Source: an uncultured Pseudomonadota bacterium
GTDB lineage: Bacteria > Myxococcota_A > UBA796 > SXON01
Reading direction: 5' to 3'
DNA: 64,000 bases
Assembly: GCA_903921785.1 (NCBI GenBank)
Contig: CAIXRH010000252.1
Coordinates: 1 to 64,000 of the forward strand
Shown: in pieces, positions 1 through 64,000 of the stretch
Layout: every line of letters starts with the position of its first letter
How positions within the stretch are numbered: the first letter of the stretch is position 1
Position numbers and translations under genes: made by a program
Notes under the pieces: model-generated
Told to the model about the DNA's origin: nothing
Database searches by the model: none
What the model saw: the letters and a program-made list of their open reading frames with translations, nothing else

Positions 1-512
1 ACGGTGCCGAGGATCACGTCGCGGACGGCGCCGGACTCCCGCGCCTCCAGGGCGCGGATCGCCTCGGGGGCGAGCAAGGCGGTGAGCGACGCGAGGTTCT
101 TCCGCCCGCGCTCTTCGTGGGCGCGGACGAAGACGAGCCGGGCGAAGTCGAGGAACAGGACCTCGGAGAAGGTGGGGTCGCGCCGGAGGAGCTCGGCGCG
201 GTCAGCCGCCGAGGAGCGGGGAGGCGGCGCCAGCGGCCGCGCGGGACCGCGAACCACCGTGCGGTCGAACTGCGTTCCCGCCTTCTGCGACTGGAGCATC
301 ACCCAAGCGACCACCACCACGATGAGCACCGGGATGCCGATGACGGGGTGGGAGAAGACCAGCCAGATGAGCAGGCGGAAGATCGCGTCTCCCCCGCCGC
401 CGTCTCCGCCGCCGCCCGAGTAGCCGCCGCCGTCCCCCCCGCCGCCCGAGAACCCGCCGCCGCCGCCTGCGCGGGCAAGGGCCTCGCCGACGAACAGGAG
501 GAGGGCCGTCAC
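1..512 (-). CDS. Tim44-like domain membrane protein (partial, runs off left edge)
   Basis: The reading frame begins at a GTG (510-512) whose last two bases are shared with the TGA stop of the TPM gene upstream, a typical coupled GTGA overlap. No stop is reached before base 1, so about 170 residues are visible. They show a short hydrophobic N-terminus, two glycine/serine-rich blocks (roughly residues 15-40), one strongly hydrophobic segment (about 45-68) and a soluble part with the LLRRDPTF pattern. This order (signal/TM, Gly-rich stretch, TM, Tim44-like domain) is known from bacterial Tim44-like proteins. Function in bacteria is not established; membrane association is likely. Pairing with a TPM protein supports a joint membrane role. 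The family call rests on architecture and could be wrong; that it is a real gene is well supported by coupling and codon pattern. Confidence 0.7.
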   Translation of the reverse strand, partial: MTALLLFVGEALARAGGGGGFSGGGGDGGGYSGGGGDGGGGDAIFRLLIWLVFSHPVIGIPVLIVVVVAWVMLQSQKAGTQFDRTVVRGPARPLAPPPRSSAADRAELLRRDPTFSEVLFLDFARLVFVRAHEERGRKNLASLTALLAPEAIRALEARESGAVRDVILGT

Positions 513-1114
513 GCCCGCACCCGAGGCGCGTCGTCGACTTCGTTGGGGTTGTCGCCCTCCACGGGCGGCACGTGGGTGGCGAGCAGATCGCCGAGGCGGC
601 GTAGTCCGCCGACGAGCTCATCGAGGGAGCCGGCGCGCAGGTCGAGATCGGCGAGGGCCGCACCCGGCACGCGGCCGAGGATGCCCTGGTCGGGGAGGAC
701 CTCCACCCGCGCCTCCAGGCTGCTCACGAACACCAGGACGCCGGTGCGCCGCCGGGTTCCGTGCACCGTCTCCTGCACGAACACGGCTTCGGCGGCCTCC
801 CGGACCTGCGCCTGCATCCGCCGTTTGCCGGCGAGCAGCCGAGTGAGCGGCGCCGAACGCGCGACGGTGAAGCCGGCGATGGCGGCGGCGATCGCCGCGT
901 ACACCGGGAAGAGCACCCCTGCGAACTCCCACGGCGCCCAGGCGAGGAGCCCGAGCGCGACCAACGAGCAGCCCAGCGCGGCGGCCCACGCGAGGTCCCG
1001 GTAGCTGCCGGAGCGCCCGACCACGACCACGACGATCTCGGCGTCGGAGCGCCGCTCGATCGCGCCCACCGACTCGGTGACGGCGGGAGAGAAGCGGGGG
1101 TCGAGGTGCAGCAC
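509..1114 (-). CDS. TPM domain integral membrane protein
   Basis: A 201-residue protein starting at GTG 1112-1114. Residues 1-34 (ending in a run of valines) and about 105-150 resemble the two halves of the TPM (YgcG/TPM_phosphatase) fold, split by two transmembrane segments at about 40-59 and 64-85. TPM proteins are usually membrane-anchored extracytoplasmic domains linked to repair or assembly of membrane complexes; a phosphatase activity has been reported only for some plant members. The stop overlaps the start of the Tim44-like gene by four bases, so the two are one transcriptional unit. A TAACGT hexamer six bases before the GTG argues for a leaderless transcript and supports this start over any downstream one. 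Confidence 0.75.
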   Translation of the reverse strand: MLHLDPRFSPAVTESVGAIERRSDAEIVVVVVGRSGSYRDLAWAAALGCSLVALGLLAWAPWEFAGVLFPVYAAIAAAIAGFTVARSAPLTRLLAGKRRMQAQVREAAEAVFVQETVHGTRRRTGVLVFVSSLEARVEVLPDQGILGRVPGAALADLDLRAGSLDELVGGLRRLGDLLATHVPPVEGDNPNEVDDAPRVRA

Positions 1115-1120
1115 GTCCGC

Positions 1121-1126
1121 ACGTTA
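1121..1126 (-). promoter_or_regulatory. -10 like hexamer TAACGT, leaderless start
   Basis: Read on the minus strand, TAACGT is followed by six bases and then the GTG start of the TPM gene. A transcript starting about seven bases after the hexamer would begin at the start codon itself. The same spacing recurs at nine other starts in this window. Confidence 0.5.
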
Positions 1127-1302
1127 TCCGACCCGGCGCCGCGATGCGCCGCAGCTCCCGCCCGCGTCCGGACCGGGCCCCGCGCATCGCCCAGATGAAA
1201 TTGGAGACCTGAAAGGCCCGCAACGGCGTTGTACGCCCGCTCAAGGAGCCGCGCGCCGGTGCCGATCCGATACACTCGATCGTACCGGTGGGCGGAGCCA
1301 GC

Positions 1303-2673
1303 ATGGGCCACGTCGTCGAGCACCAGGGACGCCTTGTCCGCACGGACGGCCGCGAGGTCGCAGCGGGCCGCTTTGACCTGCGTTTCCGCCTCCACCTGCA
1401 CCGGGACGGGCCGGGGCTGGTGTGGGAGGAGGTTCACCCTGGGGTACGGGTGAGCGTGGGGGGCGCGTACTCGGTGCTCCTCGGCGCGTTTGAGGACCTG
1501 GAGGCACAACATTTCGCCGAGCCCCGCTGGCTCGGCATCTACGTGGAACGGGAGGGGGTGAGCAGCGAGGTCGGGGAGCGGGTGCAACTGGCGGGGACCG
1601 CCGTTCGGTTGGAAGAAGGGCTGCTGTCGCTGCACGCGCGGCTGGACGCGGCCGAGGCCCATCCGCCGCGCGCGCTCAGCTCCGCCGCGGGCGGGGACGT
1701 GCCGGCCCGAAAGCGGATCGTCACCCTTCATCGGCGCGTCAAACGCCTGGAGTCGGGCGGGGCGGTCGCGCCCCTCGCGGAGCGCCTGAACCTGCTCGAA
1801 GCGCGGCTCGCGCGTCTGGATGACGAAGACCGCGGCCGGGTGACCCACCTCGAGGACGAGCTCGACGACCTCGTCGGCCGCGATGGCGACCTCATCGATC
1901 TCACCGAGCGGATCGAGGCGTTGGAGAAGGGGCACGGCGGGCCGATGCGCCTCGCCCGTGCCGACGCCGAGATCGAAGCGCGGGCCGAGGCCGCCGAGGC
2001 CCTGACCCGCGCGCTCCGTCGGGAATTGATCGTGCTGCAAGCCGAGGTCGCGGCGTTGGCGGAGCGGGTCGCCCATCCGCCGGCCCCGCCCCCGGCGCCG
2101 CCGCCGCCGGAGGTCCTCCCGGGGCCGCTCACGGTGCAGCGGGGCGGCCTGCACGTGGCGGGTGGCGGGCTGCTCGTTCACGACGTGGAGGGGCGCCTCG
2201 CCGGAGCGAGCAAGCGCGAGGGTACGCTGCTGGTGAATTCGCGCGCGGGCGGCGATGTGCTGGTGGGCAACAAGGAGAGCGGCAGCGTCGCGGTGACCGT
2301 GTCGTTGCGCGCCGCGCGGGCGACCGGGGTTTCCCGTACCCTGGCGATCCGCCTCGGCGGGGAAGCCTCGCCGGGAGACGTGGTGGTGCTGGATTCCAGG
2401 AAGAAGGCGCCGACCGTGCGGCTCGCCGCGCCGGGGGAGGCGCCGCTGGGCGTGGTGGTGGAGCGCGCGGGCGTGGAGCTGGGCGAGGGGGCCGTGGTGG
2501 TGGCCATCGCCGGGCTGGTGCGGGTGCGCGTCTCCGGCGCAGTCGCGGCTGGAGCGTGGTTGGAAGCCGGAGAAGCGGGCGCCGCCCGCGCCGGGGAGGG
2601 CCCCGGACTGGGGCGGGCGCTGGCGGCCGTCGGCGGCGAGGGCGGGACGGTGGACGTGGTGATCGGCCGCTGA
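1303..2673 (+). CDS. Fibre-like coiled-coil protein of unknown function
   Basis: A 456-residue protein. ATG 1303 is chosen over an in-frame GTG at 1288 because GGAG sits five bases upstream of it, and a TACACT hexamer (1271-1276) would give a leader of about 20 nt. Residues 1-100 form a compact beta-rich domain opening with a QGRL pattern; residues about 130-260 are heptad-rich coiled coil; a proline stretch follows at about 265; the last 110 residues contain GDVVVLDS and VVAIAGLVRVRVSG, a pattern seen in C-terminal domains of many large fibre- and spike-like bacterial proteins. No signal peptide is visible. It may be a structural or contractile-apparatus-associated fibre, but no neighbour supports that. 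Function unknown; gene well supported. Confidence 0.65.
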   Translation: MGHVVEHQGRLVRTDGREVAAGRFDLRFRLHLHRDGPGLVWEEVHPGVRVSVGGAYSVLLGAFEDLEAQHFAEPRWLGIYVEREGVSSEVGERVQLAGTAVRLEEGLLSLHARLDAAEAHPPRALSSAAGGDVPARKRIVTLHRRVKRLESGGAVAPLAERLNLLEARLARLDDEDRGRVTHLEDELDDLVGRDGDLIDLTERIEALEKGHGGPMRLARADAEIEARAEAAEALTRALRRELIVLQAEVAALAERVAHPPAPPPAPPPPEVLPGPLTVQRGGLHVAGGGLLVHDVEGRLAGASKREGTLLVNSRAGGDVLVGNKESGSVAVTVSLRAARATGVSRTLAIRLGGEASPGDVVVLDSRKKAPTVRLAAPGEAPLGVVVERAGVELGEGAVVVAIAGLVRVRVSGAVAAGAWLEAGEAGAARAGEGPGLGRALAAVGGEGGTVDVVIGR

Positions 2674-2853
2674 GGCGCCGTGTCGGGCGGGCAGGCCGCG
2701 CGCGGGCGGCGAGAGGCCGGGTGGGCTCGGTCGTGGCGCGTCGGGGCCGGCGTTCTCCCCGTCCACACGCGAAACCACTTGGAGGATCCGCGGCCGTGCG
2801 GGTACCGTCTGTTGCGCCTTCGGTCCCCAGGCCGTCCCGCGCCCGGGGTCCCG

Positions 2854-4872
2854 ATGGTTTTGCCGCTGCTCGCGCTCCTCGCCTGCGACGCCGATGCCCC
2901 GGCGTGCGGCGCTGGCCGCTGGACCGACCTCGACGGCGATGGGTGGGGCGGCGCGGAAGCGAGTTGCGACGAGGCCGGCGCCGTCGACCAGGGCGGAGAT
3001 TGTGATGACGCCGACGCGGACGTCCACCCCGAGGCCGCCGAAGGCTGCGACGGCGTGGACCACGATTGTGATGGGAAGCCCGGCGCCGCTTCCGACGTGT
3101 CCACCTGGTACGCCGACAAGGATGGTGACGGCTTCGGGGACCCCGGCGCGGCGACGGCCGGGTGTGCGGCGCCGTCCGGCATGGTTGCGGACGCGACCGA
3201 CTGCGACGACACCGACTACACCATCCACCCCGACGCCGACGAACGTTGCAACACGCTCGACGACGACTGCGACGGCGCTGTGGACGAGGACGCCGGCACG
3301 GAGTGGTGGCCCGACGACGACGGCGACGGCCACGCCGGGATCGGCGGGCCGCCGATCCTCGCCTGCGAAGCGCCAGACGGCGCGCGGGCCACCGCCGACG
3401 ACTGCGACGACGGCGACGCCACGGTGCACCCCGGCGCCGACGACGCCTGCGGGGACGGCGTGGACAGCGACTGCGACGGGGTCTCCGCCGCGTGTCGGTA
3501 CGAAGGGGAGATCGCGGCCCGCGACGCGGACATGATCTGGGAGGGCCCGGGCGACTTCGGCTTCGGGGCGCAGGAGGGGATGGTCCAGGACCTCGACGGC
3601 GACGGGTTCGACGACGTGGTCACCTCCACGCCCGGCAGCGGGGGCGACGGCGGGGGCGTCGGGGCTTCGTGGCCGGGAATGGCGTGGATCCTCTACGGCG
3701 GCGCCGGCCTCGGCGGCTTCGCCAGCGCGGCGGGCGCCCCCGGCTTCTCCCTCGACGCGTGCCTCGAAGACATCGTGAGCGCCGGCGACGTGGACGGCGA
3801 CGGCCTCGGCGACCTCCTCGCCGCCGGCTCCTGCGACGACGCCGGCGGCTCCGGCCACGGCGAGGCGTGGCTCCTCTACGGCTCCACCACCCGGCTCGCC
3901 TCAGGCAACCCCGACCTCTCCACCCTCTCCCCCGTCGTCTTCACCGGCGCGTTGGAGTGGGGCTACGCCGGCCACTCCATGGCGTCGGGCGACTTCGACG
4001 GGGACGGCCTGTCCGATCCGGTCATCGCCCAACCGGGGACGCTGAGCCCCGCCGTCTCCCTGCTTTTCGGGCGGAACGGCCGGTGGACCGGCACCGAGCG
4101 GCTCAGCGCTGCGCCCACGATCGTGGGCCCCAACTGGTCCGGCTTCGGGCTGGGGTCGCTGACCAGCTCCGACGGGTCGGGCCTCGCGGCGCTCGACCTC
4201 GATGGCGATGGCCTCGACGAGCTGGCCGTCGGCGCCGCGAGCTGGCCCGGGACCGCCGGCTGGGTCACCGCGCGTGGCGCGGTCTACCTGTTCGCCGACC
4301 TGGGCGCCGGGTTCGACGCCATGGACGCCGACGCCGACGCGACCGCCCGCATCCTCGGCACGCCCGACGCCGACGCCTACACCTGGTTCGGCGGCGCCGT
4401 CGCCGACGCGGGCGACGTGGACGGCGACGGCCTGCACGACCTCGTGGTCGGGGACATCGAGGACGACCGGGGCGGGACCTTCGCTGGCGCCGTCCGGGTG
4501 TTCTACGGGCGGGCCGGCGGCTACCATGGCGACTCTTCGGCGGCGGACGCCGAGGTGGACATCGTCGGCACCGCGGGCACCATGGCGGGGACCACGGTGG
4601 AGGGGGTGGGCGACCTCGACCGCGACGGGTTCGACGACCTCGCCTTCTCGGGGGGCGGGGTGGTGCTGTTCTACGGGAGCCCGTACCTCGCGGGCACCTG
4701 GCTCGCGGCGGACGCCGACGCCCGGATCGTGGGCGACGGGACCGACGCGTTCGGTCGGAGCATCTCCGGCGGCGGGGACCTCAACGGCGACGGCACGCCG
4801 GACTTCGTGGCGGGCACGGCCTACGCCGGCTCGGGTGGTGAACTCTACGCGTTTCTGGGAGGCGGATCGTGA
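2854..4872 (+). CDS. MopE-type metal-binding and FG-GAP repeat lipoprotein
   Basis: A 672-residue exported lipoprotein. The start ATG 2854 gives a short signal peptide ending in the lipobox LLAC, so the cysteine at about residue 15 would be lipidated. Residues about 25-215 hold three MopE-type repeats with the CDD-D-HP-A-E-CDG-D-DCDG pattern, acidic, cysteine-paired and predicted to bind Ca2+ or other metals. The rest (about 225-670) carries repeated DxDGDGxxDxxV elements typical of FG-GAP/integrin-type beta-propellers. Such proteins are surface-exposed and common in Myxococcota and related lineages. The stop is coupled to the next lipoprotein through TGATG. Binding partner unknown; an adhesion or matrix role is inference. 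In-frame sequence upstream of 2854 lacks features of a real N-terminus. Confidence 0.85.
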   Translation: MVLPLLALLACDADAPACGAGRWTDLDGDGWGGAEASCDEAGAVDQGGDCDDADADVHPEAAEGCDGVDHDCDGKPGAASDVSTWYADKDGDGFGDPGAATAGCAAPSGMVADATDCDDTDYTIHPDADERCNTLDDDCDGAVDEDAGTEWWPDDDGDGHAGIGGPPILACEAPDGARATADDCDDGDATVHPGADDACGDGVDSDCDGVSAACRYEGEIAARDADMIWEGPGDFGFGAQEGMVQDLDGDGFDDVVTSTPGSGGDGGGVGASWPGMAWILYGGAGLGGFASAAGAPGFSLDACLEDIVSAGDVDGDGLGDLLAAGSCDDAGGSGHGEAWLLYGSTTRLASGNPDLSTLSPVVFTGALEWGYAGHSMASGDFDGDGLSDPVIAQPGTLSPAVSLLFGRNGRWTGTERLSAAPTIVGPNWSGFGLGSLTSSDGSGLAALDLDGDGLDELAVGAASWPGTAGWVTARGAVYLFADLGAGFDAMDADADATARILGTPDADAYTWFGGAVADAGDVDGDGLHDLVVGDIEDDRGGTFAGAVRVFYGRAGGYHGDSSAADAEVDIVGTAGTMAGTTVEGVGDLDRDGFDDLAFSGGGVVLFYGSPYLAGTWLAADADARIVGDGTDAFGRSISGGGDLNGDGTPDFVAGTAYAGSGGELYAFLGGGS

Positions 4873-6320
4873 TGCGCTCGTTCTGGTTGACCTTGGGCCT
4901 CCTCGGCTGCGCTCCCGCCGCCACCGACACCGCCGCCGGCTCGGGCGCCGATCCGGACACCGCGGCGGACTCCGGCTCCGCGGGCGACAGCGGCGTGATC
5001 GGTCACCCGCCTTCCCGGGCGCAGGTCGCCATCGACCCGGCCGCCCCGCCCGCCGGCGTGGACCTCGCCGCGGTGATCGTGACGGCCGCCACCGACCCGG
5101 ACGGCGACGCTCTGACCTACCGCTACGCGTGGACCGAGGACGGCGCGGCGCGCGCCGAGTTGACGGAGGCCACCGTGCCCGGGGCGGAGACCGTCGACGG
5201 AGAGGTCTGGGCGGTCTCGGTCATCGCGACGGACGGGGTGAACGACGGCTCCCCGGCCACCGCCTCCGTGACCGTGGGCAACCCGCCCCCCGTCGCCTTC
5301 ACCCTCTCGTTCGACCCCGCGGAGCCCGTGCGCGGGGACGACCTCACCCTGGTCTTCACCCCGACCCCCTCCGACCCCAACGGCGATCCGCTCACCCAGA
5401 CCATCACCTGGTACCGCGACGGCGTGGAGGACCCGCTGCTCGCGGACAGCACGACGGTGGACGGGCGCTCGTTGTCCGGCGGCACCACGCTCCGGGCGGT
5501 GGCCAGCGAATCCGACGGGTACAACGCGCCGGTGGTGGCCGAGGTCAGCGTGACGATCGTTGGGGAGCCGCCGAGCTTGAGCCACCCGGAGATCTCCCCT
5601 GCCACCCCCGTGGACGACGACGACCTCGTGGTCACCGCCACCGCGATCGATCCCGACGGCGGCACCCCAACCCTGAGCTACGCCTGGTTCCGCGACGGGG
5701 TGGCCGCGGCCGACGTCGGCGACGTGGACACCGTACCGGCCGCCGCGACGACCGTCGGGGAGACCTGGTACGTCGTGGTCACCGCCAGCGACGGCACGGA
5801 CGCCACCGCCGACACCTCCGACAGCGTGGAGATCAGCGCCTTGAACGGGCGGCGGATCGTCCGCAACCTCACGGCCACGATCGCGCCGGACGGCAGCACC
5901 GTGGAGGGGACGTGGCAGACCGACCTCCTCGCGAACACCAGCTACGGCGCCGGGGACTGCACGCTTTTGTGGACGTTCGTGGGCTCCGACTCGCCGGCGG
6001 CGTGCCCGAGCTGCGACTACTCGTTCAAGACGACCACCACGCTCGACCCGAGCTCGGTCATCCGCAGCGGTACCTACTGCTCCCGGTGGGAGGCCGACGG
6101 CACCGGCGACCTCCGGTACACCACCGGGTCCGGGTACTTCGAGTCGTCGAACCTGTTCGGGTACTACGGCGACGTGATGTCGTTCACGGGCACCAACACC
6201 CGGAGTTACACCTATGGCGGCACCCGCACGTACGTGGATGACTACTCGGTCTCCTCCACGGTGGACGCCGCTGGGTACACCACGATCTACGCGTATGAGT
6301 ACTTCTTGAGGACGTACTGA
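4872..6320 (+). CDS. Surface lipoprotein with Ig-like/PKD-like repeats
   Basis: A 482-residue lipoprotein whose ATG overlaps the previous stop (TGATG), so it is co-transcribed and translationally coupled with the MopE/FG-GAP lipoprotein. The signal peptide ends in LLGC (cysteine near residue 13) and is followed by an Asp/Thr/Ala/Gly-rich linker to about residue 45. Three repeats of about 95 residues follow, each with a DPDGD or DPNGD element, a Y-x-W or W-Y-R-D-G-V strand and a VTV strand, resembling cadherin-like or PKD-type beta sandwiches. The last 140 residues hold two cysteine pairs and many aromatic residues and match no family I recognise. Likely surface adhesion or display. Confidence 0.8.
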   Translation: MRSFWLTLGLLGCAPAATDTAAGSGADPDTAADSGSAGDSGVIGHPPSRAQVAIDPAAPPAGVDLAAVIVTAATDPDGDALTYRYAWTEDGAARAELTEATVPGAETVDGEVWAVSVIATDGVNDGSPATASVTVGNPPPVAFTLSFDPAEPVRGDDLTLVFTPTPSDPNGDPLTQTITWYRDGVEDPLLADSTTVDGRSLSGGTTLRAVASESDGYNAPVVAEVSVTIVGEPPSLSHPEISPATPVDDDDLVVTATAIDPDGGTPTLSYAWFRDGVAAADVGDVDTVPAAATTVGETWYVVVTASDGTDATADTSDSVEISALNGRRIVRNLTATIAPDGSTVEGTWQTDLLANTSYGAGDCTLLWTFVGSDSPAACPSCDYSFKTTTTLDPSSVIRSGTYCSRWEADGTGDLRYTTGSGYFESSNLFGYYGDVMSFTGTNTRSYTYGGTRTYVDDYSVSSTVDAAGYTTIYAYEYFLRTY

Positions 6321-6330
6321 TACGGTCCGC

Positions 6331-7722
6331 TCACCCCAGCGTGTCCACCCGGAACCGCATCCCCTTGATCCGCCCCTGCCGCAGCGCCGCAACGGCGGCA
6401 TCGGCGCCTGCGGCCGCGACCGCCACGTAAGAGAAGCGGTCGTGGATCTCGATCTTGCCGACGCTCCCGGCGGCGAGGCCGGCGCCGCCCACCTCCGGGG
6501 GGCCGGTGAGCGCCCCGAGGATGTCGCCGGGGCGCAGCTTGTCCTTGCGGCCGCCGCCCACGAAGATCGTGCGCATGCTCGCCACCGACGCCGCCACCGC
6601 GGGGGCAGGGAGCGGGGACAACGGAATGTCGAGGCCGAGCTCTGCGGCGATGCGCGCGAGCCGCTCCTGCTCCCGGGAGGAGACCAGCGCCACCGCGAGC
6701 CCCGGCTGACCCGCCCGACCGGTGCGCCCGGTCCGGTGGACGTAGGCGTCCGCCTTCGGGGGGAGCTCGTAGTTGACCACCATGTCGAGCCCGAGCACGT
6801 CGATGCCCCGGGCGGCGACGTCGGTGGCGACGAGCACCCGGACGCTCCCGTTGCGCAGCCGGGCCATGATCCGGTCGCGGTCGGGCTGCTCGAGGTCGCC
6901 GTGCAGCTCGCCGGCGCTGAACCCCGCTGCGGTGAGGGCCGCCGCCACCCGTTTCACCGACTCCTTGAAGTTCCCGAAGACGATCGCCGACCCCGGATCG
7001 TGGGCGCGCAAGACCGAGAGCAGCGCGTCGAGGCGCGCGTCGGGCTCGGCGAGGTGCGCGTGGTGGAGGATCTCCAGCGGCTCCCCCGGGAGCACGATCG
7101 AGGCGGGGTTTCGCAGCCAGGTGTCGCTGAGCTCCTGCACGTTCTTGGGGAAGGTGGCGGAGAAGAAGACGGTCTGGCGGTCCTCGGGGAGCCCGTCGAG
7201 GATCTGCACCACCTGGTCTTCGAAGCCGAGGTCGAGCATGCGGTCGGCCTCGTCGAGCACCACCATCGCCAGGGCGTCGGGCCGCATGGCGCCGCGCTCG
7301 AACATCTCCAGGCAGCGTCCCGGCGTGCCCACCACCACGTGGACGCCCTGCTCCAGCGACTGTCGTTGGGTCCAGCCGGGTTGTCCCCCGCATACCTCAA
7401 GGATGCGCACACCCGCCATGCACCGGGCGGCCTTGCGCAGCTCCGTGGTCACCTGGGTGGCGAGCTCGCGCGTGGGGCAGAGCACGAGCGCCTGGAGGCG
7501 GCGATCGCGCAGGTCCGGATTCAGGCGCTGAAGGAGCGGCAGGCCGTAGGCGAAGGTCTTCCCGCTCCCGGTGCGTGACTGGCCGAGCACGTCCCGGCCC
7601 TCCAGCAAGAGCGGGATGCACTGGGCCTGCACCGGGGTGGGGACGGTGAACCCCAGCTTCCCGAGCGCCTCCTGCAGCGGGGCGAGGAGCGGGAGCTCGG
7701 CGAAGGTGGACGGCGTGGACAT
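6331..7722 (-). CDS. dbpA: ATP-dependent DEAD-box RNA helicase DbpA
   Basis: A 463-residue DEAD-box helicase starting at ATG 7720-7722; in-frame codons upstream lack helicase homology. Motifs appear in order: Q motif (residues 7-36), Walker A SRTGSGKT (49-56), PTRELATQ (83-90), GTPGR (132-136), DEAD (157-160), SAT (188-190), HGDL (274-277), ATDVAARG (299-306) and HRTGRTGR (329-336). The last 75 residues match the DbpA RNA-binding domain that recognises hairpin 92 of 23S rRNA, which separates DbpA from RhlE and SrmB. Role: remodelling of 23S rRNA during 50S subunit assembly. It converges on the Ig-like lipoprotein with ten bases between the stops, and no terminator hairpin is visible there. 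Confidence 0.93.
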   Translation of the reverse strand: MSTPSTFAELPLLAPLQEALGKLGFTVPTPVQAQCIPLLLEGRDVLGQSRTGSGKTFAYGLPLLQRLNPDLRDRRLQALVLCPTRELATQVTTELRKAARCMAGVRILEVCGGQPGWTQRQSLEQGVHVVVGTPGRCLEMFERGAMRPDALAMVVLDEADRMLDLGFEDQVVQILDGLPEDRQTVFFSATFPKNVQELSDTWLRNPASIVLPGEPLEILHHAHLAEPDARLDALLSVLRAHDPGSAIVFGNFKESVKRVAAALTAAGFSAGELHGDLEQPDRDRIMARLRNGSVRVLVATDVAARGIDVLGLDMVVNYELPPKADAYVHRTGRTGRAGQPGLAVALVSSREQERLARIAAELGLDIPLSPLPAPAVAASVASMRTIFVGGGRKDKLRPGDILGALTGPPEVGGAGLAAGSVGKIEIHDRFSYVAVAAAGADAAVAALRQGRIKGMRFRVDTLG

Positions 7723-7785
7723 CCGGGCCCTTAGCCCGGGGGCCGGAGGTGGGGGCGAGGGTGTCGAGGGGCGGGTGGTGCCCCA

Positions 7786-7852
7786 CCGGCTTGCCGCCCG
7801 GCACGCGTCGGCGGTCGAGGTGCCGCGGTCGGCGAGAATGGCGGGGCGGGCG
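7786..7852 (+). repeat. Dispersed intergenic repeat, copy A
   Basis: A 67-bp intergenic stretch that matches, in inverted orientation, the stretch 48450-48515 at about 58 of 66 positions with one gap. The core is TCGGCGGTCGAGG and the 3' part is GGTCGGCGAGAATGGCGG. The ends contain CCGCC/GGCGG complementary runs, so the element can fold back on itself. Confidence 0.6.
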
Positions 7853-7945
7853 GTGGAGGGGTCGGAGCGCGCGGAGGCCAAGGAACCCCGAGGGTGATGC
7901 GGTCACAGGGGGCGTTCCTTGGGCCCCAGCCTCCCCGACCGCCCC

Positions 7946-8656
7946 CTAAAGCTCCGTCTCGCTCGTGCCGGCCCCCGGGCCGTCCACCACCTCGATCGTG
8001 CCGAACGTCCGCGCCTCCGGCGCGTGGGTGACCACGGAGCGCACCGTGGTGCCGAACAGCGCGAGGTCGGAGCTCAGCAGGAAGCCGTTGCTGTCCACCA
8101 CGAATTCGGCGCTGCCCGCCTCGCCCTTCAGCGAGTACCGCGTGCCAGGCACCGGTTTTCCCCCGATCTTGACCGTGGTCGCCTCCCCAGCGGAGAGCGT
8201 GCCCGTGAGCACCCCGCCGGTTTCGGCCACCAGGACCCCCACCGGACCGGCATCCGTCAAAAGACGGGTGCGGCCAGGATCGAACAGGTCCAACGTGGTG
8301 AAGTGGACGTCCCGCGCCTTCAGCGTGGACTCGTGGACGCCGTCGTTGTCGGCGATCACCAGCTGCCAGCCGCCGTCGGGCGCTTCGATGCCTTGCACCT
8401 CGCTCACCGCGCCGCCCACCTGGATGGAGGTGGTGAAGGTGGCGCCGCGCGGGCTCGACTGGCCCGACTGCCGGCAGTTCACTGCGCCCAGCGGCAGGTC
8501 CGCCTTGGTGAGCACGCTGAGGATGCGGCGTTCACCGTCCTCTCGCGGGAGGTAGCGCACGGTGACGGTGCGGTCGCCCACGTCGTGCCCGCCCACCACC
8601 ACGTCGTAGGTGAGGGTGGACTCGTCGGCGAAGGCGAGCGCGAAGACCAGCAACAT
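7946..8656 (-). CDS. Exported protein, possible DUF3108/DUF6134-like beta-barrel domain
   Basis: A 236-residue protein with a very short hydrophobic N-terminus (residues 1-10, ending AFA) that can act as a signal peptide. The mature part is beta-rich with the opening YDVVVGGHDVGDRTVTVRY, a pattern like that of DUF3108/DUF6134 proteins of the bacterial envelope. No catalytic motif is visible and only one cysteine occurs. It stands alone: dbpA starts 223 bases downstream on the same strand and a GNAT gene ends 57 bases upstream. Upstream, a TTAGTG hexamer eight bases from the ATG is a weak version of the leaderless pattern seen elsewhere. Function unknown. Confidence 0.7.
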   Translation of the reverse strand: MLLVFALAFADESTLTYDVVVGGHDVGDRTVTVRYLPREDGERRILSVLTKADLPLGAVNCRQSGQSSPRGATFTTSIQVGGAVSEVQGIEAPDGGWQLVIADNDGVHESTLKARDVHFTTLDLFDPGRTRLLTDAGPVGVLVAETGGVLTGTLSAGEATTVKIGGKPVPGTRYSLKGEAGSAEFVVDSNGFLLSSDLALFGTTVRSVVTHAPEARTFGTIEVVDGPGAGTSETEL

Positions 8657-8713
8657 CGTGCGTGCACTAACCGGCGACCGGCGCCACGTCGGCGCGGAAC
8701 GAATCTTGACGCG

Positions 8714-9163
8714 TCAATCTTTCCGGAAGTAACGTTCCACGGACCCGTCGGGGTCGGTGAGGACCCGCACCGAGCCGGACACGAAGCCCTCCGATCGGTA
8801 GAGCTGGTGGGCGCCCCGGAAGCGTACGTCGCTCCAGAGCTCGGTCCAGGCGGCATCGCCGAAGGTGCAGAGCTCCCGGAGGAGCAGCCGCGCGAGCCCG
8901 AGCCGGCGACCGCGCGGCGCCACGTACATCCGCTTGATCACCCGCGCCGCGCCGTTGGGCAGGACGGCGCCGGTGGCGAGGAGCCCCTCCGCGTCCTCGA
9001 TCACCAGGAAACACCCCGGCGCGTAGGTGGCCACCACGTCCAGGAGGTCGTCCTCAAAGGCGAGGTCGAACTCCAGGCCGTGTTCCTCGTAGATCACCCG
9101 AATGTGGTCGGCGACGGGGTCGTCGGCGTGGGCGGGGCGGAGCGTGAGGCCGGGCGGGAGCAC
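8714..9163 (-). CDS. GNAT family N-acetyltransferase
   Basis: A 149-residue acetyltransferase starting at GTG 9161-9163. Earlier in-frame starts exist, but the extra residues look like non-coding translation and would overlap the neighbour on the other strand. The acetyl-CoA binding motif A is visible as KRMYVAPRGRRLGLARLLL (residues about 74-92), with the usual R/Q-x-x-G-x-G/A arrangement slightly altered, and the motif B region contains LYRSEGF. The N-terminal LRPAHADD strand is also typical. The substrate cannot be read from sequence. It is divergent from a small exported protein and probably a single-gene unit. Nothing suggests a toxin-antitoxin pair. Confidence 0.85.
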   Translation of the reverse strand: MLPPGLTLRPAHADDPVADHIRVIYEEHGLEFDLAFEDDLLDVVATYAPGCFLVIEDAEGLLATGAVLPNGAARVIKRMYVAPRGRRLGLARLLLRELCTFGDAAWTELWSDVRFRGAHQLYRSEGFVSGSVRVLTDPDGSVERYFRKD

Positions 9164-9227
9164 GCGCCCGGGTAACCGTGTGTCGGGGCGTCGTCGCCGG
9201 CCGTCGGTCGCCCGGATACCGGTCCGC

Positions 9228-9470
9228 GTGGTCCTCCTCCTGCTCAGCGTCTCCCTGGCCGACGCGCCCACGTTCGACACGTGGGTCGCCCGCGGCGATT
9301 CAGCCGCCGCCGAGCTGGCCAGCGCCGCCACGCGCCTCGCCACCACCTCCGGCGAGATCTCGGCGTCCGGGCGGGCGCAGCGCTTCGCGGAGCTCGACAC
9401 GCAGGCCGCCGAGCTGGTCCGTCGCGCCGACCTTCTGGTGGCGGCGTTGGCGCCGGAGCCGGGGGAGTAG
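9228..9470 (+). CDS. Small exported protein of unknown function (80 aa)
   Basis: From GTG 9228 an 80-residue protein opens with a clear signal peptide (VVLLLLSVSLA, cleavage before DAP) and continues as a helical, alanine-rich mature domain of about 65 residues with no cysteine. In-frame sequence before 9228 has no coding character, while the signal peptide beginning exactly at the GTG is strong support. TACCGG lies five bases upstream, an imperfect copy of the leaderless promoter pattern. The gene diverges from the GNAT gene. It has no recognised family; a periplasmic role is inferred from the signal peptide only. Confidence 0.55.
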   Translation: MVLLLLSVSLADAPTFDTWVARGDSAAAELASAATRLATTSGEISASGRAQRFAELDTQAAELVRRADLLVAALAPEPGE

Positions 9471-9542
9471 GCGCCGGAGGCGCCCGCCCCGCGCCCGAAC
9501 GACCTCGGGCGACCGGGAGGGAGCAGTTTGGGTGCCCGGGGA

Positions 9543-9620
9543 GGCTGGCCCGTGCAACCTTGTCTTTTTGTTCCCCCTCCCGCTCCTTCCCCACCCTCGC
9601 GAGCCCGAAGTGGGCCAGCC
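9543..9620 (+). repeat. 78-bp inverted-repeat element related to the 26.6-kb array
   Basis: GGCTGGCCC (9543-9551) and GGGCCAGCC (9612-9620) are perfect inverted repeats. Inside lie ACCTTGTCTTTTT (9557-9569) and GCCCGAAGTGGGCCAGCC (9603-9620). Both internal segments recur, in the same order and at similar distance, at 26585-26597 and 26626 onwards, where the second is amplified as a tandem array. Confidence 0.55.
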
Positions 9621-9656
9621 AGGACAAGCGTCGGCGGCGCCGCCGGGCGTCGGCCG

Positions 9657-11162
9657 CTACCCGAGCCCCAGCGCCACGAAGAGGCGCTTGAGCGCCGCGT
9701 CTTCGGCGCCGTCGAGCGTCGCGGGCCCGAGCACCCACGCCGCGAACCGCTCGCTGCGGGCCAGCGCCGCCCCCGGCCACTCCGGCGCCCGCAGCCCCAC
9801 CTCGCGGACCCCGCCGCCGGGGCCCTGCAGCCGCAGCGCCACCGCGTCCGCCCGCGCCTCGGCCCCCGTGAGCGCCCACCCGCCCCCGAGCGCCACCGGC
9901 CCCTTCCGGGCGACCAGCGCCGTGAACTGCGCCACCGTCTTCGTGATCCAGGCGATGCCCGCTGCCGTGAGCCAGGGCGCGTCCGCGGGGACCTCGGCCG
10001 GCGTCGCGTCGGACGGGAGCGGCCTCGGCGTCGGCGTGACGCCCCAGCGGCGGAGCGGAGGGAGCCCGGCGAGCGCCCGCGCCTGCATCTCGGCCAGCGC
10101 GCGCTCCCGTCGGGCGGAGAGCGTGGCGAGCGGGAGCTGCACCGGCGGTGTGCCCGGGCGCTGCTGATAGGCGTTGAAGCTGGGGAGTGAGAAGGCGCGG
10201 CTGACGCGGACGCTGTCCTCGAACTCGGCGTCCGTCTCGTCGCCGAAGCCGTAGAGCAGGTCGGTGCGGACGACGAGCTCCGGCGCGGCGGCGCGCAGGC
10301 GGTCCACCGCGCGGAGGACGTCGTCCGGGTCGTAGGTGCGCTCCATGCTCCGGAGCACCCGCGCGGACCCGGACTGGATGGGCAGCCCGATGAACGCCCA
10401 CCGCCCGCTCGCGAAGAGCGGGAGGAGCCGCTCGAAGTGTTCCAGGAACAACGTGGGCTCGAACGACTCCGCGCCGAGCACGAGGTCGCCCGGCGCGTCG
10501 GTGACCGCCTCCAGGAGCGCCACCACGTCCGTGCCGAGGTCCGTTCCCCAGGCCGAGAGGTCCGTGGAGACCAGGAGCTGGTCGTGCCGCCCCGCCTCCA
10601 GGCCCCGGGCCATCTCGGCGAGCACCCCGGCGATCGGGGTGGAGCGCGGCCGCCCCGTCGCCCGACGGATCGCGCAGAACGCGCAGGTGCCGAGGCAGCC
10701 GGTGCTCGCGAGCACGTGCAGCCACCCCTCCGCGAAGTCGTTGCCCGCGTACTCGTTGTGCAGGGCGGGCTGCACGTCCGCGAAGGGCACGACGGACGGG
10801 GCGAAGACCTCGTCCAACCCCGAGAGGTGGCGGGGGTCGAAGCGGGCGTGGTTCGGGAGCCCGTCGAGCGCGGCGCCGAGCGCCTTCGGCTCGATGCTCA
10901 CCAGGCACCCCGTCACCACGACCGCCCGCTCCGGCCCGTTCGCCCGGATCGCGCTGAGCGCCTCCCAGGTGAGCTCGGCCTGCCGCGCGTCGGAGCCGCA
11001 GGTGTTCACCACGCACACCTCCGCCTCCAGCGGGTTACGGGTGATCACGTAGCCGTTGGCGACGAGGTAGTCGTGCGTCTGCGACGAGACCGTCCCGGCG
11101 TAGGGGCAGCAGCGGAACGCCTGGTGGAGGTACACCCGCGCTCCCGGGCGGACCGCGAGCAT
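9657..11162 (-). CDS. MiaB/RimO-like radical SAM methylthiotransferase family protein
   Basis: A 501-residue protein with the two iron-sulfur sites of methylthiotransferases. The N-terminal UPF0004 part has cysteines at C18/C19, C55 (NTCGS) and C86 (VTGC). The radical SAM site is C156-x3-C160-x2-C163. A TIM-barrel region follows to about residue 330. The C-terminal 150 residues are alanine/proline-rich and do not show an obvious TRAM domain, unlike MiaB and RimO. Known members add methylthio groups to tRNA or ribosomal protein S12; the substrate here is uncertain because the first cysteine motif (RCCPYAG) is unusual and the tail is different. Start ATG 11162 is supported by TACCTT five bases upstream. 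Monocistronic between small gaps. Confidence 0.8.
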   Translation of the reverse strand: MLAVRPGARVYLHQAFRCCPYAGTVSSQTHDYLVANGYVITRNPLEAEVCVVNTCGSDARQAELTWEALSAIRANGPERAVVVTGCLVSIEPKALGAALDGLPNHARFDPRHLSGLDEVFAPSVVPFADVQPALHNEYAGNDFAEGWLHVLASTGCLGTCAFCAIRRATGRPRSTPIAGVLAEMARGLEAGRHDQLLVSTDLSAWGTDLGTDVVALLEAVTDAPGDLVLGAESFEPTLFLEHFERLLPLFASGRWAFIGLPIQSGSARVLRSMERTYDPDDVLRAVDRLRAAAPELVVRTDLLYGFGDETDAEFEDSVRVSRAFSLPSFNAYQQRPGTPPVQLPLATLSARRERALAEMQARALAGLPPLRRWGVTPTPRPLPSDATPAEVPADAPWLTAAGIAWITKTVAQFTALVARKGPVALGGGWALTGAEARADAVALRLQGPGGGVREVGLRAPEWPGAALARSERFAAWVLGPATLDGAEDAALKRLFVALGLG

Positions 11163-11167
11163 GGGGC

Positions 11168-11173
11168 AAGGTA
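11168..11173 (-). promoter_or_regulatory. -10 like hexamer TACCTT, leaderless start
   Basis: On the minus strand TACCTT is separated by five bases from the ATG of the radical SAM gene, placing the expected transcription start at or inside the start codon. Confidence 0.45.
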
Positions 11174-11219
11174 GCCCGCCCTCCGGCGGACGCCCGCAGC
11201 CGCCGCTACCGGGCCCGCG

Positions 11220-12509
11220 CTACCGCATCCCGCCGAAGAACTTCGCCATCGCGGCCGCCATGTGCGGCTGGTCGCGGGTGCCGCACATCTCCCGGGCGGA
11301 GTGCATGGAGAGCATGGGGTTGCCCACGTCCACCGTGCGCACCGCGAGGCGCGCCGCCACGAGCGGGCCCACCGTGGAGCCGCACGCGAGGTCGCTCCGG
11401 TTGACGAACCACTGCGACGGCACGCCCGCCGCTTCGCAGAGCCGGAGGAAGAACGCCGCGCCCTCCGCCTCCGTGCCGTACCGCTGGGAAGTGTGCTGCT
11501 TGATCACCGGGCCGGCGTTGAGCTTGGGCATGTGCTCGGGGTCATGCTTGTCGGCGAACGCCGGATGCACCGCGTGCGCCATGTCGGCGCTCACGAGCCA
11601 GCTCTGGGCGAGGGCGCGGGAGAGGCCGCCGGCGGGGTCGCCGGCCGCGTCGCGGACGATGCGGTCGAGCACGTGCTCCAGCCACGCGCTCTGGGCGCCA
11701 CGTTCGCTGGTGGAGCCGATCTCCTCGTGGTCGAAGAGGGCGAGGACGGCGGTGGTGTCGGGGAGCGGGCCCGCGTCGGCCGCGAGGAGCGCTTCGAGGC
11801 CGGCGTGGCAGCTCCCGAGGTTGTCCAGGCGCGCGGAGTGGAGGAACTCGCCGTTGAGCCCGCTCACGGTGGCGGGGGTGAGGTCGTAGAGCGAGAGGTC
11901 CCAGGCGAGGATCGCGGCGGGTTCGCAGCCGATGGCCGCGGCGAGGAGGTCACGCAGCGGCTCGGCCGTCTTGTCGTCGGACTGGGCGAGGAGCGCCGGG
12001 AGGTCCTTCTGGGGGTTGAGCTTCATCCCGTCGTCGTTCACCCCGCGGTTGAGGTGGATGGCGAGGGTGGGGATGCGGCAGAGCGGGCGGCGGAGGTCCA
12101 CCAGCACGGCGCGCTGCCGGTCGCCGTCGCGCACGTAGACGCGGCCGGCGATGCCGAGGTCGCGGTCCATCCAGGTGGCGTGGATGACGCCGCCGTAGGG
12201 CTCGACGCCGAGGCGCACGTAGCCCTGCTCGCGGAGGTGCGGGCGCGGCTTGATGCGGAGGTTCGGCGAGTCGGTGTGCGCCGCGACCATCCGGAAGCCG
12301 GCCTCGGCCGGGTTGCGGGCGCCCACCCGGAACGCGAGGATCGACCCCGCCCGGAGGATGAAGCGGCGCGACCCGGGCGCCAGCGCCTCGGGCGGCCCCG
12401 CCTCGTCCAACGCGGAGTACCCGGCTGCGGCGAGCAGGCGCGCGGCCTCGGCGGCGGCGTGGAAGGACGTGGGCGAGGCGTCGAGCCACGCGCGGAAGCG
12501 GTCGATCAT
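11220..12509 (-). CDS. apeB: M18 family aminopeptidase
   Basis: A 429-residue metallo-aminopeptidase of the M18 (aspartyl aminopeptidase) family, near the usual 420-460 length. It removes N-terminal, often acidic, residues from peptides in the cytoplasm and works as a large oligomer with two metals per active site. Visible elements: AAHTDSPN with ligand H78 and catalytic D80, ARLDN with D230, FDHEEIGS with the general-base/ligand pair E262-E263, and the C-terminal HSAREMCG ligand region. Start ATG 12509 gives the normal N-terminus (an Asp-Ala-Ser-Pro-Thr-x-Phe-His element is present); CGGAG precedes it, and a TTAGAT hexamer (12531-12536) would give a short leader. Divergent from greB. Confidence 0.92.
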   Translation of the reverse strand: MIDRFRAWLDASPTSFHAAAEAARLLAAAGYSALDEAGPPEALAPGSRRFILRAGSILAFRVGARNPAEAGFRMVAAHTDSPNLRIKPRPHLREQGYVRLGVEPYGGVIHATWMDRDLGIAGRVYVRDGDRQRAVLVDLRRPLCRIPTLAIHLNRGVNDDGMKLNPQKDLPALLAQSDDKTAEPLRDLLAAAIGCEPAAILAWDLSLYDLTPATVSGLNGEFLHSARLDNLGSCHAGLEALLAADAGPLPDTTAVLALFDHEEIGSTSERGAQSAWLEHVLDRIVRDAAGDPAGGLSRALAQSWLVSADMAHAVHPAFADKHDPEHMPKLNAGPVIKQHTSQRYGTEAEGAAFFLRLCEAAGVPSQWFVNRSDLACGSTVGPLVAARLAVRTVDVGNPMLSMHSAREMCGTRDQPHMAAAMAKFFGGMR

Positions 12510-12545
12510 CGGGGCTCCGGAGGCGGCGGGATCTAACTTGAAAAG

Positions 12546-12574
12546 GGGGAAAGGGCCTCGCCGGCCCCTTCCCC
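12546..12574. other. Stem-loop in divergent intergenic region (12-bp stem)
   Basis: Arms 12546-12557 and 12563-12574 pair over 12 positions with one mismatch around a five-base loop TCGCC. It lies between the divergent M18 and greB genes, so a terminator role is not expected. Confidence 0.45.
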
Positions 12575-12624
12575 TACCGGGCCATACCCTCCGGCCTCCA
12601 AGCTTCGCTTTCCGGCCTGCGGCG

Positions 12625-12650
12625 CCCGGCGCGTTGGGTAACGCGCCGGG
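12625..12650. other. Perfect stem-loop in divergent intergenic region (11-bp stem)
   Basis: CCCGGCGCGTT (12625-12635) and AACGCGCCGGG (12640-12650) form a perfect 11-bp stem with loop GGGT. No T-run follows on either strand. It sits about 125 bases before greB and could be part of a small RNA, a regulator site or a repeat. Confidence 0.5.
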
Positions 12651-12774
12651 ACGTGGCCCTCTCCCCATCCCCGCAGTCGCCCACGCCGCCCAAAGGTCTC
12701 CGGAGCCGGGGCCATCGCGCGGCGGCATGGGCGACGGATTCCGAATCGCCCGCGCCACCGGATAGAGCGTGGCC

Positions 12775-13248
12775 ATGCCCGTCTACATCACCCCCGCCGG
12801 CCACAAGAAGATCGTGGAGGAGTACGACTGGCTGATCAACAAGGAGCGCCCCCGGATCACCGCCGAGGTGAGCTACGCGGCGTCCCTCGGGGATCGTTCG
12901 GAGAACAGCGAGTACATCTACGGCAAACAGCGCCTCCGCGAGATCGACCGGCGCCTGCGCTTCCTCAAGGGCCGCCTCGAGGGCATCGAGGTGGTGGACC
13001 CCGCGGGCTTCACCGGGGACAAGGCGCTGTTCGGCGCCACCATCACCATCGAGGACGAAGATGGCGAGGTCCAGACGTGGACCGTTCGCGGGGAAGATGA
13101 GGTCGATACGGCCAACTTCGTCATCAGCTACGTCTCCCCGCTCGGCAAGGCGCTGCTCGGCCGCCGCGTGGGCGACGAGGTCACCTTCCAAACCCCGGGC
13201 GGCCGCCGAGAGGTCACGATCACCGCCGTGGAGTTCCCCCGGCCATGA
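12775..13248 (+). CDS. greB: Transcription elongation factor GreB
   Basis: A 157-residue cleavage factor that rescues backtracked RNA polymerase by inserting its coiled coil into the secondary channel. Residues 1-75 are the N-terminal coiled coil with the acidic tip LGDRSENSEY, and YIYGKQRLREIDRR follows, a signature that places it with GreB rather than GreA. Residues 80-157 are the FKBP-like C-terminal domain ending in a VGDEVTFQTPGG element. ATG 12775 is preferred to the in-frame GTG 12769 because TAGAGC lies six bases before it, matching the leaderless spacing. The stop overlaps the next start (ATGA), so greB is transcribed with two downstream genes. Confidence 0.93.
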   Translation: MPVYITPAGHKKIVEEYDWLINKERPRITAEVSYAASLGDRSENSEYIYGKQRLREIDRRLRFLKGRLEGIEVVDPAGFTGDKALFGATITIEDEDGEVQTWTVRGEDEVDTANFVISYVSPLGKALLGRRVGDEVTFQTPGGRREVTITAVEFPRP

Positions 13249-13886
13249 CCCGGGACGACGTCCGCGCCGCGATCCTGCTCGTGGTGGTGGGCGTCCACGG
13301 GTTCGCGGCGGCGCCGCTGGCCCACCGGGCGATCCGGGCGAACCTCGATCTCCCCGTCGCCCGCGACGAATTCGAGCGCCTCCAGGCCCTCGGCGACCAC
13401 CTCGGGCTCCACTACGAGCTCGACGAGCTGGCCGACGCCGCCTACGCGGCCTCCCTCGCCGAGCGCGACTTCCGCACCGCAGGCCTCGCCCCCTTCGCCG
13501 AGCTCTTCCGCCTCACCGGCACCGGCCAGGCGTGGGGCCTCTTCACCTACCCCGACCGCTTCCCCGCCCGGGTGATCGTCGAAGGCCGCGGCAAAGGCGG
13601 TGAATGGCGCCGACTCTACGCCTCGCTCGACCCCGACGCCACCTTCGACCGCGACACCTTCGTCTACCGCCGCATCCGCGGCGTCTACGACAACAACAGC
13701 GAGACCCCCGGCGCCACCTGGGACGCCTTCTGCACCTTCGCGGCCCGGGAAGCGTTCGGCGCCTACCCCGACGTCGACGAGGTGCGGGTGAGCTTCCAGC
13801 GCATCCACACCCGCGAGCCCGGCGAGAGCGAGGCGCCGATTGAAGAAGGCGAGCGCCACGGCGTCCGAACGCGGTGGCGTCGATGA
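13245..13886 (+). CDS. Hypothetical membrane-anchored protein in greB-HTTM operon
   Basis: A 213-residue protein with one N-terminal hydrophobic segment (residues about 7-28) and a soluble domain rich in charged and aromatic residues, with RVIVEGRGKGGEWRRLYAS in the middle. Its start overlaps the greB stop and its stop overlaps the next start, both as ATGA, so all three genes are tightly coupled. Similar short partners are often found next to HTTM (gamma-carboxylase-like) genes, and a role as partner or substrate carrier of the following membrane protein is the simplest inference. No catalytic motif and no named family could be recognised. Confidence 0.7.
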   Translation: MTRDDVRAAILLVVVGVHGFAAAPLAHRAIRANLDLPVARDEFERLQALGDHLGLHYELDELADAAYAASLAERDFRTAGLAPFAELFRLTGTGQAWGLFTYPDRFPARVIVEGRGKGGEWRRLYASLDPDATFDRDTFVYRRIRGVYDNNSETPGATWDAFCTFAAREAFGAYPDVDEVRVSFQRIHTREPGESEAPIEEGERHGVRTRWRR

Positions 13887-14851
13887 ACGGACGGATCGCA
13901 GCGGCCTGGGCCTGGTGGCGCGACCTCTGGGCAGGCACGGAGCCCCCGCACATCCTCGCGATCCTCCGCATCCTGGTGAGCGCGGTGCTGCTCTCCGACC
14001 TCTACCAGGTCTGGCGCCTGCACCTCATCGTGCCGCTCTGGGGCCCCGGCGACCCGGGCGGCTTCGGCAACCCCGACCACCAGGAAAACGTCATCGAGCT
14101 CTACCGCTGGTTCCCGGCCGACGCCCACACCGCTCGCCACGCCTTCGCCGTCCTGGTGGTTTCCCTGATCTGCGTGATGGTCGGGTGGCTCGCGCAGCCG
14201 GCGTGCCTCGTGGCGGTGCTCGTCTACGCCCAATTCGCGCAGGTGCTCCCGGAGGCGGATCGCGGGATCGACATGATGCTCCGCAACGTGCTGCTCCTGC
14301 TCGCCTTCGTGCCCACCGGCCGCTTCTGGGGCCTGGACGCCCGCATCTTCGGACCGCTGGACCGCGTGCCCGCGTGGCCGCGCCGCCTCCTCATCCTCCA
14401 GATCGCGGCGATGTACTTCCTGGCGGGCATCCAGAAGACCGCCGTCGCGTGGTGGCCGTGGGGCGGGTACTCCGCCCTCTTCATCGTGCTCCAGGACCCC
14501 GCCGTGGCGCGCTTCCCGTTCCAGTGGTTGCGCCCGTACTACCCGATCACCCAGCTCGCGAGCGCGGTCACGATGGCGTTCGAGTGCGTGGCGTTCCTCG
14601 TGCCGCTGGTCTATCTATACCGGGCAACCCGTACGAAGTCGGGGTGGTTGCGGGCGCAGTTCAACCGCCTCGACATCCTCCGGTGGTGGTTGCCGTTCGG
14701 GGTGGCGCTGCACCTCGGTATCGCCGCCACCATGCAGATCGGCATCTTCCCCTGGGCGATGCTCGGCCTCTATCCCGCGTTCTTCCACCCGGACGAGCTC
14801 CTTCGGGGCGTTCGGCGGCTCGACCGCTACTTCGGACTCTCGGCGCGCTGA
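13883..14851 (+). CDS. HTTM domain (vitamin K gamma-carboxylase-like) membrane protein
   Basis: A 322-residue polytopic membrane protein starting at ATG 13883, which overlaps the upstream stop. At least five hydrophobic segments are visible from residue about 20 to 300. The layout and elements such as LAILRILVSAVLL near the N-terminus, an aromatic QKTAVAWWPWG loop after AAMYFLAGI, and a C-terminal ALHLGIAATMQIGIFPWAM helix are those of the HTTM domain, the four-TM core of vitamin K-dependent gamma-glutamyl carboxylases. Bacterial HTTM proteins usually lack the carboxylase lumenal domain, as here, and their chemistry is unknown. It sits in an operon with greB and the protein of 13245-13886. 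Confidence 0.8.
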   Translation: MNGRIAAAWAWWRDLWAGTEPPHILAILRILVSAVLLSDLYQVWRLHLIVPLWGPGDPGGFGNPDHQENVIELYRWFPADAHTARHAFAVLVVSLICVMVGWLAQPACLVAVLVYAQFAQVLPEADRGIDMMLRNVLLLLAFVPTGRFWGLDARIFGPLDRVPAWPRRLLILQIAAMYFLAGIQKTAVAWWPWGGYSALFIVLQDPAVARFPFQWLRPYYPITQLASAVTMAFECVAFLVPLVYLYRATRTKSGWLRAQFNRLDILRWWLPFGVALHLGIAATMQIGIFPWAMLGLYPAFFHPDELLRGVRRLDRYFGLSAR

Positions 14852-14890
14852 ACGACGAGGGTGGCGAAGGGCTGGCGACCGAGGACGCGC

Positions 14891-14943
14891 CTTCCCCCCG
14901 TCGGCCTCGGCGGTCGAGGAGCCGCTGGGGGGAGAAGGGCGAG
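14891..14943 (+). repeat. Dispersed intergenic repeat, copy C
   Basis: The stretch 14906-14943 matches 37946-37983 at 36 of 38 positions and shares the TCGGCGGTCGAGG core with copies A (7786-7852) and B (48450-48515). It lies between convergent genes and ends at the stop of the CDF transporter. Confidence 0.6.
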
Positions 14944-14944
14944 A

Positions 14945-15850
14945 TCAGGCGCTCGCGCTGGGCGGACGCAGCTCCGCCGGCCGCTCGGGGTCCACGTGGA
15001 CGGAGACGAAGTTCGGCCCCGCGGTGAGCGCCGCCACCCGCCGGGTGACCTCCTCGGCGATGTCGTTCGCCTCCTCGATCGGCAGCCCGCGCCGCACCTC
15101 CGCGTGCATCTCCACGTGGCGGCTGTCGGGGGTGAGCTGCTGCGCGCGGAGCCGATGCACCCCGACGACGCCCGGCGTGCCCCGAACGGTGGCCTCGATC
15201 TCGCGCATCTCCGCGGCGGGTGGGGCGCGACCGAGCAGGTAGGAGAGGTTCTCCCGAAACAGCACCACGCCGTTCACCCCGATGATCGTGGCCACCACCA
15301 TCGACGCGATCGGGTCGGCGATCGGCCACCCGAGCAGCACCAGGACGGTGCCGACCGTGGCGGCGAGGAGGCCGAGCTGGTCGTTGATGAGCTCCAGCAG
15401 CTGGGCGCGCGCGGCGGCGCCACGCCTTTTCTGGCGGAGCAGCGAGACGAGCGGCCACGCGGCGGCGAGCATCGAGACCGCGAGCACCGCGATGGCGACC
15501 GGCGCGTCGCGCACGGGCTGAGGCGCCTCGTGGCCCACCAACCGGGAGATCGACTCCCGGTAGAGCTCGAAGGACGTGAAGGAGACGAAGAGCACCGCGG
15601 CGACCAGGGCGCCCACGTACTGGGCGCGGCCGTAGCCGAACATGTGCACCTCGTCGGGTCGCCGCTTCGACCAGCGCATCGCCACGAGGAGGAACGTGGA
15701 CACGAAGACGTCGCTGAGGGTGTGGAGCCCCTCGGCGAGCAGCGACATGACCCCCGTCCACCACCACGCGCCGAGCTTGAGGCCCATCGCCACGACGTAC
15801 ATCCCCACCGAGAGGCGCAGCGCCCGCTCGTCGTGCCCGCCTGCGTCCAT
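14945..15850 (-). CDS. Cation diffusion facilitator (CDF) family transporter
   Basis: A 301-residue inner-membrane proton/metal antiporter of the CDF family with the usual six TM helices (residues about 12-215) and a C-terminal cytoplasmic ferredoxin-like domain (about 220-290). The TM2 metal-binding half is H43-x3-D47 (HTLSD). The TM5 half, normally H/D-x3-D, is E153-x3-D157 (ELIND), an unusual pair, so the preferred metal (Zn, Fe, Mn, Co) should not be assumed. The start ATG 15850 has GGAGG upstream at good spacing, so this gene uses a normal leader. It converges on the HTTM operon, with a dispersed repeat between. Confidence 0.88.
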   Translation of the reverse strand: MDAGGHDERALRLSVGMYVVAMGLKLGAWWWTGVMSLLAEGLHTLSDVFVSTFLLVAMRWSKRRPDEVHMFGYGRAQYVGALVAAVLFVSFTSFELYRESISRLVGHEAPQPVRDAPVAIAVLAVSMLAAAWPLVSLLRQKRRGAAARAQLLELINDQLGLLAATVGTVLVLLGWPIADPIASMVVATIIGVNGVVLFRENLSYLLGRAPPAAEMREIEATVRGTPGVVGVHRLRAQQLTPDSRHVEMHAEVRRGLPIEEANDIAEEVTRRVAALTAGPNFVSVHVDPERPAELRPPSASA

Positions 15851-15944
15851 GTCTACCTCCGGGCTCCGGGCCTAACCAGGGCGTCGCCGGCCGCCGCCTG
15901 GACCCGACATCCGACGGATGCCCCCTCGACCGGGCGGGGCGGGA

Positions 15945-15950
15945 TACCCT
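15945..15950 (+). promoter_or_regulatory. -10 like hexamer TACCCT, leaderless start
   Basis: TACCCT is followed by nine bases and the ATG at 15960, which would leave an RNA leader of about two bases. No ribosome-binding site precedes the ATG. Confidence 0.5.
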
Positions 15951-15959
15951 CCGTCGGCC

Positions 15960-17633
15960 ATGGACTGGAGCTCGCTCGGCGATTGGGGACTGGTCGCGCT
16001 CGGCATCGCCGCGCTGGGGCTGCCCGTGCAGATCGCGCTCGGCTCCGCCCTCGCCACGGGGCGGCGGGTGCCCGTGGCGGTGGCGCTGGTGCTCCCGGTG
16101 ATCGTGCTGCTGCTCGGCCTCGGCGGGGTGCTCCACGGCTACTCCGAGGTCCAGCGCGCGTTGGTGGACCCGCCGGATCCGGCCTGGGCCCCCTGGTACG
16201 CCTGGTACGATCGCGCGGCTGCGGCCTCGCCGGCGCCGCTCACCGGGATGCTCACGCTCGGCCTCTCGGTCCCCGCGCTCGTCGGGGCGGCGGTCGCGGC
16301 GCTGCGGCACCGGGTTCGGGGCAGCGTCGGGCCGCTCGTGGCCGCCGCCGGTGGGCTCGTCGCGGGGGTCGCGCTGGTGGGGCTGGCGGTGCACCTGTCC
16401 CGGCCTGGGCTGGTCCTCCCCGGGCTGCTCGTCCCGCTGGTCTCCCTGCTTGGCGCGGCCAGCCTCTCGGCGCGACGCCCGTCCACGCTGGCGATCCCGG
16501 GCGTGGGCGTGGCCGGGGCGGTCGTGGCCACGTTCGGCCTCGTGGTGACCACGCTCGGCGGGCTGGAGTCCGAGGTCACCGACCTCCTCGACGACCTCAC
16601 GGCGGCCTCCTCCCACCTCGACGAGCTCGCCGCCCACGAGGCGCTCTCCCACTCGGTGGCGCTCGGGGTGCTGCTGCTGCCCATCCTCGTCGGCGCGGCC
16701 ATGCTCCCTGGGCTCGGCTTCGTCCGCGCGCGGGACGCCGGGCCCAAGCAGGGGCTCGACATCGCGGCGACCGGCGCGCTCCTCGGCACCACCGCGCTCT
16801 CGATGATGTGGGTGCTGGTGCGCCGGAACCTGCTCGGCCGCCTCGCCGGCGCCCACGCCTCGTGGGTCCTGGCCGCCGCCCCCGGCTACGACGTCCCCCA
16901 CCTCGACGTGCTCCCCCCGCGCGTCCTCGTCCCTGGGGAGCTGCAGTCCACCTGGATCGAGCTGCACGACGGCGGCGGCGCCGAGCGGACCGCGGTCGAG
17001 GGCGGGATGGATCAGGTCGGCAAGGGCCTCTCCCGCGGGGACGGGGTGATCCTCCCCCACGCCTGGCAGATGGAAGACCTGTACTACCTGCTCATCGAGG
17101 CGCCGGCGGGCGAGGTGGCGCTGGTGGGCTGTGAGCCGCTTCCGGCGGGGCTGGAGCCGCGGCTGCGGATCGAGCCGCTCCTCGCGGTGGGGCGTTGCGG
17201 CGCCTTCCCCCTGAAGCTCCGGGTGTCCGTCGGGATGCCCGACCCCCGGGAGCTCATCCTGGTCCCCGGCCCGCACGTGCAGGACGGCTTCGACGTGATC
17301 GACCTCGACGAGCTCCGGGACATCGCCGGCCGGGATGTGGTGCTCCGCCTGCAGATGGACTGCACGGTGGACGACCTCATCGCCGGCCTCCGCGCGCTCC
17401 GCGGCGCCGCGAGCGTGTACCTCGGGTGGGGCGTGACCACCGAGGGCGATGACCTCACCATCGGCGTGGAGCCGGGCCTCCGGGTGGTCGAGCACCTGCC
17501 GGGCGGGGGGCTGCCGCCCGCGCTGGGCGAGGCGGTGCCCGCGGTGACAAACGCTCCTGCTGCGCCCTCCGCGCCCGCCGCCGCGCCAGCAGTCCCGGCC
17601 TCCGACCCGGCGTCCGTACTCGCGGCGCCCTGA
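15960..17633 (+). CDS. Polytopic membrane protein with soluble C-terminal domain
   Basis: A 557-residue protein not assigned to a family. About eight hydrophobic segments occupy residues 8-300 (including clear ones near 10-30, 37-60, 90-115, 120-145, 150-175, 185-205, 235-255, 265-290). The soluble part from about 300 has six cysteine or aromatic-rich strands and a stretch with MDCTVDDLIAGLRALRGA, which resembles the periplasmic ExbD/TolR fold only loosely. The last 40 residues are Ala/Pro-rich. ATG 15960 fits the leaderless pattern. The stop codon lies inside a GC hairpin. It converges on the PNGase F-like gene. An ExbB/ExbD-like energised complex is a weak guess. Confidence 0.65.
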   Translation: MDWSSLGDWGLVALGIAALGLPVQIALGSALATGRRVPVAVALVLPVIVLLLGLGGVLHGYSEVQRALVDPPDPAWAPWYAWYDRAAAASPAPLTGMLTLGLSVPALVGAAVAALRHRVRGSVGPLVAAAGGLVAGVALVGLAVHLSRPGLVLPGLLVPLVSLLGAASLSARRPSTLAIPGVGVAGAVVATFGLVVTTLGGLESEVTDLLDDLTAASSHLDELAAHEALSHSVALGVLLLPILVGAAMLPGLGFVRARDAGPKQGLDIAATGALLGTTALSMMWVLVRRNLLGRLAGAHASWVLAAAPGYDVPHLDVLPPRVLVPGELQSTWIELHDGGGAERTAVEGGMDQVGKGLSRGDGVILPHAWQMEDLYYLLIEAPAGEVALVGCEPLPAGLEPRLRIEPLLAVGRCGAFPLKLRVSVGMPDPRELILVPGPHVQDGFDVIDLDELRDIAGRDVVLRLQMDCTVDDLIAGLRALRGAASVYLGWGVTTEGDDLTIGVEPGLRVVEHLPGGGLPPALGEAVPAVTNAPAAPSAPAAAPAVPASDPASVLAAP

Positions 17634-17646
17634 GCGGCGCCGCGAG
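17619..17646. terminator. Hairpin enclosing the stop codon
   Basis: CTCGCGGCGCC (17619-17629) and GGCGCCGCGAG (17636-17646) form a perfect 11-bp stem; the six-base loop contains the TGA of the membrane protein gene. It lies between convergent genes and could stop transcription from both sides, though no T-run follows. Confidence 0.5.
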
Positions 17647-17657
17647 GCGCGGCCGTG

Positions 17658-19325
17658 TCAGTCGTACTCGACGAGCCAGGCGTTGAGGACGATGCTCCCG
17701 CGCGCGCCGTCCGGCGTCGCGTCGTCGTAAAGCCCGCGGTAGCCGACCGTCGCGGTGCCGTCCGTGCCCACCTCGCTCGTCACATCCACCGCGTAGGGGT
17801 GAACGATCTCGCCCGGGCACCACCCGCCGCGGCCGTACCACCAGGTGCCGGACTGGTTGGGCACCATCTGCTCCTCGATCTGGTCGATGCAGCCGGTGGC
17901 AGTGCCGGCCATGGTGAATTCCTGGAGGTGCGTCGCTCCGTCGATCGTGAACTCGTGCTGGTGGTTGCAGAACTCACTGCACTGATCGGTGTCCGCCCCG
18001 TGGCCGCTGGTGACCGCCCAGAGCTCCACCTTCTTGGCGCTCGCGGAGATCGGGACATCCACGGGCACGCGACCGTCGTTGTACGTGGCGCCGAAGCTGC
18101 CACCCGTGGCCACGAGCGTCGCGGTCCGCGGTTTGTACCCTTTGCCCTGATCGCTGAAGCGCATCGAGACCCGGGTCTCAGTGGGCTGGGTGTTCCACGA
18201 GGGCGCCCAGCTCCAACGGAAGTTCCGCTTCCCGCCCTGGAGCAGGTGGGCCATCATCGGGGTGGCGTCGGCGACCCAGTGGGTTTCCCGGTGGTAGCTG
18301 GTGATGAACCGGCTCAGCTCGATCCAGTTGCCACTGTCGTCTTCAACGTAGAAGGCGGCGATGTAGTCCCACGCGCCACAGTTCCCCTGCTCCTGGGCGT
18401 CGTGGTCGGGGCAGCGCATGTCGATGTCGATCTCGAAGGTGTCGAACGTCGCCATCTCCTCGGCGGAGGGCAGCTCGGCCTCCATGTCGGCGTACTCGGC
18501 GATGACCTCCCCGTTCCAGAGTTGGATCACGGTGGGGTCCACCTCGGCGTCGAGCGCGGCCTGCCGGGTGGCTTCCATGTTGAAGTAGCGCGACTCGTGT
18601 GCCGCGAACGCGAGGTTGTTCTGGAACGGCCAGCCGGTGTTCGCCGAGTCGCTGCGGGTGTCGTCCGCGAACGAGCCCAGGCCCCGGATGGTCTGGTACC
18701 GATCGATGCCGAGTCCGTCGTTGCCGATCCCGGTGCGCAGCACGTCCTTGAGCCACCCGTCGAGGCCACTCGTGCCGCCCGGCGCCACATGGAGCCGCGC
18801 CTTCCACCACGCGGCGTCCTCCGCCGACATCTTGCCGAGCTCCTTGTCGATCTGCGCGCGGATCGCGGCCACGTTCGCGTCGCGGGTGGCGCCGCCGGTG
18901 TTGGGGATGAACAGGTAGTGGGTGTTCTTGGGGGAGCCGGCGAGCAGGTCGTCCAGGTCCTTGGTCCAGATGGACTCCCTGTCGCTGACGGTGCGGAACG
19001 CCGTGTCGGGGATGAACACGTAGTTCTCGCAGCCGGTCCACGACGCCTTGAAGTTGAAGGAGGTGCCATCGTCCTGGTCGAACGAGAAGTCCTCGGCGAT
19101 CTCGTGGCGGTCCGCGCCGTACGGCCCCTCGCTCCAGGGGATCGACGCACCGAAGCCGTTGGCCTCGCACCAGGTGGCGGGGTCGATGGCGGTGTCGGCG
19201 GTGTCGGCGGAGTCGGCGCTGTCGCCGGAGCCGGTCTCGCTTCCGCCGCTGGGATCCGTGCCCGTCGTCGGGACGCAGCCCACCGTCGTGCCCATCACCA
19301 GCCAGCCGATCGTCCATCCACGCAT
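17658..19325 (-). CDS. PNGase F-like lipoprotein (peptide-N-glycosidase F family)
   Basis: A 555-residue lipoprotein. Residues 1-17 are a signal peptide ending in a cysteine at 17 (TTVGC), followed by an Asp/Ser/Ala/Thr linker to about 50. The C-terminal 300 residues carry the two eight-stranded jelly-roll patterns of PNGase F: NCGAWDYIAAFY near the start of the pair, TSGHG followed by CSEFCNHQHEFTI, and GRGGWCPG near the end. PNGase F cleaves N-linked glycans from asparagine. The N-terminal 200 residues are extra compared with the classic enzyme and rich in aromatic and charged residues. Catalytic acids could not be matched with certainty, so activity is unproven. A TACCGT hexamer (19346-19351) plus GGAGG gives a normal leader. 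Confidence 0.75.
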   Translation of the reverse strand: MRGWTIGWLVMGTTVGCVPTTGTDPSGGSETGSGDSADSADTADTAIDPATWCEANGFGASIPWSEGPYGADRHEIAEDFSFDQDDGTSFNFKASWTGCENYVFIPDTAFRTVSDRESIWTKDLDDLLAGSPKNTHYLFIPNTGGATRDANVAAIRAQIDKELGKMSAEDAAWWKARLHVAPGGTSGLDGWLKDVLRTGIGNDGLGIDRYQTIRGLGSFADDTRSDSANTGWPFQNNLAFAAHESRYFNMEATRQAALDAEVDPTVIQLWNGEVIAEYADMEAELPSAEEMATFDTFEIDIDMRCPDHDAQEQGNCGAWDYIAAFYVEDDSGNWIELSRFITSYHRETHWVADATPMMAHLLQGGKRNFRWSWAPSWNTQPTETRVSMRFSDQGKGYKPRTATLVATGGSFGATYNDGRVPVDVPISASAKKVELWAVTSGHGADTDQCSEFCNHQHEFTIDGATHLQEFTMAGTATGCIDQIEEQMVPNQSGTWWYGRGGWCPGEIVHPYAVDVTSEVGTDGTATVGYRGLYDDATPDGARGSIVLNAWLVEYD

Positions 19326-19422
19326 CCGAACCTCCGCGGTGCGCCACGGTATCCGCGGCCGCGCGATCCCGTCGACGTTCCCCGTTGCGATCGACGATCT
19401 CGTGACGACGACGGAGCCGCCG

Positions 19423-19647
19423 CTACCCCGGTTCGGGCGTGCCGACGCGGCGGAGCAGGGCCGACATCCCGCGCTGCTCCAGCGTGGCGAGGAGCTCCTT
19501 GAGCGTGTGCGGATCGAGCACGGCCTCGGTCTCCGAGAGCCAGCCGAGCACGTGCTCGTCGAGGTTGGTGACGGCCCGGAGCTCGTTGAGCGCGCCCTTG
19601 TCCCCCACGCGGAGGATCGCGACGTTCTTGTGGAGGATGCGGGTCAT
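19423..19647 (-). CDS. Small protein coupled to XPB helicase (74 aa)
   Basis: A 74-residue protein starting four bases after the XPB helicase stop, inside a short duplicated run (the same GATGACCC occurs twice), so it belongs to the helicase operon and is likely translated by re-initiation. The first of the two ATGs gives only three codons, so the second (19645-19647) is the start. The sequence is helical and charged, with a leucine-rich C-terminal half, and has no cysteine or signal. No family recognised. In archaea XPB is partnered by the Bax1 nuclease; this protein is far too small to be that enzyme. A helicase co-factor role is inference from linkage. Confidence 0.6.
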   Translation of the reverse strand: MTRILHKNVAILRVGDKGALNELRAVTNLDEHVLGWLSETEAVLDPHTLKELLATLEQRGMSALLRRVGTPEPG

Positions 19648-19651
19648 CGGG

Positions 19652-21325
19652 TCATCGGGTCTCGATGCGGTAGGCGTAACCCTGTTCGGTGAGGAAGAGC
19701 TGACGCTTCTCTCCGAAGGTCTGCTCCACGCTGTCGCGGGTCACGATGCTGTAGAAGCTCGCCTTGTTCTCCCCACCCTTGGGGCGGAGGATCCGCCCGA
19801 GGCGCTGCGCCTCCTCCTGCCGGCTGCCCCACGTGCCGCTGACCTGCACGGCGACGTTGGCATCCGGAAGATCGACGGAGAAGTTGCCGACCTTGGAGAT
19901 CACCAGCACGCGTTCGTGCCCATGGCGGAAGCTGTCGTAGAGCTCGTCGCGGCGGCGCTGGGGGGTCTTGCCCTCGATGAGCGGGAAGCCGAGCTTTCGG
20001 CTGAGCCACTCGAGCTGATCGACGTACATCCCCAGGATGAGGATGCGGTCGTTGGGCTCGTTGTGCTTGGCGAGCAGCTCCTCGATCACCGGGAGCTTCC
20101 GCGCGTTGGTGCTGGCGATGCGGAACTTCTCGCGGTCGTCGGCCACGGCGTAGCGGAGCCGGTCTTCGTCCCCGAATTCCACGCGGATCTCGGTGCACAC
20201 GGCGGAGGCGATCCACCCCTGGTGCTCGAGGTCCTTCCAGGGCACGTCGTAGCGCTTGGGGCCGATGATGGCGAAGACGTCGGTCTCCTTGCCGTCTTCG
20301 CGCACCAGCGTGGCGGTGAGGCCCAGGCGGCGACGCGCCTGGAGGTGGGCGACGGCGCGGAACACCGGCGCGGGGAGAAGGTGCACCTCGTCGTAGATCA
20401 CCAGGCCCCAGTTCTCCCGGTCGAACAGCCCGAAGTGCACGAACTCTTCGTTCTTGGACTTCCGGAAGGTGAGCATCTGGTAGGTCGACAGCGTGACCGA
20501 CTTGATGTCCTTGAGCTCGCCCGAGTACTCGGTGACCTCGGCGTCGGTGAGCGTGGTGCGCTCGAGGATCTCGTTGCGCCACTGGCGGAGCGCGGTGACG
20601 TTGGTGCAGAGGATGAGGGTCTTCATCCCCAGGCGGGCCATCGCGGCGATGCCGATCATGGTCTTGCCGGCTCCGCACGGGAGCACGACCACGCCGTTGC
20701 CGCCCTGGGCCACGCTGTCGCCGAAGAAAGCATCCACCGCGTCGCGCTGGTACTCGCGGAGACCCCAGGGGGTGCCGTGCTTCGTCTCCACCAGCATCTC
20801 GACGGCCAACGCGGCGCCGTCGCGGTACCCGGCGAGGTCCTCCACCGGGTGACCGGCGTGGGCGAGCACCTGCTTGAGCTCGCCGCGGTTGCCCGGGTCC
20901 ACCAGGACCGACAGGTCGTTGATGCGCTTGCCGAGCAGCGGCATGACCGGCTTGAGCGAGCAAACCTCGGTCATCAAGACGGGCTCGTCGGCGTCGAGGC
21001 GGAGGCCGCGCGGGTCGGCGTGCAGCTTCAGGCGGCCCCAGCGGCCCATGGTCTGCCGGATGGAGACCGGCACGTTGGGGGGGACCTCGTACTTCGCCCA
21101 GCGCTCGAGCTCGGCGAGGACCTCCTCCACCTTCATGCCGGCGCTGGCCGCGTTCCACAACGACAGCGGCGTGACCCGGTAGGTGTGCACGTAGTCGGGG
21201 CTCTTCACCAGCTCCGCGAAGCGCACGAGGCAGTCGCGGGCGGGGCGGAAGTTGGGCCCCATCGTCTCCAAGAGGAGCGTGTGGTCCGACTGGACGATCA
21301 GCGGGTTTTCGGGGACGTAGCGCAT
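19652..21325 (-). CDS. Bacterial XPB/Rad25-type DNA repair helicase
   Basis: A 557-residue SF2 helicase of the XPB/Ssl2/Rad25 family, which opens damaged DNA or promoters with 3'-5' polarity. Residues 1-180 are the XPB N-terminal damage-recognition region; Walker A is LPCGAGKT (215-222), Walker B DEVH (312-315), the XPB-specific RED motif is R342-E343-D344, motif III is LTATL (336-340) and motif VI QRLGRILRP (508-516). All key residues are present. Bacterial XPB occurs patchily, and a role in nucleotide excision repair or transcription is unproven in most bacteria. It is followed within four bases by a 74-residue gene. A TTAGAT hexamer lies 11 bases upstream of the ATG. Confidence 0.9.
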   Translation of the reverse strand: MRYVPENPLIVQSDHTLLLETMGPNFRPARDCLVRFAELVKSPDYVHTYRVTPLSLWNAASAGMKVEEVLAELERWAKYEVPPNVPVSIRQTMGRWGRLKLHADPRGLRLDADEPVLMTEVCSLKPVMPLLGKRINDLSVLVDPGNRGELKQVLAHAGHPVEDLAGYRDGAALAVEMLVETKHGTPWGLREYQRDAVDAFFGDSVAQGGNGVVVLPCGAGKTMIGIAAMARLGMKTLILCTNVTALRQWRNEILERTTLTDAEVTEYSGELKDIKSVTLSTYQMLTFRKSKNEEFVHFGLFDRENWGLVIYDEVHLLPAPVFRAVAHLQARRRLGLTATLVREDGKETDVFAIIGPKRYDVPWKDLEHQGWIASAVCTEIRVEFGDEDRLRYAVADDREKFRIASTNARKLPVIEELLAKHNEPNDRILILGMYVDQLEWLSRKLGFPLIEGKTPQRRRDELYDSFRHGHERVLVISKVGNFSVDLPDANVAVQVSGTWGSRQEEAQRLGRILRPKGGENKASFYSIVTRDSVEQTFGEKRQLFLTEQGYAYRIETR

Positions 21326-21349
21326 GGGGACCGGGCATCTAACCCGGTG

Positions 21350-21368
21350 GGCGCCGGGCTGCGGCGCC
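21350..21368 (-). terminator. Possible terminator hairpin touching the stop codon
   Basis: On the minus strand the TAG stop of the exported protein runs directly into GGCGCC, which pairs with a second GGCGCC after a seven-base loop. Only six base pairs, no T-run; weak. Confidence 0.3.
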
Positions 21369-22474
21369 TAAAGGGAGGCGCGGAAGTCCGACTCGATCTT
21401 CGTCAGCGGCGCGCCGAGCACCTTCTCGATCGCGGCCTGGTTGGCGGCTGGGGTGGCGGTGATCGACGTGGCCCCGAAGAGCGCCTTCACGGTCTCCGGG
21501 CCTTTGGTGGCCACGATCCAGCCGATGAACGCGCCCGCCTGGGTGAACGCCCGCTCGGGGGGCTCCGCGGCGAATTTCTTGGGGTCGAGGAGCGTGGCGA
21601 GCGACGGCGCGGTGCCCTCGTTGACCTGCATGCGGGTGGAGAGCCGAGGTTCGCGGTCGTCCCAGTCGCCCTGCAGGTGCACAGCGAGCCCCTCGAAGAG
21701 CAGCGGCGGCGGGGCGCCCCAGGCGGTGGACAGCGCGCCGAGGAGGGCGCGGGTGTCGGAGCGGAGGATGGAGTGGGCCACGTTGGGCGTGGCCACATAG
21801 GGCGCGACCTGGCCGGTGTACGCCTCGAGGGCCGTGGCATCCGGATATTTCCAGTACTCCACCGGGGCGCCGGGCTTCAGGCCAAGGAAGGCAGAGAGCT
21901 GGTCGAACCGGGTCTCGTTCGCCTCGTAGTCTGCGTCCCGATAGGCGTCGTTTCCGACCCAGTGATACACGAAGGAACCGCGCACGGTCGACTTCACGTC
22001 GGGCGCGGTAGTGTCGACCAGGAGGTCGTCAACCGTGACGGTGCCCGCGGTGTCGAGCAGCACGCCGACCTCCGCATCGCGCGCCCCCTTCGGGACCTGG
22101 ATGTATCGCCGATGTGTCGATGTATCGGTGCGCGCCGCGCAGGCGCGGGTGGGGACGATCTGCCCGGTGTCGAAGCGAACGAAGGCGCCACAGATCGCGT
22201 TGGCAGGAGCGTTCTCCACGCCGGAGACGGTCTCCTTGGCGTCGACCACCAACCACTCCACGCCCTTCAGATCGATCCGCTTGCCCCAGGCGGTGAACTT
22301 GCGCGTGCGCGCGTCGGCCGTGAACTTCACCACGCCACCGGGAAACTCCACCTTGCTGGTGGGCCCGCCTCCCTTGGGCTGCACCACCCGCTCCTTCCAG
22401 CCCTCCGGCACGGTGTTGAACCGCTCCACGAGCACGGGGACGGCATGGGCGAGGGAGGCGAGCAGCAGCAACAT
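21368..22474 (-). CDS. Exported peptidase-MA-like protein lacking the HExxH motif
   Basis: A 368-residue exported protein with a signal peptide (residues 1-11, ending AHA). The N-terminal half (20-160) is a beta-rich domain with a DDLLVDT strand like carbohydrate-binding or jelly-roll modules. The C-terminal half (about 190-368) has the layout of gluzincin (peptidase MA-like) domains, including LLFEGLAVHLQG where the zinc-binding glutamate and helix normally occur and a final helix region. The HExxH helix expected some 20-25 residues earlier is not present (the spot reads RSDTRALLG), so it is probably catalytically inactive or is not a protease. TAGGAT six bases before the ATG fits a leaderless transcript. 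Confidence 0.65.
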   Translation of the reverse strand: MLLLLASLAHAVPVLVERFNTVPEGWKERVVQPKGGGPTSKVEFPGGVVKFTADARTRKFTAWGKRIDLKGVEWLVVDAKETVSGVENAPANAICGAFVRFDTGQIVPTRACAARTDTSTHRRYIQVPKGARDAEVGVLLDTAGTVTVDDLLVDTTAPDVKSTVRGSFVYHWVGNDAYRDADYEANETRFDQLSAFLGLKPGAPVEYWKYPDATALEAYTGQVAPYVATPNVAHSILRSDTRALLGALSTAWGAPPPLLFEGLAVHLQGDWDDREPRLSTRMQVNEGTAPSLATLLDPKKFAAEPPERAFTQAGAFIGWIVATKGPETVKALFGATSITATPAANQAAIEKVLGAPLTKIESDFRASL

Positions 22475-22480
22475 GCGCCA

Positions 22481-22486
22481 ATCCTA
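22481..22486 (-). promoter_or_regulatory. -10 like hexamer TAGGAT, leaderless start
   Basis: On the minus strand TAGGAT lies six bases before the ATG of the exported protein, so the transcript is expected to begin at the start codon. Confidence 0.5.
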
Positions 22487-22536
22487 ACCGGAGCGGCGCG
22501 GACCCGCGCGCGCCGGCGCTGCGGCGACGTTGGCCG

Positions 22537-22587
22537 CTACTTCACGGGCGGATGGCGGTGCGCGGGCAGCGGCAGGGCGGTGGCCAT
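22537..22587 (-). CDS. Possible 16-residue small ORF with own promoter and RBS
   Basis: In the 151-base gap between threonine synthase and the exported protein, the minus strand has TACGCT (22605-22610), AGGAG (22594-22598) and, six bases later, an ATG opening a 16-codon frame that ends in TAG. The peptide is rich in Pro, His and Ala. Both signals are correctly spaced, but the frame is too short for any coding statistic. It could be a leader or regulatory peptide, or chance. Confidence 0.25.
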   Translation of the reverse strand: MATALPLPAHRHPPVK

Positions 22588-22625
22588 GGGCGACTCCTGC
22601 TGGCAGCGTAGCACGCCGCCCGGCG

Positions 22626-23855
22626 TCACCCCAGGCGAGCCTCGATCGCCGCTTCGTCGGCCGGCACGTCCTCAGGGCCGTCCACCGCGGTGAGCGCGGT
22701 GGCGGTGTCCTTGAGGCCGTTGCCGGTCACCAGCACGGCCACCGTGGCGTTCGCCGGGATGATGCCGCGGGCCACGGCCTCGCGTACGCCCGCGACCGTG
22801 GCGGCCGCGGCCGGCTCCGCGAACACCCCCGCCAGCTGCGCGAGCTGCCGCATCCCCTCGAGGATCGCCGCGTCGTTCACCGGGACGAATCGGCCCCCGT
22901 TTCGCCGCGCCGCCCAGAGCGCCTTCACGAAGTTCCGGGGATGGCCGACGGCGATCGAGTCCGCCACCGTCTCGGCGGGTTCCACGTGCAACACCCCGTC
23001 GCCGTCGAGGGCGCGAACGAGCGGCTGTGCGCCCTCCGCCTGCACGCCGAGCACCCGGGGAACGCGGGGAATCAGCCCCACGGCGTGGGCCTCCTCCAGC
23101 CCTTTCACGACGCCCGCGTAGGTGCACCCGTCGCCGACGCTGACCGCCACCCAGTCGGGGATGCGCTCGCGGAGCTGGTCCGCGAGCTCAAGCGAGATCG
23201 TCTTCTTCCCTTCCACCAGGTAGGGGTTCACGGCGCAGTTACGATTGAACCACGGGCGGCGGGTGGCGATGCGCTGCGAGAGCTCCCAGGTGGTGTCGTA
23301 GTCGGCGTCCACCCGGAGCACCCGCGCTCCGAAGATCCGCAGCTGGGCGAGCTTCGGCGCTGGCGCCCGCTTGGGAACGAAGATCGTCGCGGGGATGCCC
23401 ATGGAGGCTGCGAGACAAGCCAAGGAGGAGGCTGCATTTCCGGTAGATGCGCACACCACCCGCTCCGCCCCGGCCGCCTTCGCGAGCACGACGGCGACCG
23501 CGGAGGGCCGGTCCTTGGTGGACGCCGAGGGGTTGCGCCCGTCGTCCTTCACGAACGCGCCGGCAACCCCGAACCACTCCGCGAGCCGGGCCGCCGAGGA
23601 GACGGGGCTGCCGCCGACCTGGATCGGGGGCAGCTCCGCGCCCAGGGGTAAGGGGAGCAGCTCGCGGTAGCGGAACTGGTCGAACGGCCGGGAGGCGAAG
23701 CGGGCCAGCACATCGGCCGGAGCGGGCCGATACCGCACGTCCATCCGGCTGGACGGGCCGCAGTGGGGGCAGGCCCACGTCATCGGGTCGGTGAACGAAG
23801 CCCCGCAGAGCACGCAGGTGAGGCCAGCGACGTGGGACGGGAGGTGGTCGAACAT
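22626..23855 (-). CDS. thrC: Threonine synthase
   Basis: A 409-residue PLP-dependent enzyme that converts O-phosphohomoserine to threonine. The N-terminal zinc-ribbon with C14, C17, C29 and C32 is typical of this threonine synthase class. The PLP lysine is K114 in NPSASTKDRPS, and the phosphate-cup and PLP-binding elements ASTGNAASS and VSVGDGCTYAGV follow. Length and order match the family. It diverges from the molybdopterin enzyme with 38 bases between the starts, and the shared region holds TATCCT for the other strand. No threonine biosynthetic partner gene (hom, thrB) is nearby, although kbl of threonine breakdown occurs 25 kb away. Confidence 0.93.
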   Translation of the reverse strand: MFDHLPSHVAGLTCVLCGASFTDPMTWACPHCGPSSRMDVRYRPAPADVLARFASRPFDQFRYRELLPLPLGAELPPIQVGGSPVSSAARLAEWFGVAGAFVKDDGRNPSASTKDRPSAVAVVLAKAAGAERVVCASTGNAASSLACLAASMGIPATIFVPKRAPAPKLAQLRIFGARVLRVDADYDTTWELSQRIATRRPWFNRNCAVNPYLVEGKKTISLELADQLRERIPDWVAVSVGDGCTYAGVVKGLEEAHAVGLIPRVPRVLGVQAEGAQPLVRALDGDGVLHVEPAETVADSIAVGHPRNFVKALWAARRNGGRFVPVNDAAILEGMRQLAQLAGVFAEPAAAATVAGVREAVARGIIPANATVAVLVTGNGLKDTATALTAVDGPEDVPADEAAIEARLG

Positions 23856-23893
23856 CCCGCTGGGTTATCCTCGCCCCCACTTCGAGGTGCACT

Positions 23894-26488
23894 GTGGCCA
23901 CGCTCCAGTTCCGGCTCAACGGCGAGCCCGTGGTCGTGGAGGTCGCCGAGCCGACCACCGCGCTCGCGCTGCTCCGCGACCGCCTGGGCGTGGTCTCGGC
24001 GAAGGACGGCTGCAGCCCCCAGGGGGCGTGCGGCTGCTGCACCGTGCTCATCAACGGCAAGGCGGTGATGTCCTGCCTGCGCGACTCGATGCAGCTCCAA
24101 GGGGCCGAAGTGGTCACCCTCGAGGGCTTTGAGGCCCACCGGCGCGAGGTGCTCGCGCGGTCGTTCGTGGAGGTGGCGGGGCTGCAGTGCGGCTTCTGCA
24201 TCCCGGGGATCGCGGTTCGAGCGGCGGAGCTCCTCGACAAGAAGCCCACCCCCACCCGGGACGAGGTCCGCACCGCCCTGCATCCCCACCTGTGCCGGTG
24301 CACCGGGTACACCAAGATCCTCGACGCCGTGCAGCTCGCGTCGAAGCACTGGTCGGTCGCCACGCTGCCCCCGCTCCACGACGACGTGGCCGTGGGCTCG
24401 TCGATGCTGCGGGTCGACGGGCTGCGGACCACCGTCGGCGCCCGCCCGTTCGTGGACGACCTGCGGGCGCCCGGGATGCTCCAGGCCGCGCTCCGCCTCT
24501 CCGACCACCCCCGCGCCCGGGTGATACGTCTCGATGTATCAGCGGCGCTCGCACACCCCGGCGTCGTGCGGGTGCTCACCGCGGCGGACGTGCCCGGGAA
24601 CCGGTTCATCGGGCTCATCGAGCAGGACTGGCCGGTGATGGTGGCGGTGGGGGAAACCACCCACTGTATCGGCGATACATTGGCGATCGTGGCGGCGGAA
24701 ACCCGGGAAGCCGCCCGCACGGCCGCGGCGTTGATTCAGGTGGAGTACGAGGTCTTCGAGCCGGTCACCGATCCGGAGGCCGCGTTGGAGCCCACTTCGC
24801 CGACGGTGCACCCCGGTCGGCCGAACCTCCTCTCCGTCTCCAAGGTCAAGCGCGGCGACGTGGACGCGGCCTTCGCCACTTCGGCGCACGTCCTCACCGA
24901 GACGTTCCAGACGCAGTGTGTCGAACATGCGTTCCTGGAGCCGGAGGCGTGTCTCGCCGTGCCCGCTGGCGGCGGCCTGAAGGTCTACACCCAGGGCCAA
25001 GGGGTGCACGACGACCGCAAGCAGATCGCCAAGCTCCTCGGCTGGGAAGAAGCGCGGATCCTCGTGGAGCTCGTCCCCAACGGGGGCGCGTTCGGCGGCA
25101 AGGAGGACCTCACGGTGCAGGGCCCCGCGGCGCTGATGGCGGTCGCCACGGCGCGCCCGGTGAAGCTCACGCTCACCCGCGCCCAGTCCATGGTGGTGCA
25201 CCCCAAGCGTCACCCGATCAAGATGACCTACACGGTCGGCTGCGACGCCGAGGGGAACCTCACCGCCGTGCGGGCCCGGATGATCGGGGACAAAGGCGCC
25301 TACGCCTCGGTCGGGGCGAAGGTGCTCGAGCGGGCCGCAGGCCACTCGTGCGGCCCGTACCGGGTGCCGAACGTGGACGTGGAGGCGCGCGCCGCCTACA
25401 CCAACAACCTCCCCAACGGCGCGTTCCGCGGCTTCGGCGCCAACCAGGCCGCGTTCGCCATCGAGGGCATGCTCGACCGGCTCGCCGAGCGCGTGGGGAT
25501 CGACGCCTACGACATCCGCGAGAAGAACGCCCTGCGCCCCGGCGAGCGCTTCGCCACCGGGCAGGTGCTCAACGAAGGCTGCGGCATCCTCCAGACCTTG
25601 CACGCGGTGAAGGCCGACTTCAAGGCGAACCCCCGCGCCGGCATCGCGTGCGGCGTGAAGAACACCGGCATCGGCAACGGGATGCCGGACATCGGCCGGG
25701 TGCTCCTCCGGGTGGACGCGCCGGATCGCATCACCGCGTTCACCGGCTTCACCGAGATGGGCCAGGGCCTGCTCACCATCATCCGCCAGGTGGTGGCGGA
25801 CGAGCTCGGGCTCCGGGGCGAGTGCATCGAGGTCGTGGTGAGCACCGAGTTCTCCGTGGAATGCGGGATGACGACCGCCTCCCGCGCCACCCTGCTCTGC
25901 GCCGAGGCGGCCCACCGGGCCTGCGTGAACTTCAAGGCGGCCGGGCGGCCGATCACGGAGCTGGTGGGGCAGTCGTTCATGGGGGAGGTGATCTACGCGT
26001 TCACTACGAAGCCCGAGAAGGGGGGCGACACCCACGTGGCCTTCTCCTACGCAACACAGGTGGTGATCCTCGATGATTCGGGGAAGCTCCAGAAGGTCAT
26101 CGCGGCGCACGACGTGGGGCGGGTGATGAACCGCGCGCTCTGCGAGGGTCAGCTCGAAGGCGCGGTGCACATGGGCCTCGGCTTCGCGCTCACCGAGGAC
26201 CTCCCGCAGCAGGGCGGCCGCCCGCTCTCCGTGGAGCTGAACGACCTCCGCATCCTCCGCGCGAAACACACGCCGGAGATCGAGGTGCGGCTCCTCGAGG
26301 TGCCCGACCCGCTGAGCCACTACGGGGTGAAGGGCGTCGGCGAGGTGGGGCTGGTGCCCACGGCCGGCGCGGTGGCCGGGGCGCTCCGCCGCTTCGACGG
26401 GATCTGGCGGACGAAGCTCCCGATGCGCGGGAGCGCGGCGGCGCGGGCGATCCTCCCGAGCCGGCTGCACGAGGCGGATCACGCCTGA
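23894..26488 (+). CDS. Fused 2Fe-2S/molybdopterin xanthine dehydrogenase-family hydroxylase
   Basis: An 864-residue single-chain enzyme that joins the 2Fe-2S subunit and the molybdenum subunit of the xanthine oxidase family. Residues 1-75 are the plant-type ferredoxin domain (C40, C46, C48/C49, C61); 80-140 hold the second cluster (C99, C102, C134, C136); 170-864 are the Mo-binding part with GGAFGGKED, GAFRGFGANQ and the catalytic glutamate E817 in KGVGEVGL. No FAD domain is present here or next door. This layout is known from selenium-dependent xanthine dehydrogenase-like proteins (TIGR03311), so electron acceptor and substrate (purine or other heterocycle) remain open. GTG 23894 has GAGGTG upstream and TATCCT (23866-23871) as a likely -10. 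Confidence 0.88.
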   Translation: MATLQFRLNGEPVVVEVAEPTTALALLRDRLGVVSAKDGCSPQGACGCCTVLINGKAVMSCLRDSMQLQGAEVVTLEGFEAHRREVLARSFVEVAGLQCGFCIPGIAVRAAELLDKKPTPTRDEVRTALHPHLCRCTGYTKILDAVQLASKHWSVATLPPLHDDVAVGSSMLRVDGLRTTVGARPFVDDLRAPGMLQAALRLSDHPRARVIRLDVSAALAHPGVVRVLTAADVPGNRFIGLIEQDWPVMVAVGETTHCIGDTLAIVAAETREAARTAAALIQVEYEVFEPVTDPEAALEPTSPTVHPGRPNLLSVSKVKRGDVDAAFATSAHVLTETFQTQCVEHAFLEPEACLAVPAGGGLKVYTQGQGVHDDRKQIAKLLGWEEARILVELVPNGGAFGGKEDLTVQGPAALMAVATARPVKLTLTRAQSMVVHPKRHPIKMTYTVGCDAEGNLTAVRARMIGDKGAYASVGAKVLERAAGHSCGPYRVPNVDVEARAAYTNNLPNGAFRGFGANQAAFAIEGMLDRLAERVGIDAYDIREKNALRPGERFATGQVLNEGCGILQTLHAVKADFKANPRAGIACGVKNTGIGNGMPDIGRVLLRVDAPDRITAFTGFTEMGQGLLTIIRQVVADELGLRGECIEVVVSTEFSVECGMTTASRATLLCAEAAHRACVNFKAAGRPITELVGQSFMGEVIYAFTTKPEKGGDTHVAFSYATQVVILDDSGKLQKVIAAHDVGRVMNRALCEGQLEGAVHMGLGFALTEDLPQQGGRPLSVELNDLRILRAKHTPEIEVRLLEVPDPLSHYGVKGVGEVGLVPTAGAVAGALRRFDGIWRTKLPMRGSAAARAILPSRLHEADHA
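26472..26488 (+). repeat. 17-bp direct repeat, left copy
   Basis: AGGCGGATCACGCCTGA covers the last codons and the stop of the hydroxylase gene. The identical 17 bp recur at 26900-26916, bounding a 411-bp segment. Confidence 0.7.
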
Positions 26489-26625
26489 TACGGGTTGACC
26501 CTGATGAAGATCGTTCGCTCGTCGCGGCGACGCTGAGCGAGCCCGTACAGCAAGCATCGGCGGGCTTCCCGGCATAGCGCGAAAACCTTGTCTTTTTTCG
26601 CCGATGGTTCAGGGTGAGGTGACGG

Positions 26626-26721
26626 GCCCGGAAGTGGGCCAGCCCGAAAGTGGGCCAGCCCGAAAGTGGGCCAGCCCGAAAGTGGGCCAGCCCGAAAGTG
26701 GGCCAGCCCGAAAGTGGGCCA
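26626..26721 (+). repeat. Tandem array, six copies of a 16-bp unit
   Basis: Five identical units of GCCCGAAAGTGGGCCA (26642-26721) follow one variant (GCCCGGAAGTGGGCCA, 26626-26641) without spacers. Each unit contains a GCCC/GGGC pair and could form a small hairpin. A single related copy occurs at 9603-9620. Confidence 0.85.
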
Positions 26722-26899
26722 GCCGTGTGACGTCGCCGGCGGCGGGCGGAGCGGAGCGACCGCCCGTGGATGACGGCGGCCGGCCGCGTAGGAGGGCCCA
26801 GCGCCGACACTCACTGTTTCCGCGGCTACAACGGTGAGACCTGCGACGACGGGAATCCCGCCTCCCGGGCGCCGCGTCTTGCCGGGCGAGCGGTGGTCA

Positions 26900-26916
26900 A
26901 GGCGGATCACGCCTGA
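26900..26916 (+). repeat. 17-bp direct repeat, right copy
   Basis: Identical to 26472-26488. It ends 45 bases before the start of the helicase-nuclease gene. Confidence 0.7.
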
Positions 26917-26961
26917 CCGATCCCAGGCTCGGGATACCTGCGCCCGTTGCCTGAGCGCCCG

Positions 26962-29900
26962 ATGCCCGATCCCGTTGTCCCTCCGTCGTCGCCTCCCGTC
27001 GCCCCCGCGCCTGGGGTGGAGGTGGAGGTCACCGTCGCGCCGACGCTGAACTTCGCGATGGAGCAGTCGGGGGTGCCGTTGGTGTCGGGGTTGCGGGTGC
27101 GCAACTCGGGTGCCGAGCCGTTGGTGGGCGCGGTCTTCTCGATCCAGCTCGAGCCGGAGCTCGGGCCGCCCACGACCGTGGCGATCGAGACGTTGCGGCC
27201 CGGGGAGGAGGCGTGGCGCCCGGTCGTGGACGTACGGCTCCCGCCGGGGCGCTTGCGCGGCCTCGTCGAGGCGGAGCGGGCCCGGGCCTCCTGGACGCTC
27301 ATCTGCGGGGACGCGCAGCTCGCCGCTGGCGAGGCGCCCGTGGAGGTGCTCGCGTTCCAAGAGTGGCCCGGGTTGCGGGCGCCGCCGGCCCTGGTCGCGG
27401 CGTTCGTCATGCCGAACCACCCGGTCGTCGGGCAGTTGCTCGGGAAGGTCCGGGACCAGCTCCAGGCGCGCACGCAGGACCCGTCGATCAGCGGCTACCA
27501 GACGCGGTCGCCCAAGCGGGTGATCGAGCAGGTGGAGGCGTTGGTGGCGGCGATCCAGTCCATGGGCGTCACCTACGTGGGGGTGCCGGCGAGTTTTGAG
27601 TCGGTGGGGCAGAAGGTGCGCCTGCCCGACATGGTGCTGTCGGAGGGGATGGGCAACTGCCTGGACATCTCGGTGCTTCTCGCGGGGTGTCTGGAGCAGA
27701 TGGGGCTCGCGCCGTTGGTGGTGGTGGTGAAAGGCCACGCGTTCCCTGCCGTGTGGCTCGTGGACGACCGCTTCCCCGAGGGCGTGGTCCACGATGCCGC
27801 TCGCCTGCGCACGCTCGGGAAGCTCGGGCAGGTGCTCGTCTTCGACAGCAGCACCGTGGTCCATGGATCGCGTCCGCCGTTGGCCGCGGCGGTGGCGGCG
27901 GCCGACGCCTATGTGGCGGACGACGCCAACTTCGTCTGTGCGGTGGACGTTCGGGTCGTGCGCATGGACCGCTTCCGGCCGCTGCCGGTGCGGATGACCG
28001 TCGCCGCGGAGGAGGCGCCGAGCGCGACCTCCACCCTGGCCGCCCAGGCGCTGCTCGACCAGGCCCGCCGCGTCCCCGAGCCGGCCGCCGCGCCCGCGGG
28101 GCCGCCGCCCCCGCCCGAGCCGATCGTCGCCCGCTTCAAGCGCTGGCGGGACAAGCTCCTCGACCTCTCGCTGAACAATCGCCTGCTCAATTACCGGCCC
28201 ACCACCAAGGCGTCGCTGCCGCTCCAGGTGCCGGACCTCGCCCGCTTCGAGGACCTCCTCGCCAACGACGTGGCCTTCGAGGTGCTCCCCCGCCCCGACG
28301 TGGACCCCCGGGACCAGCGCGACGAGGCCCTGGTGAAGGCCCGGGGCGATGAAGCGGAGCTCGAAGCGCGCCGCCGCGCCGACCTCGACCGGAGCCTGCT
28401 CTACGCCGGGGTGACCCGCGAGGAGCTGCTCGTGCGCGCGGTGGAGCTCGACCGCGCCGCGCGCACCGACCGCGAGGAGGGCGGCGCCAACACGCTCTTC
28501 GCGGCGATCGGGATGCTGCGGTGGTTCGAGAGCCCGTCGAGCGAGCTGCCGCGCCTCGCGCCGCTGATCCTCGTGCCCGTGCGGCTGGAGTACGACCGCG
28601 TCTCCCGGCGGATCCGCCTGCGCCGGCTCGACGAGGAGTCGGTGGGCAACGTGACGCTCGCGGAGAAGCTGCGCCGCGACTACGCCGTGGACCTCTCGGC
28701 GCTCACGGCGCCCGACCTCGACGACCACGGCCTGGACGTGCCGGCGCTCCTGCGGCGGGCCCGCGAGGCCATCCAACAGACGCCGCGGTGGGAGGTGCTC
28801 GACGAGGTGCACCTCGGCCTGTTCACCTTCACCAAGTTCCTCATGTGGAAGGACCTGGACAGCAACGCCGACGCGCTCTTGCAGAGCCCGGTCGTGCGCC
28901 ACCTCGCCCAGGGCGGGCTCGTCCCGTTCCAGGACCCCGTGGGCGCCCCGGACGCCACCCGCCTCGACGACGACGTGCCGCCTTCCGCGCTGCCCACGGT
29001 GCTCGACTGCGACTCCACGCAGTTGTCCGCGATCTCCGCGGCGCTCCGCGGGCGCAGCTTCGTGCTCCAGGGCCCGCCCGGGACCGGGAAGTCGCAGACG
29101 ATCACCAACCTCATCGCGGCGGCGCTCGGCGAGGGCAAGACGGTGCTCTTCGTATCGGAGAAGATGGCCGCGCTCGACGTCGTGCATCGCCGCCTCCTCG
29201 CCGCTGGCCTCGGCGACTACTGCCTGGAGCTGCATTCCAACAAGGCGAACAAGAAGGAGGTTGCGCTCTCGCTCGGCCGCGCGCTGGACCGGGTGGGGCG
29301 CCCCGCCGACAGCACCTGGGACACCCGCTCCGGCGAGCTCGGGGGCGTGCGCGCCCAGCTCAACGGCTACGCCAGGGCGCTCCACCAGCCTCGCTCGCTC
29401 GGGCGCACCTTCTACGAGGCGAGCGCGCGGCTGCTGGAGTTGCACGCGGCGCCGGAGGTGGCGGTGCCGCTCGCCGATCCGGCGGGGCTCACGGCGGAGC
29501 GGTGGGCCGCGATGGAGCAGGCGCTCGATGCGTTCGCCACCGCGGCGGCGGAAGTGGAGCCGGCGCCCGGACACCCCTGGCGCGCCAGCGCCGCCGTGGC
29601 GTGGAGCGCGGGCGGTGAACAAGCGCTCGTCGACGCGATCACCGCCGCTATCGCCGCGGTAGACGCCGATGATGCGGCGACCGCCGCCCTCGCGGCGGCG
29701 TTGGGCATCTCCCCCACGCCGTCGCCCGCGCTCCTCGCGCTCGGCGCGGCCGTGGGGGAAGGTGCGTCCCCCGCCGCGGTCTTCGCGCCCACGTGGCCGA
29801 CGGACCTCGCCCGGGCACGAGCCTGGGTGACGGCCGCGCGGGAAGAGCGGGATCAGCGGGCCGATCTCGCCTTGCGTTGGCAGCCCGGCCTGCACCACCT

Positions 29901-32793
29901 CAACCTCCCCGGCCTCTTCGGGTCGTTCCGCTCCTGGGCCGGCGCGTTCTTCCTGTTCGCGTGGCTGTTCTTGTTCCTTCCGAAGCAGAACCTCGGCACC
30001 GTGGTGCGTGGGCGCCTCCCGCCGGACGCGCAGATCACCGCCGACCTCGGGGTGGCGCTGGCGCTGCGGCGCGCGCGGGAAGCGCGCGAACGGGAGCAGG
30101 CGTGGGCCGCCGCGACGTTCGCCGGACATTGGGAGGGCGCCGATCCGGACACGCTCGCAGCGCTGCTCGACCGCGTGGAGCGGCTCCGGTCGGCGCTTGC
30201 CGGCTGGCGCGCGGACGCGCTCCCGGCCCCCGAGGTGGCGCTCGCTTTGGTCGACGCCGCGGTCCCCTCCGCCCGTCGAGACGCGGTTCGGGACGCGGCC
30301 GCCCGCGCCACCGAGTGTCGTCGTACGGCGGACGCCGCACGGGCGAGCGTGCAGCAGCTTGGCGCGCTTACGCTCCCGGCGGACGCCCGGCCCGCGCTCA
30401 CCGCGCTGCTCCAGGCGCGGCCGCTCTTCCGGAAGTGGGTGTTCTACCGGCGGGCGGGCGCCGCGGTGGAGGCGCTCGGCCTCGCCGCGGTGGTGCGGGC
30501 CCACGAGGCGGGGACCGTGCCTGCCGCGCAGGTGGGCGTCGCCGCCGAGCGGGCGCTCCTGAGCCGGTGGGTCGCGGCGATCCGCGACGGCGAACCGGCG
30601 CTGCGCGACTTCGACGGGGCGGAGCAGGGACGCCGTGTGGCGCGATTCCGGGAGCTGGACCGCGGCCACATCACGCTTGGGCGCCAGCGGGTGCTCGCGC
30701 GGCTGGACGCGCGGCGGCCCGGCACGGGCGGGGTGGTCCCCGAAGGCTCGGAGACGGGGATCGTCGGGCGCGAATCGAAGAAGCAGCGCGGCCACTGGCC
30801 GGTGCGGAAGCTGCTCCTCGCCCTGCCGAACCTGCTGCCGCGGCTCAAGCCCTGCCTGCTCATGAGCCCGCTCTCGATCGCCCAGTACCTCCCGGCGGGC
30901 GGGCGCCGCTTCGACCTCGTGGTGTTCGACGAAGCGTCGCAGATCGGCACCCACGACGCGATCGGCGCCATCGCCCGAGGCGAGCAGGTCGTGATCGTCG
31001 GGGATTCGCGACAGCTGCCCCCGACGACGTTCTTCACCCGGGACACCGAGGAGGAGAGCCTCCCCGACGACAACGACATCGTGGAGATGGAGAGCATCCT
31101 CGACGAGGCGATCGCCTCGCGGCTCCCCGAGCAGATGCTCGGGTGGCATTATCGGAGCCGCCACGAGGCGCTCATCGACTTCAGCAATCGGCACTACTAC
31201 GACAATCGGCTGAATGTCTTCCCGGCGGCGCGGGGGAAGGTGGCCGACCTCGGGGTGCGCTGGCACGGCGTGCCCAATGGCGTCTACGACAAGGGGCGCA
31301 CCCGGCAGAACCGCGCGGAGGCGGAGGCGCTGGTCGGTTGGCTGGTCCGAGAGTTGAGACACACGGCGGCCGGAGCGCGGACCTACGGGGTCGTCACGTT
31401 CAGCGTTCCGCAACAGACGCTGATCCAGGACATGCTCGACCGGGCTCGCGGCGAGCACCCGGAGCTCGAGCCCCACTTCGCGGACGGGAACCCCGAGGCG
31501 GTCTTCGTGAAGAACCTGGAGAACGTGCAGGGCGACGAACGCGACGTGATCCTCTTCTCCATCGGGTACGGTCCGGACGAGGCGGGGAAGGTGTGGATGA
31601 ACTTCGGCCCCCTCAACCGGAAGGGCGGCGAACGGCGGCTCAACGTGGCGGTCACCCGCGCCCGGCGCGCGCTGCATGTTTTCTCGACACTGACCGCTGA
31701 CCACGTGGACCTCTCTCGCACCACGGCGCTCGGCGCCCGGCACCTCAAGGCCTTCCTCCAGTACGCCATGGAGCGCGGCTCGGGCAGCGCCCGGGTGGTG
31801 CAATCGGCGCCCTTCGAGAGTGAGTTCGAGCGGCAGGTGCACGACGCACTGGTGGAGTTGGGCTACACCGTGGACGGGCAGGTCGGCTGTGGCGGCTATC
31901 GCATCGACCTCGCCGTGGTGCACCCCGACCACCCGGGGGAATACCTGCTGGGTGTGGAGTGTGACGGCGCGCCGTACCACTCGGCGGCCACCGCCCGCGA
32001 CCGCGATCGGCTGCGTCAGCAGGTGCTCCAGGACCTCGGCTGGCGGCTGCACCGGGTGTGGTCGACCGACTGGTGGTTCGACCGCGCGGGGCAGGTGGCG
32101 AAGCTGGAGGCGGCGGTGCGCGAGGCGCTGGCGGCGCCGCGGGAGGCCCCGCCCGAGGTGGACCTTCCCGAGCCCGAAGAAGAGGAGCCGGCGGCCCCGC
32201 TCGTCGCCGCGGTTCGTCCGGCCGAACCCTCGCCGGTGGTGCCCTACCGGCTCGCCGTGCTCGCGCCGGTGAGCGCGGACCCCGAGACGATGTACGTGGC
32301 CGCGGCCACTCCGGCGATGCTCGAGCGGGCGCTGGCGGTGATCGCCGCCGAAGCGCCCCTGCGCGTGGACGAGCTCTGCCGGCGGGTCTCGAGCTGCTGG
32401 GGCGTCGGCCGGGTGACCAGCCGCGTGCGCAGCCGCGTGGGCGAGGTCCTGGCGGTGCTCGGCCGCGAGGGGAAGTTGGTGATCCGGGGCGACTTCGCGT
32501 GGGCGCCCGGCTCGGACCCGGCCGTGTGGGCCACGCTGCGCGGCGCCGACGCCGACGGGGGCCTGCGGGACGCGGAGGCGATCCCCCCCGAGGAGATCGC
32601 CGCGGCGGCGGCCTGGGTGCTCGCCCGCACCCTCTCACTCGACGAGCCCGCGCTCGCCCGCGAGGTCGCCCGGCTCTTTGGGCTCACCCGCCTCGGCCGC
32701 AAGGTGGACGAGGCGATGCGCGTGGGGATCGAGCTCCTGGTGAGCCGAGGGAAAGCGGCGCGTGAGGGGGAGCGGGTGGCGTGGCGGGGGTGA
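26962..32793 (+). CDS. Transglutaminase-like/DUF4011/SF1 helicase/Vsr-like nuclease protein
   Basis: A 1943-residue multidomain protein. Residues about 140-310 contain GNC233LD, GH259AF and FD295SS, the Cys-His-Asp order of transglutaminase-like proteases. About 390-690 is the DUF4011 region (RWRDKLLDLSLNNRLLNY at its start). The SF1 helicase core has Walker A GPPGTGKS (704-711), a long helical insert (800-1200), Walker B FDEAS (D1323), GDSRQLPP and VTRARR near 1563. Residues 1618-1705 form a Vsr/MTES_1575-type nuclease (YRIDLAVV, then GVECDGAPYHS), and 1750-1850 match DUF3320. DUF4011-helicase-Vsr proteins are linked to phage defence in several computational surveys. ATG 26962 is used; TTG 26947 is possible. 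The segment upstream holds repeats; no methylase or other defence gene is adjacent. Confidence 0.85.
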   Translation: MPDPVVPPSSPPVAPAPGVEVEVTVAPTLNFAMEQSGVPLVSGLRVRNSGAEPLVGAVFSIQLEPELGPPTTVAIETLRPGEEAWRPVVDVRLPPGRLRGLVEAERARASWTLICGDAQLAAGEAPVEVLAFQEWPGLRAPPALVAAFVMPNHPVVGQLLGKVRDQLQARTQDPSISGYQTRSPKRVIEQVEALVAAIQSMGVTYVGVPASFESVGQKVRLPDMVLSEGMGNCLDISVLLAGCLEQMGLAPLVVVVKGHAFPAVWLVDDRFPEGVVHDAARLRTLGKLGQVLVFDSSTVVHGSRPPLAAAVAAADAYVADDANFVCAVDVRVVRMDRFRPLPVRMTVAAEEAPSATSTLAAQALLDQARRVPEPAAAPAGPPPPPEPIVARFKRWRDKLLDLSLNNRLLNYRPTTKASLPLQVPDLARFEDLLANDVAFEVLPRPDVDPRDQRDEALVKARGDEAELEARRRADLDRSLLYAGVTREELLVRAVELDRAARTDREEGGANTLFAAIGMLRWFESPSSELPRLAPLILVPVRLEYDRVSRRIRLRRLDEESVGNVTLAEKLRRDYAVDLSALTAPDLDDHGLDVPALLRRAREAIQQTPRWEVLDEVHLGLFTFTKFLMWKDLDSNADALLQSPVVRHLAQGGLVPFQDPVGAPDATRLDDDVPPSALPTVLDCDSTQLSAISAALRGRSFVLQGPPGTGKSQTITNLIAAALGEGKTVLFVSEKMAALDVVHRRLLAAGLGDYCLELHSNKANKKEVALSLGRALDRVGRPADSTWDTRSGELGGVRAQLNGYARALHQPRSLGRTFYEASARLLELHAAPEVAVPLADPAGLTAERWAAMEQALDAFATAAAEVEPAPGHPWRASAAVAWSAGGEQALVDAITAAIAAVDADDAATAALAAALGISPTPSPALLALGAAVGEGASPAAVFAPTWPTDLARARAWVTAAREERDQRADLALRWQPGLHHLNLPGLFGSFRSWAGAFFLFAWLFLFLPKQNLGTVVRGRLPPDAQITADLGVALALRRAREAREREQAWAAATFAGHWEGADPDTLAALLDRVERLRSALAGWRADALPAPEVALALVDAAVPSARRDAVRDAAARATECRRTADAARASVQQLGALTLPADARPALTALLQARPLFRKWVFYRRAGAAVEALGLAAVVRAHEAGTVPAAQVGVAAERALLSRWVAAIRDGEPALRDFDGAEQGRRVARFRELDRGHITLGRQRVLARLDARRPGTGGVVPEGSETGIVGRESKKQRGHWPVRKLLLALPNLLPRLKPCLLMSPLSIAQYLPAGGRRFDLVVFDEASQIGTHDAIGAIARGEQVVIVGDSRQLPPTTFFTRDTEEESLPDDNDIVEMESILDEAIASRLPEQMLGWHYRSRHEALIDFSNRHYYDNRLNVFPAARGKVADLGVRWHGVPNGVYDKGRTRQNRAEAEALVGWLVRELRHTAAGARTYGVVTFSVPQQTLIQDMLDRARGEHPELEPHFADGNPEAVFVKNLENVQGDERDVILFSIGYGPDEAGKVWMNFGPLNRKGGERRLNVAVTRARRALHVFSTLTADHVDLSRTTALGARHLKAFLQYAMERGSGSARVVQSAPFESEFERQVHDALVELGYTVDGQVGCGGYRIDLAVVHPDHPGEYLLGVECDGAPYHSAATARDRDRLRQQVLQDLGWRLHRVWSTDWWFDRAGQVAKLEAAVREALAAPREAPPEVDLPEPEEEEPAAPLVAAVRPAEPSPVVPYRLAVLAPVSADPETMYVAAATPAMLERALAVIAAEAPLRVDELCRRVSSCWGVGRVTSRVRSRVGEVLAVLGREGKLVIRGDFAWAPGSDPAVWATLRGADADGGLRDAEAIPPEEIAAAAAWVLARTLSLDEPALAREVARLFGLTRLGRKVDEAMRVGIELLVSRGKAAREGERVAWRG

Positions 32794-32913
32794 GGGGTGG
32801 GTGGGGCGCCAGCGACGTTGGTCCTGGCTCGCGAGGGTGGAGCAGGGCCGGGAGGTGAGGGCGTGATCGGACCGATGTCGGAGGCGGGGCGCCTGGAATG
32901 GGGCGTCCTGATT

Positions 32914-32958
32914 CCCCTCATCCGGCGCTGCGCGCCACCTTCTCCCGGAGGGAGAAGG
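32914..32958. repeat. REP-like double palindrome between convergent genes
   Basis: CCCCTCA is followed by GGCGC-TGC-GCGCC (32924-32936) and then CCTTCTCCC-GGA-GGGAGAAGG (32938-32958), two perfect stem-loops. This order resembles palindromic intergenic elements common in high-GC proteobacteria. It may also serve as a bidirectional terminator for the helicase-nuclease and rlmD. Confidence 0.55.
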
Positions 32959-33023
32959 CTAGTGCTTCGCCGTATGCAAGCATAGGTATGTTGAGATGGT
33001 GCGCGGCTGTCGCCCGCTTCAAC

Positions 33024-34538
33024 TCAGCCGTCCGAGCGTCCCCCGCCCGACCGCGCCACCACCGCCGCCGGCGCGCCCAACGCCTCCAGGGCCGCCACGA
33101 GGTCACCATGGAGCGGCGCCCGGGCCTGGCCGGCCACCTCGACGTGGATGAACGGCCGTACCAGTCCCGCCTTCTCCGCGAAGAACCTCGCTGTCTTCGG
33201 CTCCCGACCCGCCACGCCGTGGCCCTTGCGGGCGAACGCCAGGAGCGCCGGCACCAACTGACCGGAGAGCTCCAGCCGCACGAGCGAGTGTCCCGCCACC
33301 GTCGCGATCCGCTTGAAGCGGGCGCCCGCGACCTCCCCGTGCGCCGGAGTGGCGCCGAGGAAGAGCACCAACGCCCGCTCCGCCTTGCCCACCGCCCCCG
33401 AGGGCTCCTCGCCCCAGGGCGAACGAGCCTGCCCGCCGGGAATCCGCCACTCGCGCAGCGCGGGGCCGCGCTCCAGGGTGACCACGGTCTCCACCTCGGG
33501 CGTCTGGGGAAACAGGTCAATCGGCTGGACGTTGCGCACGCGCATGCCGAAGGCCGCCAGACAATCGAGGTCGCGGGCGAGGGTCTCCGGGCCGCAGGAG
33601 ACGTATACGAGGCGCTTGCCGAGGGCGGCCACCTGGGCGAGCACCCGAGGGTCGGAGCCGCGGCGCGCGGGGTTGAGCACCACCACGTCGAACGGCTCCT
33701 TCACCCGGAGGTCCTCCACCTTGGAGGTGACGACCTCCACGTTCCGCGGCGCCATCTCGGCTGCCGCGCGCGCCGCCTGGGGCACCTCCTCCACCGCCAC
33801 CACCCGCTTGCGACCAGGGGCGAGCATCAACGCGTAGGCGCCGACGCCGCTGTAGAGGTCGAGGATCGTGGCGGCATCGCCGACCGCCGCGTACACCAGG
33901 GCGTGGAGCTTCTCGGCCTGACGAGGGTCGACCTGGAAGAAGGCGCCGGGGTGGAGGTGGTAGCGGGTCTGCCCGATCTCCTCGTCGAGGATCGGCTTGC
34001 CCCAGACCACCTCGGGGGCCGAGCCCATCACCCGCTTGCGGTCGCGGTCGGCCTTGGAGATGGCGATGGAGGTGAGCTCGGGCAGGCCCGCCACCAGCGG
34101 GGCGAAGGCCTTGCGGCCGCCGGGCACCTGCCCGTCCACACAGGCGAGCACCATCTGGAGCTGCCCCGTGGCCGCGGACCGGCGGAGATCGACGCTGTGG
34201 ACGCCCTTCTTCCCCCGCACCCACGCGCGAACCTTCCCCAGGGCCTCGCGCAAGTGGGGCTCGAGGACGGGGCACTCGGGCGTGTCCACGATGCGGGTGC
34301 CCCGCTCGTCGTAGAGGCCGATGGCGGCGTGGCCCTCGTCGCCGATCGCCACCGGGAGCTTCAGCCGGTGCCGGTAGCCCTCCGGCCAGGCGGAGGGGAG
34401 GACCTCCGGCGCGGCGGGGAGGTGGGGATAGGCGGCGAACGCCGCGGCGATGCGGGCGCGTTTGTGCGCCAGCTGGGCCGGGTAGTCGAGGTCGGCGAGC
34501 GGGCAGCCTGGGCAGGCGGGGCGGTGGGGGCAGATCAT
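33024..34538 (-). CDS. rlmD: 23S rRNA (uracil-C5)-methyltransferase RlmD-like, with extra C-terminal domain
   Basis: A 504-residue SAM-dependent RNA methyltransferase. The iron-sulfur ligands are C3, C9, C12 and C89. SAM motif I is DLYSGVGAY (227-235) and the catalytic cysteine is C315 in VYVSCGPETLARD. Residues 1-365 therefore cover a full RumA/RlmD-type enzyme without an obvious TRAM domain. Residues about 385-470 are an additional domain with LFLGATPAHG, ATVAGHSLVRLELSG, ARKGHGVAG and a final RPFIHVEV, a pattern reminiscent of the C-terminal part of RluA-type pseudouridine synthases but without the catalytic Asp block. Known RlmD modifies U1939 of 23S rRNA; RlmC or TrmA-like specificity cannot be excluded. 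Confidence 0.82.
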   Translation of the reverse strand: MICPHRPACPGCPLADLDYPAQLAHKRARIAAAFAAYPHLPAAPEVLPSAWPEGYRHRLKLPVAIGDEGHAAIGLYDERGTRIVDTPECPVLEPHLREALGKVRAWVRGKKGVHSVDLRRSAATGQLQMVLACVDGQVPGGRKAFAPLVAGLPELTSIAISKADRDRKRVMGSAPEVVWGKPILDEEIGQTRYHLHPGAFFQVDPRQAEKLHALVYAAVGDAATILDLYSGVGAYALMLAPGRKRVVAVEEVPQAARAAAEMAPRNVEVVTSKVEDLRVKEPFDVVVLNPARRGSDPRVLAQVAALGKRLVYVSCGPETLARDLDCLAAFGMRVRNVQPIDLFPQTPEVETVVTLERGPALREWRIPGGQARSPWGEEPSGAVGKAERALVLFLGATPAHGEVAGARFKRIATVAGHSLVRLELSGQLVPALLAFARKGHGVAGREPKTARFFAEKAGLVRPFIHVEVAGQARAPLHGDLVAALEALGAPAAVVARSGGGRSDG

Positions 34539-34598
34539 CCGGCAGTTCCGTCGGCCACGTAGCCCCCTGGCAGGCTAGAAGCCCATGCGGGCGCGCCG

Positions 34599-37500
34599 AT
34601 GCGTGGCCGCGAGGAGCGCGTGGCGAGCGCATTCGGCATCCCCCTCGGCCCCTTCCGGCTCACCGGTCGCCTCGACCAGGGCGGCATGGGGCAGGTGTGG
34701 CATGCCGTGCACGCCGCGAGCGGCCTACCGGTCGCGGTGAAGCTCATCCGGGAAGATCGCCCGGAGCTGGCCGAGCCCTTCCTCGAGGAGGTGCGCGCCG
34801 TCGCCCGCCTGGACCACCCGAACATCATCACGGTGCTCGACTGCGGGCGCATCGACGCGCCCACGCACGCCGCATCTGGGGGCAAGCTGGTGCTCGGCAG
34901 CCCGTGGATGGCGATGGAGTATTGCTCGGGCGGCACGCTCGGCACTTCACCGCCGCGTACCTGGGACGAGCTGCGGGTCGTGCTCGCAGACCTCCTCTCG
35001 GCCCTCGCCTATGCCCACGCCCGCGGCGTCCTCCACCGCGACCTCAACCCCGAGAACGTGCTCCGCGCCACCGCCGAGGACGCCCGCCCGGGCCGGAAGC
35101 TCACCGACTTCGGCCTGAGCACCCCGTTCTCCCACGCCGAGGCGGGGGTGATCGTGGGAACCCCGGCGTACATGGCGCCGGAGCAGCTCCGGGCCGAGCT
35201 CGGCGGGCAGGGCCCGTGGACCGACCTCTACCAGCTCGGCTGCCTCGCGTGGGCGCTCGCTGCCGGCGCGCCCCCCTTCGGCGCCAACCGCCCGGCCGCC
35301 GTGCTCGCCATCGCCCACCTGGAGGTGGAGCCCCCGGCGTTCAATCCACGTTTCCGGGTGCCGAGCGGCTTTGAGGGGTGGCTCCGGAAGCTCCTGGTGA
35401 AGGACCCCCAGCGGCGCATCCAGCACGCGGCCGACGCCGCCGCCACCCTGGAGGCCGTCGAAGGTTCTGGCGCGTTCTCCCTGGGGGTTCCGCCCACGTG
35501 GCAGTCCGCCGACCCGCCGCGGATGCCTGCCCGCCTCGTAGACGCGGGGCTCGGCGTCCACGCGCTCCGCCCGGTGCCGATCGTCGGCCGCCACCTCGTG
35601 CGGGACCGCCTCTGGGGCGCGCTCCGGGAGGTGAACGTGGCCTGGGCCGCGCGCGCCGTGCTCCTCCATGGCGCGGCCGGCGTGGGCAAAAGCCGCCTCG
35701 CCCGCTGGCTCGGCGAGCGCGCGCATGAGCTCGGTCACGCCCACGTGCTGCGGGTGGAGGGCACCGACGGCCCCCTGGCCCTGGAGCGGCTGTACTCCCG
35801 CCACCTCGGGGTGCCGCTGGCCGACGAGGCGGACGTCACGCTCCCGCCGGCGTCGGCGCCGGGCGGGATCGCCGCGTTGGCGGACCATCCGCGCATCCAG
35901 CGGGCGCGGCGCTTCGTGGAGGGGGTGGCGACGGAGCGCCCGGTGGTGCTGATCCTCGACGACGTCCACCGCTCGGTGGAGGCGCTGGCGCTGGTGTGGG
36001 CGCTCTGCGGGGAGGATTCGGCGGCGCCGGTGCTCGCGGTGCTCACCGCCCGGTCGGACGGGCTGGCGGAGGCGCCCGCGGAGGCGGAGGCGCTGGCCGC
36101 GCTGGCCGCCCGCGTGGAGCTGGATCGGGTGGAGCTCGGCCCGCTCTCGTCCAGCGAAGAGGCGGAGCTGATGGGACCCGGGCTCGGACTGGGCGCCCCC
36201 CTGGCGCGGCGCCTGGCGGGGACGGCACGCGGAAACCCGGGGATGGCGGTGGCCGCCGTGGCGCACCTCGTGGACCGCGGCGCGCTCCGTCCGGCGCCCG
36301 GCGGCTTCGAATCCCCGCCCGCCGTGCCCCTGGAGCTCTCCGAAGCGCAGCTCGCCCCGTGGAGCGACCGCCTCGCCCGGGCGCTGCGCCGCTTCCCGCT
36401 CGACCCGGCCTTCGAGTGCCTGGAGGCCGCCGCCGTCCTCGGCGACCCGGTGGACGAAGCGGAGTGGGCCGCCCTCTGCCGCAAACGCCAGCTCCGGGCG
36501 CCGCCCGCCTTGGTGGAGGCGCTGGTGCGCGAGCGACTCGCGGTGCCCGTGGAGGGCCCGAGCGACGCGATCCAGTGGGCGTTCGCCCACCCGATGTTGC
36601 GGGAAGCGCTGGTCCGTCGTGCCGTCGCGGGGCGCCGCTCCACGGTGTTGCACGCGGATGCGGCGGCCCTCCTCCTCGCGCGGGCCCGCGAGGGGGGCAC
36701 GCCTGACCTCGCCCGCGTCGCCACCCACCTCGCCGGGGCCAACCAGGCCGGCGCCGCGCTCGACACCTGGCTCGCGGCGGTGGAGCACCACGCCGCGGTG
36801 GACGACTGGGCCGGCGTCGTCGGCGAGGTGGCGGCGGCCTCCGCCGTGCTCGCGGGGATGGCCAGCGCGCCGGACGACGAACGCCGCCTGAAGGTGGAGG
36901 TGTGGCGGCTCCGGGCGCTCGCCCGCGGCGCGCTCGGCGCCGAGGGCGCGGACGCGGTGCTGCAGGCGGCGCGCGGGCTGGAGAAGGTGGTCGAGGAGGC
37001 GCGGGCGCGGGCTTGGCCCGAGGTGCTCGCGCAGGCGCTCTTCGCCCGGGCGGCCTTGGCGGATCGCCAGGGAGATGGTGCCGGCGCGGCCACGCGCCTG
37101 GCCGAGGCCCGCGCCGCGGCGTGGGCCGTGGGGGACGAGCGGCTCACCGCCCGGGCTGATCTGGGGCTGGCGCGGGTGGCCGTGCGGCGGGCGGAGTTGG
37201 GCCCGGCGCGCACCCGGGGCGAGGAGGTGCTCGCGGTGGCGTCGCGGCACGACGACCGGCGGCTCCTCGGCGAAGCCCGTGTGCTTTTGGCGGACCTGGA
37301 GCGCCGGGCCGGCCAGGCTGTACGCGCCGAGGCGCTCGCCCGGGACGCGTTGGCGCTGGCGGGGCCGCGCTCGCAGCGCCCGGCCACCGCGGCGGCGCTG
37401 GTGGTGCTCGCGGACCTCGAGCGCGACCGCGCCCGGTTCGACGCCGCGATCGCCGGCTACCGCCGCGCGCTGGAGCTCTTCGAGGAGCTCGGCGACGACG

Positions 37501-37886
37501 AGGTTCTCGCGGTGACGGCCCGGCTCGGCGCGCTGCTCATCGAGCGCGGCCGGGACGACGACGCGCGACAGGTGCTCGGCGCCGGAGTGGCGCTGGCGCT
37601 ATGCCAGGGCATCCAGGGCCCACGCGCGCGGCTGGACGTGCTCGCCGCGAGCGTCGCCGTACGCCACGACGAGGCGGGTGCGGTGGCCGCGCTCCTGGAG
37701 GCGGCGGCGCGGCTGGACCGTTGGGGCTGCGTGGAGCCCGACCTCATCCTGGCGTTGGCGACGGCGGAACGTCACCTCCGCGAAGCTGCTGGTCGCGCGG
37801 GCCGCCCGCCGCCGCCGGCCTGTGCGGAGCTCACCCGTCGGGTGGTGAGCTGGAGCGCGGCGAACGTGAGGGCGGCGGTGGGGTGA
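34599..37886 (+). CDS. Ser/Thr protein kinase fused to AAA ATPase and TPR-like region
   Basis: A 1095-residue regulator with no TM segment. The kinase domain covers about 18-290: glycine loop GRLDQGGMGQVW, K48 in VAVKL, catalytic loop HRDLNPEN (146-153), DFG at 170-172 and GTPAYMAPE at 187-195. The usual lysine of HRDLKPEN is N150. Residues 325-560 form a STAND/AAA-type ATPase with GAAGVGKS (358-365) and ILDDVH (452-457), and 650-1085 is an all-helical array of TPR-like repeats. Such fusions are typical of myxobacteria and act as stand-alone signal integrators. The true start could be GTG 34620; ATG 34599 is used. It diverges from rlmD and converges on the SGNH gene. Confidence 0.87.
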   Translation: MRGREERVASAFGIPLGPFRLTGRLDQGGMGQVWHAVHAASGLPVAVKLIREDRPELAEPFLEEVRAVARLDHPNIITVLDCGRIDAPTHAASGGKLVLGSPWMAMEYCSGGTLGTSPPRTWDELRVVLADLLSALAYAHARGVLHRDLNPENVLRATAEDARPGRKLTDFGLSTPFSHAEAGVIVGTPAYMAPEQLRAELGGQGPWTDLYQLGCLAWALAAGAPPFGANRPAAVLAIAHLEVEPPAFNPRFRVPSGFEGWLRKLLVKDPQRRIQHAADAAATLEAVEGSGAFSLGVPPTWQSADPPRMPARLVDAGLGVHALRPVPIVGRHLVRDRLWGALREVNVAWAARAVLLHGAAGVGKSRLARWLGERAHELGHAHVLRVEGTDGPLALERLYSRHLGVPLADEADVTLPPASAPGGIAALADHPRIQRARRFVEGVATERPVVLILDDVHRSVEALALVWALCGEDSAAPVLAVLTARSDGLAEAPAEAEALAALAARVELDRVELGPLSSSEEAELMGPGLGLGAPLARRLAGTARGNPGMAVAAVAHLVDRGALRPAPGGFESPPAVPLELSEAQLAPWSDRLARALRRFPLDPAFECLEAAAVLGDPVDEAEWAALCRKRQLRAPPALVEALVRERLAVPVEGPSDAIQWAFAHPMLREALVRRAVAGRRSTVLHADAAALLLARAREGGTPDLARVATHLAGANQAGAALDTWLAAVEHHAAVDDWAGVVGEVAAASAVLAGMASAPDDERRLKVEVWRLRALARGALGAEGADAVLQAARGLEKVVEEARARAWPEVLAQALFARAALADRQGDGAGAATRLAEARAAAWAVGDERLTARADLGLARVAVRRAELGPARTRGEEVLAVASRHDDRRLLGEARVLLADLERRAGQAVRAEALARDALALAGPRSQRPATAAALVVLADLERDRARFDAAIAGYRRALELFEELGDDEVLAVTARLGALLIERGRDDDARQVLGAGVALALCQGIQGPRARLDVLAASVAVRHDEAGAVAALLEAAARLDRWGCVEPDLILALATAERHLREAAGRAGRPPPPACAELTRRVVSWSAANVRAAVG

Positions 37887-37927
37887 AGGCGGAGGGAGGC
37901 GTCGACGGGCTGGAGCCGGCTCCACCG

Positions 37928-37983
37928 CCCTTCCCGCCGGCCGGCGTCGGCGGTCGAGGAACCGCTGGGGGGAGAAGGGCGAG
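37928..37983 (+). repeat. Dispersed intergenic repeat, copy D
   Basis: Matches copy C (14891-14943); the 38-bp core 37946-37983 differs at two positions. CGCCCTTC near the left end and GAAGGGCG (37976-37983) are inverted repeats, so the element can form one hairpin. It lies between convergent genes. Confidence 0.6.
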
Positions 37984-38082
37984 GTCGCGGCGGAGCGCCC
38001 CGGTCGAGGCGCCCCGAAGCGGAGGGCTGACGGTCGTTGCGCCTGAGTTGGGTCGTGCAGGCACCCAGGTGGTCTGGCGCCC

Positions 38083-39087
38083 CTACCCCTCCGGCCAGCC
38101 GTCCTTGCCCGGCGCCGCGCCGTCGCTCTGAATGCAGCTCGGGGTCTCGACGGCTGCGGTCTGGCTGGGGCCGCCCTGGAGCACGGCCGCGAGGGTGGCG
38201 GCGATCGCGTCCGCGCCGGCTTCGCTCGGGTGGCCGAGGTCCACGAACCCCCAGCACGCGCGCTCGGACATCCGGTGGCCCGCGAACTTCACCCCTTCGG
38301 GCTCCAAGGCGGACACCCAGCCGCCGTCGGGCGGGCCGCCCCCGAAGTGCACCGGGAGGAGCAGGAAGTAGACGGACAACCCCCGCCTCCGGGCGTCGCG
38401 CGCCAGGGTGAGGATGTCCGCCACGACCGGCTCCTGGTCGGTGGGCGGGGTGGCGTACATGGGAGTACGTATATTACCGAGCAGCCACCGCAGGTACAGG
38501 TAGGTACGGAGGTGGCTCCGCGGCGGTGAGGCGGGGTGGGCGTAGAAGTTGGCGCGTTCGTCGGCCATCACCGACTGTCGCGTGGCGTTGTGGGGGAGGC
38601 CGAGGACGATGCCCTCCGGGTGCAGCACGTCCACGAGGTCGGTGTAGCGGCGGAGCATGTCGTAGGCGCTGGAGCCGAAGACGCCCGCGTTGACGACGTC
38701 GAGGTCGGGCACGCGCGCTTCGAGCCGGTCGGCGATGGTGCGGCCCTGGGTGACGGAGAAGCCGTAGATCCAGCTGTCGCCGAGCGCGAGCAGGCGGCGT
38801 TTGCCGGCGGGCGGGTGCTCCGGAGTGTCCGTGGTCTCCCGGAGGCCGAGGGCGTCGTGGTGGGCGGTCCAGGCGTAGGGGCCGTCGGCGTTCTTCACGT
38901 CGGTGTGCGGCTGGGGGACGAGGATCCCGTCCTTCACCTTGAGCATCGCCCCGGGGCGCTCGTAGCTGTAGAGCAGCACGTCCTCCCGGGGATACCGCAG
39001 GCGCAGGGCGCCCTCCAGCGCCCCGAAGACCGTGGCGGTGACCCCCAGGCCGAGGAGCAGCCGCCGGGCGGCGAAGGGGAGGGCCAT
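38083..39087 (-). CDS. SGNH/GDSL hydrolase-like membrane-anchored protein
   Basis: A 334-residue protein starting at ATG 39087, two bases after the stop of the alkaline-phosphatase-fold gene, so the two form an operon. An N-terminal hydrophobic anchor or signal (residues 3-25) precedes an SGNH domain with block I GDSWIYG (serine nucleophile), a block III Asn in LGLPHNATRQ, and block V D-x-x-H in DLGHPSEAG. Families of this kind act as extracytoplasmic esterases or O-acetyl transferases on glycans or cell-wall polymers. The C-terminal 40 residues are Pro/Ser-rich. A similar, unlinked SGNH gene is at 52219-53241. The substrate is unknown. Confidence 0.75.
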   Translation of the reverse strand: MALPFAARRLLLGLGVTATVFGALEGALRLRYPREDVLLYSYERPGAMLKVKDGILVPQPHTDVKNADGPYAWTAHHDALGLRETTDTPEHPPAGKRRLLALGDSWIYGFSVTQGRTIADRLEARVPDLDVVNAGVFGSSAYDMLRRYTDLVDVLHPEGIVLGLPHNATRQSVMADERANFYAHPASPPRSHLRTYLYLRWLLGNIRTPMYATPPTDQEPVVADILTLARDARRRGLSVYFLLLPVHFGGGPPDGGWVSALEPEGVKFAGHRMSERACWGFVDLGHPSEAGADAIAATLAAVLQGGPSQTAAVETPSCIQSDGAAPGKDGWPEG

Positions 39088-39089
39088 CG

Positions 39090-41072
39090 TTATTTCTTCG
39101 GCGTTGGCTTGGGGGCCGGCTTCGGCGCGGGGGCCTCCTCGGGGTCGAGGTAGCCGAGGGCCTCCAGCCGGGCGCGCTCGTCGTCGCTCATCGCGGGCGG
39201 TTTCGCCTTGGCTTTGGCCTTGGGCTTGGGCGCGTCGTCCTTGAGCTGCGCGGCCATCCAGGTGCGGTAGCCCTCGGCGATGCGCTCGGCGTCGGCCTGG
39301 CGGGCCGGGAGCAGGTTCTCGAGTTGACCGGGGTCCTTCGCGAGGTCGTAGGCCTCGATCGGCTTGCCGTTGAAGTCGACCAGGAGGGTGAGCGGGTCGT
39401 CGGAGTACACCGCCAGGGCCTCCTCCTCCCCCTGCCCGACCAGCGCCACGGTGTACGGTTGCGTGGCCTTGGCGCCGGTCTCGATCAGCGGCCGGAGCGA
39501 CTTGCCCTTCACGCTCGCCGGTATAGGCATTCCCGCGTAGTCGAGCATCGTGGGCACGAGGTCGAGGTGGGCGGTGCGCTCGGTGACCACCGTCCCCGCC
39601 TTGATGCGCCCAGGCGCCCACACCACCAGGGGCACGTGCAGGTCGTGGTCGTAGAGCGAGCCGTGGCAGAAGTACCGCCCGTGCTCGGTCATGCTCTCGC
39701 CGTGGTCGGCGGTGACGATGAGCATGGACTGCTCGGCGATGCCGTGGTCCTCGATCCACTTCACGAGCTGGCCGATGCGGTTGTCCACGTAGGCGAGCTC
39801 GCCGTCGTATCGGGCGACGTACTGTCGCCGCTCGAGCTGCCCCTCCTCCGCGACGTACCCTGGGATGAACGGCCCGGTCGCTTTCTTCTGCCCCGCCGTG
39901 AGCGTGGCGCTGTCGGCGTTCCAGAGACCGTCCTTCTGGAACGGAGCGGCGAACTCTGCGGGCGGCCGGTAGGGGCCGTGGGGGTCGAAGAGGTGGGTCC
40001 ACACGAAGGTGTTGTCGGCGAGGTGGGCCTGCGTCCACGGGAGGAGGTCGCCGAAGATGGTGTCCACCGTGGTGTCGTTCGGGTGGTTGTAGAAGTAGTG
40101 GAAGCCCTGGTTGAAGCCGAAGTGGGCGGAGAGCAGGTACTGGGAGACGAAGCCGCCGGTGACGTAGCCGTCCCCCGCGAACATCTCGGCCATCGTGGTG
40201 GCGCTCTGGGGCAGCGGCGGCACGTTCTCGGTGATGCCGAGGCTGGCGGGGTAGCGACTGGTCACCAGCGACGACAACGACGGGCGGGTGTAGGGCGCCT
40301 GGGGATGGTGGTTCTTGAAGACCGCGCCGTCCGCCGCGAGCTTCACCAGGTTGGGCGTGGTGTCCCGCCCGTAGCCGAAGAGGGAGCTGTGGTCCGCCCG
40401 GAAGGTCTCGATCGTGACGAGGAAGAGGTGCGGAAGCGCGAGCGCGCGGGAGCGGGAGGTGGCATCCAGGCGCTCCAGCGTGACCGGCGCGAACGCGAAG
40501 CTCGCAGGCGCCGTGAGGTCCTTCCCCGAGAAGACCCACCTCACCCGCACGGTGTCGGTGCCCTCCGGCGCCGACGCACGAATCTCCACGTCCTGCGGAC
40601 CGTCGGCCTCGGTCTCCATCCGGTGGAGCGCGTAGTCCAGGAGCGTCTGGCCCTGGAGGAAGGCCACGCCGATCGTGGCGGGCTGGTGGTGAGTGGGGCC
40701 CGGGTCGATCCGGGTGCGGAGCACCCAGGTCTCCCCAGGTTTGCCGGCTTCGCCCTTGCTCACCAGGCTGTCCTCGGTGCCGGGCGCCATCGTCGCGGTG
40801 GTGAGCCCCTTGTCGCCAGCGGCGAACGTGACGCTTCCGCCCTTGATGGCGGACCGCCAGCCGTCGGGCTCGTGGTTCCCCGCCGCCGCGTCGCCGAAGC
40901 CGAGGCTCTCCCCGGAGTCGAGGGTGAGGCCGGGGTTGGCGAGCATCACCGGGGTGCTGGTGACGACGAGCGGGCTTTTGGGGGCTGCGCTCCCCGCGAA
41001 CGCGAACGGCGTGGCCGTGGCGGCCGCGAGGGCGAGGGCGATCACCGCGCGGCGCGGCGAGAGGGCGGGCAT
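39090..41072 (-). CDS. Exported alkaline-phosphatase-fold (sulfatase-like) hydrolase
   Basis: A 660-residue exported protein; the start ATG 41072 gives a signal peptide of about 25 residues and fits the leaderless pattern (TACAGT six bases upstream). Residues 30-205 are a beta-rich domain of unknown kind. The sulfatase/phosphodiester hydrolase domain covers 210-610: LVTIETFRADH (E222 where Asp is usual), APYTRPSLSSLVTSRYP around residue 262, VTADHGE and HGSLYDHDLHVPL. The sulfatase formylglycine position (Cys/Ser-x-Pro-x-Arg) is T262, so this is more likely a Thr-nucleophile phosphodiesterase or transferase than a true sulfatase. The last 50 residues are Lys/Pro/Ala-rich. Operon with an SGNH hydrolase. 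Confidence 0.8.
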   Translation of the reverse strand: MPALSPRRAVIALALAAATATPFAFAGSAAPKSPLVVTSTPVMLANPGLTLDSGESLGFGDAAAGNHEPDGWRSAIKGGSVTFAAGDKGLTTATMAPGTEDSLVSKGEAGKPGETWVLRTRIDPGPTHHQPATIGVAFLQGQTLLDYALHRMETEADGPQDVEIRASAPEGTDTVRVRWVFSGKDLTAPASFAFAPVTLERLDATSRSRALALPHLFLVTIETFRADHSSLFGYGRDTTPNLVKLAADGAVFKNHHPQAPYTRPSLSSLVTSRYPASLGITENVPPLPQSATTMAEMFAGDGYVTGGFVSQYLLSAHFGFNQGFHYFYNHPNDTTVDTIFGDLLPWTQAHLADNTFVWTHLFDPHGPYRPPAEFAAPFQKDGLWNADSATLTAGQKKATGPFIPGYVAEEGQLERRQYVARYDGELAYVDNRIGQLVKWIEDHGIAEQSMLIVTADHGESMTEHGRYFCHGSLYDHDLHVPLVVWAPGRIKAGTVVTERTAHLDLVPTMLDYAGMPIPASVKGKSLRPLIETGAKATQPYTVALVGQGEEEALAVYSDDPLTLLVDFNGKPIEAYDLAKDPGQLENLLPARQADAERIAEGYRTWMAAQLKDDAPKPKAKAKAKPPAMSDDERARLEALGYLDPEEAPAPKPAPKPTPKK

Positions 41073-41078
41073 GGGGAG

Positions 41079-41084
41079 ACTGTA
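41079..41084 (-). promoter_or_regulatory. -10 like hexamer TACAGT, leaderless start
   Basis: On the minus strand TACAGT is six bases before the ATG of the sulfatase-like gene; no ribosome-binding site lies between. Confidence 0.5.
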
Positions 41085-41127
41085 TCCGCCGGCGGCCGGG
41101 ATAGCCGTCCCGCCTCCGGAGCGCTCC

Positions 41128-41841
41128 ATGGACATCGTCATCACCGGCGCCAGTCGCGGCATCGGCGCCGCCATCGCTCGGCAGCTCGCCGCGCCCGGGC
41201 GGCGCATCCTCGTGAACTACCTGCAGAACGCGGCGGCGGCCGAGGCCGTGGCGGCGGACGTACGCGCCCGCGGCGCCGAAGCCTTCGTCGTGCAGGGGGA
41301 TGTGCGGTCGGAGGCGGACCTCACGAGGATCGCCGGCACCTTCGAGGGGGTGGACGTGCTGGTCCACAACGCGGCCATCGGCGTGCTCAAGCCGTGGGAC
41401 AAGATCCGCACTGGCCAATGGGACCTCACCCTGGAGTCCTCGCTCCGCCCGTTCTGGCTGCTCACCCGCCTCTGCAAGCTCCGCGACGGCGCGAACGTGA
41501 TTGGGCTCTCCTCCATGGGGAGCCAACAGCACGTGCCCGGCTACGCGGCGATGGGCGCGGCGAAGGCGGGGGTGGAGGCGCTCACCCGCCAGCTCGCGGT
41601 GGAGCTGGCGCCGCGCGTGCGCGTGAACACGGTGTGCGGCGGCGTCATCCGCACCGACGCGCTCAACTACTTCCCTGAGCAGGGCCGGCAGATGATCGAG
41701 CTGGCCGAGAAGCTCACGCCCATGGGCCGCTGCGGCGAGCCCGAGGACGTCGCCCGGCTCGTGGACCTGCTCATCGACCCCCGGGCCTACTGGCTCACGG
41801 GGCAGGTGCTCGTGGCGGACGGGGGGATGAGCCTGCGCTGA
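41128..41841 (+). CDS. Short-chain reductase, FabL-like enoyl-ACP reductase candidate
   Basis: A 237-residue SDR. Cofactor motif TGASRGIG (6-13) and NAA (81-83) are present. The active site reads S128/S129, Y139 and K146, that is Tyr-x6-Lys, the spacing of enoyl-ACP reductases (FabI, FabL), not the Tyr-x3-Lys of FabG-type ketoreductases. YAAMGAAKAGVEAL and VNTVCGGVIRT fit FabL, the NADPH-dependent enoyl-ACP reductase III that completes each round of fatty-acid elongation. Start ATG 41128 is preceded by CCGGAG. The gene converges on plsC, another lipid gene, which fits a lipid role. Other SDR activities cannot be excluded without comparison. Confidence 0.8.
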   Translation: MDIVITGASRGIGAAIARQLAAPGRRILVNYLQNAAAAEAVAADVRARGAEAFVVQGDVRSEADLTRIAGTFEGVDVLVHNAAIGVLKPWDKIRTGQWDLTLESSLRPFWLLTRLCKLRDGANVIGLSSMGSQQHVPGYAAMGAAKAGVEALTRQLAVELAPRVRVNTVCGGVIRTDALNYFPEQGRQMIELAEKLTPMGRCGEPEDVARLVDLLIDPRAYWLTGQVLVADGGMSLR

Positions 41842-41863
41842 GGGCGCCGGCCCGGCGCTCAGC
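41837..41863. terminator. Bidirectional hairpin holding both stop codons of a convergent pair
   Basis: GCTGAG-GG-CGCCGG (41837-41850) pairs with CCGGCG-CTCAGC (41852-41863). The TGA of the reductase gene lies in the left arm and the TGA of plsC, on the other strand, in the right arm. Twelve pairs with a two-base bulge; no T-run. Confidence 0.5.
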
Positions 41864-42608
41864 CCTCGGCCACCATCTGCTGCTCGGGCGGCAACGCGGC
41901 GTTGAGCGCGGCGTGAACCTGGGCGATGTGCTCGTCCAGGGTCTCCAGGCGCCAGCTGCTCGTGTCGATCGCGGGGAGCACCTTCACGTTGAGCTCGCCC
42001 GGGTGCAGGAGCCAGCTGTTCTTGCGCCAGATGCGGTGCGCACCGGCCACGGCGACGGGCACCACGGGGAGGCCCGTGGCGAGCGCCAGATGGGCGAATC
42101 CCTTCTTGAAGCCGCGGAGACGGCCGTCCTTGGAGCGGGTGCCTTCGGGCCAGATCCAGAGGCCGAGCCGGTGGCGCTTCACCAGCACCGCGATGTTCTT
42201 GAGCGCTTCGATCGCGCTGTCGCGGTTGCCGCGGTCGATGCGCAGGTGCCCGCTGAGCAGGTAGAGTTGCCCGAAGAATGGGTAGTAGGCCACCTCTTTC
42301 TTGGCGACCCCGCACACGCCGAAGGGCGCGAGCCAGATGCCGAGGAACACGTCCACCGGGGAGGTGTGGTTGGAGATGTAGATCGCGGGCATCGCCGCAT
42401 CCATCGCCGGCTTCGGGTCGCCGGTGATCTCGGAGCCGGTGAGCGCCAGGATCGTGCGGCCCATGACGTGACCGAAGAAGTTGCAGACCTTGATCCGGGT
42501 GACCCGCCAGGGGAGGAGGAGCAGGCAGAGGGCGAAGAAGATCACCACCGCCAGCGCCATGAGCACCAGGCCGGTCAACTGCCGGATGGCGCTGCTGAGC
42601 ACGTTCAT
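41859..42608 (-). CDS. plsC: 1-acyl-sn-glycerol-3-phosphate acyltransferase
   Basis: A 249-residue inner-membrane enzyme that acylates lysophosphatidic acid to phosphatidic acid. Residues 11-33 form a strong hydrophobic anchor. The catalytic NHTSPVD motif gives H81-x4-D86, and the phosphate-binding PEGTR is at 154-158; GIWLAPFG and a PVVPVAV strand are also typical. Start ATG 42608 is used; an in-frame GTG at 42617 would add three residues (MRR) and cannot be excluded. No leaderless hexamer is visible. The gene converges on the FabL-like reductase and diverges from the arylsulfotransferase lipoprotein. Confidence 0.9.
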   Translation of the reverse strand: MNVLSSAIRQLTGLVLMALAVVIFFALCLLLLPWRVTRIKVCNFFGHVMGRTILALTGSEITGDPKPAMDAAMPAIYISNHTSPVDVFLGIWLAPFGVCGVAKKEVAYYPFFGQLYLLSGHLRIDRGNRDSAIEALKNIAVLVKRHRLGLWIWPEGTRSKDGRLRGFKKGFAHLALATGLPVVPVAVAGAHRIWRKNSWLLHPGELNVKVLPAIDTSSWRLETLDEHIAQVHAALNAALPPEQQMVAEG

Positions 42609-42685
42609 GCGGCGCACGTTCTCATGGTGGGGTCATGGAATCGTCACCGGGCGCGAATGTCGGCGCGGCGCTGCGGGGCTCACGC

Positions 42686-42691
42686 TATGGT
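42686..42691 (+). promoter_or_regulatory. -10 like hexamer TATGGT, leaderless start
   Basis: TATGGT is six bases before the ATG at 42698, so transcription is expected to begin at the start codon. Confidence 0.5.
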
Positions 42692-42697
42692 CGGCCC

Positions 42698-44029
42698 ATG
42701 GTGGTGCTCCTGTTGGCGGCGTGTGTGGACCCCACGCCCGAGCCGGCGCCGTTCACGGTATCCGTGACGGTGGCGGAGGCCCAGCCGACGGTGCTGCACG
42801 TCACCTGGGAGTCCGAGGAGCCCGGCGTCGGTTGGGTCACCGTCGGGCGGGACGACGTGGACGAGCAGCTCACCACCCACCGGGACGCGGCGCCGACCAC
42901 CCACCACGACATCCTCGTGGCCGGGCTCTTGCCCCGAACGGTTTGGCGCGTACAGGCCCACCTCGACGTGGACGGGGACGTCGCCGACAGCACCGAGGTG
43001 CCGGCCAAGACCGGAAGCCTCGAGCGCGGCGGGATCGTCGTGGGCAGCGTGGAGGGGAAGATGGAGTCGGCCCGCTGGCTCATGCAGGGGGTGCTCGGGA
43101 AGGGCGGCGGGTTCGTGATGTTCGACCAGGACGGCGCGCTGGTGTGGTCCTACGTGCACGATTTCCCCCGCCTCACGACACGCGCGCGGCTCACCCCGGA
43201 CGGCACGACGGTGCTCACGGGCGACTTCGACGTCGACGAGGGCGGGCCCAACTACGGGTGGATCCGGCGCATGAGCCTCGATGGCACCGAGCTCGATCCG
43301 GTGCCCACCCCGGGCGCGCACCACGACTTCGCCCCCACGCCGGACGGGTACGCCTACCTCGCGCTCGACGTGCGGCCGGTTCAGGACCACGCCGTCGTCG
43401 GCGACCAGATCCTCGAGGTGGACGCCGAGGGAAACCTCCTGCGCACCGTCTGGAGCTCCTTCGACACGTGGAGCGCCGACGGAGCCACCCAGCCCGAGCC
43501 GTTCTACCACCAGGGCCTCGACTGGACCCACTCCAACACCCTGGACTACGACGCCGAGCGTGACCAGCTTGTGGTGTCGGTGCGCAACCTCTCCGCGATC
43601 CTCCGCATCGACCGCGCCACGGGCGAGGTGGCCGAGCAGATCGGAGGCCCCACCTCCGACTACCCCACCGTTTCGGGCACGCCGTTCGAAGCCCAGCACT
43701 CGCCGTTCTTCGTGTCCGACGACGAGATGCTCGTGATGGACAATACCTTCAAGGGGGTCTCGGCGGTGCGGGACTACCGGCTCGACGCCTCCGCCGGCAC
43801 CCTCACCGAGCTCGGCTCCATCGTGAGCCCGTCCGGCGCCAACGTCTCCGCCCTGGGAGATGTCGCGCACGACGAAGACGGGCGCACGCTCACCAGTTGG
43901 GGTACGGCGGGATCGATCGAGGAGGTCGACGCCGACGGGGTCCCCACCTTCCGGCTCGACCTCGACCTTGGCTCCGCGTTCTCCTTCTTCGACCCTGTCG
44001 ATCAACTCGGCGGGCCCAGCCCGGACTGA
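42698..44029 (+). CDS. Arylsulfotransferase (ASST)-like lipoprotein
   Basis: A 443-residue lipoprotein; the signal peptide is very short and ends in LLAAC (cysteine at residue 9). Residues 15-110 form a fibronectin-like N-terminal domain; residues 115-440 show repeated beta-propeller blades with elements typical of ASST-type proteins: GFVMFDQDGALVWSY, HHDFAPTPDGYAYL, QILEVDAEGNLLRTVW, HSNTLDYDAERDQLVVSVR and GGPTSDYP. Bacterial ASST transfers sulfate between phenolic compounds in the periplasm; the catalytic histidine would be among the HHDF or HSNT residues. The stop is coupled to a KAS III gene by TGATG. Promoter TATGGT places the transcription start at the ATG. Confidence 0.8.
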   Translation: MVVLLLAACVDPTPEPAPFTVSVTVAEAQPTVLHVTWESEEPGVGWVTVGRDDVDEQLTTHRDAAPTTHHDILVAGLLPRTVWRVQAHLDVDGDVADSTEVPAKTGSLERGGIVVGSVEGKMESARWLMQGVLGKGGGFVMFDQDGALVWSYVHDFPRLTTRARLTPDGTTVLTGDFDVDEGGPNYGWIRRMSLDGTELDPVPTPGAHHDFAPTPDGYAYLALDVRPVQDHAVVGDQILEVDAEGNLLRTVWSSFDTWSADGATQPEPFYHQGLDWTHSNTLDYDAERDQLVVSVRNLSAILRIDRATGEVAEQIGGPTSDYPTVSGTPFEAQHSPFFVSDDEMLVMDNTFKGVSAVRDYRLDASAGTLTELGSIVSPSGANVSALGDVAHDEDGRTLTSWGTAGSIEEVDADGVPTFRLDLDLGSAFSFFDPVDQLGGPSPD

Positions 44030-45042
44030 TGTCGCTGTACGTCTCCTTGCCCGCTGCCCGGCTCCCTTCACGGGCCGTCTCCAACGCCGAGGTGGTGGAG
44101 CGGGTGCGGGCCGGCTTCCGCGGCGGCATCCTCGAGTGGAAGGCGGTGGAGCGGGCGGTGAAGCTCGTCTTCACCAGCTGCGGCACCCAGGTGCGCTATG
44201 AAGAGACGGAGTCGCCCACCGCGCCGGGCCTCCACGCCGCCGAGCAGGTGGCGGCGGTTTTGCGGGAGAACGGCATCGCCGCCGCGGACCTCGACACCGT
44301 GGTGTACGGCTCCATCGCCCGCACCGTCTTCGAGCCGGCCACGGCGGCGGAGATCGCAGGGCGCGTGGGGGCCGATCGGGCGCTCGCCTACGACGTGGTC
44401 GCCGCGTGTGCGGGGCCGATGGTCGCGCTGGAGACATTGGCGGGGAAAGCCGCGATCGACCCTACGTGGCAGCTCGGGGTGATCACCTCGGCGTCGCTGT
44501 CCACGGGGCACCTCAGCTACGACATCCAGCGCCTCACCGACCTGGAGACCCTCGCGGCCGGCCTTACCATCGGCAACGCCTACACGGGCTGGCTGGTGGG
44601 GCGGCGGCCGTTCAAGCACGGCGGTCGGGTCGTCGTCACCCACACCCAGGGCGCCTCCCAGGGGCACACCCTCTGCAAGGTCCCGACCGACGGGCCCTTT
44701 CAGTCCTCGCGCGCCACGCTGGTCACCCTGGCGGCGATGGTGCCGGAGCACGTGCGAGAGGTCACCCGTCGCGCCGGCTGGGCGGTCACGGACGTGGACC
44801 TGTTCGTGTTCCATCAGCCCTCCGACCGCATCCTTCGCGGGGTGGCGCGTTCGCTCGGCGTCGAGCCAGAGCGGGTGCCGCAGCTGCACCAGCTTCACGC
44901 CAACACCGAGGCCAGCGCGGTGCCGCTCGCGCTCCGGCACCTGCACGACACCGGTAGGTTGAAGCCGGGGATGCGGCTCCTGCTCGGGTCGGCCGCCGCG
45001 GGGTTCACCATGGCCAGCGCGCTCGTGGAGTGGGAAGGGTAG
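44029..45042 (+). CDS. 3-oxoacyl-ACP synthase III (FabH)-like enzyme
   Basis: A 337-residue thiolase-fold condensing enzyme whose ATG overlaps the stop of the ASST lipoprotein. The catalytic triad of KAS III is complete: C127 in VVAACAGPM, H261 in FHQPSD and N291 in HANTEASAVPLAL. Length matches FabH (about 320-340). KAS III enzymes start fatty-acid chains from acetyl-CoA or, in secondary metabolism, join or transfer acyl groups. It is divergent from housekeeping FabH around the entrance loop, and no acyl carrier protein, FabD or FabF lies nearby, so it is more likely an accessory or secondary-metabolic enzyme. Coupling to an extracytoplasmic sulfotransferase is unusual. Confidence 0.85.
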   Translation: MSLYVSLPAARLPSRAVSNAEVVERVRAGFRGGILEWKAVERAVKLVFTSCGTQVRYEETESPTAPGLHAAEQVAAVLRENGIAAADLDTVVYGSIARTVFEPATAAEIAGRVGADRALAYDVVAACAGPMVALETLAGKAAIDPTWQLGVITSASLSTGHLSYDIQRLTDLETLAAGLTIGNAYTGWLVGRRPFKHGGRVVVTHTQGASQGHTLCKVPTDGPFQSSRATLVTLAAMVPEHVREVTRRAGWAVTDVDLFVFHQPSDRILRGVARSLGVEPERVPQLHQLHANTEASAVPLALRHLHDTGRLKPGMRLLLGSAAAGFTMASALVEWEG

Positions 45043-45051
45043 TCCGCGAGG

Positions 45052-45057
45052 TACACT
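45052..45057 (+). promoter_or_regulatory. -10 like hexamer TACACT, leaderless start
   Basis: TACACT is six bases before the GTG at 45064, with no room for a ribosome-binding site after the expected transcription start. Confidence 0.5.
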
Positions 45058-45063
45058 CCGGCC

Positions 45064-45615
45064 GTGCCTTCCCCGATCGCACATCTGGCTGCTGCCGTCG
45101 CCGCGGGTGTCGCCGCGCCCGCGGGGTCGCCGCTGCGGGCGCGGAGGGCGCTGCTCGCCGCGGCGATCGCCAGTGTGATCCCGGACGCCGACCTGCTGCT
45201 CTCGGCCACGCTGCCCGGGGGCATCGCCTGGCACCACGGGCCCACGCACTCGCTCTTCGGCGCGGCGTTGCTCGGGTGCCTGGTGGCGTTGGCGGCGAGG
45301 CTTCGGGGCACGGCAGGGCTCTGGGTGGTGGTCTCCGCGGTGCTCCACCCGCTGTTTGACTGGCAGCTCGGACTCCCGGGTCAACCGCCCACCTTCGGGG
45401 TGCCGCTGTTCTGGCCGATGCGGGAGGCGCGCTACGTCGCAGCGCACCCGATCTTCCGCCCGTTCGGGATCCACGAGCCGGGGTTCCTGGCCAACATGTT
45501 CACTCGCTCGGCGGTGGAGCCCTACGCTCGGGAGGTCGTGTTCGCGGCGGTGGTGCTCGGCTACGCGTTCTTCGCCGGGCGCTGGTCCGGGAGGGGTCAG
45601 GCCGATCGCAATTGA
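45064..45615 (+). CDS. DUF457/YdjM-like membrane-bound metal-dependent hydrolase
   Basis: A 183-residue inner-membrane protein starting at GTG 45064. The family signature is present: SPIAHLAAA at the N-terminus, IPDADLLL (about 39-46), WHHGPTHSLFGA (about 56-67) and HPLFDW (about 98-103), giving the conserved His/Asp set thought to bind metal. About four hydrophobic segments are seen. E. coli YdjM is LexA-regulated; no LexA box is evident here. The 3' end is unusual: the last codons and the stop lie inside the left arm of the palindrome that precedes the RAYT, so the C-terminal residues may derive from that element. Confidence 0.8.
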   Translation: MPSPIAHLAAAVAAGVAAPAGSPLRARRALLAAAIASVIPDADLLLSATLPGGIAWHHGPTHSLFGAALLGCLVALAARLRGTAGLWVVVSAVLHPLFDWQLGLPGQPPTFGVPLFWPMREARYVAAHPIFRPFGIHEPGFLANMFTRSAVEPYAREVVFAAVVLGYAFFAGRWSGRGQADRN

Positions 45616-45704
45616 TTTCGGGCGGGATCGCGCCCCGGGCGGCGGTCGCAGCCCGGGGCGCCCGCCGTCGCGATGGAAGAAATGAAAGCGATCGGCCTGA
45701 CCCC
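45593..45704. repeat. 112-bp palindromic element (REP/BIME-like) upstream of RAYT
   Basis: GGGGTCAGGCCGATCGC (45593-45609) and its perfect complement (45688-45704) bound the element. Inside, GCGCCCCGGGC (45630-45640) and GCCCGGGGCGC (45651-45661) form a second perfect stem around a ten-base loop. The whole can fold into one long two-tier hairpin. It starts within the 3' end of the DUF457 gene and ends 40 bases before the RAYT start. Confidence 0.8.
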
Positions 45705-45744
45705 CCTCTTGCCGCGGCGGGCCATCGTGAACATCTGTTCACCC

Positions 45745-47055
45745 ATGCCCCGCAAGCCTCGCCTCGACGTCCCCGGCGCCGTCCACCACGTGATGAACCG
45801 TGGCGCCCGCCGCGCCGCCCTCTTCGCCGAGGCGTGGGTCTGTCAGCTCTTCCTATCGGTCCTGTCCGAGCTGCCCGCCCGCTTCAACGTCCGCATCCTC
45901 GCCTACGCGATCATGCCGAACCACTACCATCTCCTCCTGGAGTGTCCCGACGGCAACCTCTCCCGCGCGATGCAATACCTCGGCGGAGAATTCACCCAGC
46001 GCCTCAACCGCATCCAGGCCTGGGACGGGCCGGTGTTCCGTGGCCGCTTCCTCAGCCGCCTCGTCGACAGCGACGCCTACTTCGCGCACGTCCTCGCGTA
46101 CATCCACCTCAACCCGGTGCGCGCCAACCTCGCCAAGACCGCCCACGCGGCGCGGTGGACGAGCCACGCCGCCCTCGTCGGCCGCGAGCGCCGACCCGCG
46201 TGGCTCGCGGCGGGCACGATCGAGCGGCTCTTCGGAGATCGTAAGACCTACCTGGACTACCTCGCCTCCTGCCTCGGAGACGCGCCTCCCCAACCCCCTG
46301 GCTGGGACCCCGAGCACGTGTGGGCCGCGCCGCGCCGGCCCCCCGCGCTTCCCGTCGCCCCCCGCCCGGCGGTGGACGTCGACGCCCTCCTGCTGACCGT
46401 CGCGACCGCGGCGAGTGTTCCGCTCGCTGAGCTCCGCCACGCTCGATCCGGGCGCCGCGGCAACCCCGCCCGGGCGTTCGCAGCGTGGTGGTTGGGGCGC
46501 CGCACCACGCTGACGAACGGACAGATCGCGGAACACCTGGGCTGTTCCGCCGCCCGGGTGTCTCAGCTTCGCCGTGAGGTTCCCCGCCAGGAGCGGCGGT
46601 TCGCGGCGATCTCCCGGCGCGTCGAGACGCTGCCACTGCCGCCGTCCTCGCCGCCGCCGTCCTCGCTTCCATCGTTTCCACCGCCGCGGCCCGCGCCTGC
46701 GCCGACCTGCGTGCGGAGCCCGGCGCCGCCCGCGCACGCTTCCCTCGACTTCCGGTATTCGTGGACGCCGGAGGCCTCGCTCGTGCTGCGTGACGCCGCG
46801 TGTCGGACGCCGTTGTCCGAAGACGCCACCACGCCGGGGTCCGCCGCTCGCCCGGCACCGCCTAAACCCGCCACGGAGCCCGGGTTGGCCCTTCCTGTCC
46901 AGCGGCGCGTTCCGGACGATCGCGACACGCTTCGCTCCGCGTTGACCGAGATCTCCGCGCCGCCCCGAACGCTGGCGCCTGCCCCGCCGACTCCTGACCG
47001 GCCGCGCGATACCCTCCCCCGATGCTCTCCCTCCTCCTCGGCTGCACCTCCCTGA
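45745..47055 (+). CDS. REP-associated tyrosine transposase (RAYT, Y1/HUH family)
   Basis: A 436-residue HUH single-strand nuclease. Residues 1-140 are the transposase IS200/RAYT core: VHHVMNRG near the start, MPNHYHLLLE with the metal-binding H60-Y61-H62, GPVFRGRF, and YIHLNPVRA whose Y119 is the likely nucleophile. RAYTs cut and move or maintain REP palindromes. Residues about 215-310 resemble a DnaA-type helix-turn-helix (LRHARSGRRGNPARAFAAWWL, QIAEHLGCSAARVSQL), an add-on known in some RAYTs. The last 130 residues are Pro/Ser-rich and overlap the next gene by 34 bases. ATG 45745 is chosen, because in-frame codons further upstream lie in the palindrome. Confidence 0.88.
   Translation: MPRKPRLDVPGAVHHVMNRGARRAALFAEAWVCQLFLSVLSELPARFNVRILAYAIMPNHYHLLLECPDGNLSRAMQYLGGEFTQRLNRIQAWDGPVFRGRFLSRLVDSDAYFAHVLAYIHLNPVRANLAKTAHAARWTSHAALVGRERRPAWLAAGTIERLFGDRKTYLDYLASCLGDAPPQPPGWDPEHVWAAPRRPPALPVAPRPAVDVDALLLTVATAASVPLAELRHARSGRRGNPARAFAAWWLGRRTTLTNGQIAEHLGCSAARVSQLRREVPRQERRFAAISRRVETLPLPPSSPPPSSLPSFPPPRPAPAPTCVRSPAPPAHASLDFRYSWTPEASLVLRDAACRTPLSEDATTPGSAARPAPPKPATEPGLALPVQRRVPDDRDTLRSALTEISAPPRTLAPAPPTPDRPRDTLPRCSPSSSAAPP
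47010..47015 (+). promoter_or_regulatory. -10 like hexamer TACCCT, leaderless start
   Basis: TACCCT lies six bases before the ATG at 47022 and within the 3' end of the RAYT gene, giving the esterase gene its own promoter. Confidence 0.5.
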
Positions 47056-48437
47056 TCTGCGGCGCTGGCACCCACGCCATCGACGGCGCCTGCCTCCCGG
47101 ACGACACCGCCGCGGCGGCCGACACCGCGGCCACCGACACGGGCGACACGGCTCCGGACACCGCTGCCGACACCGCCGACACCGACACGGCGCCCGACAC
47201 CGCCGACACGGGCCCCGCCACGCTCGCGGTGTACCTCCTCGCCGGCCAGTCCAACATGGACGGCTACGCGTGGATTCCTGGCCTCGCTCCGGCCGATCGG
47301 GTCGCGGACCCGCGGGTGCCGCTGTACTGGTCGGGCTGGGGAGGGTTCCGCGATCTGCAGCCGGCGAGCTACGGCGGCGCGGTCTATGTCGGGCCGGAGG
47401 TCACGCTCGGCCGCGCCCTCGCGGACGCCGGGGTGCCCGCCGTTTTGGTGAAACACGCGGTCGGCGGGACGGACCTCGCCAACTACTGGTTCCCCGGCGT
47501 CACGCCGGGGGATGCCACGGCGGGAGACGGCTTCTCCGTCCTCGCGGACTCGGTGGACGCTGCCGCCGCGGAGCTCGACGCCGCCGGACAGCCGTGGCGT
47601 TGGGCGGGCTTCGTGTGGATGCAGGGCGAGTCCGACTCCCTGGACCTCGGGATGGCCCACGCCTACGAGGACAACCTCACCGGCCTCGTCGCCGCGGTGC
47701 GGGAGATCACCGCCACGCCGGACCTGCCCGTGGTCGTGGGGCTCATCTCCCGCGAGTCGATCTGGACCTATGCGGACCTGGTGCGTGACGCCGAAACCGC
47801 CGTCGCCGCGGCGGATCCGTACGTGGCCACGGTGGAGACCGACGACCTTCCCCGCAACGAGCTCGACCAACCCCACTACGACAGCGTCAGCAACCGCGTG
47901 CTCGGCCGCCGCTTCGCTCGCGCCCTTCTCGACGGCGCCGACGTCCCCTCGGGCGACGACGCCCCGCAGGCCGCGCTCACCGTCTCCGGCGGCCCCACCG
48001 ACTACGACTTCACCGGCACCTGCGGCTGGGAGTTCACGATCACTGCGCCCATCGAGGTGACGGACCTCGGCGCCTACGGCACCGCCTACATCGGCACCGC
48101 GACCGAGGTCGGCATCTGGGACGCCGACGCGAACCTCGTGGTCCGCGGCACGGTGCCCACCTGGTACGAAGCGCCGGCGACCTGGAGAAAGACGGAGTGG
48201 TACATCGCGATCGACCCGGTCCGGCTTGAGCCGGGCACGTACCGCCTCGGCCTCGTCTCGTGGACTGGCGACGCCGATCGTTACCTCAACGACGCCTCGG
48301 GCTCGTTCGCGGCGGGGATCACCTACACGGCGGCGGTGTACGCGGAGGGCTACTGGCTCACGTACCCGTCGAACCGCTTTGCCAGCTCCACGGTGAGCTT
48401 CGTCGGGCCGGACTTTTTGTTCACGCCGGCGCCCTGA
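47022..48437 (+). CDS. SASA-domain carbohydrate esterase lipoprotein
   Basis: A 471-residue lipoprotein; the signal is very short and ends in LLLGC (cysteine at 8). Residues 25-66 are an Asp/Thr/Ala linker. Residues 68-310 form an SGNH-type SASA/CE6 domain: block [10 protein letters not shown] with S77, WMQGESDS around 200-206, and D282-x2-H285. Such enzymes remove acetyl groups from sialic acids or from xylan and other glycans. The final 140 residues form a separate beta-rich domain ([19 protein letters not shown]), similar to DUF4082-like modules. The promoter TACCCT sits six bases upstream. The start overlaps the RAYT reading frame by 34 bases. Surface location is inferred from the lipobox. 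Confidence 0.85.
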
Positions 48438-48445
48438 CGGCGCCG
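48427..48445. terminator. Hairpin enclosing the stop codon
   Basis: CGGCGCC (48427-48433) and GGCGCCG (48439-48445) pair around the loop CTGAC that contains the TGA of the esterase gene, the same design as at 17619-17646. Confidence 0.4.
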
Positions 48446-48449
48446 CGGG

Positions 48450-48515
48450 CGCCCGCCCCGCCATTCTCGCCGACCATGGCTCCTCGACCGCCGACGTCGC
48501 CGGGTGGCACGCCGG
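48450..48515 (-). repeat. Dispersed intergenic repeat, copy B
   Basis: Inverted copy of 7786-7852, about 58 of 66 positions identical. It lies between the esterase and kbl. Confidence 0.6.
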
Positions 48516-48600
48516 ACCTCGACCGCCGCTCCTTCGACCCCCGTTCCTCGTCCCGGCGCACGGCCCTCGCGTTAGACCGGCCGACCGCTTCGGAGCGCCG

Positions 48601-49791
48601 ATGTTCACCACCGCCAAGGACAAGCTCACCGCCGATCTCGCTGCCATCCGGGAGGCGGGCACCTGGAAGAAGGAGCGGGTCATCGTCTCGCCCCAGAGCG
48701 CCACGATCACCGTGCAGTCCGGCCAGCAGGTGCTCAACTTCTGCGCCAACAACTACCTCGGCCTCGCGGACCACCCGGCGCTCATCGAGGCCGCGAAGGC
48801 CGCGCTCGACAGCCACGGCCTGGGCATGGCCTCCGTCCGCTTCATCTGCGGCACCCAGGACATCCACAAGGAGCTCGAACGCGCCGTCTCGACGTTCCTC
48901 CGCACCGACGACACGATCCTCTACTCCTCGTGTTTCGACGCGAACGGCGGGCTTTTTGAGACGCTCTGCGGCGAGGGCGACGCGATCATCTCCGACGAAC
49001 TGAACCACGCCAGCATCATCGACGGCATCCGCCTCGCGAAGGCCGAGCGCCTCCGCTACAAACACCTCGATCTGGCGGACCTCGACGCGAAGCTCGAGGA
49101 GGTCAAGGGCGCCCGCCTCAAGCTCGTCGCCACCGACGGCGTCTTCTCGATGGACGGCGACATCGCCCCGCTCGGCGACATCTGCGACATCGCGGAGAGG
49201 CACGGCGCCATGGTGATGGTGGACGACAGCCACGCCTCCGGCTTCGTGGGCAAGACCGGCCGCGGAAGCATCGAACACTGCGGGGTGATGGGCCGGGTGG
49301 ACGTGGTCACCAGCACCCTCGGCAAGGCGCTCGGCGGCAGCCAGGGCGGCTTCACCTCGGGCCGCCAGGAGATCATCGACCTCCTCCGTCAGCGCAGCCG
49401 TCCGTACCTGTTCAGCAACACCGTCGCGCCGCCGATCGTCGGGGCGGCGCTGAAGGTCTTCGAGATGCTCAGCGCGAGCACCGAGCGCCGGGACCGCCTG
49501 GAGGCGAACACCCAGCGGTTCCGCCAGGCCATGACCGCCGCCGGCTTCCAGATCCGCCCCGGCGTCCACCCGATCTGCCCGATCATGCTGGGCGATGCGC
49601 GGCTCGCCACCGAGATGGCCGACCGGATGCTGCAGAAGGGGATCTACGTGATCGGCTTCAGCTTCCCGGTCGTCCCTCGCGGTCAGGCGCGCATCCGCGT
49701 GCAGATCAGCGCGGCGCACACCCCCGAGCAGGTGGACCAGGCGGTGCAGGCCTTCACCGAGGTCGGGCGCGACCTCGGGGTGATCAAGTAG
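48601..49791 (+). CDS. kbl: 2-amino-3-ketobutyrate coenzyme A ligase (glycine C-acetyltransferase)
   Basis: A 396-residue PLP enzyme of the alpha-oxoamine synthase family, matching Kbl in length. It splits 2-amino-3-ketobutyrate with CoA into glycine and acetyl-CoA, the second step of threonine breakdown. Visible: [14 protein letters not shown] at 46-59, [16 protein letters not shown], the PLP-contacting [11 protein letters not shown] and DDSHASGF, and K242 in STLGKALGG as Schiff-base lysine. The C-terminal [15 protein letters not shown] is also diagnostic. Its usual partner, threonine dehydrogenase, is not adjacent. GGAG precedes the ATG and TTAGAC lies further upstream. Its stop directly abuts the stop of the chemoreceptor gene on the other strand. 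Confidence 0.94.
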
Positions 49792-51795
49792 TCACCCCGC
49801 CAGCGCCAGACCCTGCGGGGACCCGCGTCCCCGCTTGGTGGGCGCCCGCGCGGTCTGCACGTCGCTGATCCGGAACTGCCCGACCATGTTGGCCAGCTCG
49901 ATCGCCTGCCCCGAGAGCTCTTCCACGGCCGCGGCCGTCTCCTCAGAGCTGGCGGCGTTCTGCTGGGTGACGTGGTCCATGCCGCTCACCGAGCCCGTGA
50001 CCCCGGTGATCCCCATCGCCTGACCGGCGCTGGCTGCGGCGATCTCCCCCACGATGGCCTGCACGCCGCCGACCGCCTTGGCGATCTCTTCGAGGTTCCC
50101 GCACACCTGCCGGGACATGCCCTCGCCGCTTCGCGCCAGCTCCACCGACTCCTGGATGAGCGTCTCGGTCTTCCGGGCGGCCTCCTTCGCCCGCTGGGCC
50201 AGGCTGCGCACCTCCTCGGCCACCACGGCGAAGCCGCGTCCGGCGTCCCCCGCGCGCGCGGCCTCCACCGCCGCGTTGAGCGCGAGCAGGTTCGTCTGGA
50301 AGGCCACGTCGTTGATGTCGCGGATGATCGCGGCGGTGCGCTCCGCGGAGCCACGGATGTTCTGCATCGCGTCGCTCATGCCGGCCATCGCGGCGATCCC
50401 GTGGTCAGAAGCGGCGGCGGCCTGCTGTACGAGGAGGTGGGCCTGCGCGGCGTTGTCGGCGTTCTGTCCGGTGGCGGCCGACAGCGACTCCAGCAAGGAG
50501 GCGGCCCCCTGGAGCGCCACGGCCTGCTCGCTCGCTCCCTGCGCCACGTTCTGCGAACTGCTGGCGATCATCCCGGCCGCAGCCGTGACCTCGCCCGCCG
50601 CGCTGGCGACCTGTCGGAGGCTGCCCTCCAGGGTGCCCACGGCGGAGTTGATCGAAACCTTGATCCGGGCGAAGTCGCCCTGGTAGGCCCCGTCCATACG
50701 GGCGGTGAGGTCGCGCGCCGCGACCCGTTCGAGCACCGTGGCGGCCTCGTCGATCGGGGCGGCGGTGGCGTCGAGGAGGCGGTTCACGCCCTCGATGATC
50801 TCGGCGAAGCCGCCGCTGAACCGGGAGGCGTCGGCGCGGCTGCGCAGGTTCCCGGCCTGTGCGGCACGCACGAGGGCGCCGAGGTCGTCCGTGAGGCTGC
50901 GGGTGGTCTCGATCAAGCTCGTGAAGGCGAGGGCGAGCTCGTCCTCGGGGCCGCGGGACGTCACCGAGATGCTGGTGTCGCCGGCCGCGACCAGCGTGGC
51001 GGCGGCGGTGAGCTCGGCGTGGGCGTCGATGACGCTTCGGAAGGCGTCGGCGACGTCGGCGAGCTCGTCCTTTCCCGCGACGTGCAGCATGGCGGGCGCC
51101 CCGGTAGCCACCTGTCGCGCCGCGATGGCCAGCTCCCGAGCCCGTCCGGCGAGGCCCCGGACCACGAACCAGCCGACGGAGAGGCACGTGACGATCGCGA
51201 GCACGGTGACGGTGGACATCACGGTCACGCTGGACGCGAGCTGCTCGCGGGCCTCGGTCACGTCGGTGAGCGCGTGGGCCTGGGCCGCGGCGTACACCGC
51301 GTCCATCGCCTTCTGGACGTCGGTGCGGGCGGGCTCGCAGGTCTTGAACCACGTGGCTTCGGCGGCGGCCTGGTCGTCGCGGTCCAGGGAGGCGAGCAGC
51401 GTCGTTGCGCCGTCCGCGAAGCGCGCCATCGCGGTGGTGAGCTCGGCGACGGCCACCCGCTCGTGCTCTTCGTGGACGGTCGCCGTGAACGCGGCCAACG
51501 CCGCTCGGGTCTCGGCGATCCGCGTGGCCGCCTTGGTCCGGCTCGCCTTGCGGGCGTCGGGGTCCGGCAGGTACAAGCTCTCGATGAGGTTCGCGCGGCT
51601 GCGTTGAAACGCCTCGGTCACCGCCGCGAGGTCGTAGAGCGGCAGCACCTGGTCTTTGTAGGTGGTCTCGGTGCCCTGCTCGATCGTGGTCAGGGAGTGG
51701 TGGGCAAACCAGCCGACTCCGGCGAGGGACAACGAGAGGACGAGCGGTATGGCGAGCAGCTTGGGGGCCAGGCGGATGGAGTCGAGGAAGGCCAT
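49792..51795 (-). CDS. Methyl-accepting chemotaxis protein
   Basis: A 667-residue chemoreceptor starting at ATG 51795. TM1 is at about 10-30 and TM2 at about 190-212; between them lies an all-helical four-helix-bundle ligand domain (about 32-188) of the 4HB_MCP type. HAMP-like and linker helices follow to about 400, and the signalling hairpin tip reads [23 protein letters not shown] with [18 protein letters not shown] after it, the CheA/CheW contact region. A C-terminal tail without an NWETF pentapeptide ends in basic residues. No che genes are adjacent. The 423 bases upstream are non-coding and probably include its control region. Confidence 0.93.
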
Positions 51796-52218
51796 GGTCG
51801 GGATGCTCCGGCGCGAGGTTCGGATCGCAAGTTCGACCGGGTTTGGAGGAACTTGAATCGTGGACCTCCCCATTTTCGTGGAGCGTAGAGAAAGATTCTC
51901 CCTGGAGCGACCCGTTCGGATCTCCGAGAGGATGCCGCGCTGAGGCGACCGGCCAACCCGAGAGGGGTCGCGCTCCGGACGGGAACCAAGGGTTGGATGC
52001 CGGGGGCGACGGAGGTGCGCCGAGTGTGCTGCCGGCGAGACGTCGTCGGGTTCGGCCCCCACGGGCGCTCGCGCCGGTTGTGTATAGGCGTTTATCGGTA
52101 TCCGGCTATCGGTCGTCGGAGGTTGGGGAGTTCCGCGCGCCCCGCCCCGCCGCGTGCGCAGTGCCCCGCTCCCTCCGCGCGTGGTGACGCCCCGCGGACG
52201 CGACGACGCGGCCGGGGG
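51796..52218. other. 423-bp intergenic region upstream of the chemoreceptor
   Basis: No convincing gene in either strand. It holds a GAGAA/TTCTC inverted pair near 51889-51901, a GGAGG/CCTCC pair around 51845-51868, and an unusually AT-rich patch (52079-52113) with three TATCGG/TATCCG-like words in a row. On the minus strand the patch contains CCGATA and ACCGATAA, similar to a sigma-28 type -10 element, but a matching TAAA at the right distance is not seen. Confidence 0.4.
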
Positions 52219-53241
52219 TCAGGGGGGCGGCGTCGGCCCGCCCACCAGCTTCCCGATCTCCACGGCCGCCGCTTCCCCCACCAACCGGTTCCCCGTGGCG
52301 TTGAGGTGGCCGTGATCCAGAGGCAGGACGAGAGCTTCGCCGCCCTTGTCCACGCAGCAGGTGCGCAGGTCCACGATCGGAGTCCCCGTGCGCTCGCTGT
52401 AGGTGCGGGCCCAGGGGCCGGAGAACCGCTCGTCGCGGACCTCGCCGAGGAGATCGGCGAGGAAGGGGAGATGGCCGATGGCCACGGTGCCGTGAAAAGC
52501 CTTGGCGTCCGAGCGGATCCGGTCGAAGTTGTCGTCCCGCTCGGCGGCGCTCACCCGGGGCACACGCACCTCGGCGGACGCGTCGCGCCCGGGGACGAGC
52601 GCCGCCTCCGCGGTGAGCGGGAAGATCGCCTGCCGCAGCACCTGGTAGATGCGCGAATTGAGCGCGAGTTGGGTGCGCACCCAGGCGGTCGGGCCGGCCG
52701 CACCCTCCAGGTGCTCCCGGTCGGACACCAGCACCCGATTGTCATCGTGCATCGGGACGAAGACCACGGTGAGGTCCGGCTGGTAGCGCGCGACCACCGT
52801 GTGGAAGATCTGCTCCATCTGGGTGGTTGTATACCCAGGTTGTCCGCCGTTGAGCACCTCCACGTGGCGCCCCTGGGCTTCGAGCGCGGCGGCGAGGCTG
52901 TCGGCCACCGTCTCCCCGTCGTTGACCCCCCACCCGAATGTCGTGGAATCCCCGAGGAGCGCCACCCGCGGCACGCCGGGGGTGCGCGCGGGACGCAGCG
53001 TGGTGCGCAGCCCGTCGGCGTTGGTGGTGAGCACGAAGGACGTGCCTTCGCGGCCGGTCATCTGCTGGTGGTCGGTCTGCGGGAGCATCCGCCAGCCGCC
53101 GATCGCGTCCGCCTGGTAGGCGGGCTGCACGCCGCCCAGCCGCAGGCCGAGCTCCGTCAGGTACAGCACGAGGACCACGGCGATCGCGGAGAACGCGAGG
53201 TTCCGACGGAGGGTGCGACGGCGGCGATCTGCGCGGGCCAC
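52219..53241 (-). CDS. SGNH/GDSL hydrolase-like protein with N-terminal TM anchor
   Basis: A 340-residue protein starting at GTG 53241. Residues about 13-35 are hydrophobic and preceded by a run of arginines, giving a signal anchor. The SGNH features are block I GDSTTFGWG (serine), a glycine/asparagine block LNGGQPGYTT, and block V D-x-x-H in LDHGHLNATG. It resembles the gene at 38083-39087 in layout but is unlinked. Extracytoplasmic deacylase or acyltransferase activity on glycans is the family expectation; no substrate clue. It lies between a chemoreceptor control region and an ICMT-like gene on the same strand, 61 bases downstream of the latter. Confidence 0.75.
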   Translation of the reverse strand: MARADRRRRTLRRNLAFSAIAVVLVLYLTELGLRLGGVQPAYQADAIGGWRMLPQTDHQQMTGREGTSFVLTTNADGLRTTLRPARTPGVPRVALLGDSTTFGWGVNDGETVADSLAAALEAQGRHVEVLNGGQPGYTTTQMEQIFHTVVARYQPDLTVVFVPMHDDNRVLVSDREHLEGAAGPTAWVRTQLALNSRIYQVLRQAIFPLTAEAALVPGRDASAEVRVPRVSAAERDDNFDRIRSDAKAFHGTVAIGHLPFLADLLGEVRDERFSGPWARTYSERTGTPIVDLRTCCVDKGGEALVLPLDHGHLNATGNRLVGEAAAVEIGKLVGGPTPPP

Positions 53242-53302
53242 GAGGGGTGCGCCCTAACCCGGTCCTCATTTTGGGGATGCGGGCAAGCCCCTGAGCGGCA
53301 CC

Positions 53303-53974
53303 CTACCGCTCGCTCCCGCTCGCCCGGGGATCGTGCGCTGCGGGGCCGTCGCCGCCGAAGGGCCAGGGGATGAGGAGCCCGCTCCGCGCCTTCCATGCGG
53401 CGAAGGCGGGGTACCGGGCGAGGCTGCGCTCCTTGCGGAGCATGAACGGCGTCCACACCGCGGCGACGATCCCCAGCACCCAGGCCACCGCGAGCCAGTG
53501 GTCCACGAGGAGCACGAAGCTGCCGTAGATCAAAAGCTCGCCGAGGTAGTTGGGGTTGCGGGTGCGGGCCCAGAGGCGGGTGGTGAGGAGCGTCCCCGGC
53601 GCGAGCTCCATCGACAAGGTCTTCTGCATGTCGGCGGCGAAGTGCAGGAAGGTTCCGAGCCCGAACGCGGCGATGGCGGCGGCGATCCGCGGCGGCGAGG
53701 CCTCGCGGCCGGAGCCGATGAGCAGCCAGGGCAGGAGCCAGTAGGTGAACGCGCCGAGGCCCACGAGGAGCCCGAAGCCGCGGGCCGGGGCCTCCCAGCT
53801 CCGGTCCCCGAAGATCGCCGACTTCAACGCCCACATCACCCCGTAGGTGCCGTGGACGCCCAGGTACACCCACGCGGTCGGGCTCGCCCAGGCGTCGCGG
53901 CTCGCCATGAGCGCGAGCACGAACGGGCCGACGAGGAGCTTGGAGGCATCGATGAGGTGGCGCTGCCGGAGCAT
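53303..53974 (-). CDS. Isoprenylcysteine methyltransferase/DUF1295-like membrane protein
   Basis: A 223-residue polytopic protein with about five hydrophobic segments. The diagnostic stretch is LWARTRNPNYLGELLIYGSF (about 133-152), the cofactor-binding element shared by ICMT, PEMT, NnrU and steroid-reductase-like (DUF1295) enzymes, and a final WKARSGLLIPWPF tail. Such enzymes use SAM or NADPH at the membrane; which reaction cannot be told. Its ATG is four bases after the stop of the repeat lipoprotein, so the two form an operon. The C-terminal end is polar and Arg/Ser-rich. Confidence 0.75.
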   Translation of the reverse strand: MLRQRHLIDASKLLVGPFVLALMASRDAWASPTAWVYLGVHGTYGVMWALKSAIFGDRSWEAPARGFGLLVGLGAFTYWLLPWLLIGSGREASPPRIAAAIAAFGLGTFLHFAADMQKTLSMELAPGTLLTTRLWARTRNPNYLGELLIYGSFVLLVDHWLAVAWVLGIVAAVWTPFMLRKERSLARYPAFAAWKARSGLLIPWPFGGDGPAAHDPRASGSER

Positions 53975-53978
53975 CCGC

Positions 53979-54545
53979 CTACTTCTTGTCCTTTCCCTTG
54001 CCGATCACCGTCTTTCCGCCGATGGAGAGCCCGCCCTTGCCGAGCTCCACGCCCTTCTCCCCGCCGATGCGCACCCCCTTGGTGTCCCCATCCTTGCCGA
54101 CGACGACGCCCTTCTCCCCGCCGACGCGCACGCCCGTTGTGGACTCGTCCTTGCCGACGAGCACGCCCTTCTCGCCGCCGACGCGCACCCCCTCGACGTC
54201 CTGCTTCTCCCCCACGACCACGCCCTTGTCGCCGCCGACGGTGACGTTGTGCTCTTCGTCGGGCGCGGTGCGCGCGGCGGTCTCGGTGCTCGCGGTCGCG
54301 GCGGCGCTCGCGCGGGGGCCCGCGGCGGGCTTCGCGGCTACGGCGGGCTCGGCCGGAGCAGCGGTCGGGTCCCCGGGATCGAGCTGCCCGGCGGCGACGT
54401 TGGACGCGCCTGCATCCATCGGGGGCGGCGGCGGGGGCGGCGGGGCCTCTGCGCTCGTGGGCGAGGTGAACGCGTGGAGGGCGGCGCGCACCCGCTCGCA
54501 GCCGGAGAGCGCGAGCAGCAGCAGGACGGCGGTGGACCAACGCAC
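53979..54545 (-). CDS. Lipoprotein with 19-residue tandem repeats
   Basis: A 188-residue lipoprotein. The GTG at 54543-54545 is chosen: GGAGG lies five bases upstream, TATGAT (54569-54574) is the likely -10, and the signal peptide then reads as a compact one ending in ALSGC. An ATG at 54572 overlaps the -10 itself and is less likely. After a Pro/Ala-rich linker (about 30-95), four to five repeats of about 19 residues follow, each of form GVRVGGEKGVxVGKDxxT, with glycine and valine in fixed places, suggesting a beta-helix or beta-roll. The C-terminus is lysine-rich. Operon with the ICMT-like gene. Function unknown. Confidence 0.7.
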   Translation of the reverse strand: MRWSTAVLLLLALSGCERVRAALHAFTSPTSAEAPPPPPPPPMDAGASNVAAGQLDPGDPTAAPAEPAVAAKPAAGPRASAAATASTETAARTAPDEEHNVTVGGDKGVVVGEKQDVEGVRVGGEKGVLVGKDESTTGVRVGGEKGVVVGKDGDTKGVRIGGEKGVELGKGGLSIGGKTVIGKGKDKK

Positions 54546-54613
54546 GGGGGCCTCCGAGGACCCAGCGATCATAACGGGACGCGGGGGGCCGCGCGGCGGC
54601 GGCCCCCCTGCGC

Positions 54614-54619
54614 TATGAT
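54614..54619 (+). promoter_or_regulatory. -10 like hexamer TATGAT, leaderless start
   Basis: TATGAT is eight bases before the ATG at 54628. A second TATGAT on the other strand (54569-54574) serves the divergent lipoprotein gene. Confidence 0.5.
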
Positions 54620-54627
54620 CGTGGTCC

Positions 54628-55020
54628 ATGCGCTCGCTCTTCTCCGCCGCGTTCGTCGTCGCGCCGCTCTTCGCCACCGGCTGCATGATCTACGGGCCGA
54701 ACCACGGCCCCGACGAAGACGAAGGCGGCCTCGAGCCCGAGGGCACCTACGCGGGTGAGTGCCACGACGGGGAAGACGATGACCGTGACGGCCTCGTGGA
54801 CTGTCGGGACGACGACTGCGCCGACGCCGCGAATTGCCAGACCAAGGACGTGGTCGACCCCGACGACTCGGCGGCCACGGAAGACTCCGGCGCGGTCGAT
54901 GAGGAGGGCGCTTCCGCGCTGCTCGGGCCCGACCCGGTGGAGCGGTACGCGGTGCCGGTCACCACCAGCGTCGCGATCGTGGGGCTGGCGCTCGGCGGGC
55001 TCCGCCGTCGGCGGGGCTGA
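54628..55020 (+). CDS. Small acidic lipoprotein with C-terminal TM and Arg cluster
   Basis: A 130-residue lipoprotein: signal peptide with lipobox ATGC (cysteine at 19), an acidic mature part with two short Cys/Asp motifs (ECHDGEDDDRDGLVDC, DDDCADAANC) typical of single MopE-like metal-binding units, an Asp/Ser/Thr-rich stretch, and a C-terminal hydrophobic segment (about 109-125) ending in four arginines. The tail resembles MYXO-CTERM-type sorting signals, though the usual Cys before the helix is missing. The leaderless promoter supports ATG 54628. The next gene starts seven bases after its stop. Function unknown. Confidence 0.7.
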   Translation: MRSLFSAAFVVAPLFATGCMIYGPNHGPDEDEGGLEPEGTYAGECHDGEDDDRDGLVDCRDDDCADAANCQTKDVVDPDDSAATEDSGAVDEEGASALLGPDPVERYAVPVTTSVAIVGLALGGLRRRRG

Positions 55021-55027
55021 GCGCCCC

Positions 55028-56512
55028 TTGGCGGACGTCGAGCGTCCCGAGATCGGCGTCTACGACCGGGTTCGAGTCGACGAGCCCGGGTGGCCGGGCG
55101 CGCTGACCCGCAGTGAGTCTTTCAGCGTCCTCGACGCCCCCCCGCCCGCCGGCACCCCGTGGCACGTCGAGGAGCCCCCTTCGGTGGACACGTTCTACGC
55201 CTGGGAAGGCGCGGAGGCGCTGGCCCTCGAGCCCTGGACCGAAGCCGGGCAGCGGGGCGCCGGGGTGAAGGTCGCGGTCTTCGACGTGCAGTGGTTCAAC
55301 GCGGAGGAGCTGCCGGAGGAGCTCGGCGACGCGCAGAGCCACGACTGCGAGGGCACGCGGAGCTGTGACCTGCCGATGGACACGCTCCACCCTCGTTACT
55401 CCTGGGAGGAGGGCAGCCACGGGGTGGCGTGCGCCGAGATCGTCCACGACTACGCGCCCGACGCCGAGCTGCACCTCGTGCGGGTGAACGGGCCGACCAC
55501 CTTCGAGAACGCGGTGGACTGGGCGATCCGCAACGACATCGACGTGGTGAGCCTCTCGATGTCGTTCTTCAACAACAGCTTCCACGATGGCACCGGGGTG
55601 ATGAACGACGCCGCGGCCCGCCTCGCCGACGCTGGAACCCTCCTGGTGAGCAGCTCCGGCAACTACGCGCAGGAACACTGGTCTGGCGAGTGGCGCGACC
55701 TCGACAACGACGGCTGGCTCGACTTCCCCTGGGGCAGCTCCTACCTCCCGATCCACTACAACGAGGGCGGCGGCGGCGCGGACATCTCCTGGGACGAATT
55801 CTCCGCGTGTGGCCGTAACGACTTCGACGTGTACGCCGTGAACCGGGACGGGGAGCTCGTGGGCGCCGCCGAGGACGTGCAGGACGGCAACGGCGACCAC
55901 TGCGCCCCGGTGGAGCACCTCTCCGTCCACGCCGACACCGAGGACTGGTACTGGCTGCGCATCCACCGTCGCCGCGGGGCCGGCGCCGTGAAGCTGGCGC
56001 TCCTCGCAAAGGGGGGGAGCGTCTACTTCCAGGAGCCAGGCGGCCTCGCCGACCCGGCCTCTGGCGCCTCCACGTTCACCGTCGGCGCCGTTCGGGCTGA
56101 CGGATACGCGCACAACGGCCCCGAGTTCTTCAGCTCCACGGGGCCCACCCACGCCGGGGCGCCGAAGCCGGACATCGCGGGGCCCGACGGCCTCTCCAGC
56201 CGCATCTATGGCTCCTCCGGGTTCTACGGCACCAGCGCCAGCACGCCCGCGGTCGCGGCCACCATCGCGCTGATCCTCGGCGAAGACCCTGACCTCACGC
56301 CCCGTCAAGCCGCGGACCGCCTCGCCGCGAACACCCTCGACGGCGGCTACACCTGGAGCGCGCCCGACGGAGAGCTCGGCGCCGGCCGGGCCCGCCTCTG
56401 GAGCCTCGGCGACGAAGATGCGAACGGCTGTGCGGGTGGGGGGGCTGCCGCGATCGTCGCGCCCCTGCTATGGTGGGGGAGCTTTCGTCGGAGAGGCGGG
56501 TGTCCTCGTTGA
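55028..56512 (+). CDS. Subtilisin-like (S8) serine protease with MYXO-CTERM-like tail
   Basis: A 494-residue S8 protease with an intact triad: D86 in VAVFDVQ, H131 in GSHGVA and S403 in GTSASTP; the oxyanion N212 is in SSSGN. The N-terminal 70 residues look like a prodomain fragment. The tail has an NGCAGGG motif, a hydrophobic segment and Arg residues, which resembles the MYXO-CTERM sorting signal (Cys, TM, Arg cluster). The only plausible start is TTG 55028, seven bases after the previous stop, implying coupling to the small lipoprotein gene; no ATG or GTG fits before the catalytic Asp. No N-terminal signal peptide is visible from this start, which conflicts with the sorting tail. Confidence 0.75.
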   Translation: MADVERPEIGVYDRVRVDEPGWPGALTRSESFSVLDAPPPAGTPWHVEEPPSVDTFYAWEGAEALALEPWTEAGQRGAGVKVAVFDVQWFNAEELPEELGDAQSHDCEGTRSCDLPMDTLHPRYSWEEGSHGVACAEIVHDYAPDAELHLVRVNGPTTFENAVDWAIRNDIDVVSLSMSFFNNSFHDGTGVMNDAAARLADAGTLLVSSSGNYAQEHWSGEWRDLDNDGWLDFPWGSSYLPIHYNEGGGGADISWDEFSACGRNDFDVYAVNRDGELVGAAEDVQDGNGDHCAPVEHLSVHADTEDWYWLRIHRRRGAGAVKLALLAKGGSVYFQEPGGLADPASGASTFTVGAVRADGYAHNGPEFFSSTGPTHAGAPKPDIAGPDGLSSRIYGSSGFYGTSASTPAVAATIALILGEDPDLTPRQAADRLAANTLDGGYTWSAPDGELGAGRARLWSLGDEDANGCAGGGAAAIVAPLLWWGSFRRRGGCPR

Positions 56513-57432
56513 GCTTTCTCTTGCTGGCCGGCTGCCACGTGTTCGAGTCCGCACTCGTGGAGTGTACGTCGGACATGCCTTGCGCCGTCCCCGACGACAC
56601 CGCGGTCGATACCGCGGATTCCGGCGTTGATACGGCGGATACCGGCCCCACCGGCACCCCGTCGGTCGGCTGGGTCACCTCGATGACCGGCGGCGGCAAC
56701 AGCGTGGTCCGGGTCTTCGATCCGGTCACCGGCGAGGTCGCCCAGGAGTGGACCGGCTTCGGCGAATACTCGGGTGCTGCCTACTACGAGCCGGAATCGC
56801 AGGCGGCGGTGCTGGTCGCCGTGAACTACGTGATTCAGCTGAAGGCGGACGGCAACGTCGGTACGATCGGGGAGGGCCCGGCGTCCGAGGCCTACGACAT
56901 CACCCACCTCGGCCCCTACATGCTCGCCGCCTACCGCGGCGGGCTCGCCGAGCTCAGCGCCGACTTCAGCCACAACGAGGATGTGCTCCCGGCCGGGTCC
57001 CTGGCCGAGATCCGCTTCGTCGGCGGCGGGCGGAACATCGCCTACTACGTCGATCCCACCGATGGCGGCCCCGACCTCTGGAGCATCGACACCACGGGGC
57101 TCTCGAAGCTGGTCCTCCAGGACTACGACACGAGCCTCACCCGCGCCACGAACATCTTCGTCGGCCCCGACGACAAGCCGTTCGGCTGTAGCACCGCCGG
57201 CGCGATCTACGACGTCGGCGCCCTGGCCGACGGCAACACCCACCCCTACGCCTACTACGACGACGGCCTCACCGACGTCGCGGACTGCGCCTGGGATGCG
57301 GGGAACAAGACCTTCCTCCTCTACTCTCCCACCCGGGGCGTCCTCCGGGTAGACCTGTACGGGCACGGCACCTGGGTGTTTGCACCTTCCGCCGGCTACG
57401 AGTACGCTCGGGTGTACTGGTACGGGAACTGA
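56500..57432 (+). CDS. Lipoprotein with beta-propeller-like domain
   Basis: A 310-residue lipoprotein. GTG 56500 is chosen because GGAGAGG precedes it and a TATGGT hexamer (56469-56474), inside the end of the protease gene, would give a leader of about 20 bases; the resulting signal peptide ends in LLLAGC. An Asp/Thr/Ala linker (about 30-55) leads to a beta-rich domain with repeated VxxFDPVTGEV-, SAAYYEPES- and WSIDTTGL-like strands, consistent with a WD/YVTN-like propeller. Four cysteines lie in the mature part. The stop is coupled to the next gene by TGATG. No enzyme motif; likely surface binding protein. Confidence 0.7.
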   Translation: MSSLSFLLLAGCHVFESALVECTSDMPCAVPDDTAVDTADSGVDTADTGPTGTPSVGWVTSMTGGGNSVVRVFDPVTGEVAQEWTGFGEYSGAAYYEPESQAAVLVAVNYVIQLKADGNVGTIGEGPASEAYDITHLGPYMLAAYRGGLAELSADFSHNEDVLPAGSLAEIRFVGGGRNIAYYVDPTDGGPDLWSIDTTGLSKLVLQDYDTSLTRATNIFVGPDDKPFGCSTAGAIYDVGALADGNTHPYAYYDDGLTDVADCAWDAGNKTFLLYSPTRGVLRVDLYGHGTWVFAPSAGYEYARVYWYGN

Positions 57433-59777
57433 TGCGGCACGCCACCCTTCCGCTGCTCCTGCTCCTCTCGGGTTGTGACGGTTGCCAGCCCACCGAAGAC
57501 CTGCCCGACGTGGTGGAGGCCATCCCGAACACCCCCGCCGCGCTGTGGGTGGGCCAGGGCTCCGGGGTCGGCGTGGCCGAGGTCCCCGTGCTCACGGTGA
57601 ACGAGATCGGCGCCGCGGTGGCCGGTAGCGACGTGAGTCTCGCCTCGGGTGCGGCGCTCACCGCGGCCACCGCCACCCCGGACGCCTACGGGTACGCCTG
57701 GGCGGAGGTCACGGGTACGGGCACCGGCGCGTGGGACGTGGCGGCCACCGCCAGCTCGCTCACGGGCACCGGCATCGCGTTCCTCACCGCTCGTCCCGAC
57801 GTACACGTCGCGTTCTCCGCGTGGCTCTCCGGCGGGCAGGACACCCCCATCGCCCACGCCGGCAACGGCCTCGCGGTGGCGAAGGGGAAGGAGCTCTGGT
57901 GGATGCCCGAGGCCGGCGGGGCGCCGATCCGGGTGCTCTCGCTGGGGGATGACATCCAGGGTGTGCGCGCCACCACGCTCGATGCCGACGGCGTCGGCGA
58001 CCTCCAGGTGTGGAGCGCCAGCGAGGCCGTGCTGCTTCGTGGCCGCGGGGAGGGCGGGCTCGCGTTCGCGGGGGGCTGGCGCCCGAAGGGGGGCGAGGTG
58101 CGCGCGTTCACCGTGGCCCGCCTCAACGAAGACGAGCTGCCGGACGTGCTGCTCGTCTCGGGCGATGCGAACGCCTGCACCATCATCTGGATGGAGTACG
58201 ACGGGGACGAGTGGATCGCCCAGGCCGCGCTCGACCAGGACTTTCCGGCCCACGGCGCCACCGCCGAAGACCTCGACGAAGACGGCCTCGCCGAGGTCAC
58301 CGTGCTCACCGGGGACGGGCTGCTCCGTCGTTATTCGTGGCTGGGGGCAGAGGAGGGCTGGCTGGCGCTCACCACCGCTGACAGCTCCCTCGGCCTCTCG
58401 GAGGGCGCGACGCTGTACGGCGGCTTCGACTTCGATGACGACCTGCTCGACGACATCTTCGTCGTCGGTCCGAAGACGGACGGCGGCGGCTACGGCGCCT
58501 TCATCGTCGCCACCGGCGGCGACATCCCGATCACCTACGAGCTCGCCGGCAACATCAAGGACCCCTCGACCATCGGCACCGCCGTCGCCGACGCCGACGC
58601 CGACGGGCTCCCCGACTTCTTCATGTCCACCCCCGGGATGCTGTACCGCGGCGACTGGCAGGCCGAGAACGGGATGTTCCTGCTCGACAGCTACGCCCAG
58701 GTGCCGACCTCCCTGGGGCTCGACGCCGCCGATGTCACCGGCGACGGCTACGTCGACCTCCTGGTCTCCCGCGCCGCGGCCGTGGCGCTCTCCGGCACCT
58801 CGATCCCGGATGATCCGGACACCGAGGACGACGAGTCCGTGGCGTGGAAGTTCGCCACTCCGTTCACTGGGCTGTTCGACATCGGCCTTGTCGGCGACCC
58901 CTGGGTGGGCGACTTCAACGGCGACGGCCTGGTCGACGTGGTGTCGTTCATCGAGAACGGCGACCCGGGAATCCAGGCGTTCTACGGGACCGCCGCCAAC
59001 GGCGACACGTCGGAGAACCTCCGCGCGGCCCGGGCGATCGCGCTGGCCTCCACCGACATCCCGTTGGACCTCGCCGTGTGCGACGGCTCGGTCTACACCC
59101 TGTTCGAGAGCGGCACGGGCACCGTCACCCGGATCTACGGGATCGATGGGTTCGGGGTGCTCTCGCTCCAGGGCACCGTCGAGACGGACGGGGGGAAGCA
59201 GCTCGCCTGCGGCACCTTCGCCAATGGCGAGGCCGCCGTCACCGACGACGCCGGGAACGTGATGTGGGTGAACGTCGGCAAGCCCGACACCGTGGAGGCC
59301 GGCGTCGGACCGTGGGGCGACATCGTCGGCGTCGATCGCGACGGCGACGGCGTCGATGAGCTCGAGGGCTGCCCCGGCGCCTGCACCATCGCCGCCGCCG
59401 ACTTCGACGGCGACGGCCTCGGCGACCTCGCCTGGTCCGACGGCACCGACACCACCGTGTCCATCGGTGGGCTCGAGACCCAGCTCGGCTTCGGCGGCGC
59501 GGTCTCCGCCAGCGACGCCGACGGCGACGGCGTCCCCGATGTGCTCGTCCAGGCCGACGGGGTGCTCGCGGCCTGGCGCGGCCTCGGCGGCCGCGTGGGC
59601 GTGCCCTTCGCCAGCTACATCGCCCGGGACACCCGCGGCCGCGCCTACTCCGGCGACCTCGATGGCGACACCGTCCCCGACGCCTTCTGGCTCGGCGACG
59701 AGCGGGTGGCCGATGACAACGCCGATTGGACGGGCACCCTGCTCTACGCCCGCGCCCCCGACCTCGCGACCCCCTAG
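57432..59777 (+). CDS. FG-GAP/VCBS repeat lipoprotein
   Basis: A 781-residue lipoprotein: signal peptide ending in LLSGC (cysteine at 15). Residues 20-120 form an invasin/Big-like beta domain; the rest carries at least seven FG-GAP/VCBS calcium-binding units of the form DxDxDGLxDxxV (for example TTLDADGVGDLQV, AVADADADGLPDFFM, VGDFNGDGLVDVV, AADFDGDGLGDLAW, ASDADGDGVPDVLV). These fold as a seven-bladed propeller on the cell surface. Its ATG overlaps the upstream stop, so it is co-translated with the lipoprotein of 56500-57432. It parallels the FG-GAP protein at 2854-4872 but lacks MopE repeats. Confidence 0.85.
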   Translation: MRHATLPLLLLLSGCDGCQPTEDLPDVVEAIPNTPAALWVGQGSGVGVAEVPVLTVNEIGAAVAGSDVSLASGAALTAATATPDAYGYAWAEVTGTGTGAWDVAATASSLTGTGIAFLTARPDVHVAFSAWLSGGQDTPIAHAGNGLAVAKGKELWWMPEAGGAPIRVLSLGDDIQGVRATTLDADGVGDLQVWSASEAVLLRGRGEGGLAFAGGWRPKGGEVRAFTVARLNEDELPDVLLVSGDANACTIIWMEYDGDEWIAQAALDQDFPAHGATAEDLDEDGLAEVTVLTGDGLLRRYSWLGAEEGWLALTTADSSLGLSEGATLYGGFDFDDDLLDDIFVVGPKTDGGGYGAFIVATGGDIPITYELAGNIKDPSTIGTAVADADADGLPDFFMSTPGMLYRGDWQAENGMFLLDSYAQVPTSLGLDAADVTGDGYVDLLVSRAAAVALSGTSIPDDPDTEDDESVAWKFATPFTGLFDIGLVGDPWVGDFNGDGLVDVVSFIENGDPGIQAFYGTAANGDTSENLRAARAIALASTDIPLDLAVCDGSVYTLFESGTGTVTRIYGIDGFGVLSLQGTVETDGGKQLACGTFANGEAAVTDDAGNVMWVNVGKPDTVEAGVGPWGDIVGVDRDGDGVDELEGCPGACTIAAADFDGDGLGDLAWSDGTDTTVSIGGLETQLGFGGAVSASDADGDGVPDVLVQADGVLAAWRGLGGRVGVPFASYIARDTRGRAYSGDLDGDTVPDAFWLGDERVADDNADWTGTLLYARAPDLATP

Positions 59778-59783
59778 GCGGCC

Positions 59784-60734
59784 ATGGCAGAACGTTCTTT
59801 CGTCACCGGCGCGACCGGGCAGATCGGCCTCCCCCTGGTGCGCGCGCTCGTGGCGGCGGGCCACGAGGTGACCGCCTTGGTGCGGGATGAAGCCCGGGCC
59901 GGCGCAGTCCGTGACGCGGGCGCGCGCCTCCTCGTCGGCGATCTCGCGGCGACCGAAGCGCTCACCCGGGGGGTCGCCGGCGCCGACCACGTTTGGCACC
60001 TCGCGGGCGGCCTCCGCGGCCCCGGCGTGAACGCCGACACCCTCAACCGCGCCGGCACGGAGGCGATCGCCGAGGCCGCGCGCCGCCATTCCGGGCTGCG
60101 TACCTTCACCTTCGCGAGCACGTGCGCCGTCTATGGCGATCGCAGCGGGCTCTGGGTCGCGGAGGACTACCCCCCGTCCGCGCAGACCGAGTACGGGGCG
60201 AGCAAGGTGGCGGCGGAGGAGCTGCTCCGCGCGTCGGGGCTGCCGCTGCGCATCGCCCGCATCGCGGCGGTCTACGGGCCGGGCCTGCGGTTCATGCAGG
60301 CGGAGAGCATCCGGGCGGGTCGCGCGTGGCTCCCCGGCGAAGGCCGCAACCACGTGCCCGTCATCCACGTGGATGACTGCGTCAACGCGCTCGTCGCGGT
60401 TGGGCTGCGCGGGGATCCCGGGGTGTGGCACGTGAGTGGGCCGAGCACGCCGAACCTCAAGGAGTTCTACGCCGCGGTGACCGACGCCACGGGCGGGAAG
60501 CCGGTGCGGTTCTGGTCCACGTGGATTCCCAGCGCGCTGCAGTACGGGGTGGCGCGCCGGAACGAGGCGTTGATGATGCGCCTCGGGCGTAAGCCGCGCT
60601 TCACCCAGGACAACCTCCGGCTGTTCACCGCGAGTGTGCGGCTTCGGGTGGATCGGCTGGAGAAGGAGCTCGGCTTCACCTGGGCTCACCCGGACTACCG
60701 GGCAGGGGTGGCGGCCTCGGTCTCCGGCGGCTGA
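59784..60734 (+). CDS. NAD-dependent epimerase/dehydratase (extended SDR)
   Basis: A 316-residue extended SDR. The nucleotide-binding motif is TGATGQIG (8-15), the active-site pair is Y137-x3-K141 in TEYGASK, and AST near 112 supplies the serine/threonine. The C-terminal substrate region includes VPVIHVDDCVNALV. Relatives act on nucleotide sugars or on 3-beta-hydroxysteroid-like substrates; the region after 230 (WSTWIPSALQYGVARR) is more like the steroid dehydrogenase/isomerase-type branch, so the substrate is left open. The start ATG is six bases after the FG-GAP stop, so it may be transcribed with the surface genes, although its product is cytoplasmic. Confidence 0.85.
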   Translation: MAERSFVTGATGQIGLPLVRALVAAGHEVTALVRDEARAGAVRDAGARLLVGDLAATEALTRGVAGADHVWHLAGGLRGPGVNADTLNRAGTEAIAEAARRHSGLRTFTFASTCAVYGDRSGLWVAEDYPPSAQTEYGASKVAAEELLRASGLPLRIARIAAVYGPGLRFMQAESIRAGRAWLPGEGRNHVPVIHVDDCVNALVAVGLRGDPGVWHVSGPSTPNLKEFYAAVTDATGGKPVRFWSTWIPSALQYGVARRNEALMMRLGRKPRFTQDNLRLFTASVRLRVDRLEKELGFTWAHPDYRAGVAASVSGG

Positions 60735-60782
60735 ACGCGCCCGCCGCGCGGCTTGGGCGCGCGATCGCGGACCGATCCCGGT

Positions 60783-60788
60783 TACCAT
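60783..60788 (+). promoter_or_regulatory. -10 like hexamer TACCAT, leaderless start
   Basis: TACCAT is eight bases before the ATG at 60797. Confidence 0.45.
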
Positions 60789-60796
60789 GGGCGGCG

Positions 60797-62155
60797 ATGG
60801 TCCTGTTCCTCGTCGCGAGCCTGGCGTTGGCCGGAGAGTCGACGCCCGTCTCGGGCGCGAGCGGCAGCCCCCCCGCGCCGCCTCCCGCCGCGGAGCCGCC
60901 TCCCGCCGCAGAGCCCGCCCAGGTCCCGCCGCCCGCCGCCGCGCCGGCGGCTGCGCCCGCCGCCCCGGTCTTCGACGTCTACGTGGTTCATCCTTCCGAT
61001 CCCGTGGGAGTCTCCGTCGGGGCGTCGCCCGGGTCGCCCGCAGCGCCCGCCCCGATCGACGTCACGGTGGTGAAGCCCGGGCAGCCCGCCCCGATCGACG
61101 TCACGGTGGTGAAACCGGCGGCGCCCGCCCCGTTCGACGTGACCGTGGTCAAGCCGGGGGCCCCGACGGGCGCGGTGACGGTCGTTGCGCCTGAGCCGGG
61201 TGGAACGGGCACGGCCTCGTATGGCGCCCCCCTCGGTGGCAACATCACGCCGCCGCCGCCCCCGCCCGGCACGCCGCCCCCCCCGCCGCCCCCCGCCGAT
61301 GCACCCCCCGGGTACGTCTCCCCGATCGCGGCTGCCGTTCCGGTGGAGGCCGTGCCGCCGGTCACGCCCGTCGTCGTCCCCGCGGGTCCCCCGCCCGGCG
61401 TCGGGCTGCGCCTCACCAAGGCCGACGCGTTCCGGGTGAAGGACGCCGACGGCAATCGGTATACCACCCTGCAATTCGCGAGGATGGTGGACGATGGTGC
61501 CACGCTCAAGCGCCTGGCGCGCCGCGAGGACAACACCAAGATCGCCGGAACCGCGGTCGCCATCACCGGCGCGGGGTTGCTCGTGGCCAGCATCGTGGTC
61601 GTCACCTCCCAGGTGGGCATGCCCTCCGAGATGGACTACGCGGTAGACCCTACGGTGTACCCCACGGAAGAGCAGTATCAGGTGGCGACGGAGTTCGCCC
61701 AGGGCCAGTACGACAAGGCGGTCGGCTCCTGGCAGTCCCAGCGGCTCGGCACCACCCTGTTCCTCGCCGGCTCCGGGGGGTTGCTCCTCGCATCGGCGCC
61801 GTTCATCGGGCGGGACATGGAGCGCCGCTATGATCGGCCCGATCTGGTCTACAAGCGCGAGGAGGCCCAGCGCCTCGTCGACAAGTACAACCTCGATCAT
61901 CCTCGCCCCGGGGCGCCGACCCCCGACGGAGCCCCCGGCGCGTCCGCCGCCGGCGCCACTTCGCCGGAGGCCGTTCCGGCCCCGCCGCCGCCCGTGGAAG
62001 AGGACGCGTCGGAGCCCGACGAGCCGCCCGCTCCGGCTGCCGCCCCCCGCGATCCCAACGCGCCGCTGGACCTCGACGACGACGACGCGCCGCCCCACCT
62101 CCGCGCGCACCTGCTGATCGGCGTCGGCATGCTCGGCGTGACGGGGAGCTTCTGA
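60797..62155 (+). CDS. Exported Pro/Ala-rich protein with VVKP repeats and two TM segments
   Basis: A 452-residue protein with a short signal peptide (residues 1-12, ending ALA). Residues 15-55 are Pro/Ala/Glu-rich; three repeats of about 15 residues containing DVTVVKPG or DVTVVKPA follow (about 90-125), then proline runs to about 200. Two hydrophobic segments occur near 258-275 and 318-340, separated by a helical region with RLARREDNTK and EEQYQVATEFAQGQYDK. The last 80 residues are again Pro/Asp-rich. It ends with a sequence that looks like the first strand of an outer-membrane barrel, and its stop overlaps the OmpA gene start (TGATG). Function unknown. Confidence 0.65.
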   Translation: MVLFLVASLALAGESTPVSGASGSPPAPPPAAEPPPAAEPAQVPPPAAAPAAAPAAPVFDVYVVHPSDPVGVSVGASPGSPAAPAPIDVTVVKPGQPAPIDVTVVKPAAPAPFDVTVVKPGAPTGAVTVVAPEPGGTGTASYGAPLGGNITPPPPPPGTPPPPPPPADAPPGYVSPIAAAVPVEAVPPVTPVVVPAGPPPGVGLRLTKADAFRVKDADGNRYTTLQFARMVDDGATLKRLARREDNTKIAGTAVAITGAGLLVASIVVVTSQVGMPSEMDYAVDPTVYPTEEQYQVATEFAQGQYDKAVGSWQSQRLGTTLFLAGSGGLLLASAPFIGRDMERRYDRPDLVYKREEAQRLVDKYNLDHPRPGAPTPDGAPGASAAGATSPEAVPAPPPPVEEDASEPDEPPAPAAAPRDPNAPLDLDDDDAPPHLRAHLLIGVGMLGVTGSF

Positions 62156-63678
62156 TGCCAGGGATCTCCGCCGACATCGAGCTGGTCCGCCCCGCCTTCG
62201 GTCCGACCGACACGGTGGGCGTGGAGGCGCCCCGGGAGGGCAAGCTCGGCACGATCACCGCCGGTCTGCTGGTTCAGTACGAAGACGATCCCCTGGTGCT
62301 GTACCGGTATGGCGACGAAGACGGCACCGTGATCCGCTCGCGCACCGCCTTCACCCTGGGCGCCAGCCTCGACTTCAGCAAGCGCTTCGGCGCTCGCCTC
62401 ACCCTCCCGCTCGCCTACGACTTTCCCGGTACAGAGCCCGACTTCCAGGGTGATGCGTTCGGCGTCGGGGACATCGGCGTCGGCGCCCGCGCCCATGTCT
62501 GGCGGTGGGGCCCGATCGACCTCGGCGCCCACGCCGACGTGCTCATCCCCACCGGCACGACCACCGCGTGGAAGGGGGAGGGGAACATCCGCGGCCTCCC
62601 CGGCGTGCTCGTGGCCGCGAACTACGACATCTTCTCGCTACGCTCCGACACCGCGTTCATGCTCCGCGGCCCGGTGGACACCAACGCCGACTTCACCCTC
62701 GGCACGGAGCTGGTGGAGAACGCCGCCTTCGTGGCGGACCTCTGGCCGGAACACTTCTCGTTGAACGTCGGCGTGGTCTCGCGTGTCGGGCTGACGACGC
62801 TCACCAGCGGCGGCGCCGAGAACGTGGCGGAGCTCCTCGCGGGGACGGACATCAAGCCGGCCAAGGACTGGACCGTGTCGCTGACGATGGGGCGCGGTCT
62901 CACGGAGGGGTACGGCACCACCCGGTACCGCGTCGTGGCCGGCGTCACGTGGTCGCACGTGCCGAAGCCGCCGCCGAAGCCGGAGCCGGTGGTCGCGCCG
63001 ATCACCCCCCCGGTCGAGGACCTCCCGGACTCCATCGTCATCGACAAGGTCCCCGAGCCGCCGCCGCCGCCGAAGGAGTGGAGCGCCACCGAGCTGGCGC
63101 GCCTGGAGCAGGACCAGATCGTCATCCGCGACCCGATCCAGTTCGAGTTCGCCAAGGACGTGATCCTCCCGGTGTCGCTCCCTACGTTGAAGTACGTCGG
63201 GAGCATCATGAACGCGCACCCGGACATCGTGCACGTGGTCATCGAGGGGCACGCCAGCGAAGAAGGCAGCTACTACTACAACTACGACCTCGCGAAGAAG
63301 CGCGCCGACGCGATCTGGCGCGCGCTCATCGAGGCGGGCGTCTCGCCCACGCGCATCTCGACGCGGTCCATGGGCGAGGTCGAGCCCAAGAACGGCGGCG
63401 AAGACGAGACGTCCCTCGCCGAGAATCGTCGGGTGGAGTTCCACATCGTCAAGCGGCTGGAGCCCGGCGAGACGCCGCCCGAGTACAAGCTCCAGATCAA
63501 GCAGCCGTGGACTGGCGAGCCGGAGACGCTCCCCGCCCCGCCGCCGCCCCCGCCGCTCATCGGCCCCGACGGCAAGCCGGTGCCCGTGGGGCCCGACGGC
63601 AAGCCGCTCGCCCCGCCGCCGCCGCCCGGCGTGGACGACCACACCTTCGATGACGACGAAGACGGGGGTAAACCATGA
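62155..63678 (+). CDS. OmpA-family outer membrane protein
   Basis: A 507-residue protein. Residues 15-265 have the alternating pattern and aromatic girdle of a transmembrane beta-barrel (DIELVRPAF, AGLLVQYEDDP, LGASLDFSKRF, VGARAHVWRWGPIDLGAHADVLIPTG). After a Pro-rich hinge (270-315) comes the OmpA-type peptidoglycan-binding domain (about 325-440): IQFEFAKDVI, VIEGHASEEGSYYYNYDLAKKRA, and LAENRRVEF at its end, with the diaminopimelate-contacting Asp/Arg pair in place. The C-terminal 60 residues are Pro/Asp-rich. From ATG 62155 no signal peptide is present, which is odd for this class; see findings. Its stop overlaps the next start (ATGA). Confidence 0.82.
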   Translation: MPGISADIELVRPAFGPTDTVGVEAPREGKLGTITAGLLVQYEDDPLVLYRYGDEDGTVIRSRTAFTLGASLDFSKRFGARLTLPLAYDFPGTEPDFQGDAFGVGDIGVGARAHVWRWGPIDLGAHADVLIPTGTTTAWKGEGNIRGLPGVLVAANYDIFSLRSDTAFMLRGPVDTNADFTLGTELVENAAFVADLWPEHFSLNVGVVSRVGLTTLTSGGAENVAELLAGTDIKPAKDWTVSLTMGRGLTEGYGTTRYRVVAGVTWSHVPKPPPKPEPVVAPITPPVEDLPDSIVIDKVPEPPPPPKEWSATELARLEQDQIVIRDPIQFEFAKDVILPVSLPTLKYVGSIMNAHPDIVHVVIEGHASEEGSYYYNYDLAKKRADAIWRALIEAGVSPTRISTRSMGEVEPKNGGEDETSLAENRRVEFHIVKRLEPGETPPEYKLQIKQPWTGEPETLPAPPPPPPLIGPDGKPVPVGPDGKPLAPPPPPGVDDHTFDDDEDGGKP

Positions 63679-64000
63679 TCCTCGCCCTGCTCTTCGCCGC
63701 TTCCGCCGACGATCACTGCAAGAACGACCTGTACCAGGACCTCAACTGCAACACGATCGAGGTCTACGACGACGCTGACGTGGACCTCACCGATCCGCTC
63801 TGCGCCGCGAACATCGACCCCACCACCGGCCTGCCGTACGTCAGCGCCGACTACTACTACGACTACTACTCGTTCGGCTGTTTGTACCCGGTCTCTGGCT
63901 ACGACGCCGACGGCGACGGCATGAGCTACGGCACCATGCCCATCCCGCCCGACGCCGAGTTCCCCGACAAGGTTGCGGTCTTCCTCTGCGACAACTGCCC
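63675..64000 (+). CDS. Exported Cys/Asp-rich protein (partial, runs off right edge)
   Basis: The ATG at 63675 overlaps the OmpA stop and opens a frame that stays open to the window end (108 codons). It encodes a short signal peptide (MILALLFAASA) and a mature region with six cysteines, tyrosine clusters (YYYDYYS) and a DADGDGMSYG calcium-binding-like element, resembling the start of a thrombospondin type 3 or MopE-type surface protein. It is part of the preceding surface-protein operon. Because the end is missing, size and domain content are unknown. Confidence 0.65.
   Translation, partial: MILALLFAASADDHCKNDLYQDLNCNTIEVYDDADVDLTDPLCAANIDPTTGLPYVSADYYYDYYSFGCLYPVSGYDADGDGMSYGTMPIPPDAEFPDKVAVFLCDNC

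Follow-up and report, generated by a model that had tools for sequence, protein, structure and literature searches.

A ProA-family helicase-nuclease with a transglutaminase-like N-terminal domain predicted to act as a thiol enzyme

The window analysed here is the whole 64,000-nucleotide stretch taken from contig CAIXRH010000252.1 of an uncultured bacterium. It carries a long gene on the forward strand that encodes a multidomain helicase-nuclease. The frame is open already from a TTG at 26947, and the ATG at 26962 is the putative start. The G+C content is 0.77, 0.51 and 0.93 at first, second and third codon positions, a pattern that agrees with coding on the forward strand, and a 1,857-residue antisense open reading frame was discarded as a shadow of the high GC. 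The gene is real, intact and bacterial, and it is the only ProA copy in its source genome. Its features are as follows.

26962..32793 (+), ProA-family helicase-nuclease gene: 1,943 aa from the ATG at 26962, stop at 32793
27019..27351 (+), β-sandwich (Ig-like) N-terminal domain, residues 20-130: seven strands in the AlphaFold2 model (pLDDT ~92-97), β-sandwich matches in Foldseek
27361..27999 (+), transglutaminase-like (TGL) domain, residues 134-346: AlphaFold2, Foldseek and weak DUF553/Transglut_core matches in relatives
27658..27660 (+), codon of C233, predicted TGL nucleophile at a helix N-terminus: conservation and model topology
27736..27738 (+), codon of H259, predicted TGL catalytic His at a strand start: conservation and model topology
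27844..27846 (+), codon of D295, third triad position (Glu in most relatives): conservation
27994..28131 (+), Pro/Ala-rich linker, residues 345-390: mean column conservation 0.34, 35-70 residues long in relatives
28153..28671 (+), DUF4011, residues 398-570: Pfam PF13195, E 2.7e-38
29011..29250 (+), first part of the SF1 helicase, Walker A GPPGTGKS at 704-711: Pfam AAA_11 at 684-763
29272..30831 (+), poorly conserved insert inside the helicase, residues 771-1290: mean column conservation 0.41
30844..31761 (+), second part of the SF1 helicase, DEASQ at 1323-1327 and AAA_12: Pfam AAA_12 at 1378-1574
31825..32115 (+), Vsr-like MTES_1575 REase, residues 1622-1718, with D1649, E1666 and D1668: Pfam PF18741, E 4.3e-37
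32299..32433 (+), DUF3320 winged helix, residues 1780-1824: Pfam PF11784, E 2.1e-11, wHTH assignment from PMC3710099

A long insert divides the helicase, with about 610 residues separating Walker A (704-711) from DEASQ (1323-1327). For comparison, 79 loci were collected in one scan of genome contigs and more in whole-genome and plasmid searches, and 89 non-redundant full-length relatives of 31-77% identity were used. In these 89 relatives the stretch corresponding to positions 760 to 1300 has a median length of 551 residues, and the insert has a mean column conservation of 0.41 against 0.71 for residues 1295-1600. The original prediction, made from the sequence alone, had described one chain with a TGL-like domain, DUF4011, a split SF1 helicase, a Vsr-like nuclease and DUF3320, and this architecture is borne out by Pfam together with AlphaFold2 and Foldseek.

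The neighbouring genes encode a PLP-dependent enzyme, a xanthine-dehydrogenase-type enzyme (upstream), a tRNA/rRNA U5-methyltransferase-like protein and a Ser/Thr kinase; as first proposed, neither a restriction methylase nor a partner gene flanks the helicase-nuclease gene. A PADLOC search for a defence island in the window found none, and the matches obtained for neighbouring genes (kinase PD-T4-6, XPB helicase PbeA, methyltransferase mad2) were rejected as defence evidence because they are generic. Among genomes of the same genus, one carries the upstream xanthine-dehydrogenase gene at 89% identity with no ProA adjoining it on an 8-kb contig, and another has a ProA of 69% identity among different neighbours. 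Within the class, matches above the ProA cut-off are present in 8 of 71 genomes. The architecture occurs on plasmids and in many proteobacterial and Myxococcota-like genomes, and the N-terminal module was found on 79 plasmid records. With this patchy presence, broken synteny and plasmid carriage, the distribution of ProA is that of a mobile gene and not of a housekeeping one, so that the housekeeping context weighed in the original prediction does not apply.

Several other features of the window were recorded. The gap upstream of the gene contains a tandem array (26626-26724) with 6.2 copies of the 16-bp unit GCCCGAAAGTGGGCCA, a repeat that recurs at two further sites of the genome (C142 and C249). 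The gene at 34599-37886 (+) encodes a protein that joins a Ser/Thr kinase to an AAA ATPase and TPR repeats, an arrangement typical of the group, with generic PADLOC kinase matches only. An IS200-like (Y1) transposase gene lies at 45673-47055 (+).

NCBIfam release 20.0 (June 2026) contains the equivalog NF058533 (NF058533.1), ‘anti-phage protein ProA’, with a cut-off of 1500 bits. The window protein matches this model at 1939.7 bits, from model position 1 to 1903 of 1903 and over protein residues 30-1910, so that the N-terminal region is covered. By this profile match the protein is a member of an already named family and not a new kind; no family-level difference from ProA was detected, and other members outscore it (for example, locus L014 at 2182 bits). 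PADLOC returned a match to its candidate PDC-S37 of 1336.9 bits over residues 387-1938; the matched region begins C-terminal of the TGL head. Both matches agree with the earlier assignment of the protein as likely antiphage, and anti-phage activity would follow from NCBI's family label. Membership of the DUF4011 anti-phage family Hhe (NF042953) was rejected at 843.9 bits against a cut-off of 2000 bits. The helicase and REase portions of Hhe are related to those of the window protein, and Klebsiella pneumoniae plasmid records annotated as hhe match it from about residue 500 onwards, which leaves out the TGL head.

Proteins of this general type have been described before. Anantharaman et al. (2013; PMC3710099) reported giant HEPN-transglutaminase-SF1 helicase-Vsr-wHTH proteins, in which the wHTH overlaps DUF3320, noted that modification genes are absent from them, and proposed that the TGL domain serves as an extra line of defence through protein cleavage. 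The window protein has the TGL domain, SF1 helicase, MTES_1575-type Vsr REase and DUF3320/wHTH in common with these giants, exemplified by Microbacterium testaceum MTES_1575, and likewise lacks a modification gene. Whereas the 2013 giants carry HEPN, the AlphaFold2 model of the window protein starts with a β-sandwich instead, and Pfam gave no HEPN family match in it. The original prediction held that peptide cleavage or binding by a protease-like N-terminus was a mechanism not known to be described for this group. This claim of novelty fails as regards the proposal, because Anantharaman et al. had already suggested cleavage of proteins by the TGL domain; our literature search found no experimental reports of such cleavage in these giants.

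The N-terminal region was modelled with AlphaFold2 from an alignment of 39 relatives. Residues 20-362 achieved a mean pLDDT of 91.8 and form a seven-strand β-sandwich followed by an α/β domain, in which a helix has C233 at its N-terminus and the strand that comes next opens with H259. In Foldseek the two-domain model matched mainly β-sandwich and transglutaminase entries. Since β-sandwich matches dominated this search, the TGL domain was modelled by itself (residues 134-346; pLDDT 91.8, pTM 0.91), and its PDB matches came mostly from the TGL superfamily, with a best E-value of 1.0e-3 and TM-scores of 0.25-0.43. They include the putative protease 3kd4, TgpA, PNGase, 3isr, TglA, CPR-C4 and menin, the last being a TGL fold that serves peptide binding. 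The fold is therefore not an unrelated one, the outcome that had been set against the original prediction. The domain appears to share fold class and order of catalytic residues with TgpA, PNGase, TglA, 3kd4, 3isr and menin, at very low sequence identity and at the low TM-scores given above, and none of these is another fusion to a DNA enzyme.

The evidence from sequence is weak but agrees with this assignment. No Pfam transglutaminase model matched the window protein at its gathering score; among the 39 relatives, weak matches were found to DUF553 in 20 (best E 0.002) and to Transglut_core in four (best E 0.0073). When solved structures were searched by sequence, the whole protein retrieved only helicases and the N-terminus nothing useful. 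The protease-like front end is genuine and is normal for the ProA family.

Alignment of the relatives shows that all three active sites are conserved across the family. The Cys and His of the TGL site are invariant in the first 39 relatives and are both present in 83 of the 89. At position 295, 87 relatives carry an acidic residue (Glu in 64, Asp in 23), one carries Asn and one Pro. The Walker A Lys is present in all 89, the Walker B Asp-Glu pair in 88 and an intact nuclease Asp-Glu-Asp in 80. The triad named at the outset (C233, H259, D295) was correctly numbered and is kept in relatives, and on this evidence it is not a product of chance.

The TGL Cys/His pair is altered to Ala/Gly in L151, to Pro/Gly in L152 and to Ala/Met in L153 and L185, which belong to one clade. 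In addition, L162 has Gln in place of His together with a Walker B Glu-to-Ala change, and L204 has Ser in place of Cys; both keep the nuclease site. The nuclease glutamate is lost as well in L151, L152 and the L153/L185 clade, where the helicase motifs are retained. Hence three of the five lineages without a TGL site have also lost the nuclease site while keeping Walker A and B. Among the 89 proteins, both sites are intact in 78, only the nuclease is altered in five, only the TGL site in two, and both in four. The association has a raw Fisher p of 7e-4, or 5e-3 when the L153/L185 clade is counted once. On a tree built from helicase columns, however, the five TGL losses yield five independent pairs with a median p of 0.5, which places significance out of reach. 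Joint decay of the two sites is suggestive of functional coupling and is a hint of it, not proof; strict co-loss as a proven pattern was rejected because the number of events available to the test on the tree is too small. The linker between TGL and DUF4011 has no invariant residue in the alignment of relatives, and thus shows no sign of a conserved self-cleavage motif.

Three relatives with altered sites deserve separate mention. L153:10572-16385 (+) and L185:7356-13163 (-) encode a ProA relative of 1,936-1,938 aa that has lost its TGL and nuclease residues and kept its helicase motifs, and the chromosomal surroundings are shared between the two genomes concerned. This relative looks domesticated, and one of the two genomes (G994) also holds an intact ProA (L175). 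The third is L134 (MT836269.1), from an unverified contig labelled ‘Bacteriophage sp.’ from human faeces, which encodes a full-length relative with an altered nuclease site (Glu to Ile).

We propose as the probable reading that the protein is a single-chain anti-phage helicase-nuclease of the ProA family whose TGL head is a thiol enzyme working with the nuclease. The DUF4011-SF1 motor and the C-terminal DUF3320 winged helix would engage invading DNA and translocate along it, and the Vsr-like MTES_1575 nuclease would cut it. The β-sandwich-TGL head would act together with the nuclease as a peptidase or acyl transferase, either by unleashing the nuclease or, in the role of a second effector, by attacking protein. 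The roles of motor and nuclease are suggested by their domain families and the family name, that of the TGL head by conservation; we infer the defence function from the family name, and infer likewise the DNA substrate and the direction of coupling. That the head is an active thiol enzyme is predicted, on balance, from its residues, and Cys-His-Glu is also kept in lipoprotein-like exported homologues of the module and in those fused to a CHAT-like region. Counting against this reading are the joint loss that is not significant on the tree, the linker free of a cleavage motif, the low TM-scores and the lack of a defence island at the locus. L162 and L204, which keep the nuclease, and the five members that keep the TGL site with an altered nuclease, also count against it.

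The main alternative is that the TGL head is a non-catalytic sensor of the same fold, which would bind a peptide or protein of the phage, as menin binds peptides, and gate the helicase-nuclease. We consider this possible, though unlikely. The domain and the helicase do remain in five lineages that have lost catalytic residues, menin is among the Foldseek matches, and no self-cleavage motif is conserved in the linker. Pure binding, however, would not need a Cys, a His and an acidic third residue held so widely across 31-77% identity, and the exported homologues keep Cys-His-Glu. Moreover, TGL losses mostly coincide with nuclease loss, and so may mark proteins that abandoned effector function altogether.

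The gene neighbourhoods of relatives bear on how far the system extends. Of 71 informative non-redundant relatives, 23 have ProA next to genes for a metallophosphoesterase like Mre11/SbcD and an ATPase like Rad50/SbcC (L014:13943-17694 (+), L015:3133-7808 (-), L034:3338-7953 (-) and 20 other relatives). In the codirectional form (15 loci) the pair lies downstream on the same strand, overlapping or nearly so, and encodes 374 and ~883 aa; in the divergent form (eight loci) it lies upstream and encodes 408-462 and 1,150-1,160 aa, as called. The two forms of the pair have only distant kinship, and the divergent one is found in separate branches of the tree, with one case, L034, close to the clade of the window protein. 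Such loci are found in numerous alphaproteobacteria, along with a small number of other lineages. Neither NCBIfam nor PADLOC has a specific system name for these partners, and a full-text search covering part of the literature found no described system of this make-up. The window gene stands alone, without the pair. The one-gene system of the original prediction therefore holds at this locus but not family-wide, since roughly one in three informative members has the pair alongside.

A stronger version of the thiol-enzyme reading couples the two activities strictly. Cleavage by the TGL site of the protein itself, or of a phage or host protein, would be obligatory for nuclease action, and in certain lineages, many alphaproteobacteria among them, the Mre11/Rad50-like pair would extend the unit to an undescribed three-gene system. 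Under such obligatory cleavage both active sites would decay together while the helicase persists. We put this forward tentatively and regard it as doubtful.

The same neighbours invite a different reading, in which the family would serve DNA repair or genome maintenance together with Mre11/Rad50-type complexes and would not be dedicated to defence. The pair beside 23 of 71 relatives and the nuclease- and TGL-dead relative in one chromosomal setting of two genomes (L153, L185) fit this view, as may a large DUF4011 gene reported from all P. aeruginosa isolates (PMC10250203). It is nevertheless improbable in light of the NCBI anti-phage equivalog, the patchy distribution with broken synteny and the carriage on plasmids; SMC/Rad50-like ATPases also occur in the defence systems Wadjet and Lamassu (PMC10586767). 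Finally, a merely superficial likeness to transglutaminases, with an unrelated helical-β domain at the N-terminus, would suit the missing Pfam match and the low TM-scores but is very improbable given the conserved Cys-His-Asp/Glu spacing, the placing of Cys where a helix begins and of His where the next strand begins, the TGL-dominated Foldseek matches and the DUF553/Transglut_core matches in relatives. Anantharaman et al. (PMC3710099) likewise assigned a TGL domain to this architecture.

The gene is thus an ordinary member of a named family, and it is the family that brings together, in one chain, a DNA motor, a nuclease and the fold of a thiol enzyme. Its protease-like part has been a prediction since 2013, which conservation, dead-site variants and neighbours now make testable. 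Attention is deserved by the role of the TGL site and by the Mre11/Rad50-like neighbours, which suggest that a multi-gene form may exist, one for which neither NCBIfam nor PADLOC has a name.

The β-sandwich-TGL module was also seen in other proteins. Within the same phylum it occurs in exported proteins, lipoprotein-like and Cys-rich, with Cys-His-Glu intact (L102, L103, L104, L106-L110, L188). Elsewhere it stands behind a CHAT-like (caspase-like) region, again with Cys-His-Glu intact, at L155:2121-4394, L205:5198-7573 (-), L206:3650-6001 and L207:7432-9720 (-); Pfam gave one weak CHAT match (E 0.012), in L155. An α/β-hydrolase-like gene (DUF7379) directly follows the fusion in L155 and L207, and in L206 a gene of metallo-β-lactamase fold lies upstream of it.
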